Below, piece after piece: positions 1-54,640 of a DNA stretch of 54,640 bases; within the stretch, counting starts at the first letter, position 1; each line of letters starts with the position of its first letter. The notes beneath the pieces were generated by a model. It was not told where the DNA came from. It ran no database searches and saw nothing but the letters and a program-made list of their open reading frames with translations. This DNA comes from a bacterium (lineage in GTDB: Bacteria > Myxococcota_A > UBA9160 > SZUA-336), in the NCBI GenBank assembly GCA_024226335.1, contig JAAELY010000358.1, positions 1 to 54,640 of the forward strand. Direction: 5' to 3'. The translations under genes were made by a program, and so were the position numbers.

Positions 1-159
1 CGAGAAGCGGGAGTCGCCGCCTGAGCAAGCAGCGTGATCCGATCGCAGATCCGTAGATCTGCAGAGGGTCGCGCGACGCAGCGCAGGCGGATGCATCGCG
101 CTTCGCAGCCGCAGCCTCCCTGTGCAGAGGTTCCCTAGCGCGGATATCTGCCCGCAGCC

Positions 160-188
160 CTGTTCCCCAGTCTCCGCATGGCTATAAT
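160..188 (+). promoter_or_regulatory. Probable sigma-70 promoter of infA
   Basis: A perfect TATAAT lies at 183-188, about 40 bases before the infA start. The -35 region is weak: CTGTTC at 160-165 gives a 17-base spacer. Transcription would begin near 195. A GGGAG ribosome binding site follows at 218-222. Only the -10 box is strong. Confidence 0.55.
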
Positions 189-227
189 GCCGCCCGCGCG
201 AAACACCAGCCCTGAACGGGAGACTGA

Positions 228-467
228 ATGGCAAAAAAGGACCTCGTGACCGTTAGCGGCCAGGTCGAGAAGATTCTCGGCGGTGGGCGCTACCAGATAA
301 AGCTCGACAACGAGCACGTGATCACGGCCCAACTCTCGGGCCGTATGCGACGCTTCCACATCCGCGTCATCACCGGAGACCGCGTGCAATGCGGCATCTC
401 CCCCTATGACCCCACACACGGCTTCATCACGTACAGGGAACCGCTGGGCGGACGTCCCAAGCCCTAG
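228..467 (+). CDS. infA: Translation initiation factor IF-1
   Basis: IF-1 binds the ribosomal A site of the 30S subunit during initiation and acts with IF-2 and IF-3 in the cytoplasm. The 79-residue product is one S1/OB-fold domain. It starts MAKKD, and the family pattern follows: an acidic stretch around HVITAQLSGRMRR (residues 30-42) and then GDRV and SPYDPTHGFITYR. The usual length is about 72; the extra residues are a short Gly/Pro/Lys tail. The ATG follows GGGAG with a 5-base spacer and a good -10 box. It stands alone, with nhaA starting 159 bases downstream. Nothing in the window shows whether a second infA copy exists elsewhere. Confidence 0.9.
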   Translation: MAKKDLVTVSGQVEKILGGGRYQIKLDNEHVITAQLSGRMRRFHIRVITGDRVQCGISPYDPTHGFITYREPLGGRPKP

Positions 468-626
468 TACCTTGAATCGCAGCTATCCCAGCAAGCCGCG
501 GCGAACTGGCGCTCGTGTCGGGAAAGGGCGCCAGCGTCACGCATGGATTCGCGTCTAGCCGAACCGCTTGCCGTGGCCCTGAGATAGGGTACACGCTCTG
601 GCCATACCAAGTCTCGGGTGAGAGCA

Positions 627-1967
627 ATGTCGGACACGACCTCAAAGCCACCTCCGCTTCCTCCGATGCCGAGCGTTCCGGTCGATGCCATCACACGACC
701 GCTGAACCGCTTTCTGCATATCGAGGCAGCCAGTGGTGCCGTGTTGATCCTGTTCACGATCGCCGCACTGATCCTCGCAAACTCCCCGATCGCAGGTGAT
801 TTCCACCATCTGCTCGAGACCCCGATCGGCATCTCGATCGGATCCTTCGCCCTGAACTACAGCTTGCACCATTGGATCAACGACGGACTGATGACGATCT
901 TCTTTTTCGTCGTCGGCCTGGAGATCAAGCGCGAGTTCGTCTTCGGGGAATTGCGTGACCCCAAGAAAGCGGCGCTTCCGCTCGCCGCCGCAATAGGCGG
1001 CATGGTGGCCCCCGCCGGGATCTATCTGCTCCTTCAGGGAAGCGGACCGGCAGCACGGGGCTGGGGAATTCCGATGGCGACCGACATCGCGTTCGTCGTC
1101 GGATGCATGGCCGTTCTCGGCCCGCGCATCCCTCACGGCCTGCGCATCATGTTGCTCTCACTCGCGATCGTCGATGACATCGGAGCGATCATCGTGATTG
1201 CAATCGGCTACACCGAGGGCCTGGACCTCAGATCGCTCTTCATCGGTTGCGCGGGTTTCTTGGTGTGCGTCTTCTTCAATCGCATCGGCATTCGCAGCGT
1301 GGCCGTCTACATCGTCGTGGGCATCGCCATCTGGTACTCGTTCATGATGTCGGGCATACACGCTACGGTTTCAGGAGTAGTCCTCGGCCTGATCACCCCC
1401 GGACGCCCTTGGATCGACGACGGTCTATTCGGCGACGCGGTGCGCAAGACAGCGGGCCTCATTCGCGGCAACGATTCGAACGGATCGACGCAACGGCACG
1501 ATATGCTGCGCCAGATGGCGGTGGCCGCGCGGGAGACCATCCCGCCCCTGGAACGGCTCGAGAGCCTGTTACACCCGTGGGTGAGCTTCGCGATCATGCC
1601 GGTTTTCGCCTTCGCGAATGCGGGCGTTCATCTGGACTCTTCGGGTTTCTCCAACCCGATCGGGCTGGCCGTGATCGCGGGCCTGCTGCTCGGCAAACCC
1701 ATCGGCATCTTCCTGACCAGCTTTGTCGCGGTACGCCTGGGAGTGGCCCGCCTGCCCTCGGGTCTGGGCTGGAGCGGCGTGATCGGTGGCGGCTTTCTCG
1801 GGGGCATCGGCTTCACGATGGCCCTGTTCATCGCAGGCCTGGCACTTGACGGAGACATGCTCGATGCTTCAAAAATCGGCATCCTCGTCGGATCACTGGC
1901 CAGCGCAATCGTCGGCAGTGCGATCTTGATCGTCGTCCTGCCCAAACCAACCGATCACGCCCGCTGA
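627..1967 (+). CDS. nhaA: Na+/H+ antiporter NhaA
   Basis: This inner-membrane antiporter exports Na+ in exchange for H+ and supports pH and salt homeostasis. The 446-residue protein has the NhaA pattern: about 12 hydrophobic segments, TDIAF with Asp153 (E. coli Asp133), and the ion-binding pair Asp183-Asp184 in SLAIVDDIGA (E. coli Asp163/164). The C-terminal segment GGGFLGGIGFTMALFIAGLA is also typical. It is longer than E. coli NhaA (388) because of a Pro-rich N-terminus and a charged loop around residues 270-300. An in-frame GTG at 618 is possible, but ATG 627 sits just behind GGTGAGAG and is preferred. It is the first of three cation antiporters within 4.5 kb. Confidence 0.93.
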   Translation: MSDTTSKPPPLPPMPSVPVDAITRPLNRFLHIEAASGAVLILFTIAALILANSPIAGDFHHLLETPIGISIGSFALNYSLHHWINDGLMTIFFFVVGLEIKREFVFGELRDPKKAALPLAAAIGGMVAPAGIYLLLQGSGPAARGWGIPMATDIAFVVGCMAVLGPRIPHGLRIMLLSLAIVDDIGAIIVIAIGYTEGLDLRSLFIGCAGFLVCVFFNRIGIRSVAVYIVVGIAIWYSFMMSGIHATVSGVVLGLITPGRPWIDDGLFGDAVRKTAGLIRGNDSNGSTQRHDMLRQMAVAARETIPPLERLESLLHPWVSFAIMPVFAFANAGVHLDSSGFSNPIGLAVIAGLLLGKPIGIFLTSFVAVRLGVARLPSGLGWSGVIGGGFLGGIGFTMALFIAGLALDGDMLDASKIGILVGSLASAIVGSAILIVVLPKPTDHAR

Positions 1968-2009
1968 TCAGGTCCGCTGATCACGCCAACTGAAGGAACT
2001 CGAGCCCTC

Positions 2010-2537
2010 ATGAGTACAAGCGGATTCTCCGATCCAGTCGTCTTGTTGCTGGCCGGTAGCCCGAGCGATCTCGATCTGGTTCTGGACTGCGAAGATACGC
2101 TGCGAGAACTCGACATCCCGTGCGATATCCGCGTGCTGTCCGCCCATCGAACACCGGCTAAAACTGCAGCTTGCGCCGAGAACGCGCAGAAGAACGGCTT
2201 CCAGGTATTGATCGCCTTTGCCGGGTTATCCGCCCAACTGGCAGGCGTTGCAGCGGCCCACTCCCTTCTGCCGGTCATAGCCGTGCCGCGTGCGGTCGGA
2301 CCGCTCAACGGAATCGACGCAACCCTGGCTTCGCTACAACTTCCCCCGGGAACTCCCGCGGCCGTCGTTGCGATCGACGGAGCGAAGAACGCCGCATTAC
2401 TCGCCGCACGGATCCTCGCGGTTGCGAACTCAGAACTGCGCGACCGCCTGCGCGAATTCGGCGAACGCAACAAGGAACGCTACGCACCCGAGCACGTTGC
2501 CGCGGCCATCGAGAAGGCCCGCCGGGCGCGAAAGTGA
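2010..2537 (+). CDS. purE: PurE-like AIR carboxylase, class II-like
   Basis: PurE acts in de novo purine synthesis, making CAIR. Class I enzymes are N5-CAIR mutases that depend on PurK; class II enzymes carboxylate AIR directly with CO2. The 175-residue protein has the PurE fold signature: GSPSDLD (phosphate loop), SAHRTP with the catalytic His46, and a C-terminal KNAALLAARI. The second motif, GGAAHLPG in class I, reads AGLSAQLAG here, with Gln76 where class I has His. That pattern and KNAALLAARI resemble class II (AGRSNALSG). No purK is nearby. The class assignment is by eye. The protein may also be a diverged paralogue. Confidence 0.75.
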   Translation: MSTSGFSDPVVLLLAGSPSDLDLVLDCEDTLRELDIPCDIRVLSAHRTPAKTAACAENAQKNGFQVLIAFAGLSAQLAGVAAAHSLLPVIAVPRAVGPLNGIDATLASLQLPPGTPAAVVAIDGAKNAALLAARILAVANSELRDRLREFGERNKERYAPEHVAAAIEKARRARK

Positions 2538-2547
2538 CTCGATCTGC

Positions 2548-3510
2548 ATGAGTTCGGGTGTTCTCACAGACATCGGACTCGTCCTGATCTCGGTCTCCCT
2601 TCTGTGGAAAGGCGGGGACTGGGTTGTCCTTTCGGCTCTGCGCATCGCGCGCCGCCTCGATGTCTCCGATGTCGTGATCGGGCTGACCGTCGTCGCGCTG
2701 GGCACCTCGGCACCGGAGATCGTAGTCACGCTGATCACTGCACTCAGCGGGCATCACGACATCTCCGTTGGCAACGTCGTCGGCTCCAACATCTTCAACA
2801 TCGGCTTCATCCTGGGCGGTTGTGCCGCCGCACGAGCCATCCCCACGACACGCTACCTGGTCCTGCGCGATGGGAGCATTCTGCTTCTGGGGTCCGTCCT
2901 CGTACTCTTCCTCCTGTACGACAGCACGCTCTCTCGGGGAGAAGGCATGCTCATGGTCACGCTGTTGGTGACCTACCTGGTGTACCTGATGCGCCACGAG
3001 GAAGAGCCAGCGGAGGAGATGGAAGAGGATTTCCAGGTGGACCCGGGACGCGGGATCGACTTCTTCTTTCTATGCGCGGCGCTGGGCTGCGTGATCGGCG
3101 GAGCTCATCTCCTGGTCCAGGCGGCATCGAGTCTCGCACTGGCCATCGGGCTGAGCGAATGGGAAATCGCGGTGACGATCGTCGCCGGCGGAACGTCCTT
3201 GCCGGAACTCTCGACCGCAATCGCGGCCGCGCGTCGCGGTCGCTCGGCAATCATGGCCGCGACCTTGATCGGGAGCAGTCTCTTCAATCTTCTGGGTGTG
3301 CTCGGGCTCGCCGCGTTTCTACACCCGCTTACCATCGTCGATACCGCACAAACGAGCCTGTTCATGATGGCGGGCATGTTCGCCTTCATGGTGGTGTTCA
3401 TGCGCAGTGGTTGGCGACTCTCACGCATCGAAGGCGCGTTGCTCGTGGGCATGGCGGCGCTGCGCTGGAGTAGCGATCTGGCTCCGGCGTTCTGGACCGG
3501 GATCTTCTGA
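2548..3510 (+). CDS. Na+/Ca2+ exchanger, YrbG family
   Basis: An inner-membrane member of the calcium/cation antiporter superfamily that exchanges Ca2+ for Na+ or H+. The 320-residue product shows the two inverted alpha repeats: GLTVVALGTSAPEIV with NVVGSNIFNIGF in the first half, and VAGGTSLPELSTAI with LIGSSLFNLLG in the second. About ten hydrophobic segments are visible, split by an acidic cytoplasmic loop (EEEPAEEMEEDF). The open frame extends upstream to 2290, but that stretch overlaps purE in another frame and is low-complexity. ATG 2548, ten bases after the purE stop, is therefore taken as the start. Close spacing suggests cotranscription with purE. Confidence 0.88.
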   Translation: MSSGVLTDIGLVLISVSLLWKGGDWVVLSALRIARRLDVSDVVIGLTVVALGTSAPEIVVTLITALSGHHDISVGNVVGSNIFNIGFILGGCAAARAIPTTRYLVLRDGSILLLGSVLVLFLLYDSTLSRGEGMLMVTLLVTYLVYLMRHEEEPAEEMEEDFQVDPGRGIDFFFLCAALGCVIGGAHLLVQAASSLALAIGLSEWEIAVTIVAGGTSLPELSTAIAAARRGRSAIMAATLIGSSLFNLLGVLGLAAFLHPLTIVDTAQTSLFMMAGMFAFMVVFMRSGWRLSRIEGALLVGMAALRWSSDLAPAFWTGIF

Positions 3511-3640
3511 CGGGCTCTACAGCGAGTTTCAGCAATGAAGAGCGCGGATGAAAGACGCCGCGTGATGACGGGAATGGGTTTTTCCGCAGCCTGCCAGGGA
3601 TTGCTGGCGGAGTTCCGGTCTGGCGCAGTAGACTCCGGCG

Positions 3641-5068
3641 ATGCCCGAAGGCTTCGAACCCAGCGTTCTTTCGCTCCTCCCGGCCGCGGTGACGATCGCA
3701 CTCGCGTTCGCGACGCGTCAGGTCATCGCATCCCTGTTCGCCGGTGTGTTGACCGGTGGTCTGGTCTTCTACCTGGAAACCGGAGACCCATCGAAGGCGA
3801 ATCCCATCACGAGTTTTCTTTTTCCCTCGATCGGATCCAAGAACTACGCCCAGATCCTCTTGATCTATCTGTGGAGCCTGGGAGGCTTGATCGGACTCTG
3901 GGAAAAGACTGGCGCAGCGGCCCATTTCGCGAAAACAGTGGGAAGCCGATTCGCTCGCGATCGGCGCACTTCCCTGGTTTCCGCCTGGTTGCTGGGCGTG
4001 GTCTTCCACCAGGGAGGCACGGTCAGCACCGTACTCACCGGCTCCACGGTCAAACCCATCGCCGACAAGCACAAGGTGAGCCACGAAGAACTGGCCTATG
4101 TCGTCGACTCAACGGCCTCTCCCGTTGCAACGCTGGCGGCCTTCAACGCCTGGCCGCTGTACGTGGCAGGTCTGGTTGCGGGAACCATCCCGCTGTTCCC
4201 GGACGACCTGAGCGGAGCGCGCTTCTTCTGGAGTTCGATCCCGTTCAACTTCTACGCCTGGTTCGCGGTGACCTCGACACTGCTGCTTTCACTCGGAGCC
4301 CTGCCATGGATCGGCTCCGGCATGCGACGCGCGCGCGAACGTTCGATCAACCACGGACTGCTCGACGCCGACGATGCCAAGCCCATGCTCGTCGTCGAAC
4401 CCGAACCCACCATCGAGTCAACCGGTTATTCCGCCAGCCTCGTCGACTTCTTCGTGCCCATCGGCGTTCTGCTCGGTCTGGCGATCATTCCCTACTACCT
4501 GCTCGACGAAAGCTGGATCAACGAGGCATTCATGTGCGCGGTGTTGTCTGCAATGTTGATTGCGGGCGCACGCGGCATGCCGCTTCCCGAGGTACTCGAC
4601 GGATTCTTGCGCGGATGCCAGAAGATGACGATCGGCGCGATCATTCTCGGGCTGGCCGTCACACTCGGGACTGTGTCGAAGCAACTCGGGACGGCCGCCT
4701 ACGTGGTGCAACTGGTGGGCTCGGGTTTCCCGCCCGTACTACTGCCCGCCGCTCTGACTCTGCTCTGCATGGGAATCGCGTTCGCGACGGGAACTTCTTG
4801 GGGAACCTATGCGGTGGTATTCCCGCTCGCGATGCCTCTGGCCTGGGCACTCAATCCCGACCCCGAGTACGTGCGCGTGTGCTTCGGCGCCGTGCTCGGA
4901 GGTGCCGTCTTTGGCGACCAGTGCTCACCGATCTCCGACACGACGATCCTCTCGAGCATGTTCACGGGCTGCGACATGATGCATCACGTGAACACTCAGA
5001 TCCCATTGGCCCTGACCGCGGCGATCCTGGGCATGCTCTGCTCGACGATCGCGGCGGCGCTGGTCTGA
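3641..5068 (+). CDS. nhaC: NhaC-family Na+/H+ antiporter
   Basis: A secondary transporter of the ion transporter superfamily that exchanges cytoplasmic Na+ for H+. The 475-residue protein has about 11-12 hydrophobic segments and NhaC features: VVFHQGGTVSTVLTGS near residues 120-135, DSTASPVATLAAFNAWP, GTSWGTYAVVFPLA and GDQCSPISDTTILSS near the C-terminus. No strong ribosome binding site precedes ATG 3641. It converges on lysA with one base between the stop codons. It adds a third alkali-cation exporter to this stretch, which would suit a saline or alkaline habitat; that is inference. Confidence 0.88.
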   Translation: MPEGFEPSVLSLLPAAVTIALAFATRQVIASLFAGVLTGGLVFYLETGDPSKANPITSFLFPSIGSKNYAQILLIYLWSLGGLIGLWEKTGAAAHFAKTVGSRFARDRRTSLVSAWLLGVVFHQGGTVSTVLTGSTVKPIADKHKVSHEELAYVVDSTASPVATLAAFNAWPLYVAGLVAGTIPLFPDDLSGARFFWSSIPFNFYAWFAVTSTLLLSLGALPWIGSGMRRARERSINHGLLDADDAKPMLVVEPEPTIESTGYSASLVDFFVPIGVLLGLAIIPYYLLDESWINEAFMCAVLSAMLIAGARGMPLPEVLDGFLRGCQKMTIGAIILGLAVTLGTVSKQLGTAAYVVQLVGSGFPPVLLPAALTLLCMGIAFATGTSWGTYAVVFPLAMPLAWALNPDPEYVRVCFGAVLGGAVFGDQCSPISDTTILSSMFTGCDMMHHVNTQIPLALTAAILGMLCSTIAAALV

Positions 5069-5069
5069 C

Positions 5070-6305
5070 TCAGACTTCTTCGAGCCCGATCAGATCGTCG
5101 ATCGTCTGGCGTCGGCGAATCAGCGTCACCTCCGAGCCATCGATCAGGATCTCGGGTGCGAACGGATGGGAGTTGTAGTTCATCGCCATGACCGCTGAAT
5201 AGGCGCCCGTGTCGTGAAAAACGGCGTAGTCACCGACCTCCACATCGGGAAGATCCCTGGGCACGACGATGCCGCCCTCGTCCTGGGTAAACACATCTCC
5301 TGACTCGCACAGCGGGCCAGCGACGATCGTGGGTTGAGTCTCGCCCGAAGCCACTTCACCGGACTTCTTGAGAAACGAAATCTCGTGCCGACTGCCGTAC
5401 ATGGCGGGCCGCACCAGATTATTGAACCCGGCATCGACCAGGACGAAGCGATTGGGCCCCTCGCGTTTGATCGCGCGAACCTCGGCCAGGAGTTTTCCCG
5501 ATTCGCCGACCAGGAAACGTCCCGGTTCAATCTCGAGCGAGACTTCGTGAGCCACGATCTTCTCGACCTGCTTGCGCGCCGCGTTCCAGAGCGAATGCAG
5601 CGACTCGGTGTCGAATAGATCCTGACCCGCTTCGTAGGGAATCGGCAGGCCGCCGCCCCCCGAGATCGAGCGAACATCGACACCGAGCGTACTCACCTGC
5701 GCGACCATCGCCTCGCAGACCTCCTTGAGGTGCTCGAAATCGGTCCCCGATCCGATGTGCATATGCAGCCCGACCAGATCCAGACGGTGTTTCTCGATAC
5801 TGCGCAGAGCCTCTTCGAGGTACTCGTACCAGATTCCGTGCTTGCTCCAGATGCCGCCGGTATTGGTCTTGCGACTGTGGCCATGACCGAATCCCGGATT
5901 CACACGAAGCCATACCCGGTGTCCGGGTTTGCGTCGACCGAGTTGTTCGAGCATATCCGTGGAGCCGGCGTTCACAGGAATATCGTGCTCGACCACTAGA
6001 TCGAGCGCCTCGGCCGTGAAGATATCTGCGGTGTAGACCATCGAAGCGGGCTCGCCCGCACCACTGAAGCCCGCGCGCAGCCCGCGTTGGATCTCACCAG
6101 CCGATACGGCATCGACCCGCAAGCCCTCCTGGCGCATCAGACGCAACACGGCGAGATTGCTCCACGCCTTCTGCGCGTACCGGATCACGTCGAATCCGCG
6201 CAGAGCTTCGATGCGTTCGCGGATCACATTCGCGTCGTATACGTACACGGGGGTGCCCTGCTCTCGGGCCAGGCGCGCGAGCAGGGCTCCATCGACAGGC
6301 TTCAT
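5070..6305 (-). CDS. lysA: Diaminopimelate decarboxylase
   Basis: LysA is a cytoplasmic PLP enzyme that decarboxylates meso-diaminopimelate to L-lysine, the last step of lysine synthesis. The 411-residue product matches the family length. Visible motifs are RYAQKAW with the PLP lysine Lys46, GLHMHIGSG, the glycine-rich phosphate-binding SGGGGLPIPY, LEIEPGRFLV, GPLCESGDVF with the active-site Cys, and DTGAYSAVMAMNYNSHP. A strong GGAGGAG lies six bases before the ATG. It is transcribed away from the aminotransferase gene across an 89-base gap. A related decarboxylase (ornithine or carboxynorspermidine) is less likely because CESGD and the HIGSG pattern fit LysA. Confidence 0.92.
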   Translation of the reverse strand: MKPVDGALLARLAREQGTPVYVYDANVIRERIEALRGFDVIRYAQKAWSNLAVLRLMRQEGLRVDAVSAGEIQRGLRAGFSGAGEPASMVYTADIFTAEALDLVVEHDIPVNAGSTDMLEQLGRRKPGHRVWLRVNPGFGHGHSRKTNTGGIWSKHGIWYEYLEEALRSIEKHRLDLVGLHMHIGSGTDFEHLKEVCEAMVAQVSTLGVDVRSISGGGGLPIPYEAGQDLFDTESLHSLWNAARKQVEKIVAHEVSLEIEPGRFLVGESGKLLAEVRAIKREGPNRFVLVDAGFNNLVRPAMYGSRHEISFLKKSGEVASGETQPTIVAGPLCESGDVFTQDEGGIVVPRDLPDVEVGDYAVFHDTGAYSAVMAMNYNSHPFAPEILIDGSEVTLIRRRQTIDDLIGLEEV

Positions 6306-6394
6306 CTAAGACTCCTCCGGAATCGAGCCGCGGCCCACGGTAGCAAGCCGTCGGCCGCACTGCCCGGTCACCTCTGCGCGGAAGCAGCGCGTCC

Positions 6395-7753
6395 ATGCAT
6401 AATGCCTCAACCAGATACAGGAGAACGCCCTTGGCCGGAGCGCCCGCCGATCTCGATCAGCTCGACCGCGACTCACTCTTGCATCCATTCACGAACCTCT
6501 CCGGGCATCTGGAGCGCGGCGGGACCCTGATCGTCGAAGGAGACGGGGTACGCGTGCGCGACTCGCAGGGGCGCAGCTACCTGGATGCCATGGCGGGTCT
6601 GTGGTGCGTGAACGTGGGCTACGGCCGAGATGAAATCGCCGAGGCGATTGCCGAGCAGGTGCGACGCCTGCCCTTCTTCCACTCGTTCGCGTCGATGGGG
6701 AACGAACCCTCCGTGCGCCTGGCCGCGAAGCTGCTGGAACTCTCACCGGTGCCGATGGCGCGTGCATTCTTCGGGCTCTCGGGCTCCGACGCCAACGATT
6801 CACAGATCAAACTGGTGTGGCGCTACAACAATCTGCGCGGCCAGCCGGACAAGAAGAAGATCGTTTCACGCCACGGCGGCTACCACGGAGTCACTCTGGG
6901 CGCCGGAAGCCTTACGGGACTGCCCGCAATCCACAGGGCCTTCGACCTGCCCCTGCCCGGATTCCTGCACGTTTCGACGCCGCACTTCCGCGCGGGTGAG
7001 GCAGAACTCTCGGAATCAGATTATGTGGACCAGCTCGCGAACGAACTGGACGAGCGGATCCGGGCCGAAGGACCTGAGAGTGTCGCGGCCTTCATCGCCG
7101 AGCCGGTCATGGGTGCGGGCGGCGTAATCGTCCCACCGACGGGCTACTTCGAGCGCATCCAGGAAGTCCTGCGCGAGCACGATGTACTGATGATCGCCGA
7201 CGAGGTCATCTGCGGCTTCGGCCGTCTCGGCCACTGGTTTGGCTCGGAGGCTTTCGGCATCCGTCCCGACCTCATGACTCTGGCCAAAGGCTTGACTAGC
7301 GGCTACCTGCCGATGTCCGCCTGTCTGATCTCCGAACCGATCTGGCAGGTACTGCGAGACGCACCCGCCGATATGGGACCGTTCACGCACGGCTTCACCT
7401 ACAGCGGGCATCCAGCTTCCGCTGCGGCAGCACTCGCGAACCTGAACATCCTGGAACGGGAAGGCCTGGTGGCCGCTGCAGCCAAGACAGGCGCCGAACT
7501 CCAGCGACGTCTGCGCGAGTCGTTTACGGGCCATGCGAAAGTTCGCGAGGTGCGCGGCATCGGCATGATGGCGGCGATCGAACCTCGAGATCCCGGAGAC
7601 ACCGCCCGCGCCCAACAGGCCTTGCACGACGCGGGCATCCTCACGCGTGCCGTGGCGGGAACATGCATCGCCCTTTCACCTCCGCTGATCCTGAACACGA
7701 GCGAACTCGACGAGCTGATGACCGCCCTGCAGACGGTCTTCGATCGACTCTGA
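6395..7753 (+). CDS. Class III PLP aminotransferase (omega-transaminase type)
   Basis: This fold-type I PLP enzyme transfers amino groups between an omega-amino or alkyl amine donor and a keto acid. The substrate cannot be read from sequence. The 452-residue product has the subgroup III pattern: DAMAGLWCVNVGYGR, SGSDANDSQIKLVWRYN, SRHGGYHGVT, AEPVMGAGGVIVPP, MIADEVICGFGRLG (PLP-ring Asp) and LAKGLTSGYLPMSA, where Lys298 forms the Schiff base. FTHGFTYSGHP follows. An in-frame TTG at 6431 is preceded by AGGAG with a 7-base spacer and could be the true start, giving 440 residues. Pyruvate- or putrescine-linked transaminases are the nearest familiar relatives. Confidence 0.87.
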   Translation: MHNASTRYRRTPLAGAPADLDQLDRDSLLHPFTNLSGHLERGGTLIVEGDGVRVRDSQGRSYLDAMAGLWCVNVGYGRDEIAEAIAEQVRRLPFFHSFASMGNEPSVRLAAKLLELSPVPMARAFFGLSGSDANDSQIKLVWRYNNLRGQPDKKKIVSRHGGYHGVTLGAGSLTGLPAIHRAFDLPLPGFLHVSTPHFRAGEAELSESDYVDQLANELDERIRAEGPESVAAFIAEPVMGAGGVIVPPTGYFERIQEVLREHDVLMIADEVICGFGRLGHWFGSEAFGIRPDLMTLAKGLTSGYLPMSACLISEPIWQVLRDAPADMGPFTHGFTYSGHPASAAAALANLNILEREGLVAAAAKTGAELQRRLRESFTGHAKVREVRGIGMMAAIEPRDPGDTARAQQALHDAGILTRAVAGTCIALSPPLILNTSELDELMTALQTVFDRL

Positions 7754-7774
7754 CGAGCCGCGACAGGAGGGTCC

Positions 7775-8371
7775 ATGCACCGCGAGCCGATTCTGCAGCT
7801 TCTCCAGCGATACCTGAGCCGGTTCCCCGAAGAGCGTGTCGCGACAGATCATCTGCGCCAGTTCGTGCGCGCAAATACCGACTGCTTCGAACGCAGCTGC
7901 GTCGATGGGCACATCACGGCTTCAGCGTGGATCGTCTCTCACGATCATTCGCGAATTCTGCTCACGCACCACCGCAAGCTCGGTGTCTGGTTGCAGCTCG
8001 GAGGTCACGCCGATGGAGATCCCGACACCGAGCGGGTCGCGTTGACGGAAGCGCGTGAGGAATCCGGCATGCGGGCCTTCTCGTTCATGCCCGATGCGGA
8101 CGGAATGCAGGTACTCGATCTGGACGTGCACAGAATCCCGGCGCGAGATCGCGATCCAGAACACCTGCACCTCGATGTGAACTACCTTCTGATCGCGGCC
8201 GCCGGTCAGCCGCTCGTGATCAGCGACGAGTCCACCGACCTGGCCTGGTTCGACTGGGGGGAAGCGCGGCGCCGTCTGCACGACCCGAGTCAATTGCGCA
8301 AGGTGGGAAAGGCCTGGGAACGGCTTCGACCTCTCGGAGTTCTGGACGAAACACCCGGGAGAACGACGTGA
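7775..8371 (+). CDS. NUDIX hydrolase
   Basis: NUDIX enzymes cleave nucleoside diphosphates linked to another moiety, using Mg2+. The 198-residue protein has one NUDIX domain from about residue 45. The box GGHADGDPDTERVAL-TEAREESGM keeps the catalytic EARE-ES-G core but lacks the usual Glu six residues after the first Gly and has Thr for the Arg of REXXEE. This GGHADGD variant is common in actinobacterial and proteobacterial homologues, so it is probably active. The substrate is unknown. AGGAGGG precedes the ATG. The stop overlaps the next gene by 4 bases (GTGA), so the two are translationally coupled. Confidence 0.85.
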   Translation: MHREPILQLLQRYLSRFPEERVATDHLRQFVRANTDCFERSCVDGHITASAWIVSHDHSRILLTHHRKLGVWLQLGGHADGDPDTERVALTEAREESGMRAFSFMPDADGMQVLDLDVHRIPARDRDPEHLHLDVNYLLIAAAGQPLVISDESTDLAWFDWGEARRRLHDPSQLRKVGKAWERLRPLGVLDETPGRTT

Positions 8372-8739
8372 GCCAGTGGCGCAGTGTCGCGGAGTACAAA
8401 GTCGAGGTGCTCGCCTACGTTGCCGAAAACGACTTCGTGAGCTTTGCGGCGCTGCACAAGCAGTTTGCCGGTGATTCCCGCGAAGAGACCCAGATTGCAC
8501 TTCCGGGCAATCGCATCATCTGGAGCGGCATGCCCAGGCCCCTGGTCGACGCGATCCTCGAACTCCTCGAAGAGCAATCGCTTGCCGCCATCCCCGGTCA
8601 CAAGTCGGATTACAAGACCGACGGACGCGTCCTCACTCTGCCCGTCGAAAAGACCATTCCACCCGAGGGGCACGACGAACCCCACTGGTTCCCAGTGCTA
8701 TTGCGGCCCATGGCCAGTGTGCTCGACGAGCAGGACTGA
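8368..8739 (+). CDS. Unknown small protein coupled to NUDIX gene
   Basis: The 123-residue product was not recognised. It begins at a GTG that overlaps the NUDIX stop codon in a GTGA junction, which fixes the start. The protein is soluble and slightly acidic, with no signal or membrane segment. Its N-terminus (about residues 8-30) could form a winged-helix-like start (EYKVEVLAYVAENDFVSFAAL). The middle has IIWSGMPRPLVDAILELLEE, and the C-terminus is rich in Pro and His (PPEGHDEPHWFPVLLRPM). The coupling suggests a role with the NUDIX hydrolase, but no function can be given. Confidence 0.72.
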   Translation: MSQWRSVAEYKVEVLAYVAENDFVSFAALHKQFAGDSREETQIALPGNRIIWSGMPRPLVDAILELLEEQSLAAIPGHKSDYKTDGRVLTLPVEKTIPPEGHDEPHWFPVLLRPMASVLDEQD

Positions 8740-8742
8740 GCG

Positions 8743-10431
8743 TCAATCGGCGGTCAGCGAAGCCGAGGGGCGAGCGACCTCGTCGATCTCGTACACGCTC
8801 CAGTAGCCCACAATTGCACGCCGGTGCGCCCGAGGATCCTCCTCCAGGGCCTTGAGCAGGGGCAGCCAGCGCAGGCGCCGGTCGCAGACCACAAAACGCG
8901 CGTCGAAGGAATCGAAAATCAGGCTTGCCGGTCGAGGCGGCGGCGTGTGCACGGTATCGAACCAGAGCGTGTACAGATCCGGATCGCGCTTCCAGAAGAA
9001 CACCGGGTCGAGCGCGACCATGAAGCGTCGCTCGGGTAGCGCGAGCATCATCTCTCCGGTGAAGTGCCAGTCACAGGTAAACACTTGTGCGTCGCGAGGC
9101 ACGATCCGCTGAAGCTCTTCGGCGACCGGGCCCGGGAACAGCACACTGCGCTTCAGCATGCGCTGAATCGGCTGAGGCGCGATCAGGGCGAGGTAGATGG
9201 CCGATGCGCAGAGCAACCCCGGCGCGAGTCCGGACCAGCGGATGGGCCGCCAGGCCAGAGCCGCGGCCAATGCCGCGAAGGGTGCCAGATATTCGATGAA
9301 GCGCTGAGAGCGCAGGGTCAGCACCAGGAATGCCACAGCGATGGCCGCGATCGCCAACGGCAGGACATCACGTTGGCGATCCCGCCACGCGAGGACCGCC
9401 GCACCCAGTGTCAGGAGCGCCGGCCAGGCCATGTAGCGAACCATTCCGGAGGGCGAAAAGGGACGGAACTCACCACCGAGTTCGAAGCCCGAAACACCAG
9501 CCCACGCCGTACCGAAGAGCACGTCGATGTTCTGTACCCAAAAGAACTCCAGCGTTTCGGGGAAGTTGGGATGCAAGGCAATGCCGAGTGCCAGACCTAA
9601 TGTCGTCAGAGCGAGCACGCGCCACTCGATTCGGCCCTCCGCCAGCCAGCGCACGGCTTCGACGATCGCCAGGAGTATCAGAGGCAGATGCCAGGCGGTG
9701 TAGCACAGCGGATACAACACAGAGACGACGAACAGCAGGGCCCAACGGCGCCGCACCGCAGCCCAGCTGAGAATCAGCACGAGGGAAATGGAAATCAGGT
9801 GCGGTCGGACGATTGAAAAGCGCCAGATGAACGCGCTCGAAGAGGTGAGCACGATCAGAGTCCACAGACCGGCGAAACGAACGCGCTCCCGAACACAGAT
9901 CGCGAAAAACACCGTCAGCAGTCCGGCACCCAGCAGAGTTCCGGCTGCGCGTGCCGCAACATTGGCCGGGAGCGAACTCAGCGGTACCAGTAGCAGATGA
10001 AATGCGAGTTCCTTGTCGGCGTAGTGATCTGCGAGCCAGCTATAAGGGGTCCAGGGAAAGGCGTGCAGGATCCCGTATTCCCGGATCAGACGCGCCACCG
10101 CCAGGTGGTAACCGGTATCCGCGTCGAAGAAGTACGGCAGGCAGAGCTGGAAGCCGCCCGTGAACGCGAAAAACACGCCCACCCACAGCCAGATCCAGGC
10201 GGAACGAGGGCCTTCTCGTTCGCTCTCCCCAGCTTCTCCGGTGTCGCTCGTCGACTCTTCCACGCTATGGGCATCGGCGGAGAGCGGCCTCTTCTGCAGG
10301 CGACACTCGTGCGCACGCCACGGCCCTTTCGCCTTCGGGTTGGAGCCGATCTGCCGGGAATCCGGGAACGCCTCTCGTGCTCTTCTGTGTCCGTTCGCCC
10401 CCGGGCCCGCCGTCTGCGACGGCGCGTCCAT
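8743..10431 (-). CDS. Polytopic membrane protein, possible GT-C type
   Basis: A 562-residue integral membrane protein of unknown function. About 80 polar N-terminal residues precede roughly 10-12 hydrophobic segments. The C-terminal 130 residues are soluble and probably periplasmic. The first loop holds FFDADTGYHLA and then HYADKELAFHL. Acidic motifs in the first extracytoplasmic loop are typical of GT-C glycosyltransferases, so transfer of a lipid-linked sugar is possible but unproven. The N-terminal start is uncertain. The first 55 residues look like poor coding sequence, and a GTG at 10263 (residue 57) is an alternative. The gene is divergent from tetR. Confidence 0.7.
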   Translation of the reverse strand: MDAPSQTAGPGANGHRRAREAFPDSRQIGSNPKAKGPWRAHECRLQKRPLSADAHSVEESTSDTGEAGESEREGPRSAWIWLWVGVFFAFTGGFQLCLPYFFDADTGYHLAVARLIREYGILHAFPWTPYSWLADHYADKELAFHLLLVPLSSLPANVAARAAGTLLGAGLLTVFFAICVRERVRFAGLWTLIVLTSSSAFIWRFSIVRPHLISISLVLILSWAAVRRRWALLFVVSVLYPLCYTAWHLPLILLAIVEAVRWLAEGRIEWRVLALTTLGLALGIALHPNFPETLEFFWVQNIDVLFGTAWAGVSGFELGGEFRPFSPSGMVRYMAWPALLTLGAAVLAWRDRQRDVLPLAIAAIAVAFLVLTLRSQRFIEYLAPFAALAAALAWRPIRWSGLAPGLLCASAIYLALIAPQPIQRMLKRSVLFPGPVAEELQRIVPRDAQVFTCDWHFTGEMMLALPERRFMVALDPVFFWKRDPDLYTLWFDTVHTPPPRPASLIFDSFDARFVVCDRRLRWLPLLKALEEDPRAHRRAIVGYWSVYEIDEVARPSASLTAD

Positions 10432-10476
10432 TCGCCCGTTTGCCGCCCGCAGGAGGCGGTGGTAGGCTGGACGAGA

Positions 10477-10490
10477 ACTGACCAGTCAGT
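10477..10490. promoter_or_regulatory. Palindromic operator for the adjacent TetR regulator
   Basis: ACTGACCAGTCAGT is a perfect 6-2-6 palindrome placed 71 bases before the tetR start. Sequences of the GACTGACYRGTCAGTC type are common operators of TetR-family efflux regulators. Autoregulation of the tetR-MFP-RND operon is the natural reading. No clear -35/-10 pair was identified around it. Confidence 0.6.
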
Positions 10491-10561
10491 ACTCCCCTCC
10501 CGCCCCTGGCCTGCTCGAAAAGACTTGTGTTTTCGGGGAGAATCCTGAGAGGGACCGCGAA

Positions 10562-11242
10562 ATGGAACAGACGACCCGCCCTCGGGAACAAGAATCCGCC
10601 AGACGCGAGGGGGGGGCTCGGATGCGCATCCTCGAGGCGGCTCGCAGCGTATTTGCGGAGCGGGGCTTCGACGCGGCGCCCGTCGACGAGGTGGCCCGCC
10701 GCGCCCGGGTCAGCAAGGGAACGGTCTACAACCACTTCAGCTCCAAGGAATCGCTACTGGTGGAAGCGGTCCTGCAGGCGATGTCCGAGGGCCGGTTGCA
10801 GGTGGGTCGGCTTGCAGCCGCGGACCGCAAGAGCAACTCCGCACTGGTCGACCACCTGCGCAGGCTGTTCGTGGAAATCTTCCCGACGATCAGCGGCCAG
10901 GCCCAGTCACTTTCGTATCAGATCTGGGCGCTGGTGGCGCGCGACGAGGCCGTTCGCAAGCGAATCTTCAGTGAATTCCACAATGCCTATCGCGCGAGTG
11001 AGGAGCAGTTCACTCACACCCTGGAAGAGGGACAGGCAGCCGGAACATTTCGATCGGATCTCGATGCGAACGAAGTCACACTCGTTCTTCTGGCGGTCTT
11101 CGACGGCCTGGTGTACCGCGCCATGTTCGATCCCGAACGCGTAAACGCCGAACTCGTTCTCGACACGATCTTGAATCTGCTCGAAACCGGTCTGTGCCAG
11201 TCCGGTTCCACTCTGTCGCGCGGCGCTGGAGGCCACTCGTGA
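10562..11242 (+). CDS. TetR/AcrR-family transcriptional regulator
   Basis: A cytoplasmic one-component repressor likely to control the downstream efflux genes. The 226-residue product has an N-terminal HTH of the TetR type at about residues 20-70: ILEAARSVFAERGFDAAPVDEVARRARVSKG split across helices 1-3, then the signature TVYNHFSSKESLL. The C-terminal helices form the ligand and dimer domain. An unusual polar, Arg/Glu-rich 20-residue leader precedes the domain. GAGGG lies upstream of the ATG. The stop overlaps the GTG start of the membrane fusion gene (GTGA). A perfect palindrome at 10477-10490 is the probable binding site. Confidence 0.9.
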   Translation: MEQTTRPREQESARREGGARMRILEAARSVFAERGFDAAPVDEVARRARVSKGTVYNHFSSKESLLVEAVLQAMSEGRLQVGRLAAADRKSNSALVDHLRRLFVEIFPTISGQAQSLSYQIWALVARDEAVRKRIFSEFHNAYRASEEQFTHTLEEGQAAGTFRSDLDANEVTLVLLAVFDGLVYRAMFDPERVNAELVLDTILNLLETGLCQSGSTLSRGAGGHS

Positions 11243-12417
11243 GTTCGCGAATTGGCGCCAATGTCATCGTCTTCAGCATCGCAGCTGTGCTCGCAGTTGC
11301 GGCCGTCGTACTTTTCATGACCTCGGACTCGGCTGTCGCCGCGCGTGAACGCGCGGAAGCGCGGAAGGCGTCGCAACAGGTCGGGGCGGGACAGGCGGAG
11401 ACCGTACGCAGACCGACGGTATCCATTCGTCCGATCCTGATCGACAACGCGGCTACACATTCGATCGCACGACTGTCCGGCGTCCTCGCAGCGAAACGCT
11501 CCGTCAGCCTGTCGGCGGAAGTCGAAGCCGCCGTGGTCGAGATCCTGGCAAGCGAGCACAGCGCCGTGGAAAAGGGCGCGGTTCTGCTGCAACTCGATAC
11601 GACCCTGCGACGCGCTGCGGTCGGCCGAGCCGAAGCGGGCGTACTGAGAGCGCGAGCCGCACATCGACTCGCAAAAACCGATCTGGAACGCCAGAGAGGT
11701 CTGGCAGATCGACAGGTCGCGAGTGCTTCCGAACTGGACCGGGCGCTGAATCAGGAGCGAGCCAGCTTTGCGAGTCTGACCGAAGCCCGGGCGGCCCTGA
11801 CCGAAGCCCGAGAACACATGATCAAGAGCAGCATCACGGCGCCGTTTGCGGGCACCGTGAACTGGCTCGATCTCGAACCCGGCAGTTACGTGCGCGTCGG
11901 TGACCGGGTGGCCGAGATCCTGGACCTGAGCGAAATCAAATTCGAGGTAGGTGTGAGCGATCAACAGGTCGTGGCGCTTCACACAGGCGATCTGGTGCAG
12001 GTGCAGGTCGGCGTCTTTCCAGGAGAGACTTTCGACGGCCGAATCGCGAGCATCGGCAAGGCACCGGACGATATTTCACAGCGCTATCCCGTCGAGATCC
12101 TCCTGGCCAATGAACAGGAGCGACTCCTACCCGGAATGCTCGCCGACGCCGTAATTCAGATCGGTGCTGAACGGCCGAGCATTCGCATTCCGCGCCGGGC
12201 TACCGTGCGCGAGTTCGAACTCGACTACGTTTTTCTACTGGTGGAGAAGGACGGTCGGCATAGCGTCCAGAGGCGCCGAATATCGCTGCGCCCCGTGCCC
12301 TTCCGTCCCCAGTTCGTCGAAGTCGTCGCCGGACTCTCGACCGGGGATCGCATCGCCGGTTCATCCGTTGAACGACTTCGAGAAGGGCTCACGGTATCCA
12401 TCGAGGAAACGCCTTGA
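11239..12417 (+). CDS. RND efflux membrane fusion protein
   Basis: The periplasmic adaptor of a tripartite RND pump, anchored in the inner membrane. The 392-residue product has an N-terminal membrane segment (about residues 5-27), a lipoyl/barrel-sandwich half (SLSAEVEAAVVEILASEH), a helical hairpin with Arg/Ala-rich coiled coil (about 135-195), the second lipoyl half (SSITAPFAGTVNWLDLEPG) and beta-barrel and membrane-proximal domains. The frame is open back to 11194, but the GTG overlapping the TetR stop is chosen as the start. The stop overlaps the TTG start of the permease. No outer-membrane TolC partner is in the window. Confidence 0.88.
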   Translation: MSSRIGANVIVFSIAAVLAVAAVVLFMTSDSAVAARERAEARKASQQVGAGQAETVRRPTVSIRPILIDNAATHSIARLSGVLAAKRSVSLSAEVEAAVVEILASEHSAVEKGAVLLQLDTTLRRAAVGRAEAGVLRARAAHRLAKTDLERQRGLADRQVASASELDRALNQERASFASLTEARAALTEAREHMIKSSITAPFAGTVNWLDLEPGSYVRVGDRVAEILDLSEIKFEVGVSDQQVVALHTGDLVQVQVGVFPGETFDGRIASIGKAPDDISQRYPVEILLANEQERLLPGMLADAVIQIGAERPSIRIPRRATVREFELDYVFLLVEKDGRHSVQRRRISLRPVPFRPQFVEVVAGLSTGDRIAGSSVERLREGLTVSIEETP

Positions 12418-15400
12418 GCGTCGTCCGCTTCTCCGTCCGGCAGGTCGTACTGGTCAATCTGCTGTTCTTTGTCTGCATCTTCGCCGGTGTACTGGCCTAT
12501 CTGCGCACACCGATCGACTTCTATCCCGACATATCGTTCAACATGGCGATCATCACGACTACCTGGGCGGGAGCCTCTGCCCGAGAGGTCGAGCAGTTGG
12601 TGACCACGGAGGTCGAGAAGGAGGTCGAAAGCATCGACGGCATCAAGGAGATCAGCAGCGAGTCGAGCGCGGGCGTTTCTGCGGTGATGATCGAATGGGA
12701 TGAGACGCTCAGCGATAGCGACTATCAGGCCGCACTCAACGACGTACGCGCCGCCCTGGACCGCGTGAGCGACCTTCCAGACGATACCGAGGAACCCTTC
12801 CTCCGCGAACTGTCCTACAGTGAGATCTCCCCCGCCGTATTGATCGCCGTGACCGACACCGACGACGTCGGAGAAAAGGCGCTACTGGAAGCCGCGGATC
12901 GGGTGCGCCGGCGAATGGAAAAGATCGAAGGCGTTCGCAAGGTGATCGTCCGCGGCGAGCACGAACGCGAGGTGCGCGTGCACGTCGACCGCGAGTCCGC
13001 CGCACGTCACGGACTCGTCGTCGCCGATATCGCCGATGCAATCAACAGCACCAATCTGAACCTGCCCGCCGGGACCTTCAACAGCGGCGATCGTGGTGAA
13101 ACGACTCTGCGGGCTACGGGGAACTTCTCCAGCCTCGAAGAGTTGGCAGGCACGGTGGTGAGCAGAAACCGGGACGGCTCGCTTGTACGACTATCGGAAC
13201 TGGCAACCATCGAAGACGACCTCGAGAAGCGGCGCTTCCGCGGCCGCTTCAATGGCCAGCCGGCACTGATCCTGAACATCGCGAAGAAGAACGACTCGGA
13301 CCTGATCGAAATGGCCGGCCGGGTCGATGAATGGCTCGCTACGGCCACTGAGTTCCTGCCAGAGGGCATCGACGTGGTCAAAACCCTGGACACCTCGCGC
13401 TATGTGAAATCGCGCATGGGAGTGCTGGCGAGCAATCTGGTGACGGGTATCGCGTTTGTCATGGCCATCCTCTGGTTCACCGTTGGCTTCCGAAATGCGG
13501 CCCTGACGGTCATCGCGATCCCGTTCAGTTTCCTGTTTGCGATGATCCTCTTTCCGTTGATGGGCATGACCATCAACGCGATTACATTGGTCGGCATGCT
13601 TCTGGTCTCCGGCATGCTCGTCGACGATGCAATCATCGTTCTGGAGAACATCTATCGCCGGATCGAAACGGGTCAGGACCTGCGCGATGCTGTCGTGGAA
13701 GGAACGGAAGAGGTCATGTGGCCGGTGATCGCCGCAGTCGCGACGACGGCCGCAGCTTTCGCTCCGCTTCTGCTGATCTCCGGTACGTCGGGCGAGTTCT
13801 TCTCGATCATGCCCAAGACTGTGATCATCTGCCTGGCCGCATCTCTGTTCGAGTGCCTGATCATCCTTCCCGCTCACTACCTGGACTTCGGAAGTCGGCG
13901 GCTACCGGGACAGATGCCCGAGGCACCGAGCGGCGCCGGACGCCTTGTCCAGACAAGCATCAGGATGGTTCGCACGTTCAGCCGCTTGCATCTACATGTC
14001 GATCGGGGGATCGGGCATCTGCGTGCCTGGTATGTGCGCGCACTCGATGTCGTACTGAACCATCGTGCAGCCTTCACGACACTGATCCTGTGTTCCTGGC
14101 TGTTCTCCTGTGGCGCGGCTTCACAACTCGAGGTCAACCTCTTCCCGACCGAGTTCGACAACTTCTTCGTGAGTCTGAAGACACCTCGAGCTTTCAGCCT
14201 GGAGCAGACCGACGAGATCGTCAGCAGCATCGAGAAAAATGTACTCGACGGCGAACTCGGCAGCGTGGCCCAGAACTACACGACCTATGTGGGCAGCGGC
14301 ATTTCGGGAGCTGATATGCAGCACTCAGCTGCAAACCTCGCGATGTCCTATGTCACGATGACGGATACACTCGAGAACCGACTGCGACCCGAACACGCCC
14401 TGCAGACGATCGCGAAGAAACTCCAGGAGTACCGGAAGGCCCATCCGGAGGGGATCGTCGATCTGCGGGTTCCCATCCCGAGATCCGGTCCGCCCGTCGG
14501 CCGTCCCGTTTCGGCCCGCATCCAGAGTGACGACTACGAGCGCAACAAGTCCATCTCCCTGGAAATGCAGGCCTATCTGCACACGCTTCCGGGTGTGTTC
14601 AATATCGAAGACAACTTCGAGATCGGCCCCGAGGAGGTTCGTCTCGTACTCGATACCGAACGCGCACATCGACATGGGCTGACGTTTCGCGATCTGGCGC
14701 TGGCCTTGCGAGGCGCAAACGAGGGCGTGATCGCTTCCAGCTTCCGCGAAAAGGATTCGGACGCGAACCGGGACATCCGCGTTCTACTGTCCAGGGAAGA
14801 TCGCCGCGGAGCAACGGATATCCTGCAGACTCAGGTGCGCACTCCTGCGGGTTACCTGGTGCGTCTTGGAGACGTCGCCGAACTCGAGGTCCGTCGCAGC
14901 CCGCTTTCACTCTCGCATCACGACGGCGAACGCGCGATCACCGTCTACGCGGACGTCGACCACGAGCAGGCGACGTCGGAATCGACAAACACGGCGCTTT
15001 CCGTCGAGTTTGCCGACATCAGCTTGCGCTACCCCGAAGTCAGCGTGACCTTCGCTGGCGAGTTCGAGGCTACGGAAAAGGCGTTCGCGGACATGCTGGC
15101 CGCTTTGCCAATCGCGTTACTGCTGGTCTATATGATCCTGGCCGCCGTCTTCCGCAGCTACGTGCAGCCGTTCGTCGTGATCACAGCAGTCCCCTTCGCC
15201 TTCATGGGAATCGTTGTAGGACTGCACATATTCGGGTATTCGGTGGGAATGATGCTCTTGTACGCGTTTATCGGACTGGCCGGTGTCATGGTCAACGATT
15301 CCCTGGTGATGGTCGACTTCATCAATCGAGCCCGCTCCGAGGGAATGCCTCTACTCGAAGCCGTGAAAAACTCGGGAGCCGCCAGGGTGCGCCCTATTCT

Positions 15401-15674
15401 CCTGACGACCCTCACGACCGTGCTGGCCCTCATGCCGATGGCCTTCGGACTGGCGGGCTCTTCGAAGAGTTACGGCCCATTCGCCGTTGGAATCAGCTTC
15501 GGCCTCATGGTCGGCATGCTGGGAACGCTTTTCTGCGTTCCACTGTTCTACACGCTTTTGATCCACGGGCTCGATCGCGTGGGCGGATTCTTCGGGCGCA
15601 AGAACTTCGGCGGCGCGCAGGACGGGCCTCTGGAAGGCCAGGTCGCAGGCGCGAGCTTCGATTCGCTCGGCTGA
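12414..15674 (+). CDS. RND efflux pump permease (AcrB/HAE family)
   Basis: An inner-membrane proton-driven exporter working with the upstream adaptor. The 1086-residue protein has the RND layout: TM1, a large periplasmic loop, TM2-6, TM7, a second large loop and TM8-12. The proton-relay pair is Asp404-Asp405 in GMLVDDAIIVLENIYRR, equivalent to AcrB Asp407/408. The second half has VMVNDSLVMVDFINRA. Near the N-terminus, RTPIDFYPDISFNMAIITT is typical. The sequence favours the hydrophobe/amphiphile branch over the metal branch; the substrate is unknown. Translation begins at a TTG in a TTGA overlap with the adaptor stop, an uncommon but clear coupling. Confidence 0.9.
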   Translation: MSVVRFSVRQVVLVNLLFFVCIFAGVLAYLRTPIDFYPDISFNMAIITTTWAGASAREVEQLVTTEVEKEVESIDGIKEISSESSAGVSAVMIEWDETLSDSDYQAALNDVRAALDRVSDLPDDTEEPFLRELSYSEISPAVLIAVTDTDDVGEKALLEAADRVRRRMEKIEGVRKVIVRGEHEREVRVHVDRESAARHGLVVADIADAINSTNLNLPAGTFNSGDRGETTLRATGNFSSLEELAGTVVSRNRDGSLVRLSELATIEDDLEKRRFRGRFNGQPALILNIAKKNDSDLIEMAGRVDEWLATATEFLPEGIDVVKTLDTSRYVKSRMGVLASNLVTGIAFVMAILWFTVGFRNAALTVIAIPFSFLFAMILFPLMGMTINAITLVGMLLVSGMLVDDAIIVLENIYRRIETGQDLRDAVVEGTEEVMWPVIAAVATTAAAFAPLLLISGTSGEFFSIMPKTVIICLAASLFECLIILPAHYLDFGSRRLPGQMPEAPSGAGRLVQTSIRMVRTFSRLHLHVDRGIGHLRAWYVRALDVVLNHRAAFTTLILCSWLFSCGAASQLEVNLFPTEFDNFFVSLKTPRAFSLEQTDEIVSSIEKNVLDGELGSVAQNYTTYVGSGISGADMQHSAANLAMSYVTMTDTLENRLRPEHALQTIAKKLQEYRKAHPEGIVDLRVPIPRSGPPVGRPVSARIQSDDYERNKSISLEMQAYLHTLPGVFNIEDNFEIGPEEVRLVLDTERAHRHGLTFRDLALALRGANEGVIASSFREKDSDANRDIRVLLSREDRRGATDILQTQVRTPAGYLVRLGDVAELEVRRSPLSLSHHDGERAITVYADVDHEQATSESTNTALSVEFADISLRYPEVSVTFAGEFEATEKAFADMLAALPIALLLVYMILAAVFRSYVQPFVVITAVPFAFMGIVVGLHIFGYSVGMMLLYAFIGLAGVMVNDSLVMVDFINRARSEGMPLLEAVKNSGAARVRPILLTTLTTVLALMPMAFGLAGSSKSYGPFAVGISFGLMVGMLGTLFCVPLFYTLLIHGLDRVGGFFGRKNFGGAQDGPLEGQVAGASFDSLG

Positions 15675-15675
15675 T

Positions 15676-15695
15676 CCAGAACTCCGCTTCTGGAA
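15676..15695. terminator. Short hairpin between convergent genes
   Basis: TCCAGAA (15676-15682) pairs with TTCTGGA (15689-15695) around a 6-base loop. It sits in the 21-base gap between the RND permease stop and the stop of the convergent secreted-protein gene, overlapping the latter by nothing or one base. No T-run follows. A bidirectional terminator is a fair guess. Confidence 0.4.
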
Positions 15696-16049
15696 CTACT
15701 CTTCGTACTCGATGCCCTCGATGATCTCCCAGCGGGCCTCGGGACTCATCGTCGGAAAGATCCACAGCGGGGACATGACGACATCGAAAATCCCCATGTG
15801 AGCCCGGTAGACGCCGAGGAGCGTGCCCTGGAAAAATCCTACGATGCGGCCGGTTACCGGAAAGGCCGGGAGATCTTCGTAATCGTCGGGAGGGGTGATC
15901 ACATCCATGACAGGATCGGCCGGGAAGGTCATCAGACCGATGATACCTGCGAGGAAGTTGTTCACACCGTCGGCGCGCGCCGGAGTCGCAAAAGAGACCA
16001 GCAGGACCAAAGCCAGACCAGCGGCCAGAAAACGCATACTTGATTGCAT
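15696..16049 (-). CDS. Secreted small protein, TIGR04073-like
   Basis: The 117-residue product has a clear Sec signal peptide (hydrophobic residues 6-21, cleavage after ATPARA). The mature part has the pattern NFLAGIIGLMTFPADPV, a polar turn, FPVTGRIVGFFQGTLLGVYRAHMGIFDVV and FPTMSPEARW. That layout resembles the exosortase system-associated TIGR04073 family of small exported proteins, whose exact role is unknown. The match is by eye. No exosortase or PEP-CTERM protein lies in the window. It is divergent from the PDZ gene with a 101-base shared upstream region. Confidence 0.68.
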   Translation of the reverse strand: MQSSMRFLAAGLALVLLVSFATPARADGVNNFLAGIIGLMTFPADPVMDVITPPDDYEDLPAFPVTGRIVGFFQGTLLGVYRAHMGIFDVVMSPLWIFPTMSPEARWEIIEGIEYEE

Positions 16050-16150
16050 CGGATTGCCCTCCCAAGGGATCGATCGCTCGACAGATTAGCCGGCCGGGAG
16101 CGTATCACGATATACTCCCTGGCTGCGAGGCAATCCAATCTGGAGGATCT

Positions 16151-17029
16151 GTGCCGACGCTACAACGAGGTGTGCTGCCCGTGGCGACCCTCGCCACCGT
16201 CCTGGCCGGAGTGGCCGCTTCGACCTGGTATTTCGGCGCCCGCACCGATGTGGAACCCCCGCGCCGAGTCGAAGAACGGATCGCCCGTACGCCGACCAGC
16301 CCACCGGTCAGTGCGTCGGTCGCACCACGGGCGGGGCGCGATGAAGCGTTACTGGCGTTGCGGGAAGAACTCGACTCCGAACGCGCCAGACGCACAGAAT
16401 TGAGCTCGGCGGTCGATCGACTGAGTGAACGCGTCGACGAGTTGGTCGAGGAACTGGAGGACCTTCGGGATGAAGCCGGCGAGCTTCCTCCTTCGCAGGT
16501 TCATCGACCCGGAATCACCTGGCTCGATCTCGAAGTTCTGGCGGGCTCGGGCCTCGGGGAAGCGGAGATCGAAGGCATCCGCTCCAACTACGAAGAACTC
16601 GAGATGGAGCGGCTCAATCTCGGGAATCGCTCCGCCCGTGAAGGTTGGAGGCAATCCGGACGCTACGCACGCGAAGCCAAGAAACTCGCCGATCGCTTGC
16701 TCACCCTGCGCGAGGAACTGGGCGATGAGAGTTACGACTGGATGCTGTACGCCAGCGGGCGACCCAATCGCATCGCCGTTCGCAGGGTGCTCGAAAGCTC
16801 ACCGGGTTGGCGTTCCGGCATCCGCAACGGAGACGTAATCTCGAGCTACGCTCAGGAGAGCATCTTCACGCAGACGGATCTGCTCAATATCACCACTCGC
16901 GGGCGCGTCGGCGACCTGGTGCGCGTGATCATCTGGCGAAGCGGCAAGCGAGAAACGCTGTACATACCGCGAGGCCCCATCGGCGTGTCGGTCAAACCGC
17001 ACAGAATGCGCCCGGAGCCTTTGGACTGA
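16151..17029 (+). CDS. Membrane-anchored coiled-coil PDZ protein
   Basis: The 292-residue product is not assigned to a named family. It has one N-terminal membrane anchor (about residues 7-24), a Pro/Arg-rich stretch, a coiled coil (about 60-112, ELDSERARRTELSSAVDRL onward), a middle helical region and a C-terminal PDZ domain (about 205-285: VLESSPGWRSGIRNGDVI, then GRVGDLVRVIIWRSGKRETL). No protease catalytic domain is present. It may act as a periplasmic scaffold or peptide-binding protein. The frame is open to 16040, but GTG 16151 follows GGAGG with a 4-base spacer and is chosen. It converges on glnS. Confidence 0.75.
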   Translation: MPTLQRGVLPVATLATVLAGVAASTWYFGARTDVEPPRRVEERIARTPTSPPVSASVAPRAGRDEALLALREELDSERARRTELSSAVDRLSERVDELVEELEDLRDEAGELPPSQVHRPGITWLDLEVLAGSGLGEAEIEGIRSNYEELEMERLNLGNRSAREGWRQSGRYAREAKKLADRLLTLREELGDESYDWMLYASGRPNRIAVRRVLESSPGWRSGIRNGDVISSYAQESIFTQTDLLNITTRGRVGDLVRVIIWRSGKRETLYIPRGPIGVSVKPHRMRPEPLD

Positions 17030-17033
17030 CGGA

Positions 17034-18710
<1,677 letters not shown>

Positions 18711-18957
18711 TCCGACGAACTCCCGGTTGAGCGAGCAGTATAGCGACCCGTCGTGTGGAGTCCCCCCGGCTCGCGTTTCCCAGCGCGGTGCGGAATGCGG
18801 CCGGGGCTGGACTCTCGGACCCTTCCGAACACAGGGGGTTACGTCTGGCGACCGTGACACTCCCGGGGCACGGGCTTTCACCCGAAGGAGTGATAGGCTC
18901 TGGAACCTGCCGGAGGCTATGCCCCCTGAAGACCTGCGGCGTGAACAGGGGGAATGC

Positions 18958-19392
18958 ATGAGTTTTTCGATCGAGGAACTGAACGGCAAGAAGGTCGCCG
19001 AGCTACGCGACCTCGCGGCGGAGATCGAGCACGATGCCCTGAAGGGCTTCCGCTCCATGCGCAAAGGCGAGCTGGTCGCAGCCCTGGCGAACGCGCGCGG
19101 ATCGAGCGCGAGTACTGCCGACACGCCAGTGACTCCAGCGCAGGCCACGAGTTCGAGCCCTGCCCGGAAGAGCGCGAGAAAGCTCGCCCCTGCAGGCGGC
19201 CGGCGGAGTCTGGGCGTACGTCGCCTACAGACCCGTGGACTCCACAGGTCCCAGATCAAGGAGATGATCCGCCAGCTGAAACTCGAGCGCAGCGACGCGA
19301 GCGAGGCAAAGGATCCGCGCAGACTGCGCACCGTACGGCGCCAACTGCATCACCTGAAGCGGAGCGCGCGCGCCGCGCCGCCTTTGGAATAA
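18958..19392 (+). CDS. Rho N-terminal-like domain protein, basic C-terminus
   Basis: The 144-residue protein begins with a Rho_N/SAP-like helix-extended-helix domain (about residues 1-46: [21 protein letters not shown] and [12 protein letters not shown]). A Ser/Thr/Ala/Pro linker follows (about 47-70), then an Arg/Lys-rich helical tail (about 78-140) with [14 protein letters not shown] and [15 protein letters not shown]. The domain binds nucleic acid in Rho and in many small bacterial proteins, so an RNA- or DNA-binding role is likely. There is no Rho ATPase. The ATG at 18958 follows AGGGGGA. It is divergent from glnS across 247 bases. Confidence 0.72.
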
Positions 19393-19476
19393 CGCAGCCG
19401 GTTTCACAGAGCGTCGCGAACCGCTGAGCCTCTTTGAATGCCCAGGAGAGAAAGCCCAGGAGACTCGCCCCGACCT

Positions 19477-21087
19477 CTACCCCTGGTGGCTCAGGACAAG
19501 GGCCGTGTCCCGGTCTGATCCCGTGTCGATCGTGCGCACCTCGCCCCCCCGGATGCGCGGTAGTGTGCGTAGCTGCCCAGTCGAGATCTCGAGCGCGCGG
19601 ACGCGGAATTGGCCAGGCATGTCGCGCAGATCGACCGAAACACTCCCGCCCCCCTCGAGCATCAGTGCCAGGCTCTCACCAAAACGACCGCAGATTCCGC
19701 GACTACAACGCTCGGCCGCGGGCTCAAAATGTCGACGATCCAGTTCCTCGTAGAAACGCTTGAACTCGGCCAGTCGGCGCAAGCCGAGATCGTATTCCAA
19801 TAGGAAATCCCGAAGCTCGACTCCCTGCTGGACCGCGCGGGCCGGCGGAAACTGCGGGTTCGCGACAGGCACGTTCATGCGACTGCCGAGTGTCGGAAAG
19901 GCGAGCCCAGCCACGAAGTGCCGATGAGTGGCTCTCAGTGCCTGCCGGAGCGCGTTCGGATCTTCGAGCCCTCCGTCCGGCCGATCCGTCGACCAGATCG
20001 GCTTTCCCCAACGTCGGTTCTCGAGTGGGTCTCCGCCGCTGCTCGAAGTCTGAACCTGGACATAGTCGATATCGGGATTGCTTGCGCTGCTCGAATCGAT
20101 CTTGCTGTGATGACTTCCGAGTGGATGATCCCAGGGATCGACATCCTTCGCCAGACGCGCGTAGTAGGCGACACTCTCCTGCCAGGTAGAATCCCAAGGG
20201 GGATTCACCGCATCGACATCGCCAAACAAGATCCAGCGCACATTGAAAGCCGCATAGCGCGACACGACGTAGCGAAACCAGCGGTCGTGGCGTTCTTGCG
20301 TACCGAACTTCGCATACCAGTCCGAGTCGCCGGGAAAGCCTCCGATCGCGAGTCCCGGAATCACACCTCGCTGATTCGCGTAGCGAACGATCGCATCTAG
20401 ACGCTCGAAGTAGGCCAGTTCAACCCGTTCAGTCTTCGGGTCGGCATTGTCGAATGGCTGCAGACCTCCCCGGTCCGACCGGGCCCGCCACACCGATCCC
20501 AGGAATCCATTCAGTCCGAACTCGTGGAGCGCGTCGATCCAGTTCTTCACCTCTTCGAGAGAAAACTCCTCCGCAAATCCCCACTGCACTTCACCGACCG
20601 GCAGGAACGAACTGCCATCGGAAAGCTCCCACCCGTAGCCGTCACGCTCCAGAAAACCGCGCCGCAAGAGGTTTCCCGACAGCGCAGCCTCATCCGGAGC
20701 GAGCGCGTGGATTCGGCCGGAAACGCCAGCGAGGCCCATGTCCTGGCTGCTCGTCGCCCAGATCCAGTCGCCTTCAAGAATGGGCGAAAAGCGGATCCGC
20801 CAGACGTTGTCCCCGTCCCAGAAACCTTGCACTTCAAAGTAGCTGCTCTTGGCCGGCCCCGATGCACCTTCGAAACGTGCGCTGACCTCGGGACCGTCCA
20901 CATACGGCTGAGTTCCCGGGTTTTGCGCACCCAGCGCCAGCTCGAACACTCCGAAGAGAGGGACGTTTGGATCCGAGCTATCGAGCCGCCCCGGTATGCC
21001 TTCGAAAGAACCTTGAGCGGATCGCGGCGACTCAGCTTCGCCGCACGCCACGCAGATCACCGCCAGGGCGGCAATCAGCAGCCGCAT
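19477..21087 (-). CDS. Lipoprotein with DUF5060/DUF4038-like glycosidase fold
   Basis: The 536-residue product has a lipoprotein signal (IAALAVICVACG, Cys16). A beta-sandwich N-terminal domain follows (about 40-130: PLFGVFELAL, then FWDGDNVWRIRFSPILEGDWIWAT, typical of DUF5060). Next comes a TIM-barrel-like region resembling DUF4038 (about 160-440: FLPVGEVQWGFAEEFS, WIDALHEFGLNGFLG, VIPGLAIGGFPGDSDW, WILFGDVDAVNPPW). The C-terminus is a beta domain. Related proteins are putative glycoside hydrolases acting on extracellular or periplasmic polysaccharide; no activity can be assigned. It stands opposite to the DUF3604 gene. Confidence 0.75.
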   Translation of the reverse strand: MRLLIAALAVICVACGEAESPRSAQGSFEGIPGRLDSSDPNVPLFGVFELALGAQNPGTQPYVDGPEVSARFEGASGPAKSSYFEVQGFWDGDNVWRIRFSPILEGDWIWATSSQDMGLAGVSGRIHALAPDEAALSGNLLRRGFLERDGYGWELSDGSSFLPVGEVQWGFAEEFSLEEVKNWIDALHEFGLNGFLGSVWRARSDRGGLQPFDNADPKTERVELAYFERLDAIVRYANQRGVIPGLAIGGFPGDSDWYAKFGTQERHDRWFRYVVSRYAAFNVRWILFGDVDAVNPPWDSTWQESVAYYARLAKDVDPWDHPLGSHHSKIDSSSASNPDIDYVQVQTSSSGGDPLENRRWGKPIWSTDRPDGGLEDPNALRQALRATHRHFVAGLAFPTLGSRMNVPVANPQFPPARAVQQGVELRDFLLEYDLGLRRLAEFKRFYEELDRRHFEPAAERCSRGICGRFGESLALMLEGGGSVSVDLRDMPGQFRVRALEISTGQLRTLPRIRGGEVRTIDTGSDRDTALVLSHQG

Positions 21088-21226
21088 GTATCGCGCGGTG
21101 TAGGCATCTCCGATCAGATAGCACCTGGAAAGCGAACCCGCTGCGGGATGGGATCTTCAAAGCCCTGCGCTGCTTGATCAGGGGACCTGATATTGCCTAC
21201 GGTGATCGCCCCCCGCGGAGAACTCT

Positions 21227-23443
21227 ATGCACGTGCGTATTCTGATCGGACTGGCGCTGATCCTCGCATTCGTCTTTTCGGGGGTCTACGCAATCGGCCT
21301 GGGCTGGATGGGCGATCACGAAGGGCCCGGCACCATCGAAGGCGTGGCGCTACCCACGGGCGCAGTCCGCGCCAGGGCCGTCACCCAGAACCTGGCGACG
21401 AGTTCGATCGAGATCGAGAAGCCCAAGCAGATTCTCTTCGGCGATCTTCACGTCCACAGCACATTCTCGAGCGACGCTTTCATCGGGAGCTTGCCGATCA
21501 GCAACGGGGAAGGTGCGCACCCTCCCGCAGACGCTTGCGACTTCGCGCGATTCTGCTCGGCCCTCGATTTCTGGTCGATCAACGACCACGCCGAGAGCCT
21601 TACGCCGCAGCACTGGCGTGAAACTGTCGAGACGATGCGGCGATGCGACCAGATCTCGGGAGATCCCAACAATCCCGACGTCGTGCCTTTTCTGGGCTGG
21701 GAGTGGTCTCAGTCGGGAACGCTTCCTCAGAACCACTACGGTCACAAGAACGTGGTGCTGCGAAATCTGGACGAAGCGCGCATTCCCGCGCGTCCGATCG
21801 CAGCCGGCCGTATCGAGGGTCGCAATTCAAATGGGCCCGAACCGTTGCAACGCGCGCTACTCGCGCTGGCTTCAGGCGGACACAAACGCATGTTCGATCT
21901 CGCCCGGTATTTCCAGGAACTCGGCGAGAGGGTGAACTGCCCGGCGGGTGTACCTGTGCGAGATCTGCCCGCAAACTGCTCGGAATGGGCGGAAACTCCC
22001 CGGGATCTGTTTGCCAAGCTGAACGACTGGGGCCACGACTCCATCGTGATTCCCCACGGAACCACATGGGGTCTCTACACTCCGCCGGGTTCGACGTGGC
22101 AGAACCAGCTGGTCGCCGCGCAGCACGATCCCTCTCGACAGAAGCTGATCGAAATCTATTCCGGACACGGCAACGCGGAGGAATACCGCGACTTCCACGC
22201 GGTCGAGTTCGACGCCGAAGGCAAACCGCATTGCCCGGCTCAACGCGCCGGTCACCTGACGACCTGTCAGCGAGCCGGACAGATCGTGGAGAAACGCTGC
22301 CAGGTCGCAGGTATCGACCAGTTCGAATGCGATCGCCGCGCTGCGGAAGCACGCCAACTCGCCGCCGAGGCCTCCGCCCAGGCTCACCTGACGGTCGGCG
22401 GAACATCCGTCGAGGACTGGCTCGACGCCGGCCAGTGCAAGGATTGCACCCTGCCCGCCATGAACCACCGTCCCGGCGGCTCCGCGCAGTTCATCTCGGC
22501 CGTCGGAAATTTCGATCAGCCCGAAAAGCCGAAACATTTCCGCCTGGGTTTCCTGGCATCGAGTGACACCCACACGGCGCGACCGGGCACCGGCTACAAG
22601 GAATTCGGCCGCACGTCGATGAGCGAATCGCGCAACGAAGTGCCGTCCATGTTCAGTGCACCGGCGACTCCCGCGGAACCCCAGGCGCGAGCCTTTGAGC
22701 GAGCGACCAGCAAGCTGCGCGGCCTGCAGATGCTCGAGATGGAGCGCCAGTCGTCCTTCTTCATGACCGGAGGACTGGTTGCCGCACACGCGAGCGGGCG
22801 CGATCGGGACGCCATCTGGAAAGCACTCGAACGCAAGGAGGTCTATGCAACCAGCGGTCCCCGCATCCTGCTGTGGTTCGACTTCCTGACCGCTTCGGGA
22901 ACGGCATTACCCATGGGCACAGCGGTGCGCAGCAACGATGTGCCCGTGTTCCGCGCACGCGCGATCGGATCGCTGGAACAGCAGTCGGGCTGCCCGGACT
23001 ACGTGGCGACCGGCCTGTCCCCTCACCGATTGGAGCGTCTATGTCGCAGTGAGTGCTACCACCCGTCGGATCGGCGCAGACAGATCGCACGCATCGAAGT
23101 CGTGCGGATTCGCCCGCAGAACTCCCCCGACGAGGACCTCTCCGAATTGATTGAAGATCCGTGGCGCATCTACGGCTGCAAGCCCGATCCCTCCGGTTGT
23201 TCCGTCACGTTCCAGGACACGGAGTTCAGGGCTGGGAAACGAACCGCCCTTTACTACGTGCGCGCGATCGAAGCGCCGAGCAACGCGGTCAATGGCGGTG
23301 GATTGCGCTGCACGTATGATGAACAGGGCCGCTGCACGAGCCTGGATCGCTGCGGTTCCGCAGCGACGGTCGGCGACAACTGTCTCTCGCTCACAGAGGA
23401 GCGGGCGTGGTCGTCACCGATCTGGGTGGACTGGGGCGCCTGA
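21227..23443 (+). CDS. DUF3604 (PHP-like) exported protein
   Basis: The 738-residue product has an N-terminal signal anchor (about residues 4-24). A metal-binding start follows, ILFGDLHVHSTFSSDAF (about 67-83), and then FWSINDHAE. HVHS and NDHAE are the polymerase-and-histidinol-phosphatase style motifs kept in DUF3604. LGWEWSQ, a second conserved block SSDTHTARPGTGYKE near residue 450, and GGLVAAHASGRDRDAIWKAL follow. The C-terminus is beta-rich with several Cys pairs. The likely role is a periplasmic metal-dependent hydrolase of unknown substrate. The length and motif order are typical of the family. GGAGA precedes the ATG. Confidence 0.85.
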   Translation: MHVRILIGLALILAFVFSGVYAIGLGWMGDHEGPGTIEGVALPTGAVRARAVTQNLATSSIEIEKPKQILFGDLHVHSTFSSDAFIGSLPISNGEGAHPPADACDFARFCSALDFWSINDHAESLTPQHWRETVETMRRCDQISGDPNNPDVVPFLGWEWSQSGTLPQNHYGHKNVVLRNLDEARIPARPIAAGRIEGRNSNGPEPLQRALLALASGGHKRMFDLARYFQELGERVNCPAGVPVRDLPANCSEWAETPRDLFAKLNDWGHDSIVIPHGTTWGLYTPPGSTWQNQLVAAQHDPSRQKLIEIYSGHGNAEEYRDFHAVEFDAEGKPHCPAQRAGHLTTCQRAGQIVEKRCQVAGIDQFECDRRAAEARQLAAEASAQAHLTVGGTSVEDWLDAGQCKDCTLPAMNHRPGGSAQFISAVGNFDQPEKPKHFRLGFLASSDTHTARPGTGYKEFGRTSMSESRNEVPSMFSAPATPAEPQARAFERATSKLRGLQMLEMERQSSFFMTGGLVAAHASGRDRDAIWKALERKEVYATSGPRILLWFDFLTASGTALPMGTAVRSNDVPVFRARAIGSLEQQSGCPDYVATGLSPHRLERLCRSECYHPSDRRRQIARIEVVRIRPQNSPDEDLSELIEDPWRIYGCKPDPSGCSVTFQDTEFRAGKRTALYYVRAIEAPSNAVNGGGLRCTYDEQGRCTSLDRCGSAATVGDNCLSLTEERAWSSPIWVDWGA

Positions 23444-23583
23444 GCCAAGCGCAAGCGGTGGTGATCGTGTCCACCTCGCGTTCCAGGCGCAACCTGGAGT
23501 TTACGGGTCGACGGGGCATCGGGCTGTCTCTGGAATCCCGAAAAGGCCAGCTCGAACGCCCAGTTGTCGCCTCGTGGCGCAGT

Positions 23584-23599
23584 TGGCACGGCAGTTGCT
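23584..23599 (+). promoter_or_regulatory. Sigma-54 promoter
   Basis: TGGCACGGCAGTTGCT matches the sigma-54 consensus TGGCAC-N5-TTGCW, with GG (-25/-24) at 23585-23586 and GC (-13/-12) at 23597-23598, ten bases apart. A transcript would start near 23610, about 38 bases before the small HTH gene. No enhancer-binding-protein site was recognised upstream. Confidence 0.7.
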
Positions 23600-23647
23600 C
23601 TTTTTGCAGGCATGGACCCGTTGAGCATCACCAGCAGAGGAGCAGAC

Positions 23648-23890
23648 ATGGACATGGCAACCTACGGAATCAACCGGGACGCTGGCCAGACCCGACACAA
23701 TCGCGTTCGAGAGCTGCGAATGAAGGAACTGATGACCCAGGAGCAGCTCGCGTACAAAGCGCAACTCGCCTTGCGAACGATTCACTCGGTCGAAAAAGGA
23801 CAGATCTGTCGCATGGCGACCAAGCGCAAGATCGTAGTGGCTCTCGGTCGCAGTTTCGACGAGCGACATGAAGTCTTCCCGGATTATTAG
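23648..23890 (+). CDS. Small XRE-family HTH regulator
   Basis: The 80-residue protein is essentially one Cro/C1-type helix-turn-helix: RVRELRMKELMTQEQLAYKA, then LALRTIHSVEKGQICRMATKRKIVVALG. The second and third helices (TQEQLAYKAQLALRTIHSVE) fit the HTH. ATG 23648 follows GAGGAG; the open frame to 23564 would place the start upstream of the predicted transcript start. A sigma-54-type promoter lies about 50 bases upstream, so expression is probably tied to an enhancer-dependent signal. Its target is unknown; it is not next to a toxin gene. Confidence 0.75.
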   Translation: MDMATYGINRDAGQTRHNRVRELRMKELMTQEQLAYKAQLALRTIHSVEKGQICRMATKRKIVVALGRSFDERHEVFPDY

Positions 23891-23971
23891 GCGAGATCGA
23901 GTTCCGCTCTGACCGTTACGCGGAGTCAAAGAGGAGGAGCCAGAGACCGAACACACCCCTTCTGCCTACAC

Positions 23972-24000
23972 GGACCGGTACGTCTTCCCCGTACCGGTCC
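23972..24000. terminator. Bidirectional terminator-like hairpin
   Basis: GGACCGGTACG pairs perfectly with CGTACCGGTCC around a 7-base loop TCTTCCC, giving an 11-bp stem. It lies between the convergent small HTH gene (stop at 23890) and the minus-strand gene ending at 24015. There is no U-run on either side, so Rho-independent strength is uncertain. Confidence 0.55.
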
Positions 24001-24014
24001 AACCGGCGCGCAAA

Positions 24015-24794
24015 CTACCAGGGAAGTTCGATCGAGCGTAGATCGCAGCCTTGCCCGGGTGCTTCGATCGCCCATCCGTCACGGGCGAGAATTGCGATGC
24101 GCTTGACGTCGCGGTTGTACTCGAACCAGTAAAGAGCGGACCACGCGCTCGTCAACTCACCCAGGTCGCGTTCATACGTCAGGCAGAGTGCGCCGCGGAA
24201 AAGCGCCTCTCCACCCGCAACCTGAATGGGCTCGCGACCGAAGAGGCTGAACTCGAAGAACTCGGCATCGCTGGTCGGAGCAATCGAGATGGTCTCAGCG
24301 GTCCGACCGAAACCCGAAGCAGCTCCATCGATCCAGACGGAACCTTCCGCCTCGACGATGCGAATCGGACGATTGCCCGGATTTCGCGCCCAGGCGACGA
24401 AACGCTCGAGTCCCTCGAGCGGTGTAATGGCAACCTCGAGAGCGGGAGGTTCATCGGCCATGTTCTCCAGCAGGGCCGCTCGGACGGTCGCCTCGTTGAG
24501 TTCGAAACTGAGGAGATTCGTGTAGACCTCCGCCTCGAGAAGCTGAGCTCGAAGCTGACCCGAGACGTCGCGCTCCTGCTCCAGGCGACCCTGGACCAAT
24601 TCGAGGGAACGCCGGCTGCGGGAATCGTACTCGGCGAGTTCCTGCTCCAGCTCTCCTGAGCGTCGGCTTTCGCGCACGCCTATGAAGCCCACCTGGGCGG
24701 TAATTGCGACCGCTACACATACGGCGGCTGTGGTCCAGTGAGTTCTGCGCAAGATAGGTACCCCGCTGACCCTATCGGCGGTACACCCACTCAA
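24015..24794 (-). CDS. Single-pass membrane protein with coiled coil, unknown
   Basis: The 259-residue frame was not recognised. It has an N-terminal membrane segment (about residues 19-40, TAAVCVAVAITAQVGFIGV), then a charged coiled coil (about 45-85) with many Glu/Arg heptads. A beta-rich domain of about 150 residues follows and is probably periplasmic. The topology recalls membrane-anchored accessory proteins of the cell envelope, but no function follows. The start is uncertain. The first codon is TTG 24794 with no spaced ribosome binding site, and another TTG at 24752 would trim 14 residues without losing the anchor. Confidence 0.6.
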   Translation of the reverse strand: MSGCTADRVSGVPILRRTHWTTAAVCVAVAITAQVGFIGVRESRRSGELEQELAEYDSRSRRSLELVQGRLEQERDVSGQLRAQLLEAEVYTNLLSFELNEATVRAALLENMADEPPALEVAITPLEGLERFVAWARNPGNRPIRIVEAEGSVWIDGAASGFGRTAETISIAPTSDAEFFEFSLFGREPIQVAGGEALFRGALCLTYERDLGELTSAWSALYWFEYNRDVKRIAILARDGWAIEAPGQGCDLRSIELPW

Positions 24795-24906
24795 CCTCAG
24801 TGATCAGAACACCATCCGCGATCAGAACACCCGAGCGCCCAAACCTTCGTGCGCACGCAACTCTCCACAGAACTCCACTGCGGGCCGACGGGATTCCCGT
24901 CCCGAG

Positions 24907-26556
24907 CTATTTCCCTTGTTCGGGGCCGGTCGCCTGTTCCTTCGCCCAGCGATAGTCGGCCTTGCCACTCGGACTGCGCTGGATGCGGTCCTTGTACACA
25001 AACACCTTGGGGAGTTTGTAACGCGCGATATGCCGCGCGGCTTCTTCGAGCAACTCGACATCGCCGATGCTCGACCCCTCCCGCAATTGCACGATCGCCA
25101 CGACCTCGTTTCCCCAGCGCTCGCTGGGACGCCCCGCGACCACGGTGTCGAACACCTCGGGGTGTTGCTTGAGGGCTTGCTCGACCTCTTCAGCGAAGAT
25201 CTTCTCGCCACCGGAGTTGATCGTGACGGAGTCTCGACCGAGCACCTCGATCGAACCGTCGGCGGCGTAACGCGCCCGGTCTCCGGGTACCGCGTAGCGC
25301 ACGCCCCCGATCGTTGGAAAGGTCTTGGCGGTCTTCTCCGGATCCCCCAGATAGCCCAGTGGTACCCGACCCGTTTGAGCAAACCAGCCCATGTCGCGGT
25401 CCTCCGGCTGAAGAACGCGATCGATCTCGGCAGAAACGACGCAGGCCCAGGCATTCGGCTTGAAGGCTCCGGTCGAGACCCCGGAGTCCTTGGTACTGGG
25501 ATTGCTGGCCTGAGCTCCGGTTTCCGAGGAACCGATCGAATCCATGATGGTCACATCGGGCAGAAGCTCGAGAAAGGCTTTCTTGTTCGCGGTAGAAAGT
25601 GCCGCACCGCCCGACCCGACGATTCGCAGACTCGACAGGTCGTAGTCCCCCGCCTCGATTTCGTCCAGGATCGGTCGGGCAAACGCGTCGCCTACGATCA
25701 TGATCGTATTGACGCGCTCGCGCGCGGCAACCGTCAGGAAGTCCTTTGGATCGAGCTTCTTGTTCTCACTTCCGAAGATCAGCGTCCCTCCGACGCCCAT
25801 CCCGATGAAGCTGACCCACTGCGCCGCTCCGTGCATCATCGGTGGACCGACTAGCGCGCGCATGTCCGCTCCGAACGCAGTCGCCTGCTTGACCTCTTCC
25901 AGTGACTCGAACTCACTGTGGTCGACCTTGCGCCCACCCATGGCTGCGCAGTAGATGTCGGCCGAACGCCAGAGCACGCCCTTGGGCATGCCCGTCGTAC
26001 CGCCGGTGTACAGCAGGTAGAGATCGTCAGGAGAAGGCTGGATATCGGGTAGATCCGCTGAGGAAGAAGCCAGCGCCTCCTCGTAATCCACCGCTCCCTC
26101 CAGAAGTTCGTTGCCCGAATCGTCGGCGACCTGGATCAGAACTTCGAGTTGTGGAAGCTGATCGCGCAGACGGGCGATGTTCGGCGCGAACTCGGCGTGG
26201 TAGATCACCGCCCGCGCCTGACTGTCCCTGAACAGATAGAGCAGTTCCTCTTCCACGTAGCGATAGTTCACATTCAGCGGGCCCAACCGCGCCTTGAACG
26301 CGCCGAGCATGCCTTCGAGGTACTCGTTGCCGTTGTAGAGGTAGAGCGCCAGGTGGCACTGCCCGGACTCGTGACCCTGGAGTTCGCTGCGATCCCGATG
26401 GACCTTCAGCCCGCGGCTCAGCAAGTAGTTCGCCAGACGTCGACTGCGATTCCGCAACTGCTCGTAGGTAAAGCGCCGATCGCGAAATACGATCACCTCG
26501 CGCTCGGGAACCGCGTCGGCAATCGCCTCGTGCACTTCTGCAAAGCTGAATTCCAT
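24907..26556 (-). CDS. AMP-dependent acyl-CoA synthetase
   Basis: The enzyme activates a carboxylic acid to its acyl-CoA through an acyl-adenylate. The 549-residue product has the ANL-superfamily motifs. These are the P-loop-like YTGGTTGMPKGVLW (about 180), DSIGSSETGA, the hinge and core GRDSVTINSGGEKIFAEEVE, and the C-terminal catalytic lysine in SPSGKADYRWAK. The substrate is not evident; fatty, aromatic or steroid acids are all possible. The open frame extends to 26691, but ATG 26556 follows GGAGG with an 11-base spacer. It is divergent from frdA across 382 bases. Confidence 0.87.
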   Translation of the reverse strand: MEFSFAEVHEAIADAVPEREVIVFRDRRFTYEQLRNRSRRLANYLLSRGLKVHRDRSELQGHESGQCHLALYLYNGNEYLEGMLGAFKARLGPLNVNYRYVEEELLYLFRDSQARAVIYHAEFAPNIARLRDQLPQLEVLIQVADDSGNELLEGAVDYEEALASSSADLPDIQPSPDDLYLLYTGGTTGMPKGVLWRSADIYCAAMGGRKVDHSEFESLEEVKQATAFGADMRALVGPPMMHGAAQWVSFIGMGVGGTLIFGSENKKLDPKDFLTVAARERVNTIMIVGDAFARPILDEIEAGDYDLSSLRIVGSGGAALSTANKKAFLELLPDVTIMDSIGSSETGAQASNPSTKDSGVSTGAFKPNAWACVVSAEIDRVLQPEDRDMGWFAQTGRVPLGYLGDPEKTAKTFPTIGGVRYAVPGDRARYAADGSIEVLGRDSVTINSGGEKIFAEEVEQALKQHPEVFDTVVAGRPSERWGNEVVAIVQLREGSSIGDVELLEEAARHIARYKLPKVFVYKDRIQRSPSGKADYRWAKEQATGPEQGK

Positions 26557-26938
26557 GGTCGTGCGTACCTCCTGGGGCAAGTGGAAGGGAGCGCCGAAAA
26601 CGACTCCGGGTGGGGATTCTAGACTGATGGCACTACTGGCGCCGATCCCCCGGTGCGAGACCGAGAAGATCGACTGTGTGGAATTTGCCACATTCTGAAC
26701 CTCTGGCCCAGTCCATCCCCTGCGCGGAAAAGAGCCGATTCGGAAGGCCGGCCCGGTCCGGGTCGCGTGGCGACCCGTGCAGCCACAAGTGGCGGGTACG
26801 CAGCCAAGCCGGACGACGCTGATGGGCTACTGTAGGCTCCGAATTCAGATCGGGTGAGGCGGAGCAACGACTGATGGCCGGGGGCACGGGAGCATCCGCC
26901 CCTGTTGAGACCCCCCCGGGTCATGTGGAGTATCGAGC
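26557..26938. other. Intergenic region between acyl-CoA synthetase and frdA
   Basis: These 382 bases carry the divergent upstream regions of the acyl-CoA synthetase and of frdABCD. I see no convincing gene; the short open frames here lack a ribosome binding site and family resemblance. A TGTGG-N6-CCACA palindrome lies at 26677-26692, and GGAG (26926-26929) precedes the frdA ATG. Confidence 0.5.
26677..26692. promoter_or_regulatory. CRP-like palindrome
   Basis: TGTGGAATTTGCCACA is a perfect 5-6-5 inverted repeat, one base per half-site from the CRP consensus TGTGA-N6-TCACA. It lies 121 bases before the acyl-CoA synthetase and 247 before frdA. A Crp/Fnr-family gene is at 31778-32473. Binding by that protein is inference. 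Confidence 0.35.
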
Positions 26939-28705
26939 ATGGAAGTAATCAAGACCGATGTCGCAATCCTCGGCGCTGGCGGAGGCGGTCTGCGCGCTGC
27001 GATTGCAGTGGCCGAGTCTGATCCGTCGCTACACATTGCGTTGATTTCCAAGGTCTACCCGATGCGCAGCCACACGGTTGCAGCGGAGGGCGGCGCCGCC
27101 GGTGTGGCCCAGGACATCGACACACTGGATAACCACTTCAACGATACGGTCTCCGGTGGTGACTGGCTGTGCGACCAGGACATGGTCGACATGTTCGTGA
27201 AGGAAGCACCGCGCCAGCTGACACGCATCGAACAATGGGGCTGTCCCTGGAGCCGAGATGACGATGGCGGCGTATCCGTGCGCAAGTTCGGTGGCATGAA
27301 GATCGCGCGAACCTGGTACGCCGCGGATAAGACCGGCTTTCACATGCTGCACACACTGTTTCAGACCTCGATCCAGTTCGAGTCGATCCGGCGTTTCGAC
27401 GAGTACTACGCAACCGACCTGATCGTCGACGACGGGCGCTGTCAGGGAGTGGTGGCGATCGAGATGCGCACGGGCCAGATGAAACTCTTCATCGCCAAGT
27501 CGGTCATCATGGCGGCCGGTGGCGCGGGTCAGATTTTCCCGTTTACCACCAACGGAGGCATCAAGACGGCCGACGGCATGGGCATGGCCTATCGAGCGGG
27601 CGTGCCGCTGCGCGACATGGAATTCATTCAGTACCACCCGACGGGGCTTCCGGGTACGGGCATTCTGCTGACCGAAGGCTGTCGCGGCGAAGGCGGGGTA
27701 CTTCGCAACAAGGACGGCTATCGCTATCTCCAGGACTACGAAATGGGTCCGGAAACTCCGCTCGGTGATCCCCAACCCAAGACGATGGAACTCGGGCCCC
27801 GCGACCGCCTCAGCCAGGCCTTCTACCACGAGCAGAAGAAGGGCCGGACAGTCGAAACCCAGTTCGGCGACTGCGTCCTGTTGGACATGACGCACCTGGG
27901 CGAGAAGAAGATCGAAGATCGGCTTCCGATGGTGCGGATGCTGGCCAAGACCTATATCGGTGTCGACATGGTGGACGAACCCGTTCCCGTACGGCCCGTC
28001 GTGCATTACACGATGGGAGGCATCAAGACAGATCTCACCGGAGCGACCCCCATGCCGGGCCTCTATTCAGTGGGCGAATGTGCCAGCAGCGGGCTGCACG
28101 GAGCCAATCGACTCGGATCGAACTCGCTCACGGAACTGACGGTCATGGGCTTGAAGTGTGGAGAGAGCGCTGCCGAGTTCGCGAAGGAAAAGGCGGGCCA
28201 GGCGAACGAATCCGTGTTGTTGAAACAAGCCGCAGACGCGGAAGAACGTGTCTTCTCCTGGGTGCGCAAGACCGATGGCGATGAGCGCCCGGTCACCATC
28301 AAGAAGGAAATGCACGAGACCATGGAGGAAGGTGTCGGCATCTATCGCGACGACGCGTCCAGCCGAGCCACCTGCGCGAAGATTGCCGAACTGCGTGAAC
28401 GCTACGGGAACGTGAAATTGGAAGACCGGAGCAACGTCTACAACACCGATCTCTTCTCCGTGTTGGAACTGGGCAATCTTCTGGACGTCGCCCAGACACT
28501 GGCGGAAGGCGCCGTCGCACGCACGGAAAGCCGCGGCGCCCATCAGCGCCTGGACTATCCGGAACGCGACGATGAGAACTTCCTGAAGCACACGCTGGCG
28601 CATTACAACGGCAAGGACACGCCGAGGATCGAGTACGAACCCGTCGTGATTACCCGCTCGCAACCGGCCGTGCGCTCTTATGGAGGCAAGACAGAGGATG
28701 TCTGA
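26939..28705 (+). CDS. frdA: Fumarate reductase flavoprotein subunit
   Basis: This catalytic FAD subunit of quinol:fumarate reductase works on the cytoplasmic face of the inner membrane. It reduces fumarate with quinol or runs in reverse as succinate dehydrogenase. The 588-residue product has the N-terminal dinucleotide fold (VAILGAGGGGLRAAIA), SHTVAAEGG with His45 as the probable covalent FAD ligand (E. coli His44), and EFIQYHPTG. HYTMGGI and GECASSGLHGANRLGSNSL follow. It is the first gene of an frdABCD operon and overlaps frdB by 8 bases. The E. coli-like partner subunits support the Frd rather than Sdh name. Confidence 0.92.
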   Translation: MEVIKTDVAILGAGGGGLRAAIAVAESDPSLHIALISKVYPMRSHTVAAEGGAAGVAQDIDTLDNHFNDTVSGGDWLCDQDMVDMFVKEAPRQLTRIEQWGCPWSRDDDGGVSVRKFGGMKIARTWYAADKTGFHMLHTLFQTSIQFESIRRFDEYYATDLIVDDGRCQGVVAIEMRTGQMKLFIAKSVIMAAGGAGQIFPFTTNGGIKTADGMGMAYRAGVPLRDMEFIQYHPTGLPGTGILLTEGCRGEGGVLRNKDGYRYLQDYEMGPETPLGDPQPKTMELGPRDRLSQAFYHEQKKGRTVETQFGDCVLLDMTHLGEKKIEDRLPMVRMLAKTYIGVDMVDEPVPVRPVVHYTMGGIKTDLTGATPMPGLYSVGECASSGLHGANRLGSNSLTELTVMGLKCGESAAEFAKEKAGQANESVLLKQAADAEERVFSWVRKTDGDERPVTIKKEMHETMEEGVGIYRDDASSRATCAKIAELRERYGNVKLEDRSNVYNTDLFSVLELGNLLDVAQTLAEGAVARTESRGAHQRLDYPERDDENFLKHTLAHYNGKDTPRIEYEPVVITRSQPAVRSYGGKTEDV

Positions 28706-29444
28706 GAAAACGATCGAAATCGAAGTGTTGCGCTACGATCCGGACAAGGATTCCGAGCCGCATTTTCAGACTTTCACAGTCCCGTACGTAGAGCACTGGG
28801 TCGTTCTGGATGCGTTGAACCACATCAAAGACAACATCGATCAGTCTTTGAGCTTTCGCTGGTCGTGTCATATGGCGGTTTGCGGCAGCTGCGGATACAA
28901 CGTCAACGGCGAACCCCATCTCGGTTGCAAGACGTTCATCCGCGATTACTACCCGAACAAGGTCCGGGTGGAACCATTGGCCAACTTCCCGATCGAACGC
29001 GATCTCGTCGTGGATCAGGACGACTTCATCGACAAGTTCGCGGACATCAAGCCGTACATCATCCGCGAACACCACAATACGATCGATGAAGGCACGTACA
29101 AGCAATCTCGAGCTGAGTTGATCAAGTTCAAACAGTTCACGATGTGCATCAACTGCCTGCTGTGCTACGCGGCCTGCCCGCAGTACGGACTCAATCCGGA
29201 GTTCTACGGTCCGGCGGCCTTGTCGATGGCTCATCGCTATAACAACGACTCCCGCGACGAAGGCCGTGAAGAACGCATGGAGGTACTCGCGGCCGAGGAA
29301 GGCGTGTGGGGCTGCACGTTCGTAGGCGCCTGTTCGCGGGCGTGCCCGAAAGACGTCGATCCGGCGGGCGCGATCCAGCAGATCAAGATCGCAGCCACGA
29401 ATGATTGGATGAAAGAAAAGCTGATGCCATGGGGGAAGAAATGA
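28698..29444 (+). CDS. frdB: Fumarate reductase iron-sulfur subunit
   Basis: Carries electrons between the quinol site and FrdA through [2Fe-2S], [4Fe-4S] and [3Fe-4S] clusters. The 248-residue product has the plant-ferredoxin-type cluster region WSCHMAVCGSCGYN with a later LGCKTF. The C-terminal domain shows INCLLCYAACPQYGLNPEF and CTFVGACSRACPKDVDP. The sequence follows E. coli FrdB closely along its length, for example ANFPIERDLVVD and AHRYNNDSRDEG. The ATG at 28698 follows GAGG and lies inside the end of frdA; the longer frame from 28680 is not needed. The stop overlaps the frdC ATG (ATGA). Confidence 0.92.
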   Translation: MSEKTIEIEVLRYDPDKDSEPHFQTFTVPYVEHWVVLDALNHIKDNIDQSLSFRWSCHMAVCGSCGYNVNGEPHLGCKTFIRDYYPNKVRVEPLANFPIERDLVVDQDDFIDKFADIKPYIIREHHNTIDEGTYKQSRAELIKFKQFTMCINCLLCYAACPQYGLNPEFYGPAALSMAHRYNNDSRDEGREERMEVLAAEEGVWGCTFVGACSRACPKDVDPAGAIQQIKIAATNDWMKEKLMPWGKK

Positions 29445-29830
29445 GTCGCAAACCCTATGTCCGCCCGATGTCGAACACGTGGTGGCTGGAAAAACCGGAA
29501 TACACGGTCTACATGCTCCGCGAACTGACGAGCCTGTTTGTCGGCGGATACGCGGTGGTGATGTTGCTTGGCCTGATACGCCTGAGTGAAGGCCAGGCTG
29601 CCTACGAAGGGTTCCTGGCTGCGCTGACCTCGCCCCTGGCGATCGGGCTTCACGTGCTTGCGCTGCTTTTTGCAGTGCTTCATTCCGCCACGTTCTTTTT
29701 CGCGGCACCGGCAGCGCTGCCACTGCAGATCGGCGAAAACAAGGTCGCACCGGCGATCGTCGCCGGCGCGACCTACGGCGCCTGGGTGGTGGTCTCGCTA
29801 GTGGTCATCGCCCTCGTGGTCTGGAGGTAA
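29441..29830 (+). CDS. frdC: Fumarate reductase membrane anchor FrdC
   Basis: One of two membrane subunits that anchor FrdAB and form the quinone sites. The 129-residue product begins SRKPYVRPMSNTWWLEKPEY, closely matching the start of E. coli FrdC, and has three hydrophobic segments (about 24-46, 58-82 and 100-127). His79 in AVLHSATFF is in the second segment; E. coli-type FrdC binds no haem. The ATG overlaps the frdB stop and follows GGGGGAAGAA. An in-frame ATG at 29429 is less favoured. The next gene starts four bases after the stop. Confidence 0.9.
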   Translation: MSRKPYVRPMSNTWWLEKPEYTVYMLRELTSLFVGGYAVVMLLGLIRLSEGQAAYEGFLAALTSPLAIGLHVLALLFAVLHSATFFFAAPAALPLQIGENKVAPAIVAGATYGAWVVVSLVVIALVVWR

Positions 29831-29834
29831 CGAA

Positions 29835-30185
29835 ATGGCGAAATCCAACGAACCGATGGTCTGGTCGCTATTTTCCGCCGGCGGCATGATCTCGGCCCTG
29901 GTCACACCGGTGCTGATCTTGATTACCGGCATCACCGTTCCCCTGGGCGTCATTGGCAGCGATGCCATCGGCTTCGAACGCGCTCATGCGTTTGCGGCGA
30001 ATCCGCTCGGCAAACTGATCCTCCTGGGCCTGGTGATCTTGCCCCTCTGGCATTGCGCTCACCGCTTCCGCGCCGTGATGGTCGACCTGGGCCCGCATGG
30101 AGCCAAGACGGCTTTCGGCGTAGTCTGCTACGGCTTTGCCCTGGTCTGCTCGATCCTCGCGATCGTTACAATCGTTCCGATCTAA
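29835..30185 (+). CDS. frdD: Fumarate reductase membrane anchor FrdD
   Basis: Partner of FrdC in the membrane domain. The 116-residue protein begins with the family pattern SNEPMVWSLFSAGGMISA. Three hydrophobic segments follow (about 15-38, 56-76 and 92-115), with VPLGVIGSDAIGFERAHAFA and LPLWHCAHRFRAVMVDL, both recognisable from E. coli FrdD. It ends the frdABCD operon. The stop overlaps the convergent cupin gene by four bases, so there is no room for a separate terminator. Confidence 0.9.
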   Translation: MAKSNEPMVWSLFSAGGMISALVTPVLILITGITVPLGVIGSDAIGFERAHAFAANPLGKLILLGLVILPLWHCAHRFRAVMVDLGPHGAKTAFGVVCYGFALVCSILAIVTIVPI

Positions 30186-30640
30186 CGCGCATCCCAGCGA
30201 GCAACCAGAACGTCTAGCGAGACCTCGGCAAGAACCTTCAGATCGGCGTCGAGTAATTCGAACAGCAGACCATTCGCCGCTTGCAGGGATAGAAGCGCGA
30301 TCCCGCCGTCGGGTCCGCCGCGTTCCAGATGCGGCGGTTCGACACCGAGCGAGAGTGCGTAGTCCCCGGCCTTGCGGACCTTGTGCCTCACGCTTCCATC
30401 GGGAAGCAGTTCTTCCAGGTGCTGTTCGCCCTGGAGAACCAGTGTCGAGGTAATGCCGACGTGGCGGTGACGCTCACAATGTCCGCCATCCCCCGCCCAG
30501 CGCATCATCATATCCAGCGAGCCGCTCTTGCGATCGTAACCGAGGATCGAGTAGTCGTAGCGAAGCTTGAATTCGTCGAAGTCAGGTGGACCGACGATCG
30601 TCTGCCACTCGATATGATCCGTGTCGAAATGAAATCCCAT
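30182..30640 (-). CDS. Cupin-domain protein
   Basis: The 152-residue product looks like a single cupin barrel. The first motif region is HCERHRHVGITSTLVLQGEQHLEE with several His that could bind metal. The second region is weaker: RKAGDYALSLGVEPPHLERGG, with one His. It resembles small cupins of the ChrR/acetylacetone-cleaving type, so it may be an oxygenase, isomerase or a non-catalytic binding protein. It has no signal peptide. It is divergent from sixA and convergent with frdD. The function is not known. Confidence 0.65.
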   Translation of the reverse strand: MGFHFDTDHIEWQTIVGPPDFDEFKLRYDYSILGYDRKSGSLDMMMRWAGDGGHCERHRHVGITSTLVLQGEQHLEELLPDGSVRHKVRKAGDYALSLGVEPPHLERGGPDGGIALLSLQAANGLLFELLDADLKVLAEVSLDVLVARWDAR

Positions 30641-30762
30641 CTGATTGCTTCCTCTTCAGCACTTCGGCTCGCGAGTCTACCACCCCAGAGAGAAGGCAAC
30701 TCAGAGCCCTCATCTCCCCGACATCCGATATCCTATTGGAAGCCGCGAGTGGGAGTTCGATC

Positions 30763-31317
30763 GTGATCACGAGCGCTGAAAAAGTCGAAAAGAGCAGCGC
30801 GACACGCGAACTGATCCTGCTTCGACACGCCAAGTCCACATGGGACACGGATACGTCATCCGATCTGGGGCGACCGCTGGCAAAGCGTGGCAAACGGGAC
30901 AGTCTGCACATGGGCCGCTGGCTGAAGGACTGCGGGCTGGTGCCCGATCTGGTGTTGAGTTCGCCGGCCAACCGCACCCAGCAGACGGCCGTGACCGTTC
31001 TGGAGGAACTCGAGAGCGAACCGGACTTGATCCATTCGGACGAGCGCCTCTACCTCGGTGACCTCGAAGATCTGCTCGCCGTCCTCAAGGACTGCCCGGC
31101 AGAGCGCGCCCGGGTATTGATCGTCGGGCACAGTCCCGGACTCGAGCAACTCACCACGTTCCTGGTTGGTGAACCGCTGGAACTTCCGCCGGTCGGCAAG
31201 ACCTTCCCGACCGGCGCCGCCGCGCTGCTGCGCTTGCCCGAGGACTGGAGTGATCTACGACCGGGTGCCGCACAACTGATCGCCCTGATGCGCCCGCGCG
31301 CGTTGCCGAAAACATGA
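30763..31317 (+). CDS. sixA: SixA-type phosphohistidine phosphatase
   Basis: A histidine-phosphatase-superfamily protein. SixA dephosphorylates HPt phosphohistidine or NPr in other bacteria; the substrate here is unknown. The 184-residue product has the RHG-type motif LILLRHAKSTWD (catalytic His about residue 17), then LAKRGKRD and VLSSPANRTQQTA. The second catalytic His is in VLIVGHSPGLEQL. The longer frame to 30586 runs through the cupin upstream region; GTG 30763 with GGGAG about seven bases before it is chosen. A possible ATGA junction at 31314 would couple a short frame downstream. Confidence 0.82.
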   Translation: MITSAEKVEKSSATRELILLRHAKSTWDTDTSSDLGRPLAKRGKRDSLHMGRWLKDCGLVPDLVLSSPANRTQQTAVTVLEELESEPDLIHSDERLYLGDLEDLLAVLKDCPAERARVLIVGHSPGLEQLTTFLVGEPLELPPVGKTFPTGAAALLRLPEDWSDLRPGAAQLIALMRPRALPKT

Positions 31318-31680
31318 AGGAGGCGGTCGATCGTACTCTGGTGCGAGCAATCCCCGGCCTGAGAAAGCCGCCCGACTATGTCCGCGCGAATGGGACGAGG
31401 TCGGCCGGTGGGAATCCAGAGCCACGGGCGTCAGCATGAAGAGGATCTCGTCCTCGAAAACACCCGAGAGCCCCTCGCGCTCTGTCGGATCGAGGTGAAG
31501 GCGAAACTTCAGGAGGTGGGAGACGCGTTCGGATGTCGCGAGGGCGGAATCCGTCGCCAGATCAAGCGGGTGCCCCGCGTAGTCGAGTCCGGATTGATCT
31601 CCGTCCAGAAGGCGTAGCGGGACCCGGGACGCCGGCGGAAAAGGCAGCTGAGACTCGACTTCGCTGAGGGCGTTCGGCAT
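31255..31680 (-). CDS. Doubtful ORF downstream of the Crp/Fnr gene
   Basis: A minus-strand frame from ATG 31680 gives about 141 residues. The first 90 look protein-like, with third positions rich in G and C and the segment ERVSHLLKFRLHLDPTERE, then EDEILFMLTPVALD. The last 50 are Arg/Ser/Pro-rich and run antisense into the sixA end. It may be a small gene behind the Crp/Fnr regulator, a broken one, or chance. No family was recognised and no good ribosome binding site is present. Confidence 0.28.
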   Translation of the reverse strand: MPNALSEVESQLPFPPASRVPLRLLDGDQSGLDYAGHPLDLATDSALATSERVSHLLKFRLHLDPTEREGLSGVFEDEILFMLTPVALDSHRPTSSHSRGHSRAAFSGRGLLAPEYDRPPPSCFRQRARAHQGDQLCGTRS

Positions 31681-31777
31681 CTCGGATCCGCCGTGTCGGT
31701 TGTTACGCCGCCACGCTAGCGCCACACGTGGACCGACGCCGTCACGCAGCCGACACCGAGAAAGATTCTTGCGGTAT
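31318..31777. other. 460-base stretch without a firm gene
   Basis: Between sixA and the Crp/Fnr gene. It holds the doubtful minus-strand frame described separately. It also has a short plus-strand frame that starts with an ATG overlapping the sixA stop (31314) and ends near 31438, and another plus-strand frame at 31378-31617. None shows a recognisable family. Broken coding sequence is the likeliest content. Confidence 0.4.
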
Positions 31778-32473
31778 TCAGCTTCCGATCGTCTGCCCGG
31801 CCGTGGCGTGCAATTCATCGCCCTGGGCGATTACGGTGCGCCGGTTCCTCAGCTTGATCAGACCCTCGTGATCGAGTTCCTGCAAAACGGTGTTGGCCGT
31901 CTGCCGGGTGGTTCCCACGAGCGTGGCAAGTTCGGCCTGCGTGAGGTGGATATCGAGTGCCAGCCCACCCGGTTCGGGGATTCCGAAGTCCTCGCCTAGT
32001 TCGAGGAGGACGTGAGCCACGCGCGCCCGCACATTGCGAAAGGCGAGGTCCTCGACACGGCTCTCGATGCGCTTGAAGCGCTCGCCGATCTGCCGGGCCA
32101 GCTCGAGCACGAGTTCAGGGTTGTCGGCAAACACCTTCAGGAACGCACCTTTGCGGGTTTTCATCACCGAACTGGATGCGACCGCCTCGGCAAAGCTCTC
32201 GCGCTGGTAGTCACCGAAGGCGGCGAACTCGCCAAAAGCCTCTCCCGGCGAAACAAAGCCGAAGGTCATCTCCGCGCCTTCTTCCGAGAGCCGATAGATG
32301 CGCACGAGTCCGCTCTCCAATAGGTATACGGACCTCGGCTCAGCTGAAGGTGCGAAGATCACCTGGTGGGGTTTGTAGTCGCGGTCGGTGGCGGCGTCGC
32401 GCAGCGCCGTCAGATCCTCGGCGGGAAGCCCCGTCAGCCAGTCGAAGCCAATGAGTTGTCGGGCATCGCTCAT
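31778..32473 (-). CDS. Crp/Fnr-family transcriptional regulator
   Basis: The 231-residue protein has an N-terminal cyclic-nucleotide-binding-like beta barrel (about 20-130: VIFAPSAEPRSVYLLESGLVRIYRL and SPGEAFGEFAAFG) and a long dimer helix. The C-terminal winged helix has the recognition region LTQAELATLVGTTRQTANTVLQEL. The cAMP-pocket Arg-Ser pair is not evident (GEFAAFGDYQRESFAEA), and no Fnr N-terminal cysteine cluster is present, so the signal is unknown. It is divergent from the phosphate transporter gene across 243 bases, where a 6-3-6 palindrome may be an operator. Confidence 0.88.
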   Translation of the reverse strand: MSDARQLIGFDWLTGLPAEDLTALRDAATDRDYKPHQVIFAPSAEPRSVYLLESGLVRIYRLSEEGAEMTFGFVSPGEAFGEFAAFGDYQRESFAEAVASSSVMKTRKGAFLKVFADNPELVLELARQIGERFKRIESRVEDLAFRNVRARVAHVLLELGEDFGIPEPGGLALDIHLTQAELATLVGTTRQTANTVLQELDHEGLIKLRNRRTVIAQGDELHATAGQTIGS

Positions 32474-32668
32474 GTGGCGGCCATTCTCCGACGATTGCCG
32501 ACTCGTTGTTCTCCCGCGCCCCCCCCTCGGGTGCGCCCCTGGGATCGGCTGAACCCCGACTGAAACTCTCTGACATAATCCACCATCTGTCGGCCCGGTG
32601 ACATCCAGATCGCTCCGGAACCGCTAGAAATAGTGTCCCTATCAGAAATCGAGTGCTCGACCGTGACA

Positions 32669-32683
32669 TGTTGAGGTTCAACA
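32669..32683. promoter_or_regulatory. Palindrome upstream of pit
   Basis: TGTTGAGGTTCAACA is a perfect 6-3-6 inverted repeat, 34 bases before the pit start and 195 bases before the divergent Crp/Fnr gene. It may be an operator. No promoter elements could be fixed around it. Confidence 0.35.
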
Positions 32684-32716
32684 CGCCGCGGAGTTCTTTC
32701 GTTTTGGGAGAGGTGT

Positions 32717-33979
32717 GTGGGAGGGTATGAACTGCCCGTCGTGCTCGCACTCGTGCTCGGGCTGTACATGGCCTGGGCCATCGGTGCGAACGACGTCGCC
32801 AACGCCATGGGCACCTCTGTGGGCTCGGGCGCCCTGACGCTTTGGGGCGCCGTCGTAGTCGCCGGCGTGTTGGAGTTCGCAGGAGCTTTTCTGGTCGGAG
32901 GACACGTCACCAAGACGATTCGCGGGGGCATCCTCGATCCGACCATCGCGGCGGCAGCACCGGAGACCGTCATATACGGAATGCTCGCGGCGTTATGCGC
33001 CGCTGCCACCTGGCTTGTTTTCGCGACCCGCGCCGGCTGGCCAGTCTCGACCACACACTCGATCGTGGGCGCGATCGTGGGCTTCGGCGCAGTCGGGCTG
33101 GGAATGGACGCTGTGGAGTGGGACCGCCTGGTCCCGATCGTCGCGTCCTGGGTCCTCTCGCCGCTGCTCTCGGGAACAGCCTCTTTCCTGCTTTTCGTCC
33201 TGATCCGAAGCACCATACTCGAGCACCCAGATCCGATTGCGCAGGTCAAACGCTGGGGGCCACCCCATATCTTCTCTCTCGTGGTCGTGCTGGGCCTGGT
33301 GACACTGTACAAGGGCCTGAAGAACCTCGGACTCGACTTCGAGCTCGGCACAGCCGTTGCCCTCTCGGGAATGCTCGGTTTGGTCACGACGCTGATCGCC
33401 TATCCACTGGTGAGCCGGGTGCGCGTCGATCCGGAAGCCGATCGGGACTTTCACTACGCGACGGTCGAGCGGATGTTCGGCATCATGCAGATCGTGAGCG
33501 CTTGCGCGATCGCCTTCGCGCACGGTTCGAACGACGTCGCCAACGCCATCGGCCCCCTGGCCGCCGTACTGCACATCTCCAGCACAGGAACTCTTGAAGC
33601 GGCCGCGCCCGTACCGACATGGGTCCTGGTGATCGGCGGGGTCGGTATCGTTGCCGGCTTGTCGATGTGGGGTTATCGAGTGATCGAGACGGTCGGCGAG
33701 CGAATCACCCAACTCACGCCCACGCGCGGCTACGCGGCAACAGCAGCGGCCGCGGCGACGATCGTACTCGCGAGTCGCCTGGGAATCCCGGTCTCGACCA
33801 CGCATGTGCTGGTCGGCGCCGTCCTCGGGGTCGGTCTCGCCGGCGGCATCGCGGCCCTCGATTTCCGCGTCGTGGGTCGAATCGTCGTATCGTGGATAGT
33901 CACGCTTCCAGCCGGAGCCGGGCTGGCGATTTTCTTCTTCTACTTCTTCAAGGGACTACTCTTGTCCCACGGAGGTTAG
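32717..33979 (+). CDS. pit: Low-affinity inorganic phosphate transporter (Pit)
   Basis: An inner-membrane symporter that takes up metal-phosphate complexes with H+ or Na+. The 420-residue product has the duplicated PHO4 signature: IGANDVANAMGTSVGSG (about residues 16-32) and AHGSNDVANAIGPLAA (about 270-285). The paired VSTTHSIVGAIVG and VSTTHVLVGAVLG also mark the two halves. About 10-11 hydrophobic segments are visible. It starts with a GTG after GGGAGAGG. It begins a tight cluster of phosphate genes, and the downstream DUF47 protein is its usual partner. Confidence 0.91.
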   Translation: MGGYELPVVLALVLGLYMAWAIGANDVANAMGTSVGSGALTLWGAVVVAGVLEFAGAFLVGGHVTKTIRGGILDPTIAAAAPETVIYGMLAALCAAATWLVFATRAGWPVSTTHSIVGAIVGFGAVGLGMDAVEWDRLVPIVASWVLSPLLSGTASFLLFVLIRSTILEHPDPIAQVKRWGPPHIFSLVVVLGLVTLYKGLKNLGLDFELGTAVALSGMLGLVTTLIAYPLVSRVRVDPEADRDFHYATVERMFGIMQIVSACAIAFAHGSNDVANAIGPLAAVLHISSTGTLEAAAPVPTWVLVIGGVGIVAGLSMWGYRVIETVGERITQLTPTRGYAATAAAAATIVLASRLGIPVSTTHVLVGAVLGVGLAGGIAALDFRVVGRIVVSWIVTLPAGAGLAIFFFYFFKGLLLSHGG

Positions 33980-33983
33980 TGAG

Positions 33984-34652
33984 ATGGCACTTCTCGACAT
34001 GTTCGCCCGTTCCCCCTTCAAACCGCTCCAGGAACACATGCGCACAGTCCAGCTGTGCGTGCTCGAGGTCGTGCCGCTATTCGAAGCGCTCTGCGCCGGG
34101 GAGACCGAGCGCCTGCGGGAACTTCAGCAGAAGATCGACGTCCTCGAGGGTGAAGCCGACACCAAGAAGAATGAGATCCGCGAACACCTGCCCAAGCGGC
34201 TGTTTCTTCCGGTCGATCGCCGCGACCTGCTCGAAATGCTCGACATGCAGGACTCGATCGCAGATACCGCACAGGACATCGCCGGACTGCTCAACGAACG
34301 CGATATGAGCGTGCCTGAAAGCCTGCAGTACTCACTCATGGAACTGGTGCGCTCCGTGGCAAAGGCTTGTCAGCAGGCCGGTGCTGTGATAGAGAAACTG
34401 GACGAACTGGTCGAGATGGGTTTCCGCGGGCGCGAGGCGGATCACGTGCTCTCGATGATCGTGACCCTCGGAAACATGGAGAGTGAGACCGATCGCCTGG
34501 GTGCAACTCTGACCCGGGAACTCTTCAAACTCGAGGGGGAGATGTCACCCGTCTCGATCATGCTCTGGTACCAGATGAGTCACTGGATCGGAGATCTCGC
34601 AGACTACGCAGAGAAGTGCGGAAATCGACTGCGCCTGCTAGTGGCCACTTGA
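33984..34652 (+). CDS. DUF47 / TIGR00153 PhoU-like protein
   Basis: A cytoplasmic all-helical PhoU relative that usually accompanies Pit transporters and probably modulates them. The 222-residue product begins MALLDMFARSPFKPLQEHM and has the family's repeated acidic helices with metal-binding style EGEADTKKNEIREHLPKRLF and DRRDLLEMLDMQDSIADTA. The second half has GREADHVLSMIVTLGNMESETD. It starts four bases after pit, following GGAGG, which supports cotranscription. Length and motif order are typical. Confidence 0.87.
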   Translation: MALLDMFARSPFKPLQEHMRTVQLCVLEVVPLFEALCAGETERLRELQQKIDVLEGEADTKKNEIREHLPKRLFLPVDRRDLLEMLDMQDSIADTAQDIAGLLNERDMSVPESLQYSLMELVRSVAKACQQAGAVIEKLDELVEMGFRGREADHVLSMIVTLGNMESETDRLGATLTRELFKLEGEMSPVSIMLWYQMSHWIGDLADYAEKCGNRLRLLVAT

Positions 34653-34675
34653 CGCCAGGTGATGAAGGAAACCAC

Positions 34676-35167
34676 GTGGTCGATTCTCAGACGATCTCGG
34701 GTGCCATCCTCGCAGCTGTGGACTTTTCGGACCACTCCGAGGCTGCGCTTTTATGGGCAGCAAAGGCCGCACGGAGCTTCGACGTCCCACTGATCGTACT
34801 GCACGTAGTCCACGATCCCGAGGCCGCGCCGGGCTACTACTCCAAGAAGCAGGACGAGGGTCATCTGCAACGCCTGGAGGACAGCGCCAGGGAGATGCTC
34901 GACGAATTCATCGCGCGAGTTCGCCATGACCATCCGGAATTCAAGGACGTGAAGGAATTCCGCAGTGAACTGGTCGTGGGCCTGCCGGCAAATCGCATCC
35001 TCGAGGTGGCGGAGCTAGCTGGTGCCAGCATGATCGTGGTGGGCAGTCAGGGGCGCACCGGGCTCGCTCATCTCTTGCTGGGCTCCAAGGCCGAACGCGT
35101 CGCCCAGCTCTCTCCAATCCCGGTCACGATCGTGAAATCAGCGACTCCGCTCGAGGAATTCGAGTGA
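34676..35167 (+). CDS. Universal stress protein (UspA family)
   Basis: The 163-residue protein has one Usp domain: ILAAVDFSDHSEAALLWA at the start and VGLPANRILEVAEL in the middle. The ATP-binding pattern GSQGRTGLAHLLLGSKAERVAQLSPIPVTIVK (GXXG-X9-G(S/T)) falls at about 122-153. It probably binds ATP and modulates partners under stress. GTG 34676 preceded by AAGGA is chosen over the longer frame from 34616. The stop overlaps the Na/Pi symporter GTG (GTGA). Its place between two phosphate transporters suggests a regulatory role for one of them, which is inference. Confidence 0.85.
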   Translation: MVDSQTISGAILAAVDFSDHSEAALLWAAKAARSFDVPLIVLHVVHDPEAAPGYYSKKQDEGHLQRLEDSAREMLDEFIARVRHDHPEFKDVKEFRSELVVGLPANRILEVAELAGASMIVVGSQGRTGLAHLLLGSKAERVAQLSPIPVTIVKSATPLEEFE

Positions 35168-36858
35168 TCGAACCGCCAGAGCTTCCGGTCTTTCAGTTGA
35201 TGATGGGCCTGTTCGGCGGCTTGGCTCTGTTCCTGTACGGAATGGAGAAAATGGCCGACGCCTTGAAGCTGGCCGCCGGTGACCAGATGAAGAACATCCT
35301 GGCCAAGCTCACGACTAACCGCGTGATGGGGCTGTTCACAGGTGCTTTCGTGACCGCCGTGATCCAGTCCTCATCGGTCACCACTGTTCTGGTCGTCGGT
35401 TTCATCTCTGCGGGACTCATGTCCCTTTCGCAGTCCATCGGCGTGATCCTGGGAGCCGACATAGGCACGACGATCACGGCCCAGATCATCGCTTTCAAGG
35501 TCACCAAGTACGCACTGCTCCTGGTTGCGAGCGGCTTTGCGGTGATGTTCTTCTCGAAGAGTCAGAACTGGAAACAGCACGGTGCGGGAGTGATGGGCCT
35601 TGGTCTGATCTTCTTCGGGATGGGCGTGATGGGCGACGCCATGGATCCCCTTCGCAGCTATCCACCCTTCCTCGCATTGATGTCTCAAATGGAGAGTCCT
35701 CTGTACGGAGTCCTGGCTGCAGCACTCTTTACGGCGGTGATCCAGTCGTCGTCGGCGACCACAGGCGTCGTGATCGTGATGGCGAGCCAGGGTCTGATCA
35801 CCCTGCCGGCGGGCATCGCCCTCATTTTCGGAGCGAATATCGGCACCTGCATTACGGCCATTCTCGCGGCGGTCGGTCGACCTCGAGAGGCCTTGCGAGC
35901 CGCCGTCGTGCACGTCGTATTCAAGGTCGTCGGAGTGCTCCTCTGGATTGCCTTCATCGACCCGCTCGCAGACCTGGTCGCGTGGTTCTCGCCCAGGGCC
36001 GACTCCGGCATTACCGGACTCGCAAAATCCGCGGCCGAGACACCCCGACAGATCGCCAACGCACACACGGTCTTCAACGTCGCCAACGCGCTCCTCTTCC
36101 TTCCCTTCTCCACACAGTTCGCTCGCCTGATCGAGTGGCTGGTTCCCGACCGACCGATCGAAGAGGAAGAAGAGGTGCGGGCCAAGTACCTGGATCTCGA
36201 CCTCCTCGACACGCCGTCGCTCGCGCTTGACCGGGCCCGACTGGAGATCCTGCACATGGGAGATCTGGTTCGAGAGATGCTCCGCTCGATTCTCCCCGCC
36301 GTACTGAACGGCCCGCGCGAAACCGTCGAAGAGGTCGGAGAGATGGACAACTCGGTCGATGCCCTGCATGGCCAGATCATCACCTACCTGGGTCAGATCA
36401 GTCAGGTGCAGTTGAACGCCTCGCAGACTGAAGAACTCCTGCAACTCATGGAGGCCGTCAACGCTCTCGAGAACATCGGGGACATCATCGAAACCAACCT
36501 GGTCGCACTCGGGATCGGCCGTCTCACGACCGACGTCCGCGTAAGCGAAGCGACCCGGGAAGTGATCAACGAGTTCCACGCCAGTGTCACCAAGGCCTTC
36601 GAAGCATCCCTGCTCGCAATCACGCAGAAGAACGAGGAAGCCGCGCGCGTCGTCGTCGACATGAAACGGGAAATCAACCGACTCGCAGATTCTGCGGCGA
36701 TGCACGAGGCGAAACGCCTGGTGGCAACCGAACCGAATCGGCTTCCGGCCTACACCTTGGAAATCGACATCCTCGAGAACCTGAAACGCATCTACTACTT
36801 CTGCAAGCGAATGGCCCGGGTCGTCGTTCCCACTGAGCCTCCTCCAGAGACGGATTGA
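35164..36858 (+). CDS. Na+/phosphate symporter with PhoU domain (NptA/YjbB type)
   Basis: An inner-membrane Na+-coupled phosphate carrier. The 564-residue product has two inverted repeats with the QSSS signatures TAVIQSSSVTTVLVVG (about 57) and TAVIQSSSATTGVVIV (about 190). GADIGTTITAQIIA and GANIGTCITAILAA follow. The C-terminal 200 residues are a cytoplasmic PhoU-like helical domain (RLEILHMGDLVREML onward). Starts with GTG in a GTGA overlap with the Usp gene. YjbB-like proteins can also export phosphate, so direction is open. Together with pit it gives two unrelated phosphate carriers in one operon. Confidence 0.9.
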   Translation: MIEPPELPVFQLMMGLFGGLALFLYGMEKMADALKLAAGDQMKNILAKLTTNRVMGLFTGAFVTAVIQSSSVTTVLVVGFISAGLMSLSQSIGVILGADIGTTITAQIIAFKVTKYALLLVASGFAVMFFSKSQNWKQHGAGVMGLGLIFFGMGVMGDAMDPLRSYPPFLALMSQMESPLYGVLAAALFTAVIQSSSATTGVVIVMASQGLITLPAGIALIFGANIGTCITAILAAVGRPREALRAAVVHVVFKVVGVLLWIAFIDPLADLVAWFSPRADSGITGLAKSAAETPRQIANAHTVFNVANALLFLPFSTQFARLIEWLVPDRPIEEEEEVRAKYLDLDLLDTPSLALDRARLEILHMGDLVREMLRSILPAVLNGPRETVEEVGEMDNSVDALHGQIITYLGQISQVQLNASQTEELLQLMEAVNALENIGDIIETNLVALGIGRLTTDVRVSEATREVINEFHASVTKAFEASLLAITQKNEEAARVVVDMKREINRLADSAAMHEAKRLVATEPNRLPAYTLEIDILENLKRIYYFCKRMARVVVPTEPPPETD

Positions 36859-36930
36859 TGTCGGCCTCAGAGCCCGAGAACCTCCCGAGCACAGACCCCG
36901 TGTCCAAGAGCGAGTTCAGTCCATGCCCGG

Positions 36931-37740
36931 GTGAATTGCCCCTCTTTCCTCGTCGGTTGCGGAGGTTGCGGAACCGAGCCTGAGGGAAGAGGAACCCGCG
37001 GAGAACGTGAGCCGGAATCCGCATGGGAATACGGCGCGGAAACGCCCGCCGACCGCATCTCGTCACCGCAAGCAGATGCGCCCGGTGGGTTCGACTTGAG
37101 CGCACCCGAGTGTTTCGTGAACCGCGAACTGACCTGGATCAACTTCAACTTCCGTGTTCCGCGCGAAGCAGAGGACGATCGAACGCCCCTTCTGGAGCGG
37201 GTGAAGTTTCTGGCAATCGCGAGTTCAAACCAGGACGAATTCTTCATGAAGCCCATCGGCGGCTTGAAGCAACAGGTCGGACGCGGCTTTCGGGAACCCG
37301 CCAAAGGTGGTCGAACGCCGAGCAACAGATCGGTGAATCCTACGAGTTCGCGGCTCTACTCGAGGGGCGCAAACGCCGCGCCCTGCTTCGAGTCTGGGAC
37401 GATCTGCGCAAGCACGACATTCTCCTCACCACCTATTCCGATCTTTCCCGCGAAGACCAGGACTACCTGCGCAACTACTATTGCGAAAACACCTTTCCGC
37501 TCGTCACTCCGCAGGCCACCGATCCGACGCATCCATTCCCCTTCGTCTCGAACCTCTCCCTGAATATCGTCGTAACTCTGCGCTACCCGAACGAATCTGT
37601 GGCCTCACTCGCACGCGTCAAGGTTCCCGTGGGCGCGGATATCCCGCGCCTGCTGAAACTCGGCGATCGGAATGTCTTCGTGAGCCTCGAAAACGTGATG
37701 GCTCACAATCTGGACCTGCTCTTTCCCGGTATGGCAATCG
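36931..37740 (+). pseudogene. ppk: Truncated, frameshifted polyphosphate kinase 1 remnant
   Basis: Ppk1 makes polyphosphate from ATP and is about 700 residues long. Here only its N-terminal third is recognisable. Frame one reads [17 protein letters not shown], then [20 protein letters not shown] and GLKQQVG. At about 37315-37320 the homology moves to another frame: RTP continues as AEQQIGES, as if one G were missing from ACGCCGGAGCAA. It then goes on through [36 protein letters not shown] and NLDLLFPGM. After about 37740 the homology stops; no catalytic phosphohistidine region remains. The position after the phosphate transporters fits an old ppk. A sequencing error could explain the shift but not the missing 3' part. 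Confidence 0.78.
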
Positions 37741-37846
37741 ACCGCGCCGAGAAGCGCCTGCACGAGGCGACCCGGCTGAGGCGACGCAAACCACGGGCCT
37801 GCGCGGACGAAACTCCACCTACTGAGTCGACCAGGCACCCAGACTC

Positions 37847-38629
37847 CTACCCCATCACCTCGCCCGCATCCACGCGCAATGACTGCCCGGTAATCATGCG
37901 CGCACGATCCGAGCAAAAGAACACGATGGCTTCGGCCACATCTTCGTCCGGCGGAATCTCTCCGAGTGGCATGTTCGCGGTAATCTCGGCGATTACTTCC
38001 CGGGCCGGAACACCGCGTTCTTTCGCCTGCCAGTTCACGTACATCTCGACTGGCGGCCCCCACATCCAGGTGGGAATCACGGTGTTTACACGGATCTTGT
38101 GTGGACCCAATTCCGCGGCCATATGATACATGGCCGAGATCAGCGCTCCCTTCGAGGAAGCGTAGGCGATCTGCTGCATCGGGGGCGGTTGTTGGAAAGA
38201 CTGTGAGCCGACCAGGACAATCGACCCGCCGCCGGACTTCCTCATCGCCCGCGCCGCCGCACGCGCGAGTTGCAGGCTTCCAATCAGGTTGACCTCCATC
38301 GCCTTGCGCAGGTCTTCCGCGGGTGTGCTATCGAGCGTTCCGAACAAAGCGTCGAGGGCGGCCACTTGCGCCATTGCGTCCACGCCACCGAAGCGCTGTT
38401 CCGCGGCTGCAACCAGGCTTTCGCAGGCTGCCTCATCTGTAATGTCGAACGCGAAAAACCCGACGCGCTCACCGGTGGGATCGAGACGCTCGGCCATTTC
38501 CTTCAAACGCGTCTCGGTACGGGCTCCGATCATCACTTTGGCTCCATCGCGCAGAGCCAGTCGTGCAACCTCACCGCCGAGTCCCGGTCCCACACCGGAG
38601 ACGATCACTGTCTTGTCCTGCAGAATCAC
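37847..38629 (-). CDS. SDR-family oxidoreductase
   Basis: A classical short-chain dehydrogenase/reductase of 260 residues. It has the Rossmann start VIVSGVGPGLGGEVA (GXXXGXG), acidic DITDEA, and the catalytic set Ser in VGSQSF, Tyr and Lys in YASSKGAL (YxxxK). ELGPHKIRVNTVIPTW and GQSLRVDAGEVMG close the fold. The usual NAG motif is replaced by VAAL. The substrate is unknown; hydroxysteroid or hydroxyacyl-CoA substrates are common for relatives. GTG 38629 preceded by GGAGG is chosen over the longer frame to 38794. Confidence 0.86.
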   Translation of the reverse strand: MILQDKTVIVSGVGPGLGGEVARLALRDGAKVMIGARTETRLKEMAERLDPTGERVGFFAFDITDEAACESLVAAAEQRFGGVDAMAQVAALDALFGTLDSTPAEDLRKAMEVNLIGSLQLARAAARAMRKSGGGSIVLVGSQSFQQPPPMQQIAYASSKGALISAMYHMAAELGPHKIRVNTVIPTWMWGPPVEMYVNWQAKERGVPAREVIAEITANMPLGEIPPDEDVAEAIVFFCSDRARMITGQSLRVDAGEVMG

Positions 38630-38679
38630 CCCATGCCTCCACGGCCTGGATTGTAGGCCGGTGACCACTGTACCCGATG

Positions 38680-40182
38680 CTACGGTCCCTGGTGACCGTA
38701 GAGTTCGAGTCGAGGGAACTTCACGTATTGGCCGCGGAACAGAACGACATCGGCTTCCAGCCCGTTGGCCACGGCCGCCTCCCTGGCCGTCCACTCACTA
38801 CCCGCTCGGGCCAACAGCCGGGCCAGAGGCTCCCCCCGTCGTGCCTCCGTGAAGCGCAGCCGCCACTCGCGCACCTCGTTGCGTTCACCGCGCACGAGCC
38901 TGCGGAAACTGCGGCTGACGCGATTGAAGATTGCGACGTCACCCGGGAACGACGTCCGAGGACTGATTCCGGTCAACTGATAGATCCTTCCCCGATACGC
39001 GATCCAGGTCAGGTGCAACGCCGGCCCCTGGCGATCACGCGAGGGCACGTGGACGCCATGGGCCGCGGAAAAACCGCCGATGCGCAGACTCTGTGGGGAG
39101 TGCCGCAGGCCACGTCGACGCTCGAAGGCTCGAGCTGGAAGCAGCGGATCGTCGCCTGTTCCAGGCAACGTCAAAGTGAAAAAGCGCTTCCCGTCCGGAG
39201 AGCGGGCGATCACGGCACTGCGCTTGTTGCGCGTTTCCCAGCCTTCCGGGAACGTCACCGCGAAGTGAAGCTCCGGATGAAGAAAGCGATTGCCAACCAT
39301 CACTCCTTGATGCGCGCTCGCACCGACCACAAGTCCCTCCAGTCGCGCGAGCAGATTCTGCCGATCCGTCGCGATCGACGGTCCACCGGCTCGATTCAGC
39401 TGATCGGCGTTGAGCGCGGCGGCGGCGCTGCGTTCTTCGCTGTTTGGATGCGAAGAAAAGAAGCTCTTCGCTCGCGGGCGACTGGAGTGCAGGCTTTCCT
39501 CACGCGCGAACGTCGTCATGATCCCGGACAGGCCCGCGGGATCCCAACCGGCCGCAGCAACGAATCGCTGTCCGAGGCGATCGGCCTGGATTTCCTGATT
39601 GCGACTGTATTGCGCGAACAGGAACCTGCCTGGAAACTCGGCGACACCCGACACCGCGCGCCCGAGGTTCGGGCTCAGGATCGAGCCGGCCATTCCAGCA
39701 ACGGCCGCGGCCATCTGAACGGGAAGGAAGGCGGCTTCGCGTACGCGTTGCGAAGCCGCATGCCGGGCCGCGACGTGCGCAATCTCGTGCGCCAGAACAT
39801 TGGCGAGTTCGTCTTCTGTGTTGATCTGTGCCAGCAGCCCGCGCGATACATAGATGTCACCGCTGGGCAGAGCCAGTGCGTTGGAATTCTGGATATCGAG
39901 CACGCGAAAGCGATGGGGTAGTTGCGAGCGCGACGAGTGAACGACGAGTCGCTGTCCGATCGCGGCCACGTACGCGGTCAGGGTGCGGTCCTCGACCAGA
40001 CCGAGTGCGCTCTCCAGTTCCAGGGCGGCCTTGCGCCCGCTCTCGATCTCTGAAGCCTCGCTGGCCAGGACGGCCTGCGGCCGACCCGATACCGGGTTGA
40101 TCGCGCAGCCGAGTACGAGAAAAGTCAACCCACCCGCAATCGCCGCGGCCGTGCCGACCGTCCACCTGGCATCCATTCCCAT
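38680..40182 (-). CDS. M48-family metalloprotease, lipoprotein
   Basis: A periplasmic zinc peptidase of the BepA/LoiP type. The 500-residue product has a lipoprotein signal (GGLTFLVLGCAINPVSG). The zinc motif is His132-Glu133-Ile-Ala-His136, with the third ligand expected in EIQADRLGQ. ALALPSGDIYVSRGLL is typical. The C-terminal 200 residues have a beta region, and the end (GEPLARLLARAGSEWTARE, then GQYVKFPRLELY) recalls the LysM-like tail of such proteases. These enzymes act in outer-membrane protein quality control. ATG 40182 with GAGG upstream is chosen over 40212. Confidence 0.85.
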   Translation of the reverse strand: MGMDARWTVGTAAAIAGGLTFLVLGCAINPVSGRPQAVLASEASEIESGRKAALELESALGLVEDRTLTAYVAAIGQRLVVHSSRSQLPHRFRVLDIQNSNALALPSGDIYVSRGLLAQINTEDELANVLAHEIAHVAARHAASQRVREAAFLPVQMAAAVAGMAGSILSPNLGRAVSGVAEFPGRFLFAQYSRNQEIQADRLGQRFVAAAGWDPAGLSGIMTTFAREESLHSSRPRAKSFFSSHPNSEERSAAAALNADQLNRAGGPSIATDRQNLLARLEGLVVGASAHQGVMVGNRFLHPELHFAVTFPEGWETRNKRSAVIARSPDGKRFFTLTLPGTGDDPLLPARAFERRRGLRHSPQSLRIGGFSAAHGVHVPSRDRQGPALHLTWIAYRGRIYQLTGISPRTSFPGDVAIFNRVSRSFRRLVRGERNEVREWRLRFTEARRGEPLARLLARAGSEWTAREAAVANGLEADVVLFRGQYVKFPRLELYGHQGP

Positions 40183-40248
40183 CAAGATGGCCTCGCGTTG
40201 CGGCCAGAACAACCCGGTCTTCGCACGATCTCTCCTACAGGTCGAGCG

Positions 40249-40842
40249 TCAACGAGGAGGAAACTCGGAAAGCACTTCGGCTATGACTGCATCTATTCGG
40301 ACTCCATCCCGACGCGAATGCGGCGGGGGCAATCCACCGGGTGCAACACCTCGCCAGACGAGCCGGTTCTTCCGGGTATCTATGATGTCGATCGCGAATG
40401 TCCCGAGCTTGAAATCCGCCTGATTGGCAAATGGACGGCCGTCGCTGTGCCAATGGGGCCCATAGCCAAAACGCCGATCCAAACTCTCCGGTTCGACCCG
40501 ATACTCCAGGGACAGATGGTGCCCAACCCGGAAGTCGGGTCGTCCACCGGAGATCTTCGTGAAACCCTTTGCCAGAAGTTCGCGTTCGATCGCTGCACGG
40601 ATCCCGTCGTTCAAGAGCGGTTGATCGAGTCGATCGCGAGTGTCGGACGCAGGCGCACTCAGCCAGGCAAAACTGCGCAGTGAGGCAAAATCCGCCTTCG
40701 GATCGAAGTCCGTAAACACCACGAGCCGCGCGCAACCCGATAGAAGTACACAGAGTGACAGACCTAACACACGACAGAGCGCGGGGCTCGGGATTGGATG
40801 CGAAAGACCCTCTCGGGAAAACCGAGGGGCGCGAGCTTCCAT
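40249..40842 (-). CDS. DUF4136 lipoprotein
   Basis: The 197-residue product has a lipoprotein signal (LGLSLCVLLSGCARL) and a DUF4136 domain: DFDPKADFASLRSFAWL at its start, then IRAAIERELLAKGFTKI, RPDFRVGHHLSLE and GTFAIDIIDTRKNRLVWRG. The family is a common periplasmic lipoprotein of unknown function in Gram-negatives. The end (VLSEFPPR) fits the usual lipoprotein ending. An in-frame GTG lies one codon earlier; ATG 40842 follows GGAGGAGG. It may be cotranscribed with the M48 protease gene 66 bases downstream. Confidence 0.82.
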   Translation of the reverse strand: MEARAPRFSREGLSHPIPSPALCRVLGLSLCVLLSGCARLVVFTDFDPKADFASLRSFAWLSAPASDTRDRLDQPLLNDGIRAAIERELLAKGFTKISGGRPDFRVGHHLSLEYRVEPESLDRRFGYGPHWHSDGRPFANQADFKLGTFAIDIIDTRKNRLVWRGVAPGGLPPPHSRRDGVRIDAVIAEVLSEFPPR

Positions 40843-40863
40843 CACCTCGGCCTCCTCCCCTCT

Positions 40864-41592
40864 CTAGTCATCCTCAGAAGCGGCTCCGGATAGCCTGGCT
40901 TCCTGTTTCGCCCGGCGCTCGTTCAGTTCATCCACTCCGCCGGGTCGCATCGAAATGAACAGGCCTTCGGCTTCCGCGCACAGAACCCCTTCGCCAAACA
41001 GTTGTGCCTCGGTGTAGATCTTGCGCCCTTCCATGCGCAAATACTCGGCCTTGAACCGCAACTCGGTGTGTAGCGGCGTTGGGCTGCGGTAGCGCACGGT
41101 CAAGGTCCCGGTAAAACCAGGACTGCCCGAAAGCGATTGGACGAAGCCGAGCACTTCGTCGAAAGCCGCGGCGACAAAACCACCGTGCAAGGAACCGGGA
41201 GGTCCCTCGTAAGCCGAACCGAAGGTGCCGAGCGCTTCCGCCGTGCGCTCGCCGGTCTCGAAGATTCGCAGGGGCGGCGCAAGTGGATTGGCCAGACCGA
41301 TCATGGGGCTTTGGTCGAAGAACGCCCCGACATCACCCGCCATGGCGGACTCCGCATGTCCGAGCACACTGCTCAGACGGGGATGCCGCTTGAGCCGCTC
41401 CGCGTAGCGTTCGAGGGCGTCAGCTGCGGCCGCGAGCTCCGCCTCCGGCGCCATGCTGGGAACGAGCCGTTCGATCACATCGCGCATCGCCCGGGCGAGG
41501 CGACGCTTCTGCTCCCACATGCCGTTCTCCGACGACTTGGTGGTGTCCCAGTAGCTCCCGGATGAATTGTCGGGGTCTTTGTTTTCCGGCAC
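40864..41592 (-). CDS. Hotdog-fold thioesterase (PaaI-like)
   Basis: A 242-residue protein whose C-terminal half is a hotdog domain with the PaaI-type motif GSLHGGFVAAAFDEVLG (about residues 128-144) and the strand TLTVRYRSPTPLHTELRFKAE. Such enzymes hydrolyse acyl-CoA thioesters. The N-terminal half is helical (MRDVIERLVPSMAPEAELAAA). The start is not settled. GTG 41592 is used; the open frame reaches 41754, but that part overlaps the divergent mutase start, and ATG 41520 would remove about 24 residues. The nearby acyl-CoA mutase and oxidoreductases suggest a shared acyl-CoA pathway. Confidence 0.74.
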   Translation of the reverse strand: MPENKDPDNSSGSYWDTTKSSENGMWEQKRRLARAMRDVIERLVPSMAPEAELAAAADALERYAERLKRHPRLSSVLGHAESAMAGDVGAFFDQSPMIGLANPLAPPLRIFETGERTAEALGTFGSAYEGPPGSLHGGFVAAAFDEVLGFVQSLSGSPGFTGTLTVRYRSPTPLHTELRFKAEYLRMEGRKIYTEAQLFGEGVLCAEAEGLFISMRPGGVDELNERRAKQEARLSGAASEDD

Positions 41593-41733
41593 GAGCGGCA
41601 GTCTATCAGGAGCGTCTCTCCGGCGCCCGATATACGCCCACGACCTTACTGCTGTTCGGTATGTGTCTCTGCCGATTGGGATGATCGCTACACTGATACC
41701 CTGCCGTGCCATGCGGAGTGATAACTTCTCGAT

Positions 41734-43353
41734 ATGACCGAGCGCACGACCCAATCTGGCCTTCCGTTACAGCCGTTCTATACGACCGCCGATGTGTCCA
41801 CCGATAGCGCTGACGAAGCCGCGCAAGAACGTCTCAATGACCCGGGAGAATATCCCTTTACGCGCGGCCGACTGGCAAATCCCCGATCCCGGGATTCATG
41901 GATCTCGCAGGAATTATCCGGTGAGGGTTCCGCCCGACGTTCCAATGAACAGTTTCACGAACTGATCGAAAAGGGCGCTCGCGGTCTGGATGTGATCGGC
42001 GACGCGCCGACAATGTCGGCGATCGATCCCGATCACCCACTGGCGCAGCACGCCGTGGGCAACACCGGGGTTTCAATCTGCCGACTTCGAGACTTCGAGG
42101 ATCTCTACGCGGATCTGCCATTGAATGAACTGACATTCTCCCACTCTCTGCCACCGGGTGCGTTTGCGATTGCATCCCTCCACCGGGTGGCCAGGCGGCG
42201 CGGGTTCGATCCAAGGGAGTTGCGCGGATCGACCATTCTACTGCCCGCATATTGCGAAGACTGCAGCTACCAGATCCACATGCCCTACGATCTGAGAATG
42301 CGCCTCGCGCTCGATTCGATCGAGTTCGCCGCACGTGAGATGCCGCGTTTTCACGCATTCCTGGAAGACACCTACTACATCAGCGATGGCGGCCTGAACA
42401 GTGTCGAGGAGATGGCGCTCGGCTTCGTTGAAATCCGCGAGATCGTGCGCGCTCTGATTGACCGAGGCATCGACGTCGACTCATTCGCGCCGCGCATCGC
42501 CATCCTGGTCAACTGTCGGATGGACCTGTTCGAAGAAGTCGCAAAGATCCGCGCAACCCGACGCATCTTTGCGCGCATGATGCGCGAGGAGTTCGCGGCC
42601 AAAGACCCGCGTTCCTGGTCCTGTGCGATCACGGCGCACACCTCTGGCCTTTCGATGACGATGGCCCAACCGGTCAATAATGTCGCGCGCGGTGCTATTC
42701 AGGGACTCGCGCTCGCACTAGCCGGTGTACAGGCGGTTGAAATTTCTTGTTTCGACGAGGCCTACCGCACGCCCAGTCACGATTCTCATATGGTCAGTCT
42801 TCGCACTCAGCAGATCGTGCAACTCGAAGCCGGTGCCGACCGCGTGGCCGACCCGCTCGGAGGCTCGTACTTCGTTGAATCTCTAACCGATGAACTGGAG
42901 CGACGCATCCTCGACATGGTGGCGAAGATCGAGTCAGCGGGCACGTTGAAAGAAGTATCGGAAAGCGGTTGGTTTCGTCAGCTATTTCAGAATGCGATGA
43001 CCCGCCGCGCGGAGGCGATCCGGAACGGTTCGGAAACCCAGGTCGGGCTGAACGCCTTTTCGATCCCCGAAGACCAGGACAGATTGCTCCGCGACTCCAG
43101 CGAGGCAAAGATCGAACCTTGTTGGGACCGCATCGACGAGATTCGAGTTTTCAAAGACAGTCGCGATGCGGGCGCAGTGGCCGAGCAGTTCGCGCGAATC
43201 CGAGAGGCCGGCGCGGCGACGGATACCCGGCTCATCGAGCCGATTGCAGATGCGCTCGAAGCCGACCTCACCCAGGGTGAAATTGCCGGAGCGTTACGCC
43301 TCGGCGTCGGTGAAGCCTACGATCCGCTGGGCCACATGGAGCCTCCTGTCTGA
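41734..43353 (+). CDS. Divergent B12-dependent acyl-CoA mutase, large subunit
   Basis: A 539-residue member of the methylmalonyl-CoA mutase family without its own B12 domain, like IcmA or HcmA. Family landmarks are YPFTRG (about 40), DPDHPLA, FAPRIAILVN, RIFARMMREEFAAKDPRSW, QPVNNVARGAIQGLA, CFDEAYRTPS, RTQQIVQLEAGA and DPLGGSYFVE. The substrate-pocket blocks are changed. MYRGRPWT is replaced by PRSRDSWI, so the catalytic Tyr is missing. The HTQT block reads TAHT at residues 300-303, with Thr for the active-site His. ARGTYIFPP reads EDCSYQIHM. It may act on a different acyl-CoA or be non-catalytic. The stop overlaps the B12 subunit start (TGATG). Confidence 0.85.
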   Translation: MTERTTQSGLPLQPFYTTADVSTDSADEAAQERLNDPGEYPFTRGRLANPRSRDSWISQELSGEGSARRSNEQFHELIEKGARGLDVIGDAPTMSAIDPDHPLAQHAVGNTGVSICRLRDFEDLYADLPLNELTFSHSLPPGAFAIASLHRVARRRGFDPRELRGSTILLPAYCEDCSYQIHMPYDLRMRLALDSIEFAAREMPRFHAFLEDTYYISDGGLNSVEEMALGFVEIREIVRALIDRGIDVDSFAPRIAILVNCRMDLFEEVAKIRATRRIFARMMREEFAAKDPRSWSCAITAHTSGLSMTMAQPVNNVARGAIQGLALALAGVQAVEISCFDEAYRTPSHDSHMVSLRTQQIVQLEAGADRVADPLGGSYFVESLTDELERRILDMVAKIESAGTLKEVSESGWFRQLFQNAMTRRAEAIRNGSETQVGLNAFSIPEDQDRLLRDSSEAKIEPCWDRIDEIRVFKDSRDAGAVAEQFARIREAGAATDTRLIEPIADALEADLTQGEIAGALRLGVGEAYDPLGHMEPPV

Positions 43354-43799
43354 TGACAGCCGACCGGCCGGTGCGAATTCTGCTCGCGATCCTCGGACTC
43401 GATCAGCACGAAGCTGGCGCGTTCGCGGTTGCGCGACTGCTGCGCGATGCGGGCATGGAAGTGATCTATCTGGGCCGCTTCGCGACACCGGAATCGGTGG
43501 CTGCTGCAGCCCTCGAAGAAGGTGTCGACGTCATCGGGCTGTCGTGCCACTCGTGGGAGTATCTGTACTACCTCGATGAACTATTCGGACTTCTTACCAG
43601 CCGTGCACTGAATATCCCCGTCGTGGTTGGGGGGTCGGTACTTTCTCGGGACGACAAGAACGAGATCCAGGCGAAAGGTGTCGCCGCAGCATTCGGCCCC
43701 GGGGCCGACGCTGACGAGATCGTGGAGCAGATCCGCAGTCTCGCCAAAGTCCGCCGACACCGGCAGGACGAGGCCCGGCGGCAGGATCAGGCGAGGTAA
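43353..43799 (+). CDS. Cobalamin-binding small subunit of the mutase
   Basis: A 148-residue Rossmann-like B12 domain. The base-off/His-on motif DQHEAG (Asp17, His19, Gly22) matches DXHXXG, with His19 as the lower cobalt ligand. LGRFATPESVAAAALEE, VIGLSCHSWEY (SXL-like block, here SCH) and VVVGGSVL (GG) follow in the order used by mutase small subunits such as IcmB. The C-terminus is a charged Arg/Gln tail. It overlaps the large subunit by one base, so the two are made together. Its intact B12 motif argues that the pair still uses adenosylcobalamin. Confidence 0.88.
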   Translation: MTADRPVRILLAILGLDQHEAGAFAVARLLRDAGMEVIYLGRFATPESVAAAALEEGVDVIGLSCHSWEYLYYLDELFGLLTSRALNIPVVVGGSVLSRDDKNEIQAKGVAAAFGPGADADEIVEQIRSLAKVRRHRQDEARRQDQAR

Positions 43800-44530
43800 T
43801 CGTGGATGACTTCGCCGTCGCCTAGAGTGAATTGATAGTCGGAATAGAACCCACCGGTGACCTTATGGATCGGAATCACCTCGAGCCGATCGGCGGGTGA
43901 GGAACCGAACGCGAGTGTCGCTGCGCCTTTGTGAACGTCATGGGTGACGACGTTGGTCAGCGTGGTCGAAGTCAGCTGATCGATATCGGGTGGCGCCGAA
44001 AGCGATACGTTTGGAATGAAGCGGTGCGCAATCCACTCCGGAGTGCCGCCCAGGTCCTCCGCCGTGCCGAGTTCGGCGAGGTGCACAGCTGCATCGATGA
44101 TCGTGCGTCCACCGCGTTCGACGCGGGTGCTGACGACATCGTCTTTCATGTCCAGGCTCAGACGTCCGAACTTCTTCGGGAAACCCCAGATCTCGCGTCC
44201 CGCTCCGATGGCCACGTCGCTGTCGAGAACGAGATAGATACTGAAATTGACGAGTCGGCGCTGAAAGGTAGCATGGGTGTAGACGTGCGCTTCGAGGTAG
44301 CGGCCGAATCCGGAGCACAGAAACTCGGCGGATGAAACGAACATCTTCGCGTCCCTGTTTGGAGTCAAAGGCGACGGCACCAGTTTTCGCAGGACGCGGG
44401 GATCGGTCTGAAACTCGACTGTGATTTGCTTGGCTTCTCGGTACTCAAACGGCGGCTTGCCGTAGAGACCGGATAGCTCAGGCATGCTATAGCCTCGCTT
44501 CTTCGGGTGGCTCGCGCGTTTCTTGGCCAT
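43787..44530 (-). CDS. Acetoacetate decarboxylase-like protein
   Basis: The 247-residue product has the ADC fold pattern: MFVSSAEF, GREIWGFPKKFG (about 115-126) with the lysine pair equivalent to the Schiff-base Lys of acetoacetate decarboxylase, and a C-terminal beta region. Family members also act as aldolase/dehydratases, so decarboxylation of acetoacetate is not certain. A basic N-terminal tail (KKRASHPKKRG) is unusual. ATG 44530 follows GGGAGAG. It overlaps the end of the B12 subunit gene by 13 bases on the opposite strand. It neighbours the MDR reductase in the same direction. Confidence 0.8.
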   Translation of the reverse strand: MAKKRASHPKKRGYSMPELSGLYGKPPFEYREAKQITVEFQTDPRVLRKLVPSPLTPNRDAKMFVSSAEFLCSGFGRYLEAHVYTHATFQRRLVNFSIYLVLDSDVAIGAGREIWGFPKKFGRLSLDMKDDVVSTRVERGGRTIIDAAVHLAELGTAEDLGGTPEWIAHRFIPNVSLSAPPDIDQLTSTTLTNVVTHDVHKGAATLAFGSSPADRLEVIPIHKVTGGFYSDYQFTLGDGEVIHDYLA

Positions 44531-44617
44531 GTGACTCTCCCTTCGTTGCACCAGACAGAAAACGACTATCGAGTTCGCCAGAATACCGCCCGCCGTCCAA
44601 AGGCGGCCCGCCGCTCG

Positions 44618-45637
44618 TTACATCGGGTCGCCGACCTTCAACAGCTGCTTGCCAGTGTTCTGGCCTCGGAACAGACGAAGGAAGGTCTCGGGAGCGTTTT
44701 CGATTCCCTCCTGGATATCCTCGTGGTGGATGATCTTCCCCTCGCCTACCCATTTGGCCAACTTCGCTGTGGCCTCGGGAAAACGCGCCACGTAGTCGAT
44801 GATGATGAAACCCTCCATGCGACCGCGTTGAAGCACGAGGTTCATCAGATTGCGGGGTCCGGGCGGTGGGCTCGTCTCGCTGTAGCCAGAGATGCCACCG
44901 CAGAGAACGACCCGCGCACCTCTCGCAAGATGGGCCAGGGCCGCTTCGAGGATCGAACCGCCGACATTGTCGAAGTAGACATGGACACCCTCGGGGCAGA
45001 GCTCTCTGATGCGTCGCCCTACATCCTCGGCTTTGTAGTCGATCGCGCCGTCCAGACCGAACTCATCCATCAAGAGCGCGCACTTCTCAGGGCCACCCGC
45101 GATCCCGACAACGCGACAGCCTTCGAGCTTCGCGATCTGCGCGGCGACCGAGCCGGTCGCCCCGGCGGCGCCTGAGACGAGCACTGTTTCACCGGGCGCG
45201 GGCTTGCCGATTTCGAGTAGACCGAAATAGGCCGTCATCCCGGTGATACCCACCACTCCGAGTGGCCAGGTCGACGGGGTCCCATCGGGCACCGGAGCTC
45301 CGTGAACGAAACCCTGCCCAGCGACCGCGTACTCCTGCATTCCGAGCAGACCGCTGACGATATCGCCTTCTGCAAACGCGGGGTTCTTCGACTCGACGAC
45401 CTGCCCTACCGCGCTGCAGCGCATGACCTCACCAATCGATACCGACGGCATATAGCTCTCTCGGTCTTCCATCCATCCGCGCATCGTGGGATCGAAGGAA
45501 ATGTAGAGATTGCGAACCAGGTACTGACCTTTGGCGAGTTCGGGAATCGGCTCCTGCCTGAACTCGAAATCCAAAGGGCTCACCATACCAACAGGCCGGC
45601 GGGCCAGAAGCCACTGACGATTGATGCGTTCGGTCAT
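44618..45637 (-). CDS. NADPH-dependent MDR oxidoreductase (CurA/PTGR type)
   Basis: A zinc-independent medium-chain reductase of 339 residues. It has the GroES-like start (PLDFEFRQEPIPELAKGQYLV with SFDPTMRGWM), VVGITGMTAYFGLLEIG and the cofactor loop VSGAAGATGSVAAQIAK. VYFDNVGG and LCGGISGYSE complete the leukotriene B4 12-hydroxydehydrogenase / curcumin reductase pattern. It would reduce an enone or enoyl double bond with NADPH; the substrate is unknown. It lies 88 bases upstream of the ADC-like gene and could share its transcript. Confidence 0.87.
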   Translation of the reverse strand: MTERINRQWLLARRPVGMVSPLDFEFRQEPIPELAKGQYLVRNLYISFDPTMRGWMEDRESYMPSVSIGEVMRCSAVGQVVESKNPAFAEGDIVSGLLGMQEYAVAGQGFVHGAPVPDGTPSTWPLGVVGITGMTAYFGLLEIGKPAPGETVLVSGAAGATGSVAAQIAKLEGCRVVGIAGGPEKCALLMDEFGLDGAIDYKAEDVGRRIRELCPEGVHVYFDNVGGSILEAALAHLARGARVVLCGGISGYSETSPPPGPRNLMNLVLQRGRMEGFIIIDYVARFPEATAKLAKWVGEGKIIHHEDIQEGIENAPETFLRLFRGQNTGKQLLKVGDPM

Positions 45638-45778
45638 CGGTAGTTTTCCACTCTCATTGGGGTTTCGTCATCGGGACTTCATCGCCCCGGCCAGAGTGTC
45701 TCGGGAAACGCTCGCGGACGCAGTTTCACAGATCGTCGACAAACCTCTGGGTTGCTTGACAATCCGCAGGACGAGACA

Positions 45779-47068
45779 CTAGCCGCGGCATTTTTGCGTG
45801 AGTTCTTCTACGAGCCGAATAACCTGCGCGGCTGTTTCTTCCATGAAACGGGTGAGTCGACGCGATGCGCCGTTCTCATCCCCTTCACCGACGAGCGCAC
45901 CAGCTTCTCTCTCCGCCAGGTTTCGCTCCAGTTCCAGGTTCGCCTCAAAAGGCTTCCACGTGTCGCGCAAAAAGGGAATATTGCGTTCGAGGTTCTTCGC
46001 CGCCGCGAGTTCGAGCCCTTGAAACTTCAGCCACATCGAAACTCCAGCGGCTTCATCCTCTTCGGCTCCGCGGGCCATTGACGCGGGCAGCGTCCCATCG
46101 ATATAGACGGGAAGGAAGACGCCACTACAGGGGATTCCGAAGGAGATCCACACCGGCCAAGGCCGTGAACGGTCTTGGGGCAGTAGGGCAACCATGCTGG
46201 CGGTGGTCTGTCCCGGCGGATCGTTATGCATGCAGAGTGTGAAGAACTCCTCATCTTCGCTTGTGGCGTCGGCCGAAGGTATGGCTGAACCATCACCGTG
46301 ATCTCGCAGAATTCGCTGGATGTCAGCGACGTCGAGTCCACCCTTCGCCTCGTGTAGAAGTTCCCGAGATCGCCGCAAGCGACCCTCTGACAGACGTGCT
46401 GGAACGTGCGGGTTGCGCAGGGCGCGTTCCAGATGCACCGGACCCACTTCGCTCCAGAAGCCTTCGCCGCGGACATAGCTATCCAAGTCCTTGGAGCAGC
46501 GATCCCAGTCGGAGCCCGTGCAGATGTGGTTCGACAGCGAATCGAGTTCGACCTGTCGCGCGACCCAGTGCCGGCCCGAAGTTTCCACAAAGATCGCTCC
46601 GTTCGGATCGGCGATACTGAAGCTGTTGTGATAGCCGCCCCCGCCCGGCGCGAATCCCGGCCCGCCCTGGCCATGGGCTTCGAGCAGACTCGTGAGACAG
46701 TCGAGTGCTTCGTTGCGATCACCGCTGCGCTCGAGCGCGAGACGCACGAGATCCATGCCGATCAACCCAGGAGTTTCTTCGACTTCCTGGTGTGAAAACA
46801 CCGACTGATTGCCGATCGCGACTCCATGCTCGTTCACACCGTGCTCGAATCCCCAGACCCACCAGGGCGAATGGCCCATCACCCTGTAGGTCTCGGGTAC
46901 CTGTGGAATCGAAATATGGGTACAGCGAAGTTCGGCGCCTTGCAGATGTTCTGCTCTGGAAAACTGGACAAAGGGCTGGATCTCACCCGCTTTGCGATCA
47001 CTGTTCTTGCCGAAGAGTGTCAGTCTGCTCTTCGTATTTGCTCCGCTGGCCACGACTGAATCACACAT
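45779..47068 (-). CDS. C69 / secernin-like Ntn hydrolase
   Basis: A 429-residue peptidase C69 (dipeptidase/secernin) relative. The N-terminal MCDSVVASG places Cys2 as the Ntn nucleophile after Met removal. TLFGKNSDRKAGEIQPF is the family block, followed by WWVWGFEHGVNEHGVAIGNQSVFS and HNSFSIADPNGAIFVET. There is no signal peptide, so it is cytoplasmic. Such enzymes hydrolyse amide bonds of dipeptides or other small amides; the substrate is unknown. It is divergent from the PhyH gene across 134 bases. Confidence 0.84.
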   Translation of the reverse strand: MCDSVVASGANTKSRLTLFGKNSDRKAGEIQPFVQFSRAEHLQGAELRCTHISIPQVPETYRVMGHSPWWVWGFEHGVNEHGVAIGNQSVFSHQEVEETPGLIGMDLVRLALERSGDRNEALDCLTSLLEAHGQGGPGFAPGGGGYHNSFSIADPNGAIFVETSGRHWVARQVELDSLSNHICTGSDWDRCSKDLDSYVRGEGFWSEVGPVHLERALRNPHVPARLSEGRLRRSRELLHEAKGGLDVADIQRILRDHGDGSAIPSADATSEDEEFFTLCMHNDPPGQTTASMVALLPQDRSRPWPVWISFGIPCSGVFLPVYIDGTLPASMARGAEEDEAAGVSMWLKFQGLELAAAKNLERNIPFLRDTWKPFEANLELERNLAEREAGALVGEGDENGASRRLTRFMEETAAQVIRLVEELTQKCRG

Positions 47069-47202
47069 GGGCCGAGAGTATCACGCCAGACTCTGCACTT
47101 GCGGGGATATCGAGATCCAGGTTCGCCCGTGATCGTGCGTGATAGGATGAATTCACATCCGCGACACATGATCCCTGCAACACATGGATTGGAAACAACG
47201 AG

Positions 47203-48438
47203 ATGTTGCCCGACGGTTTTTCCGAACTCGACTTCGACGAATACCACCAGGTCGAACTCCCGAGGCTTCTGGCTGAAGGCAACGGGGCACTAGCGTTCGC
47301 AGAAGTAAAGCGTCGCGGCTCACTCGCCTTCCGTATCGCCGGCGGCAGCGCGTACACCTACACGACCGGCTCCAACGGAATCGACATCCTGCCCGGTGAC
47401 GAGACCGCTCGAACCGTTCTCGAACTGAGCCATGAAGCCTGGCAGGAAATCGTTCACGAGATTCAGACCGCGCCTGGACTGTTGTATCGCGGAGAAATCA
47501 ATTGCCTTCGAGGCAAGGCGATCCGCCTGGTGGTCTGGGAACCCGCTCTACGCGCGATCTACAACGGCCGCCCGATCTTCAATCCAGAAGAGTTCGAACT
47601 GACCGACCGTCACGGCGCCCCCCTCGATCCCGCGACTGCATTCACGCTCGATGACGATCGCACCGACATGACGCACTTCCTGCGCAATGCGGGCTACCTG
47701 GTCGTCAAACGGGTCTTCTCCGCACAAGAAGTCAGTCTCTTTCAGGAGCAAGCTGAAGAACTCCGGCGCACAGCAGTTCAGGGGGACCGGAAATCCTGGT
47801 GGGGCAAGAACGCGGCGGGAGATTCCGTGCTGTGTCGCGTGACCAACGCCGGAAGGGCCGACTCCTTCAGAGGCCTCTATCGGGACCCCCGCATCACGGG
47901 CCTGATCGATCTGTCCGACACCAAGCTCGAATCGCGCGGAGAAAAGGCCGGCGACGACTGCGCGACGGTGATCTTCAAGAACCCGGACATGGCGGAAGGA
48001 CTCTCCAACCTGCCCTGGCATCGCGATTGCGGCATGGGAGGACACGCCTTGAACTGTCCCCTCATCATCACGTCGACTTTCGTGCAACCCCTGAACGAAC
48101 AGACCGGCGAATTGAGAATGCTTCCGGGTTCACAGAATGGCTCCTGCGTTCCGATCGATGCCGACGATCCGAAGGCTCCCAGAGGCGTCGCGATCGCTGC
48201 CGAACCGGGTGACGTTTCGCTGCACTACGGCGATTGCATGCACGCGGCTCCTACGCCGCGGGGCCACGGTCCGGGCACCTACCGCATCAGCGCTCTCACC
48301 TCTTTCATCCGGGAGGGAGCGCGTTCGAACCCTCGTAAAGGTGCCTACAACGACGTCCTGCTGGGCCGCGACGACGGTCAGGTCGAACATCTCTCGGATG
48401 TAGCAGCTCAAGAAGCGCGCCAGGCCGAGTCGGGCTGA
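47203..48438 (+). CDS. SCP2-like / phytanoyl-CoA dioxygenase fusion
   Basis: A 411-residue protein in two parts. The N-terminal 125 residues look like an SCP2 sterol-carrier domain (LAFRIAGGSAYTYTTGSNG, then TVLELSHEAWQEIVHEI and LLYRGEI). The C-terminal PhyH-type Fe(II)/2-oxoglutarate dioxygenase has WHRDCG (His273 and Asp275), distal His347 in CMHAAP and the cosubstrate Arg361 in GTYRIS. It would hydroxylate a lipid or acyl-CoA substrate with O2, possibly held by the SCP2-like part. The fusion call is by eye. It is divergent from the C69 gene. Confidence 0.78.
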   Translation: MLPDGFSELDFDEYHQVELPRLLAEGNGALAFAEVKRRGSLAFRIAGGSAYTYTTGSNGIDILPGDETARTVLELSHEAWQEIVHEIQTAPGLLYRGEINCLRGKAIRLVVWEPALRAIYNGRPIFNPEEFELTDRHGAPLDPATAFTLDDDRTDMTHFLRNAGYLVVKRVFSAQEVSLFQEQAEELRRTAVQGDRKSWWGKNAAGDSVLCRVTNAGRADSFRGLYRDPRITGLIDLSDTKLESRGEKAGDDCATVIFKNPDMAEGLSNLPWHRDCGMGGHALNCPLIITSTFVQPLNEQTGELRMLPGSQNGSCVPIDADDPKAPRGVAIAAEPGDVSLHYGDCMHAAPTPRGHGPGTYRISALTSFIREGARSNPRKGAYNDVLLGRDDGQVEHLSDVAAQEARQAESG

Positions 48439-48472
48439 AGCAAGGGGGGTCGGGAGTCACCTGACAATCGCT

Positions 48473-49807
48473 CTATTCCATCTCCGCTGGAAGCTGTATC
48501 GCGCCGGATTCATCCTCTTCGAGCTCAACCTCCAACTGCTTCTCTCTGCGCCTTTCTGCGCGTTCGCGCTCCATCTGAGCTGCAAGCGCGTCGCGAAACT
48601 CCTCACCGAGTTCGTCCAGACGATTCTCGAGCAGCCGTCTCCGCCGTTCGAGCAACCGGCTGGTCAGGCGTTGACGTCCCGCCCCGGACAAGAGGTGCAC
48701 ATCAATCGTCTGCATCGCTTCGAGACCATCGCTCGAAAGAGCGCGAACATCGACCTGATTCACTCCCTCGGTCAATTCGACGACGCCAGAGAAACTCCCG
48801 TCGGCAGCCAGGTGAGTAAACTCGGCGGGAACGTGATTGGTGCGGTTCACGATCTCGATCTCGGCGATCTCGGCCAGGCGAATGTCACTGAAGGTCGCAA
48901 CCAGGTCGCGGGGATGCCGTACGGCCGTGTAGGTTCCGCCTGTGAGGTGAGCCAAAGCCTCCAGGACTTCGGGTTGCTCCGTCGATTCCGGACTGATACC
49001 GAAGGCGTGCAGGCGAACGGTCTCGAGAGCTGCGCGCTCCGCGGCCTCGAGCGCACGACGAGCATTCTCACTTGGACGGTTCGGCACCGGGAGAGTTGGC
49101 TGTCCGTCAGTCATGAAGAGAACGACCCTGCGGCTGCGATACTCGGGGTCGCTCGATCGTCGGCTAAAGGTCGACAGCTCGGCAACGGCAACATCTATCG
49201 CATTCGGAATATTCGTCATGCCCGCTGAACCCATTTCGAGCAGGCGGTCGAGCGCGTCCTCCACTTGTGCGTAGTCATCGGTCAACGGAACGACCGTGAA
49301 GGCATCCGGTTCTTCACTGTAGTCGTCTCCTGCGAACGCAACGATGCCGACACGCGAGGTATCGGGTTCGAGTTGCGAAAGCAGCGTGCGGGCTGCGGCG
49401 ACCTCGGCGGCCAGTATGCTGTCGCCGAGGTCATCACTTTCCAGCGAGATGAAGCGCGGCAGAAACGGCAGCCATTGCGCAAAGGGCATCCGGCCCAGCC
49501 GTCCATCTCCATCGACGTCCGCACCCGATGGTGCGCGGGTACTGGCCGAGGTGTCGATGACGATCAGGACTTCGAACGCCTGCAGCCAGCTCGACGGATT
49601 GCCATCCGCCAGACGTAGAGCGCGCCCGGAGACGAAGGCGAGCGCCTGGTCACTATCGATCTTCGCCCCACTCTCCGGCGTTTCGACCACGAGCCTCAAA
49701 CTCGGATCCGCAGAGATTAAGCCGGGATTAAGAATACATGAAGCCGCACCTGCCAGAAAACAGATCAGCAACACCGAGGGTGGATATGGACATCTGCGAC
49801 GAGACAC
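48473..49807 (-). CDS. VWA-domain lipoprotein
   Basis: The 444-residue product has a lipoprotein-like signal (VLLICFLAGAASCI, Cys24) and a von Willebrand A domain (about 75-310). The MIDAS is DTSAS (Asp85-Ser87-Ser89) with the later Thr/Asp in SAGMTNIP and FMTDGQPT. It also has FSDIRLAEIAEIEI, then an Ig-like beta region (FTHLAADGSFSGVVELTEGVN). The end is an Arg/Glu-rich coiled coil (about 385-435). It probably binds metal and a protein partner in the periplasm or at the surface. Start codon GTG. It is divergent from the cytochrome operon. Confidence 0.8.
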   Translation of the reverse strand: MSRRRCPYPPSVLLICFLAGAASCILNPGLISADPSLRLVVETPESGAKIDSDQALAFVSGRALRLADGNPSSWLQAFEVLIVIDTSASTRAPSGADVDGDGRLGRMPFAQWLPFLPRFISLESDDLGDSILAAEVAAARTLLSQLEPDTSRVGIVAFAGDDYSEEPDAFTVVPLTDDYAQVEDALDRLLEMGSAGMTNIPNAIDVAVAELSTFSRRSSDPEYRSRRVVLFMTDGQPTLPVPNRPSENARRALEAAERAALETVRLHAFGISPESTEQPEVLEALAHLTGGTYTAVRHPRDLVATFSDIRLAEIAEIEIVNRTNHVPAEFTHLAADGSFSGVVELTEGVNQVDVRALSSDGLEAMQTIDVHLLSGAGRQRLTSRLLERRRRLLENRLDELGEEFRDALAAQMERERAERRREKQLEVELEEDESGAIQLPAEME

Positions 49808-50001
49808 GACAACAGGATACTAGATCGCCGAAAGCACCGCGGCCATCTGAATGAGCCTCTTCCGCTGAGTCGAAGCGGCTACACAATCTTGAGGCGTGAG
49901 TGACATCACGAGTTCATTCCGGATTTCGACGAAGCGACAGTGACGGTGGTCACGTCGACGACTGGCGAGTTTTCGGTAGTTTGACTCAGATGGTGGTGAG
50001 A

Positions 50002-50814
50002 ATGGACGCGGACTCGATCGAAGCCCCGGCCCGTGCGGGGGCTGGTTCGCGAATCCTGATAGCTCTCTGCTTCGCCCTGCTCGCGTTTGCGTGGTGGGTA
50101 CGAGATGAGCGCTACGTACAGGCCGAGGCCGGTCTCGGCTATGCACTCGGTGTTCTGGGTGCGTCCATGATGCTGCTCCTTCTGCTCTACTCGGTGCGCA
50201 AGCGGGCGCGCTGGTTGAGTTCTGCCGGCCCACTTCGAACCTGGTTCCGCATCCACATGTGGCTCGGTCTCGCGGGTCCGCTGCTCATCATCTTGCACAG
50301 TGGGTTCAAGTTCGGGTCACTCAATAGTTCGATCGCGCTTCTGGCCATGCTCCTGGTCGCGGGTAGCGGTGTCGTCGGTCGCGTGATCTACGCGAAGATC
50401 CACTACGGCCTATACGGGCGCCGCCTGCACCTGCGAGAGAAACTGGCGGAGTTCACGGAGGCGAACGGCAAGCTGCGCCCACTTTTGGACGCGTTTCCGG
50501 AAGTCATGGGACCGCTGCGAGAATTCGAGCGGGAGTTCAGCAGTTCGCCTCCCGGCGCATCCGCAGCGGGTCTTCAATTGGCCAGACTGGGCCCCGCTTC
50601 GCGCCGCACGCGCGAACGATGCGATCGGCTGCTCGAAGCCCCACTCGGAGAAGAGCGAGCGGCCGCTCGCGAGTATCTGCGTCTCGCGGGCCGCGTCGGT
50701 GAGTTTGCCTGCTATGAGCGCTTGTTTCGGCTCTGGCATGCCGTGCACGTCCCATTGTTCGTAACCACCATCCTCTCGCTAGCGATCCATGTCGTCGCCG
50801 TCCACATGTATTAG
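50002..50814 (+). CDS. b-type cytochrome-like membrane protein
   Basis: A 270-residue inner-membrane protein with five hydrophobic segments (about 16-34, 45-63, 80-100, 108-128 and 247-268). Histidines fall in membrane segments as in dihaem b proteins: FRIHMWLGLAGPLLIILHSG (two His) and LWHAVHVPLFVTTILSLAIH (three His). A helical, charged loop of about 115 residues lies before the last segment. It would take electrons from quinol and pass them to the following cytochromes; that is inference. ATG 50002 and ATG 49990 are both possible starts; GTG codons between them do not help decide. The end overlaps the next gene by 26 bases. Confidence 0.72.
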   Translation: MDADSIEAPARAGAGSRILIALCFALLAFAWWVRDERYVQAEAGLGYALGVLGASMMLLLLLYSVRKRARWLSSAGPLRTWFRIHMWLGLAGPLLIILHSGFKFGSLNSSIALLAMLLVAGSGVVGRVIYAKIHYGLYGRRLHLREKLAEFTEANGKLRPLLDAFPEVMGPLREFEREFSSSPPGASAAGLQLARLGPASRRTRERCDRLLEAPLGEERAAAREYLRLAGRVGEFACYERLFRLWHAVHVPLFVTTILSLAIHVVAVHMY

Positions 50815-52372
50815 GCGCCTGGGCAGTGCGTACCTGGTCGCGGTCTTGTGGCTGTACGCTCCGGCAGTGGCCGCTCAGAACTGGGAACGCCTGATCATGC
50901 CGGGTCCGGTGATCGAAGCCCACGCAGAGTTCGAAGGTGAATGCAGCCAATGCCATCGACCCTTTCGCAAACTCGAGCAGCGAGAACTCTGCCTGGACTG
51001 TCACGATCACGCTCCCATCGCGGACGACATCAATGCCCTTGCGGGATTCCACGGCGGCGCCACAGTTCGCTCGGTAGAGTGCAGCCGCTGTCATACCGAG
51101 CACATCGGCCGCGAAGCAGACGTCGTCGGACTCGACCCGAGCAGTTTCGACCATTCACTCACAGACTACGCACTTCGCGGCCGACACCGGACTGCTTCCT
51201 GCGCGAAATGTCACGAGACGGGTCGGCCTCACCGGGAAGCACCCGCGAAATGCTCCGATTGCCACGGAGAAGACGATCCGCATCGCGGGGCACTCGGAGA
51301 GACCTGCGCCGATTGCCACGACGAGTCGAGTTGGAGAAAGGCCGAATTCGAGCATTCGAAGACCGAGTTCCCTCTGATCGGTCGTCACGCCAAGGTGCCC
51401 TGTGTCTCCTGTCACCCTGATGAGCACTATTCCCCGACGCCAACGGACTGCATTTCGTGTCACGACGGCGTTCACGACCCGCACGCTGGACGTTACGGCC
51501 GGGACTGCCGAACCTGCCACACGGCCCATGGCTGGGATCGAATCGAGTTTCAGCACGACAAAGATACCGACTTCGCACTGCGCGGAAGCCACCGTTCCCT
51601 CGCATGTGATTCGTGTCACACCGGCCCTTCAATTCAAGACAAGCTGGAACGAAGCTGCGCCACATGCCACCGGGCCGATGATCAACACAAAGGACGCTTT
51701 GGCGAGAACTGTGTCGAGTGTCACAGCGAGAAATCGTGGAAGGACGAAAAGTTTGATCACGGACAGACGGTATTCCCCCTGCACGGAGCCCACCGCTCCG
51801 TCAGTTGCTTGCGATGCCATACGGGCGTCCTCGAAAAGGCGGAAGTCACCCGGACCTGCCAGAACTGTCATCCCGGAGACGATGTGCACGCAGGCCAGCA
51901 GGGAGAGAGTTGTGAGCAATGCCACAACGCGGAAGGTTGGACGAAACGTGTCTTTTTCGAACACGACCTGACCCGGTTTCCGCTGCTCGGAGTCCACGCC
52001 GCAGCCGCCTGCGAGGAGTGCCATACGAACTCCCGCTTCCAGGATACTTCGACGAGTTGCCAGGAATGCCACGCATCTCATGACTTCCACAAGGGCACCA
52101 TGGGCTCCGAGTGCTCACACTGCCACAACCCCAATGGATGGAACTTCTGGACTTTCGACCATGCGCAGCAGACGGATTTCGCACTGGACGGTGCGCACGA
52201 AGGCCGACTCTGCCACGACTGCCACACGACCAGGGTCCAGGGCAAGCTCTCGCGTTCTTCTTCTTGCAATAGCTGTCACCGAGACGACGATATTCACCTG
52301 AGCCGCTTCGGCATCGATTGCGCTCGCTGTCACACCAATGAGCGTTGGAACGTCATCCGGAGAATTCGGTGA
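50789..52372 (+). CDS. 21-haem c-type cytochrome
   Basis: A 527-residue exported cytochrome with a signal peptide (about 10-28, ending PAVAAQ) and 21 CXXCH motifs. Three haems come first. Then six modules of about 60-70 residues follow, each with the order FxH, (F/Y)xLxGxH, CXXCH, CXXCH, (D/H)xHxG, CXXCH and W. Conserved His in FxH, GxH and DxH are probable distal ligands. The protein lies in the periplasm or at the cell surface. It starts inside the upstream gene and its stop overlaps the next cytochrome GTG (GTGA). The architecture fits long-range electron transfer. Confidence 0.92.
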   Translation: MSSPSTCIRRLGSAYLVAVLWLYAPAVAAQNWERLIMPGPVIEAHAEFEGECSQCHRPFRKLEQRELCLDCHDHAPIADDINALAGFHGGATVRSVECSRCHTEHIGREADVVGLDPSSFDHSLTDYALRGRHRTASCAKCHETGRPHREAPAKCSDCHGEDDPHRGALGETCADCHDESSWRKAEFEHSKTEFPLIGRHAKVPCVSCHPDEHYSPTPTDCISCHDGVHDPHAGRYGRDCRTCHTAHGWDRIEFQHDKDTDFALRGSHRSLACDSCHTGPSIQDKLERSCATCHRADDQHKGRFGENCVECHSEKSWKDEKFDHGQTVFPLHGAHRSVSCLRCHTGVLEKAEVTRTCQNCHPGDDVHAGQQGESCEQCHNAEGWTKRVFFEHDLTRFPLLGVHAAAACEECHTNSRFQDTSTSCQECHASHDFHKGTMGSECSHCHNPNGWNFWTFDHAQQTDFALDGAHEGRLCHDCHTTRVQGKLSRSSSCNSCHRDDDIHLSRFGIDCARCHTNERWNVIRRIR

Positions 52373-54640
52373 AGTTCGTCTCGCTGACGCTGACGTGCCT
52401 GATCTGGACCCTCTCTGCATTCGCTCAAGAGCGTACCGCCAGCGACTTCGACCACTTTCGAACTCAGTTCCCGCTCACAGGTGTACACGAGCGCGTGCCG
52501 TGCGAGTCCTGTCACGTGAGGGGAGTCTTCGAAGGCACACCCACGAATTGTGCTGTTTGCCACGGCACGGCCAGCGAATTGGCCACTACGCGCAAGACCG
52601 TCTCTCACGTCCCCACGAATCGCGGCTGTGAGGACTGCCATCGCACAATGGCCTGGAGCGACGCCCGTTTCGATCACGGCGGAATCAGCGCGAGTTGCGC
52701 GAAATGCCACAACGGGATCTTCGCAAAGGCCAAGGGCCCGACCCACGTCGAGAGCTCTGAAGCGTGTGAGACTTGCCACGGAACGCTGAGTTTCGCGGTT
52801 GGCCGCTTCGACCACGCCGGCACCAGTGGCAGCTGCTCGAGTTGTCACAATGGAGTCAATGCGGGAGGGAAATCGCCAGGGCATGTTCAGAGTTCGAGCA
52901 ACTGCCAGGACTGCCATACAACGGCCGCCTGGACCGGCGGAAGTTTCGACCACAGCGGCACGAGCACGGGTTGCTTGAACTGCCATGACGGAGTCGTGGC
53001 GACCGGCAAATCCGCCACGCACATTCCGACCGGAAATGACTGCGAGAGTTGCCACACCACCGCCTCCTGGACAGCCGAAGGCTTCGACCACACAGGTGTC
53101 ACGACCGGATGTGCCACCTGCCACGAAGGAACTCTTGCAACAGGCAAGTCCCCAAGCCACCTACCAAGCGGAAACGACTGCGAGAGCTGCCACACGACGG
53201 CCGCATGGACGGGCGGCAGCTTCTCCCACAGCGGAATCACCAACGGTTGCAGCAGTTGCCACGATGGCATCCAGGGAACGGGCAAGTCCCCAAGCCACCT
53301 ACCAAGCGGAAATGACTGCGAGAGCTGCCACACGACGGCCGCATGGACAGGCGGCAGCTTCTCCCACAGCGGAATCACCAACGGTTGCAGCAGTTGCCAC
53401 GATGGCATCCAGGGAACAGGCAAGTCTGCAAACCACATTCCGAGTGGAAATGACTGCGAGAGCTGCCACACGACGGCTGCATGGACGGGCGGCAGCTTCT
53501 CCCACAGCGGAATCACCAACGGTTGCAGCAGTTGCCACGACGGCATCCAGGGAACGGGCAAGTCTGCAAACCACATTCCGAGTGGAAATGACTGCGAGAG
53601 TTGCCACACGACGGCTGCATGGACGGGCGGTAGTTTCTCTCACAGCGGAATCACCAACGGTTGCAGCAGTTGTCACAATGGCATCCAGGGAACAGGCAAG
53701 TCTGCAAACCACATTCCGAGCGGAAATGACTGCGAGAGTTGCCACACGACGGCCGCATGGAACGGCGGAAGTTTTGATCACACAGGCAACACGCTCAGCT
53801 GCAATAACTGCCACAACGGTATTCAAGCCACTGGGAAGACGAATAGTCACATTACCAGTTCGAATGCCTGCCAGGATTGCCACAGCACCAGCTCGTGGAT
53901 CGTGGGCAACTTCAGCCATGCCGGGATCACGAGTGATTGCACCAGCTGCCACAACGGCAGCCAGGCCGCAGGCAAGACTCCTACGCATATCCAGAGTTCC
54001 AATACCTGCGAGGATTGCCACAATACGGCGTCCTGGATTCCCGCTGGTTTCAGCCACGCAGGCATCACGAGTGGTTGCACTACTTGCCACAACGGCGTGC
54101 AAGCCGCGGGCAAGACGCCTACGCATATCCAGACTTCGAACACCTGCGAGCAATGCCACACGACCTCGGCGTGGCTCCCCGCCGTATTCAGCCACGCGGG
54201 CATCACGAGCGGTTGCACCACTTGCCACAACGGCGTACAAGCCGCGGGCAAGACGCCTACGCATATCCAGACTTCGAACACCTGCGAGCAATGCCACACG
54301 ACCTCGGCGTGGCTCCCCGCCGCATTCAGCCACGCGGGCATCACGAGCGGTTGCACCACTTGCCACAACGGTGTCCAGGCCCCGGGCAAAACGCCAACTC
54401 ACATCCAGAGCACCAACAGTTGTCAGGATTGCCACGGGACCCAAGCCTGGATTCCGGCGAGCTTCAGCCACTCCGGAGTTACGAGCGGATGCTCGAGCTG
54501 CCACAACGGTGTGCAAGCCACGGGCAAGACACCTACGCATATCCAGACTTCGAACACCTGCGAGCAATGCCACACGACTTCGGCCTGGCTCCCCGCAGCC
54601 TTCAGCCACGCGGGCATCACGAGCGGTTGCACCACTTGCC
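52369..54640 (+). CDS. Giant repeat multihaem cytochrome, cut by window end
   Basis: The open frame starts at a GTG in a GTGA overlap with the 21-haem gene and runs off the window, so it has no visible stop: 757 codons plus one base. The signal peptide is MKFVSLTLTCLIWTLSAFA. The first module (FDH-FPLTGVH-CESCH-CAVCH) is like those of the upstream cytochrome. From 52627 the protein is a chain of 46-residue units, each with two CXXCH and the pattern W-xxxx-FxHxG-xxxx-CXXCH-(N/D)G-xx-xGK-xxxH. First cysteines fall every 138 bases from 52627 to 54559. It has 31 complete CXXCH, and a 32nd is cut. The His of FxHxG is a candidate axial ligand. Confidence 0.93.
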   Translation, partial: MKFVSLTLTCLIWTLSAFAQERTASDFDHFRTQFPLTGVHERVPCESCHVRGVFEGTPTNCAVCHGTASELATTRKTVSHVPTNRGCEDCHRTMAWSDARFDHGGISASCAKCHNGIFAKAKGPTHVESSEACETCHGTLSFAVGRFDHAGTSGSCSSCHNGVNAGGKSPGHVQSSSNCQDCHTTAAWTGGSFDHSGTSTGCLNCHDGVVATGKSATHIPTGNDCESCHTTASWTAEGFDHTGVTTGCATCHEGTLATGKSPSHLPSGNDCESCHTTAAWTGGSFSHSGITNGCSSCHDGIQGTGKSPSHLPSGNDCESCHTTAAWTGGSFSHSGITNGCSSCHDGIQGTGKSANHIPSGNDCESCHTTAAWTGGSFSHSGITNGCSSCHDGIQGTGKSANHIPSGNDCESCHTTAAWTGGSFSHSGITNGCSSCHNGIQGTGKSANHIPSGNDCESCHTTAAWNGGSFDHTGNTLSCNNCHNGIQATGKTNSHITSSNACQDCHSTSSWIVGNFSHAGITSDCTSCHNGSQAAGKTPTHIQSSNTCEDCHNTASWIPAGFSHAGITSGCTTCHNGVQAAGKTPTHIQTSNTCEQCHTTSAWLPAVFSHAGITSGCTTCHNGVQAAGKTPTHIQTSNTCEQCHTTSAWLPAAFSHAGITSGCTTCHNGVQAPGKTPTHIQSTNSCQDCHGTQAWIPASFSHSGVTSGCSSCHNGVQATGKTPTHIQTSNTCEQCHTTSAWLPAAFSHAGITSGCTTC
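52627..54640 (+). repeat. 138-bp tandem coding repeat, about 14.6 units
   Basis: Units begin at 52627, 52765, 52903, 53041, 53179, 53317, 53455, 53593, 53731, 53869, 54007, 54145, 54283, 54421 and 54559, an exact 138-base period with no indel. Units at 53317 and 53455 differ at four bases, all synonymous. Units at 54145, 54283 and 54559 are also nearly alike over their first part. Two families are visible: an early GGSFSHSGITNG type (53179-53730) and a late PAAFSHAGITSG type (54007 onward). Confidence 0.95.

Follow-up and report, generated by a model that had tools for sequence, protein, structure and literature searches.

The closest described counterparts of the locus studied here are the PCC3 porin-cytochrome clusters, which He et al. 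2017 (PMC5566968) found in Alpha-, Beta- and Gammaproteobacteria; their extracellular cytochromes have up to 85 haem sites, arranged in haem-bearing repeat units at 22-39 residues per haem. The signature of the PCC3 inner-membrane protein (IMP) is a length of ~300 aa, two WX3HX13H motifs, an SGXXG motif and five transmembrane helices. In these clusters the IMP gene lies beside that of a periplasmic cytochrome with ~21 haem sites, and a porin gene adjoins. PCC3 has been characterised as functionally unverified (PMC12442390).

Several other systems bear comparison. The Geobacter periplasmic c7 polymers (TIGR04257, 'nanowire_3heme') share with the cytochrome described below a linear tandem build, ~23 residues per haem and Cytochrome_C7 ancestry, but have three haems per module where there are two here. 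MtrCAB, MtoAB and PioAB likewise combine a porin with a periplasmic multihaem cytochrome; they differ in having 10 haem sites, against at least 45 here, and in their inner-membrane partner. OmcS, OmcE and OmcZ are long-distance haem chains, built as polymers of small subunits and without a sequence match to our cytochrome.

A PCC3 cluster at the end of the contig

The DNA analysed (the window, 54,640 nucleotides) is an entire contig, C358, of an assembly of 5.75 Mb in 556 contigs. Three genes at its end concern us here:

49987-50814, + strand: PCC3 inner-membrane protein (IMP), a predicted two-b-haem cytochrome b; possible start at 49900
50789-52372, + strand: periplasmic multihaem cytochrome of 527 aa, 21 CXXCH in triads (c7-like), Pfam Cytochrome_C7 at 6e-29
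52369-54640, + strand: giant cytochrome (the PCC3 'extracellular' multihaem cytochrome), starting at a GTG that overlaps the TGA of the gene before it

The gene order is IMP, 21-haem cytochrome, giant cytochrome and then, past a contig join treated below, a porin, the same order as in Slit_1446-1449 of S. lithotrophicus ES-1 (PMC12016527). The IMP, an ORF of 304 aa (49900-50814) that was aligned with 9 relatives from the window's class, holds both WX3HX13H motifs and SGVVG; in the 275-residue reading these are W86..H104, W250..H268 and SGVVG at 127. A simple hydropathy scan gave four helices, with the WX3HX13H helix at 86-104 falling under its threshold. The gene for the periplasmic cytochrome overlaps that for the IMP, and its haem spacing is repeated in relatives. 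The porin-like protein, of 716 aa, is probably an outer-membrane barrel, judging by its C-terminal YRYEF and its position. Because both the order of the genes and the motifs diagnostic of the IMP agree with the description by He et al. 2017, the giant cytochrome is, on the evidence of its sequence and neighbours, a member of PCC3 and no new kind of protein. A vWA gene upstream of the IMP (48473-49807, - strand) has no relative in other loci and was excluded from the cluster.

Compared with the published extracellular cytochromes of PCC3 (PMC5566968; Gallionellaceae pangenome 2023, PMC10734462), the locus is alike in gene order and IMP motifs, in its ~25 residues per haem and large haem number, and in Thr/Ser/Ala/Gly-rich repeats with haem sites; it differs in a near-perfect 23-residue spacing, in its 'Deltaproteobacteria/Myxococcales' host, and in that the porin is followed, on one strand, by flavoprotein and ankyrin genes. 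The original prediction had set the regularity of the repeat against the irregular spacing of most known large cytochromes, a contrast that is not supported, as haem-bearing repeat units in PCC3 were already in He et al. 2017. Its reading of the protein as a long electron bridge fares better and would fit the position in a porin-cytochrome cluster. Relative to PCC3 as described in the open-access papers covered, the locus and its relatives add the host class, the link to a flavoprotein, and rules by which haem number steps by two or by three. We put at roughly 75% the probability that the product of the giant gene is the outer ('extracellular') multihaem cytochrome in a PCC3 conduit and that this protein is a linear haem wire; the wire would link something extracellular to the porin-spanning cytochrome of the periplasm.

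The giant cytochrome continues past the window

Within the window, 52369-54638 translates into 756 stop-free codons with 31 CXXCH and is open at the contig end, in agreement with the 31 motifs and missing stop that had been predicted. The end of the contig coincides with the start of another:

54514-54640, + strand: exact overlap of 127 bases, by sequence identity, with contig C60 where that contig, reversed, begins

Along the reversed C60 the frame runs on for 365 codons past the window and then stops (L004:18244), so that the objection of an early end, raised with the prediction, is answered by a frame that goes on into a conserved cap. The extension to a stop codon and the haem count proposed at that time give a joined protein of at least 1121 aa with 45 CXXCH, where ~0.6 would be expected from composition alone, and one C-terminal CX3CH. 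The composition is rich in small residues and there are 24.9 residues per CXXCH, within the 22-39 published for PCC3. The C-terminal cap is common to relatives, and of 50 complete long cytochromes, some of them periplasmic, 25 likewise have CX3CH in the tail. Since the break in the assembly falls within the repeat, the module count across the junction is a lower bound.

It could be argued that the join to C60 and the number of repeats are artefacts of assembly, given a contig broken within a near-identical repeat and an overlap of exactly 127 bases; a fixed-length overlap would be the trace that a graph assembler leaves where a repeat outgrows its word length. However, the exact 127-mer is present at two contig ends only, those of C358 and C60, the frame carries on across the join to close in the cap conserved in the family, and the porin and flavoprotein genes past the join are those that adjoin the IMP in relatives. 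The 31 CXXCH within the window are in any case independent of the join. We believe an artefact to be very improbable.

The N-terminus precedes the repeat with two further features:

52369-52425, + strand: probable signal peptide MKFVSLTLTCLIWTLSAFA, a hydrophobic N-terminus of mean hydropathy 1.53 with an AxA cleavage site inferred by eye
52444-52626, + strand: N-terminal cap, FDHxxTxFxLxGxH followed by haems 1 and 2, kin by alignment to the triads found in the periplasmic cytochrome

The N-termini of relatives resemble the probable signal peptide, and the cap is related to the periplasmic cytochrome at an hhalign probability of 99.5.

A module of two unlike halves

The body of the protein is a tandem array, part of which has been copied recently:

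52627-54640, + strand: two-haem modules of 138 bases (46 residues) in tandem, 14 of them complete and one cut
53179-53730, + strand: run of four modules copied recently, with 93.5-97.1% DNA identity between neighbours

Fifteen units of 138 bases free of insertions and deletions had been predicted; the register indeed holds without an indel from 52627 through 14 complete units, while the fifteenth is cut by the contig end at 82 bases. The joined gene has 20 modules, and the spacing of CXXCH along the joined protein is 16, 26, 23 x 40, 31, 22. The smallest period is thus 23 residues (69 bases), the 46-residue unit consisting of two unlike one-haem halves, C-x-x-C-H-(4)-W-(4)-F-D/S-H and C-x-x-C-H-N-G-(4)-G-K-(3)-H. 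Among 174 units from 44 loci, H5, H17, H28 and H40 are invariant, and W10 and F15 are kept in 97% and 91%; the units were picked by K36, the conservation of which is therefore no evidence. H17 of the first half and H40, which is position 17 of the second, provide one spare histidine per haem of the array, and we suggest that each haem has bis-histidine ligation. The FxHxG histidine singled out by the original prediction is invariant in these units, but it is one of two such histidines, and the glycine of its motif is not conserved.

Of the recently copied modules, those at 53317 and 53455 encode identical protein and differ by silent changes only. Modules 12, 13 and 14 match modules 15, 16 and 17 at 93.5, 92.8 and 85.5% in DNA, which points to a duplication of three modules.

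Among profiles, Pfam Cytochrome_C7 (PF14522) matches with 138.8 bits over 6 stretches, above its gathering cut-off of 24.8. On the array, TIGR04257 (Geobacter c7 nanowire triheme) scores 27.6 bits, below its curated cut-off of 40, and TIGR03508 (MtrA/DmsE decahaem) aligns at 128.1 bits, below its curated cut-off of 192.2. Two AlphaFold2 models made without haem, one of 13 haem sites from a 27-row alignment and one of three stacked modules from 54 rows, had mean pLDDT values of 45 and 53; since both are unusable, haem stacking and conduction are what we infer from the sequence. A profile search of solved structures returned only weak multihaem matches. The best of them, 6r2q_A, is labelled as cystathionine beta-synthase yet has many CXXCH, and is probably a mislabelled cytochrome chain; 6R2Q itself is an entry that we take to be the MtrCAB complex.

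The highly regular modules, the small-residue-rich composition and the N- and C-terminal caps kept in relatives would also suit a free conductive filament, that is, a nanowire polymer of the kind formed by OmcS, OmcE and OmcZ instead of a single wire fixed at the porin. We regard such a filament as improbable: the solved chains of these three proteins gave no match in the profile search, the gene adjoins a porin gene as in a conduit, and polymerisation is not needed, because module number alone gives single proteins their length.

Relatives differ by whole steps of haem number

With a profile of the IMP, 302 relatives were found in genome_contigs, which makes PCC3 widespread in this one genome collection; the best 80 of the 302 are referred to here as the named loci. 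One of these loci is from Bradyrhizobium sp. STM 3843, a bearer of PCC3 according to He et al. 2017 (PMC5566968). Downstream of the IMP, the named loci have a periplasmic multihaem cytochrome and then, mostly, where there is enough contig, a long one; a relative of the porin is found in 43 of them, mostly 3' of the cytochromes.

The number of CXXCH is odd in 22 of the 22 complete regular outer arrays among the named relatives, ranging from 11 to 27. The view of the giant cytochrome as a chain of uniform two-haem modules is thereby upheld, with the module as the unit of growth. No p-value is attached to the odd counts, because related species are not independent samples. We suggest that the length of the array has been tuned by adding and removing entire two-haem modules. 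The periplasmic partners in the 80 related loci follow another step, their haem numbers being multiples of three: of the 71 that are complete, 41 carry 21 haem sites, against 14 with 24, 13 with 18 and two with 27; the remaining one, with 9, comes from a locus with a split frame. The exact two-haem steps offer a clean system in which to study how the length of a haem chain affects electron transfer.

Spacing is irregular or mixed in some outer cytochromes, e.g. those of L051, L102, L116 and L113. In L113, L114, L120 and L121, with 35-47 CXXCH, regular ends flank another super-repeat with a spacing of ~75, 38, 30 and 25.

A haem number that varies from 11 to 47 among relatives while the flanking genes are conserved might also be expected of an electron store, a periplasmic or surface capacitor with little directed conduction, an option raised by Hoover et al. 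(PMC10734462). This explanation has in our view a low probability, as the conserved porin and two-haem-b partners imply transfer across the envelope, and as a two-histidine pattern that does not vary among the modules points to an ordered chain.

A linked flavoprotein and the direction of electron flow

Past the join and beyond the porin, the cluster continues with a gene beyond the PCC3 order described above:

L004:14807-16120 on contig C60, - strand: membrane-anchored ferredoxin-flavoprotein of 437 aa, 3' of the porin

The protein has a membrane segment at its N-terminus and, besides an FAD/NAD(P) domain, two ferredoxin-like motifs. Its gene is better conserved than any other in the cluster, relatives being 49-62% identical. 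Across 14 aligned sequences the first motif is variable at its second cysteine, while in the second motif that cysteine is replaced by H95 in all 14. A relative lies near the IMP in 64 of the 80 named loci (best 80 of 302) and, where at least 5 kb precede the IMP, in 57 of 63, leaving six long loci without a nearby copy. Most named loci have the flavoprotein and IMP genes divergent, and not the former downstream, so that the linkage outlasts rearrangement. Within the window's class the flavoprotein is found in 20 of the 21 genomes having a strong IMP match and in 5 of the 70 without (Fisher p = 1.6e-14). After it comes a gene for a Sel1/ankyrin-repeat protein (L004:12922-14820, - strand, on C60), with relatives in 33 named loci.

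Linkage and co-occurrence together suggest that PCC3 is tied to NAD(P)H or ferredoxin, which its domains make the probable substrates of the flavoprotein. The text of He et al. 2017 has no mention of flavoprotein, FAD or ferredoxin, and the protein, unmentioned in the open-access PCC3 papers covered, is a testable cytoplasmic partner for the pathway. Going by gene content, the order of the chain would be flavoprotein, two b-haems, 21-haem periplasmic cytochrome, porin and giant outer cytochrome, with the flavoprotein linking cytoplasmic NAD(P)H or ferredoxin to the b-haems and outward flow likelier than inward. We tentatively speculate, and would not be surprised to be wrong, that PCC3 is a full route from cytoplasm to outside in the manner of an NADPH oxidase, from NAD(P)H or ferredoxin through flavoprotein and b-haems to 21 and then at least 45 haems.

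Electrons might also travel the other way, with external donors such as minerals or Fe(II) reducing NAD(P)+ or the quinone pool; we consider this unlikely. With such donors the reduction of NAD(P)+ would be energetically uphill, and RuBisCO was not found in the host genome (97% complete); both count against uptake, while the haem-copper oxidases encoded in the genome speak for it. PCC3 is found in Fe(II) oxidisers, and that role has been proposed (PMC5566968). Expression data from such bacteria fall on both sides. In Sideroxydans sp. CL21 the expression of the two PCC3 clusters exceeds the mean, and cells capable of iron oxidation show a rise in one PCC3 IMP gene (PMC12442390); in S. lithotrophicus ES-1, however, PCC3 is down-regulated on Fe(II) (PMC8788666). 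In proteomes of ES-1 the porin and the IMP of PCC3 were detected but its extracellular cytochrome was not (PMC12016527), which counts against the reading of the giant cytochrome as an outer wire. The absence of RuBisCO and the down-regulation in ES-1 thus weakly favour outward flow.

Host and distribution

Judged by shared contig coordinates, the class of the window includes metagenome-assembled genomes deposited as 'Myxococcales bacterium 354-166' and as 'Deltaproteobacteria bacterium' OFTM159, OFTM245 and Meg19_02_Bin_150. Of the 91 genomes of this class, 34 match the IMP profile at E <= 0.001, and 21 of these do so strongly; among 189 sampled genomes of the phylum, 12 match at 1e-40, every one of them in the window's class. 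No relative of the IMP was found on plasmids. In the open-access papers covered we found no earlier description of PCC3 in this 'Deltaproteobacteria/Myxococcales' class.

The same genome holds a second electron-transfer cluster (L135, contig C249:24000-42000), with an 11-CXXCH cytochrome and several other cytochromes, two NHL-repeat-like proteins, a SurA-like protein and a barrel-like protein; in content it resembles the published Uet complex.
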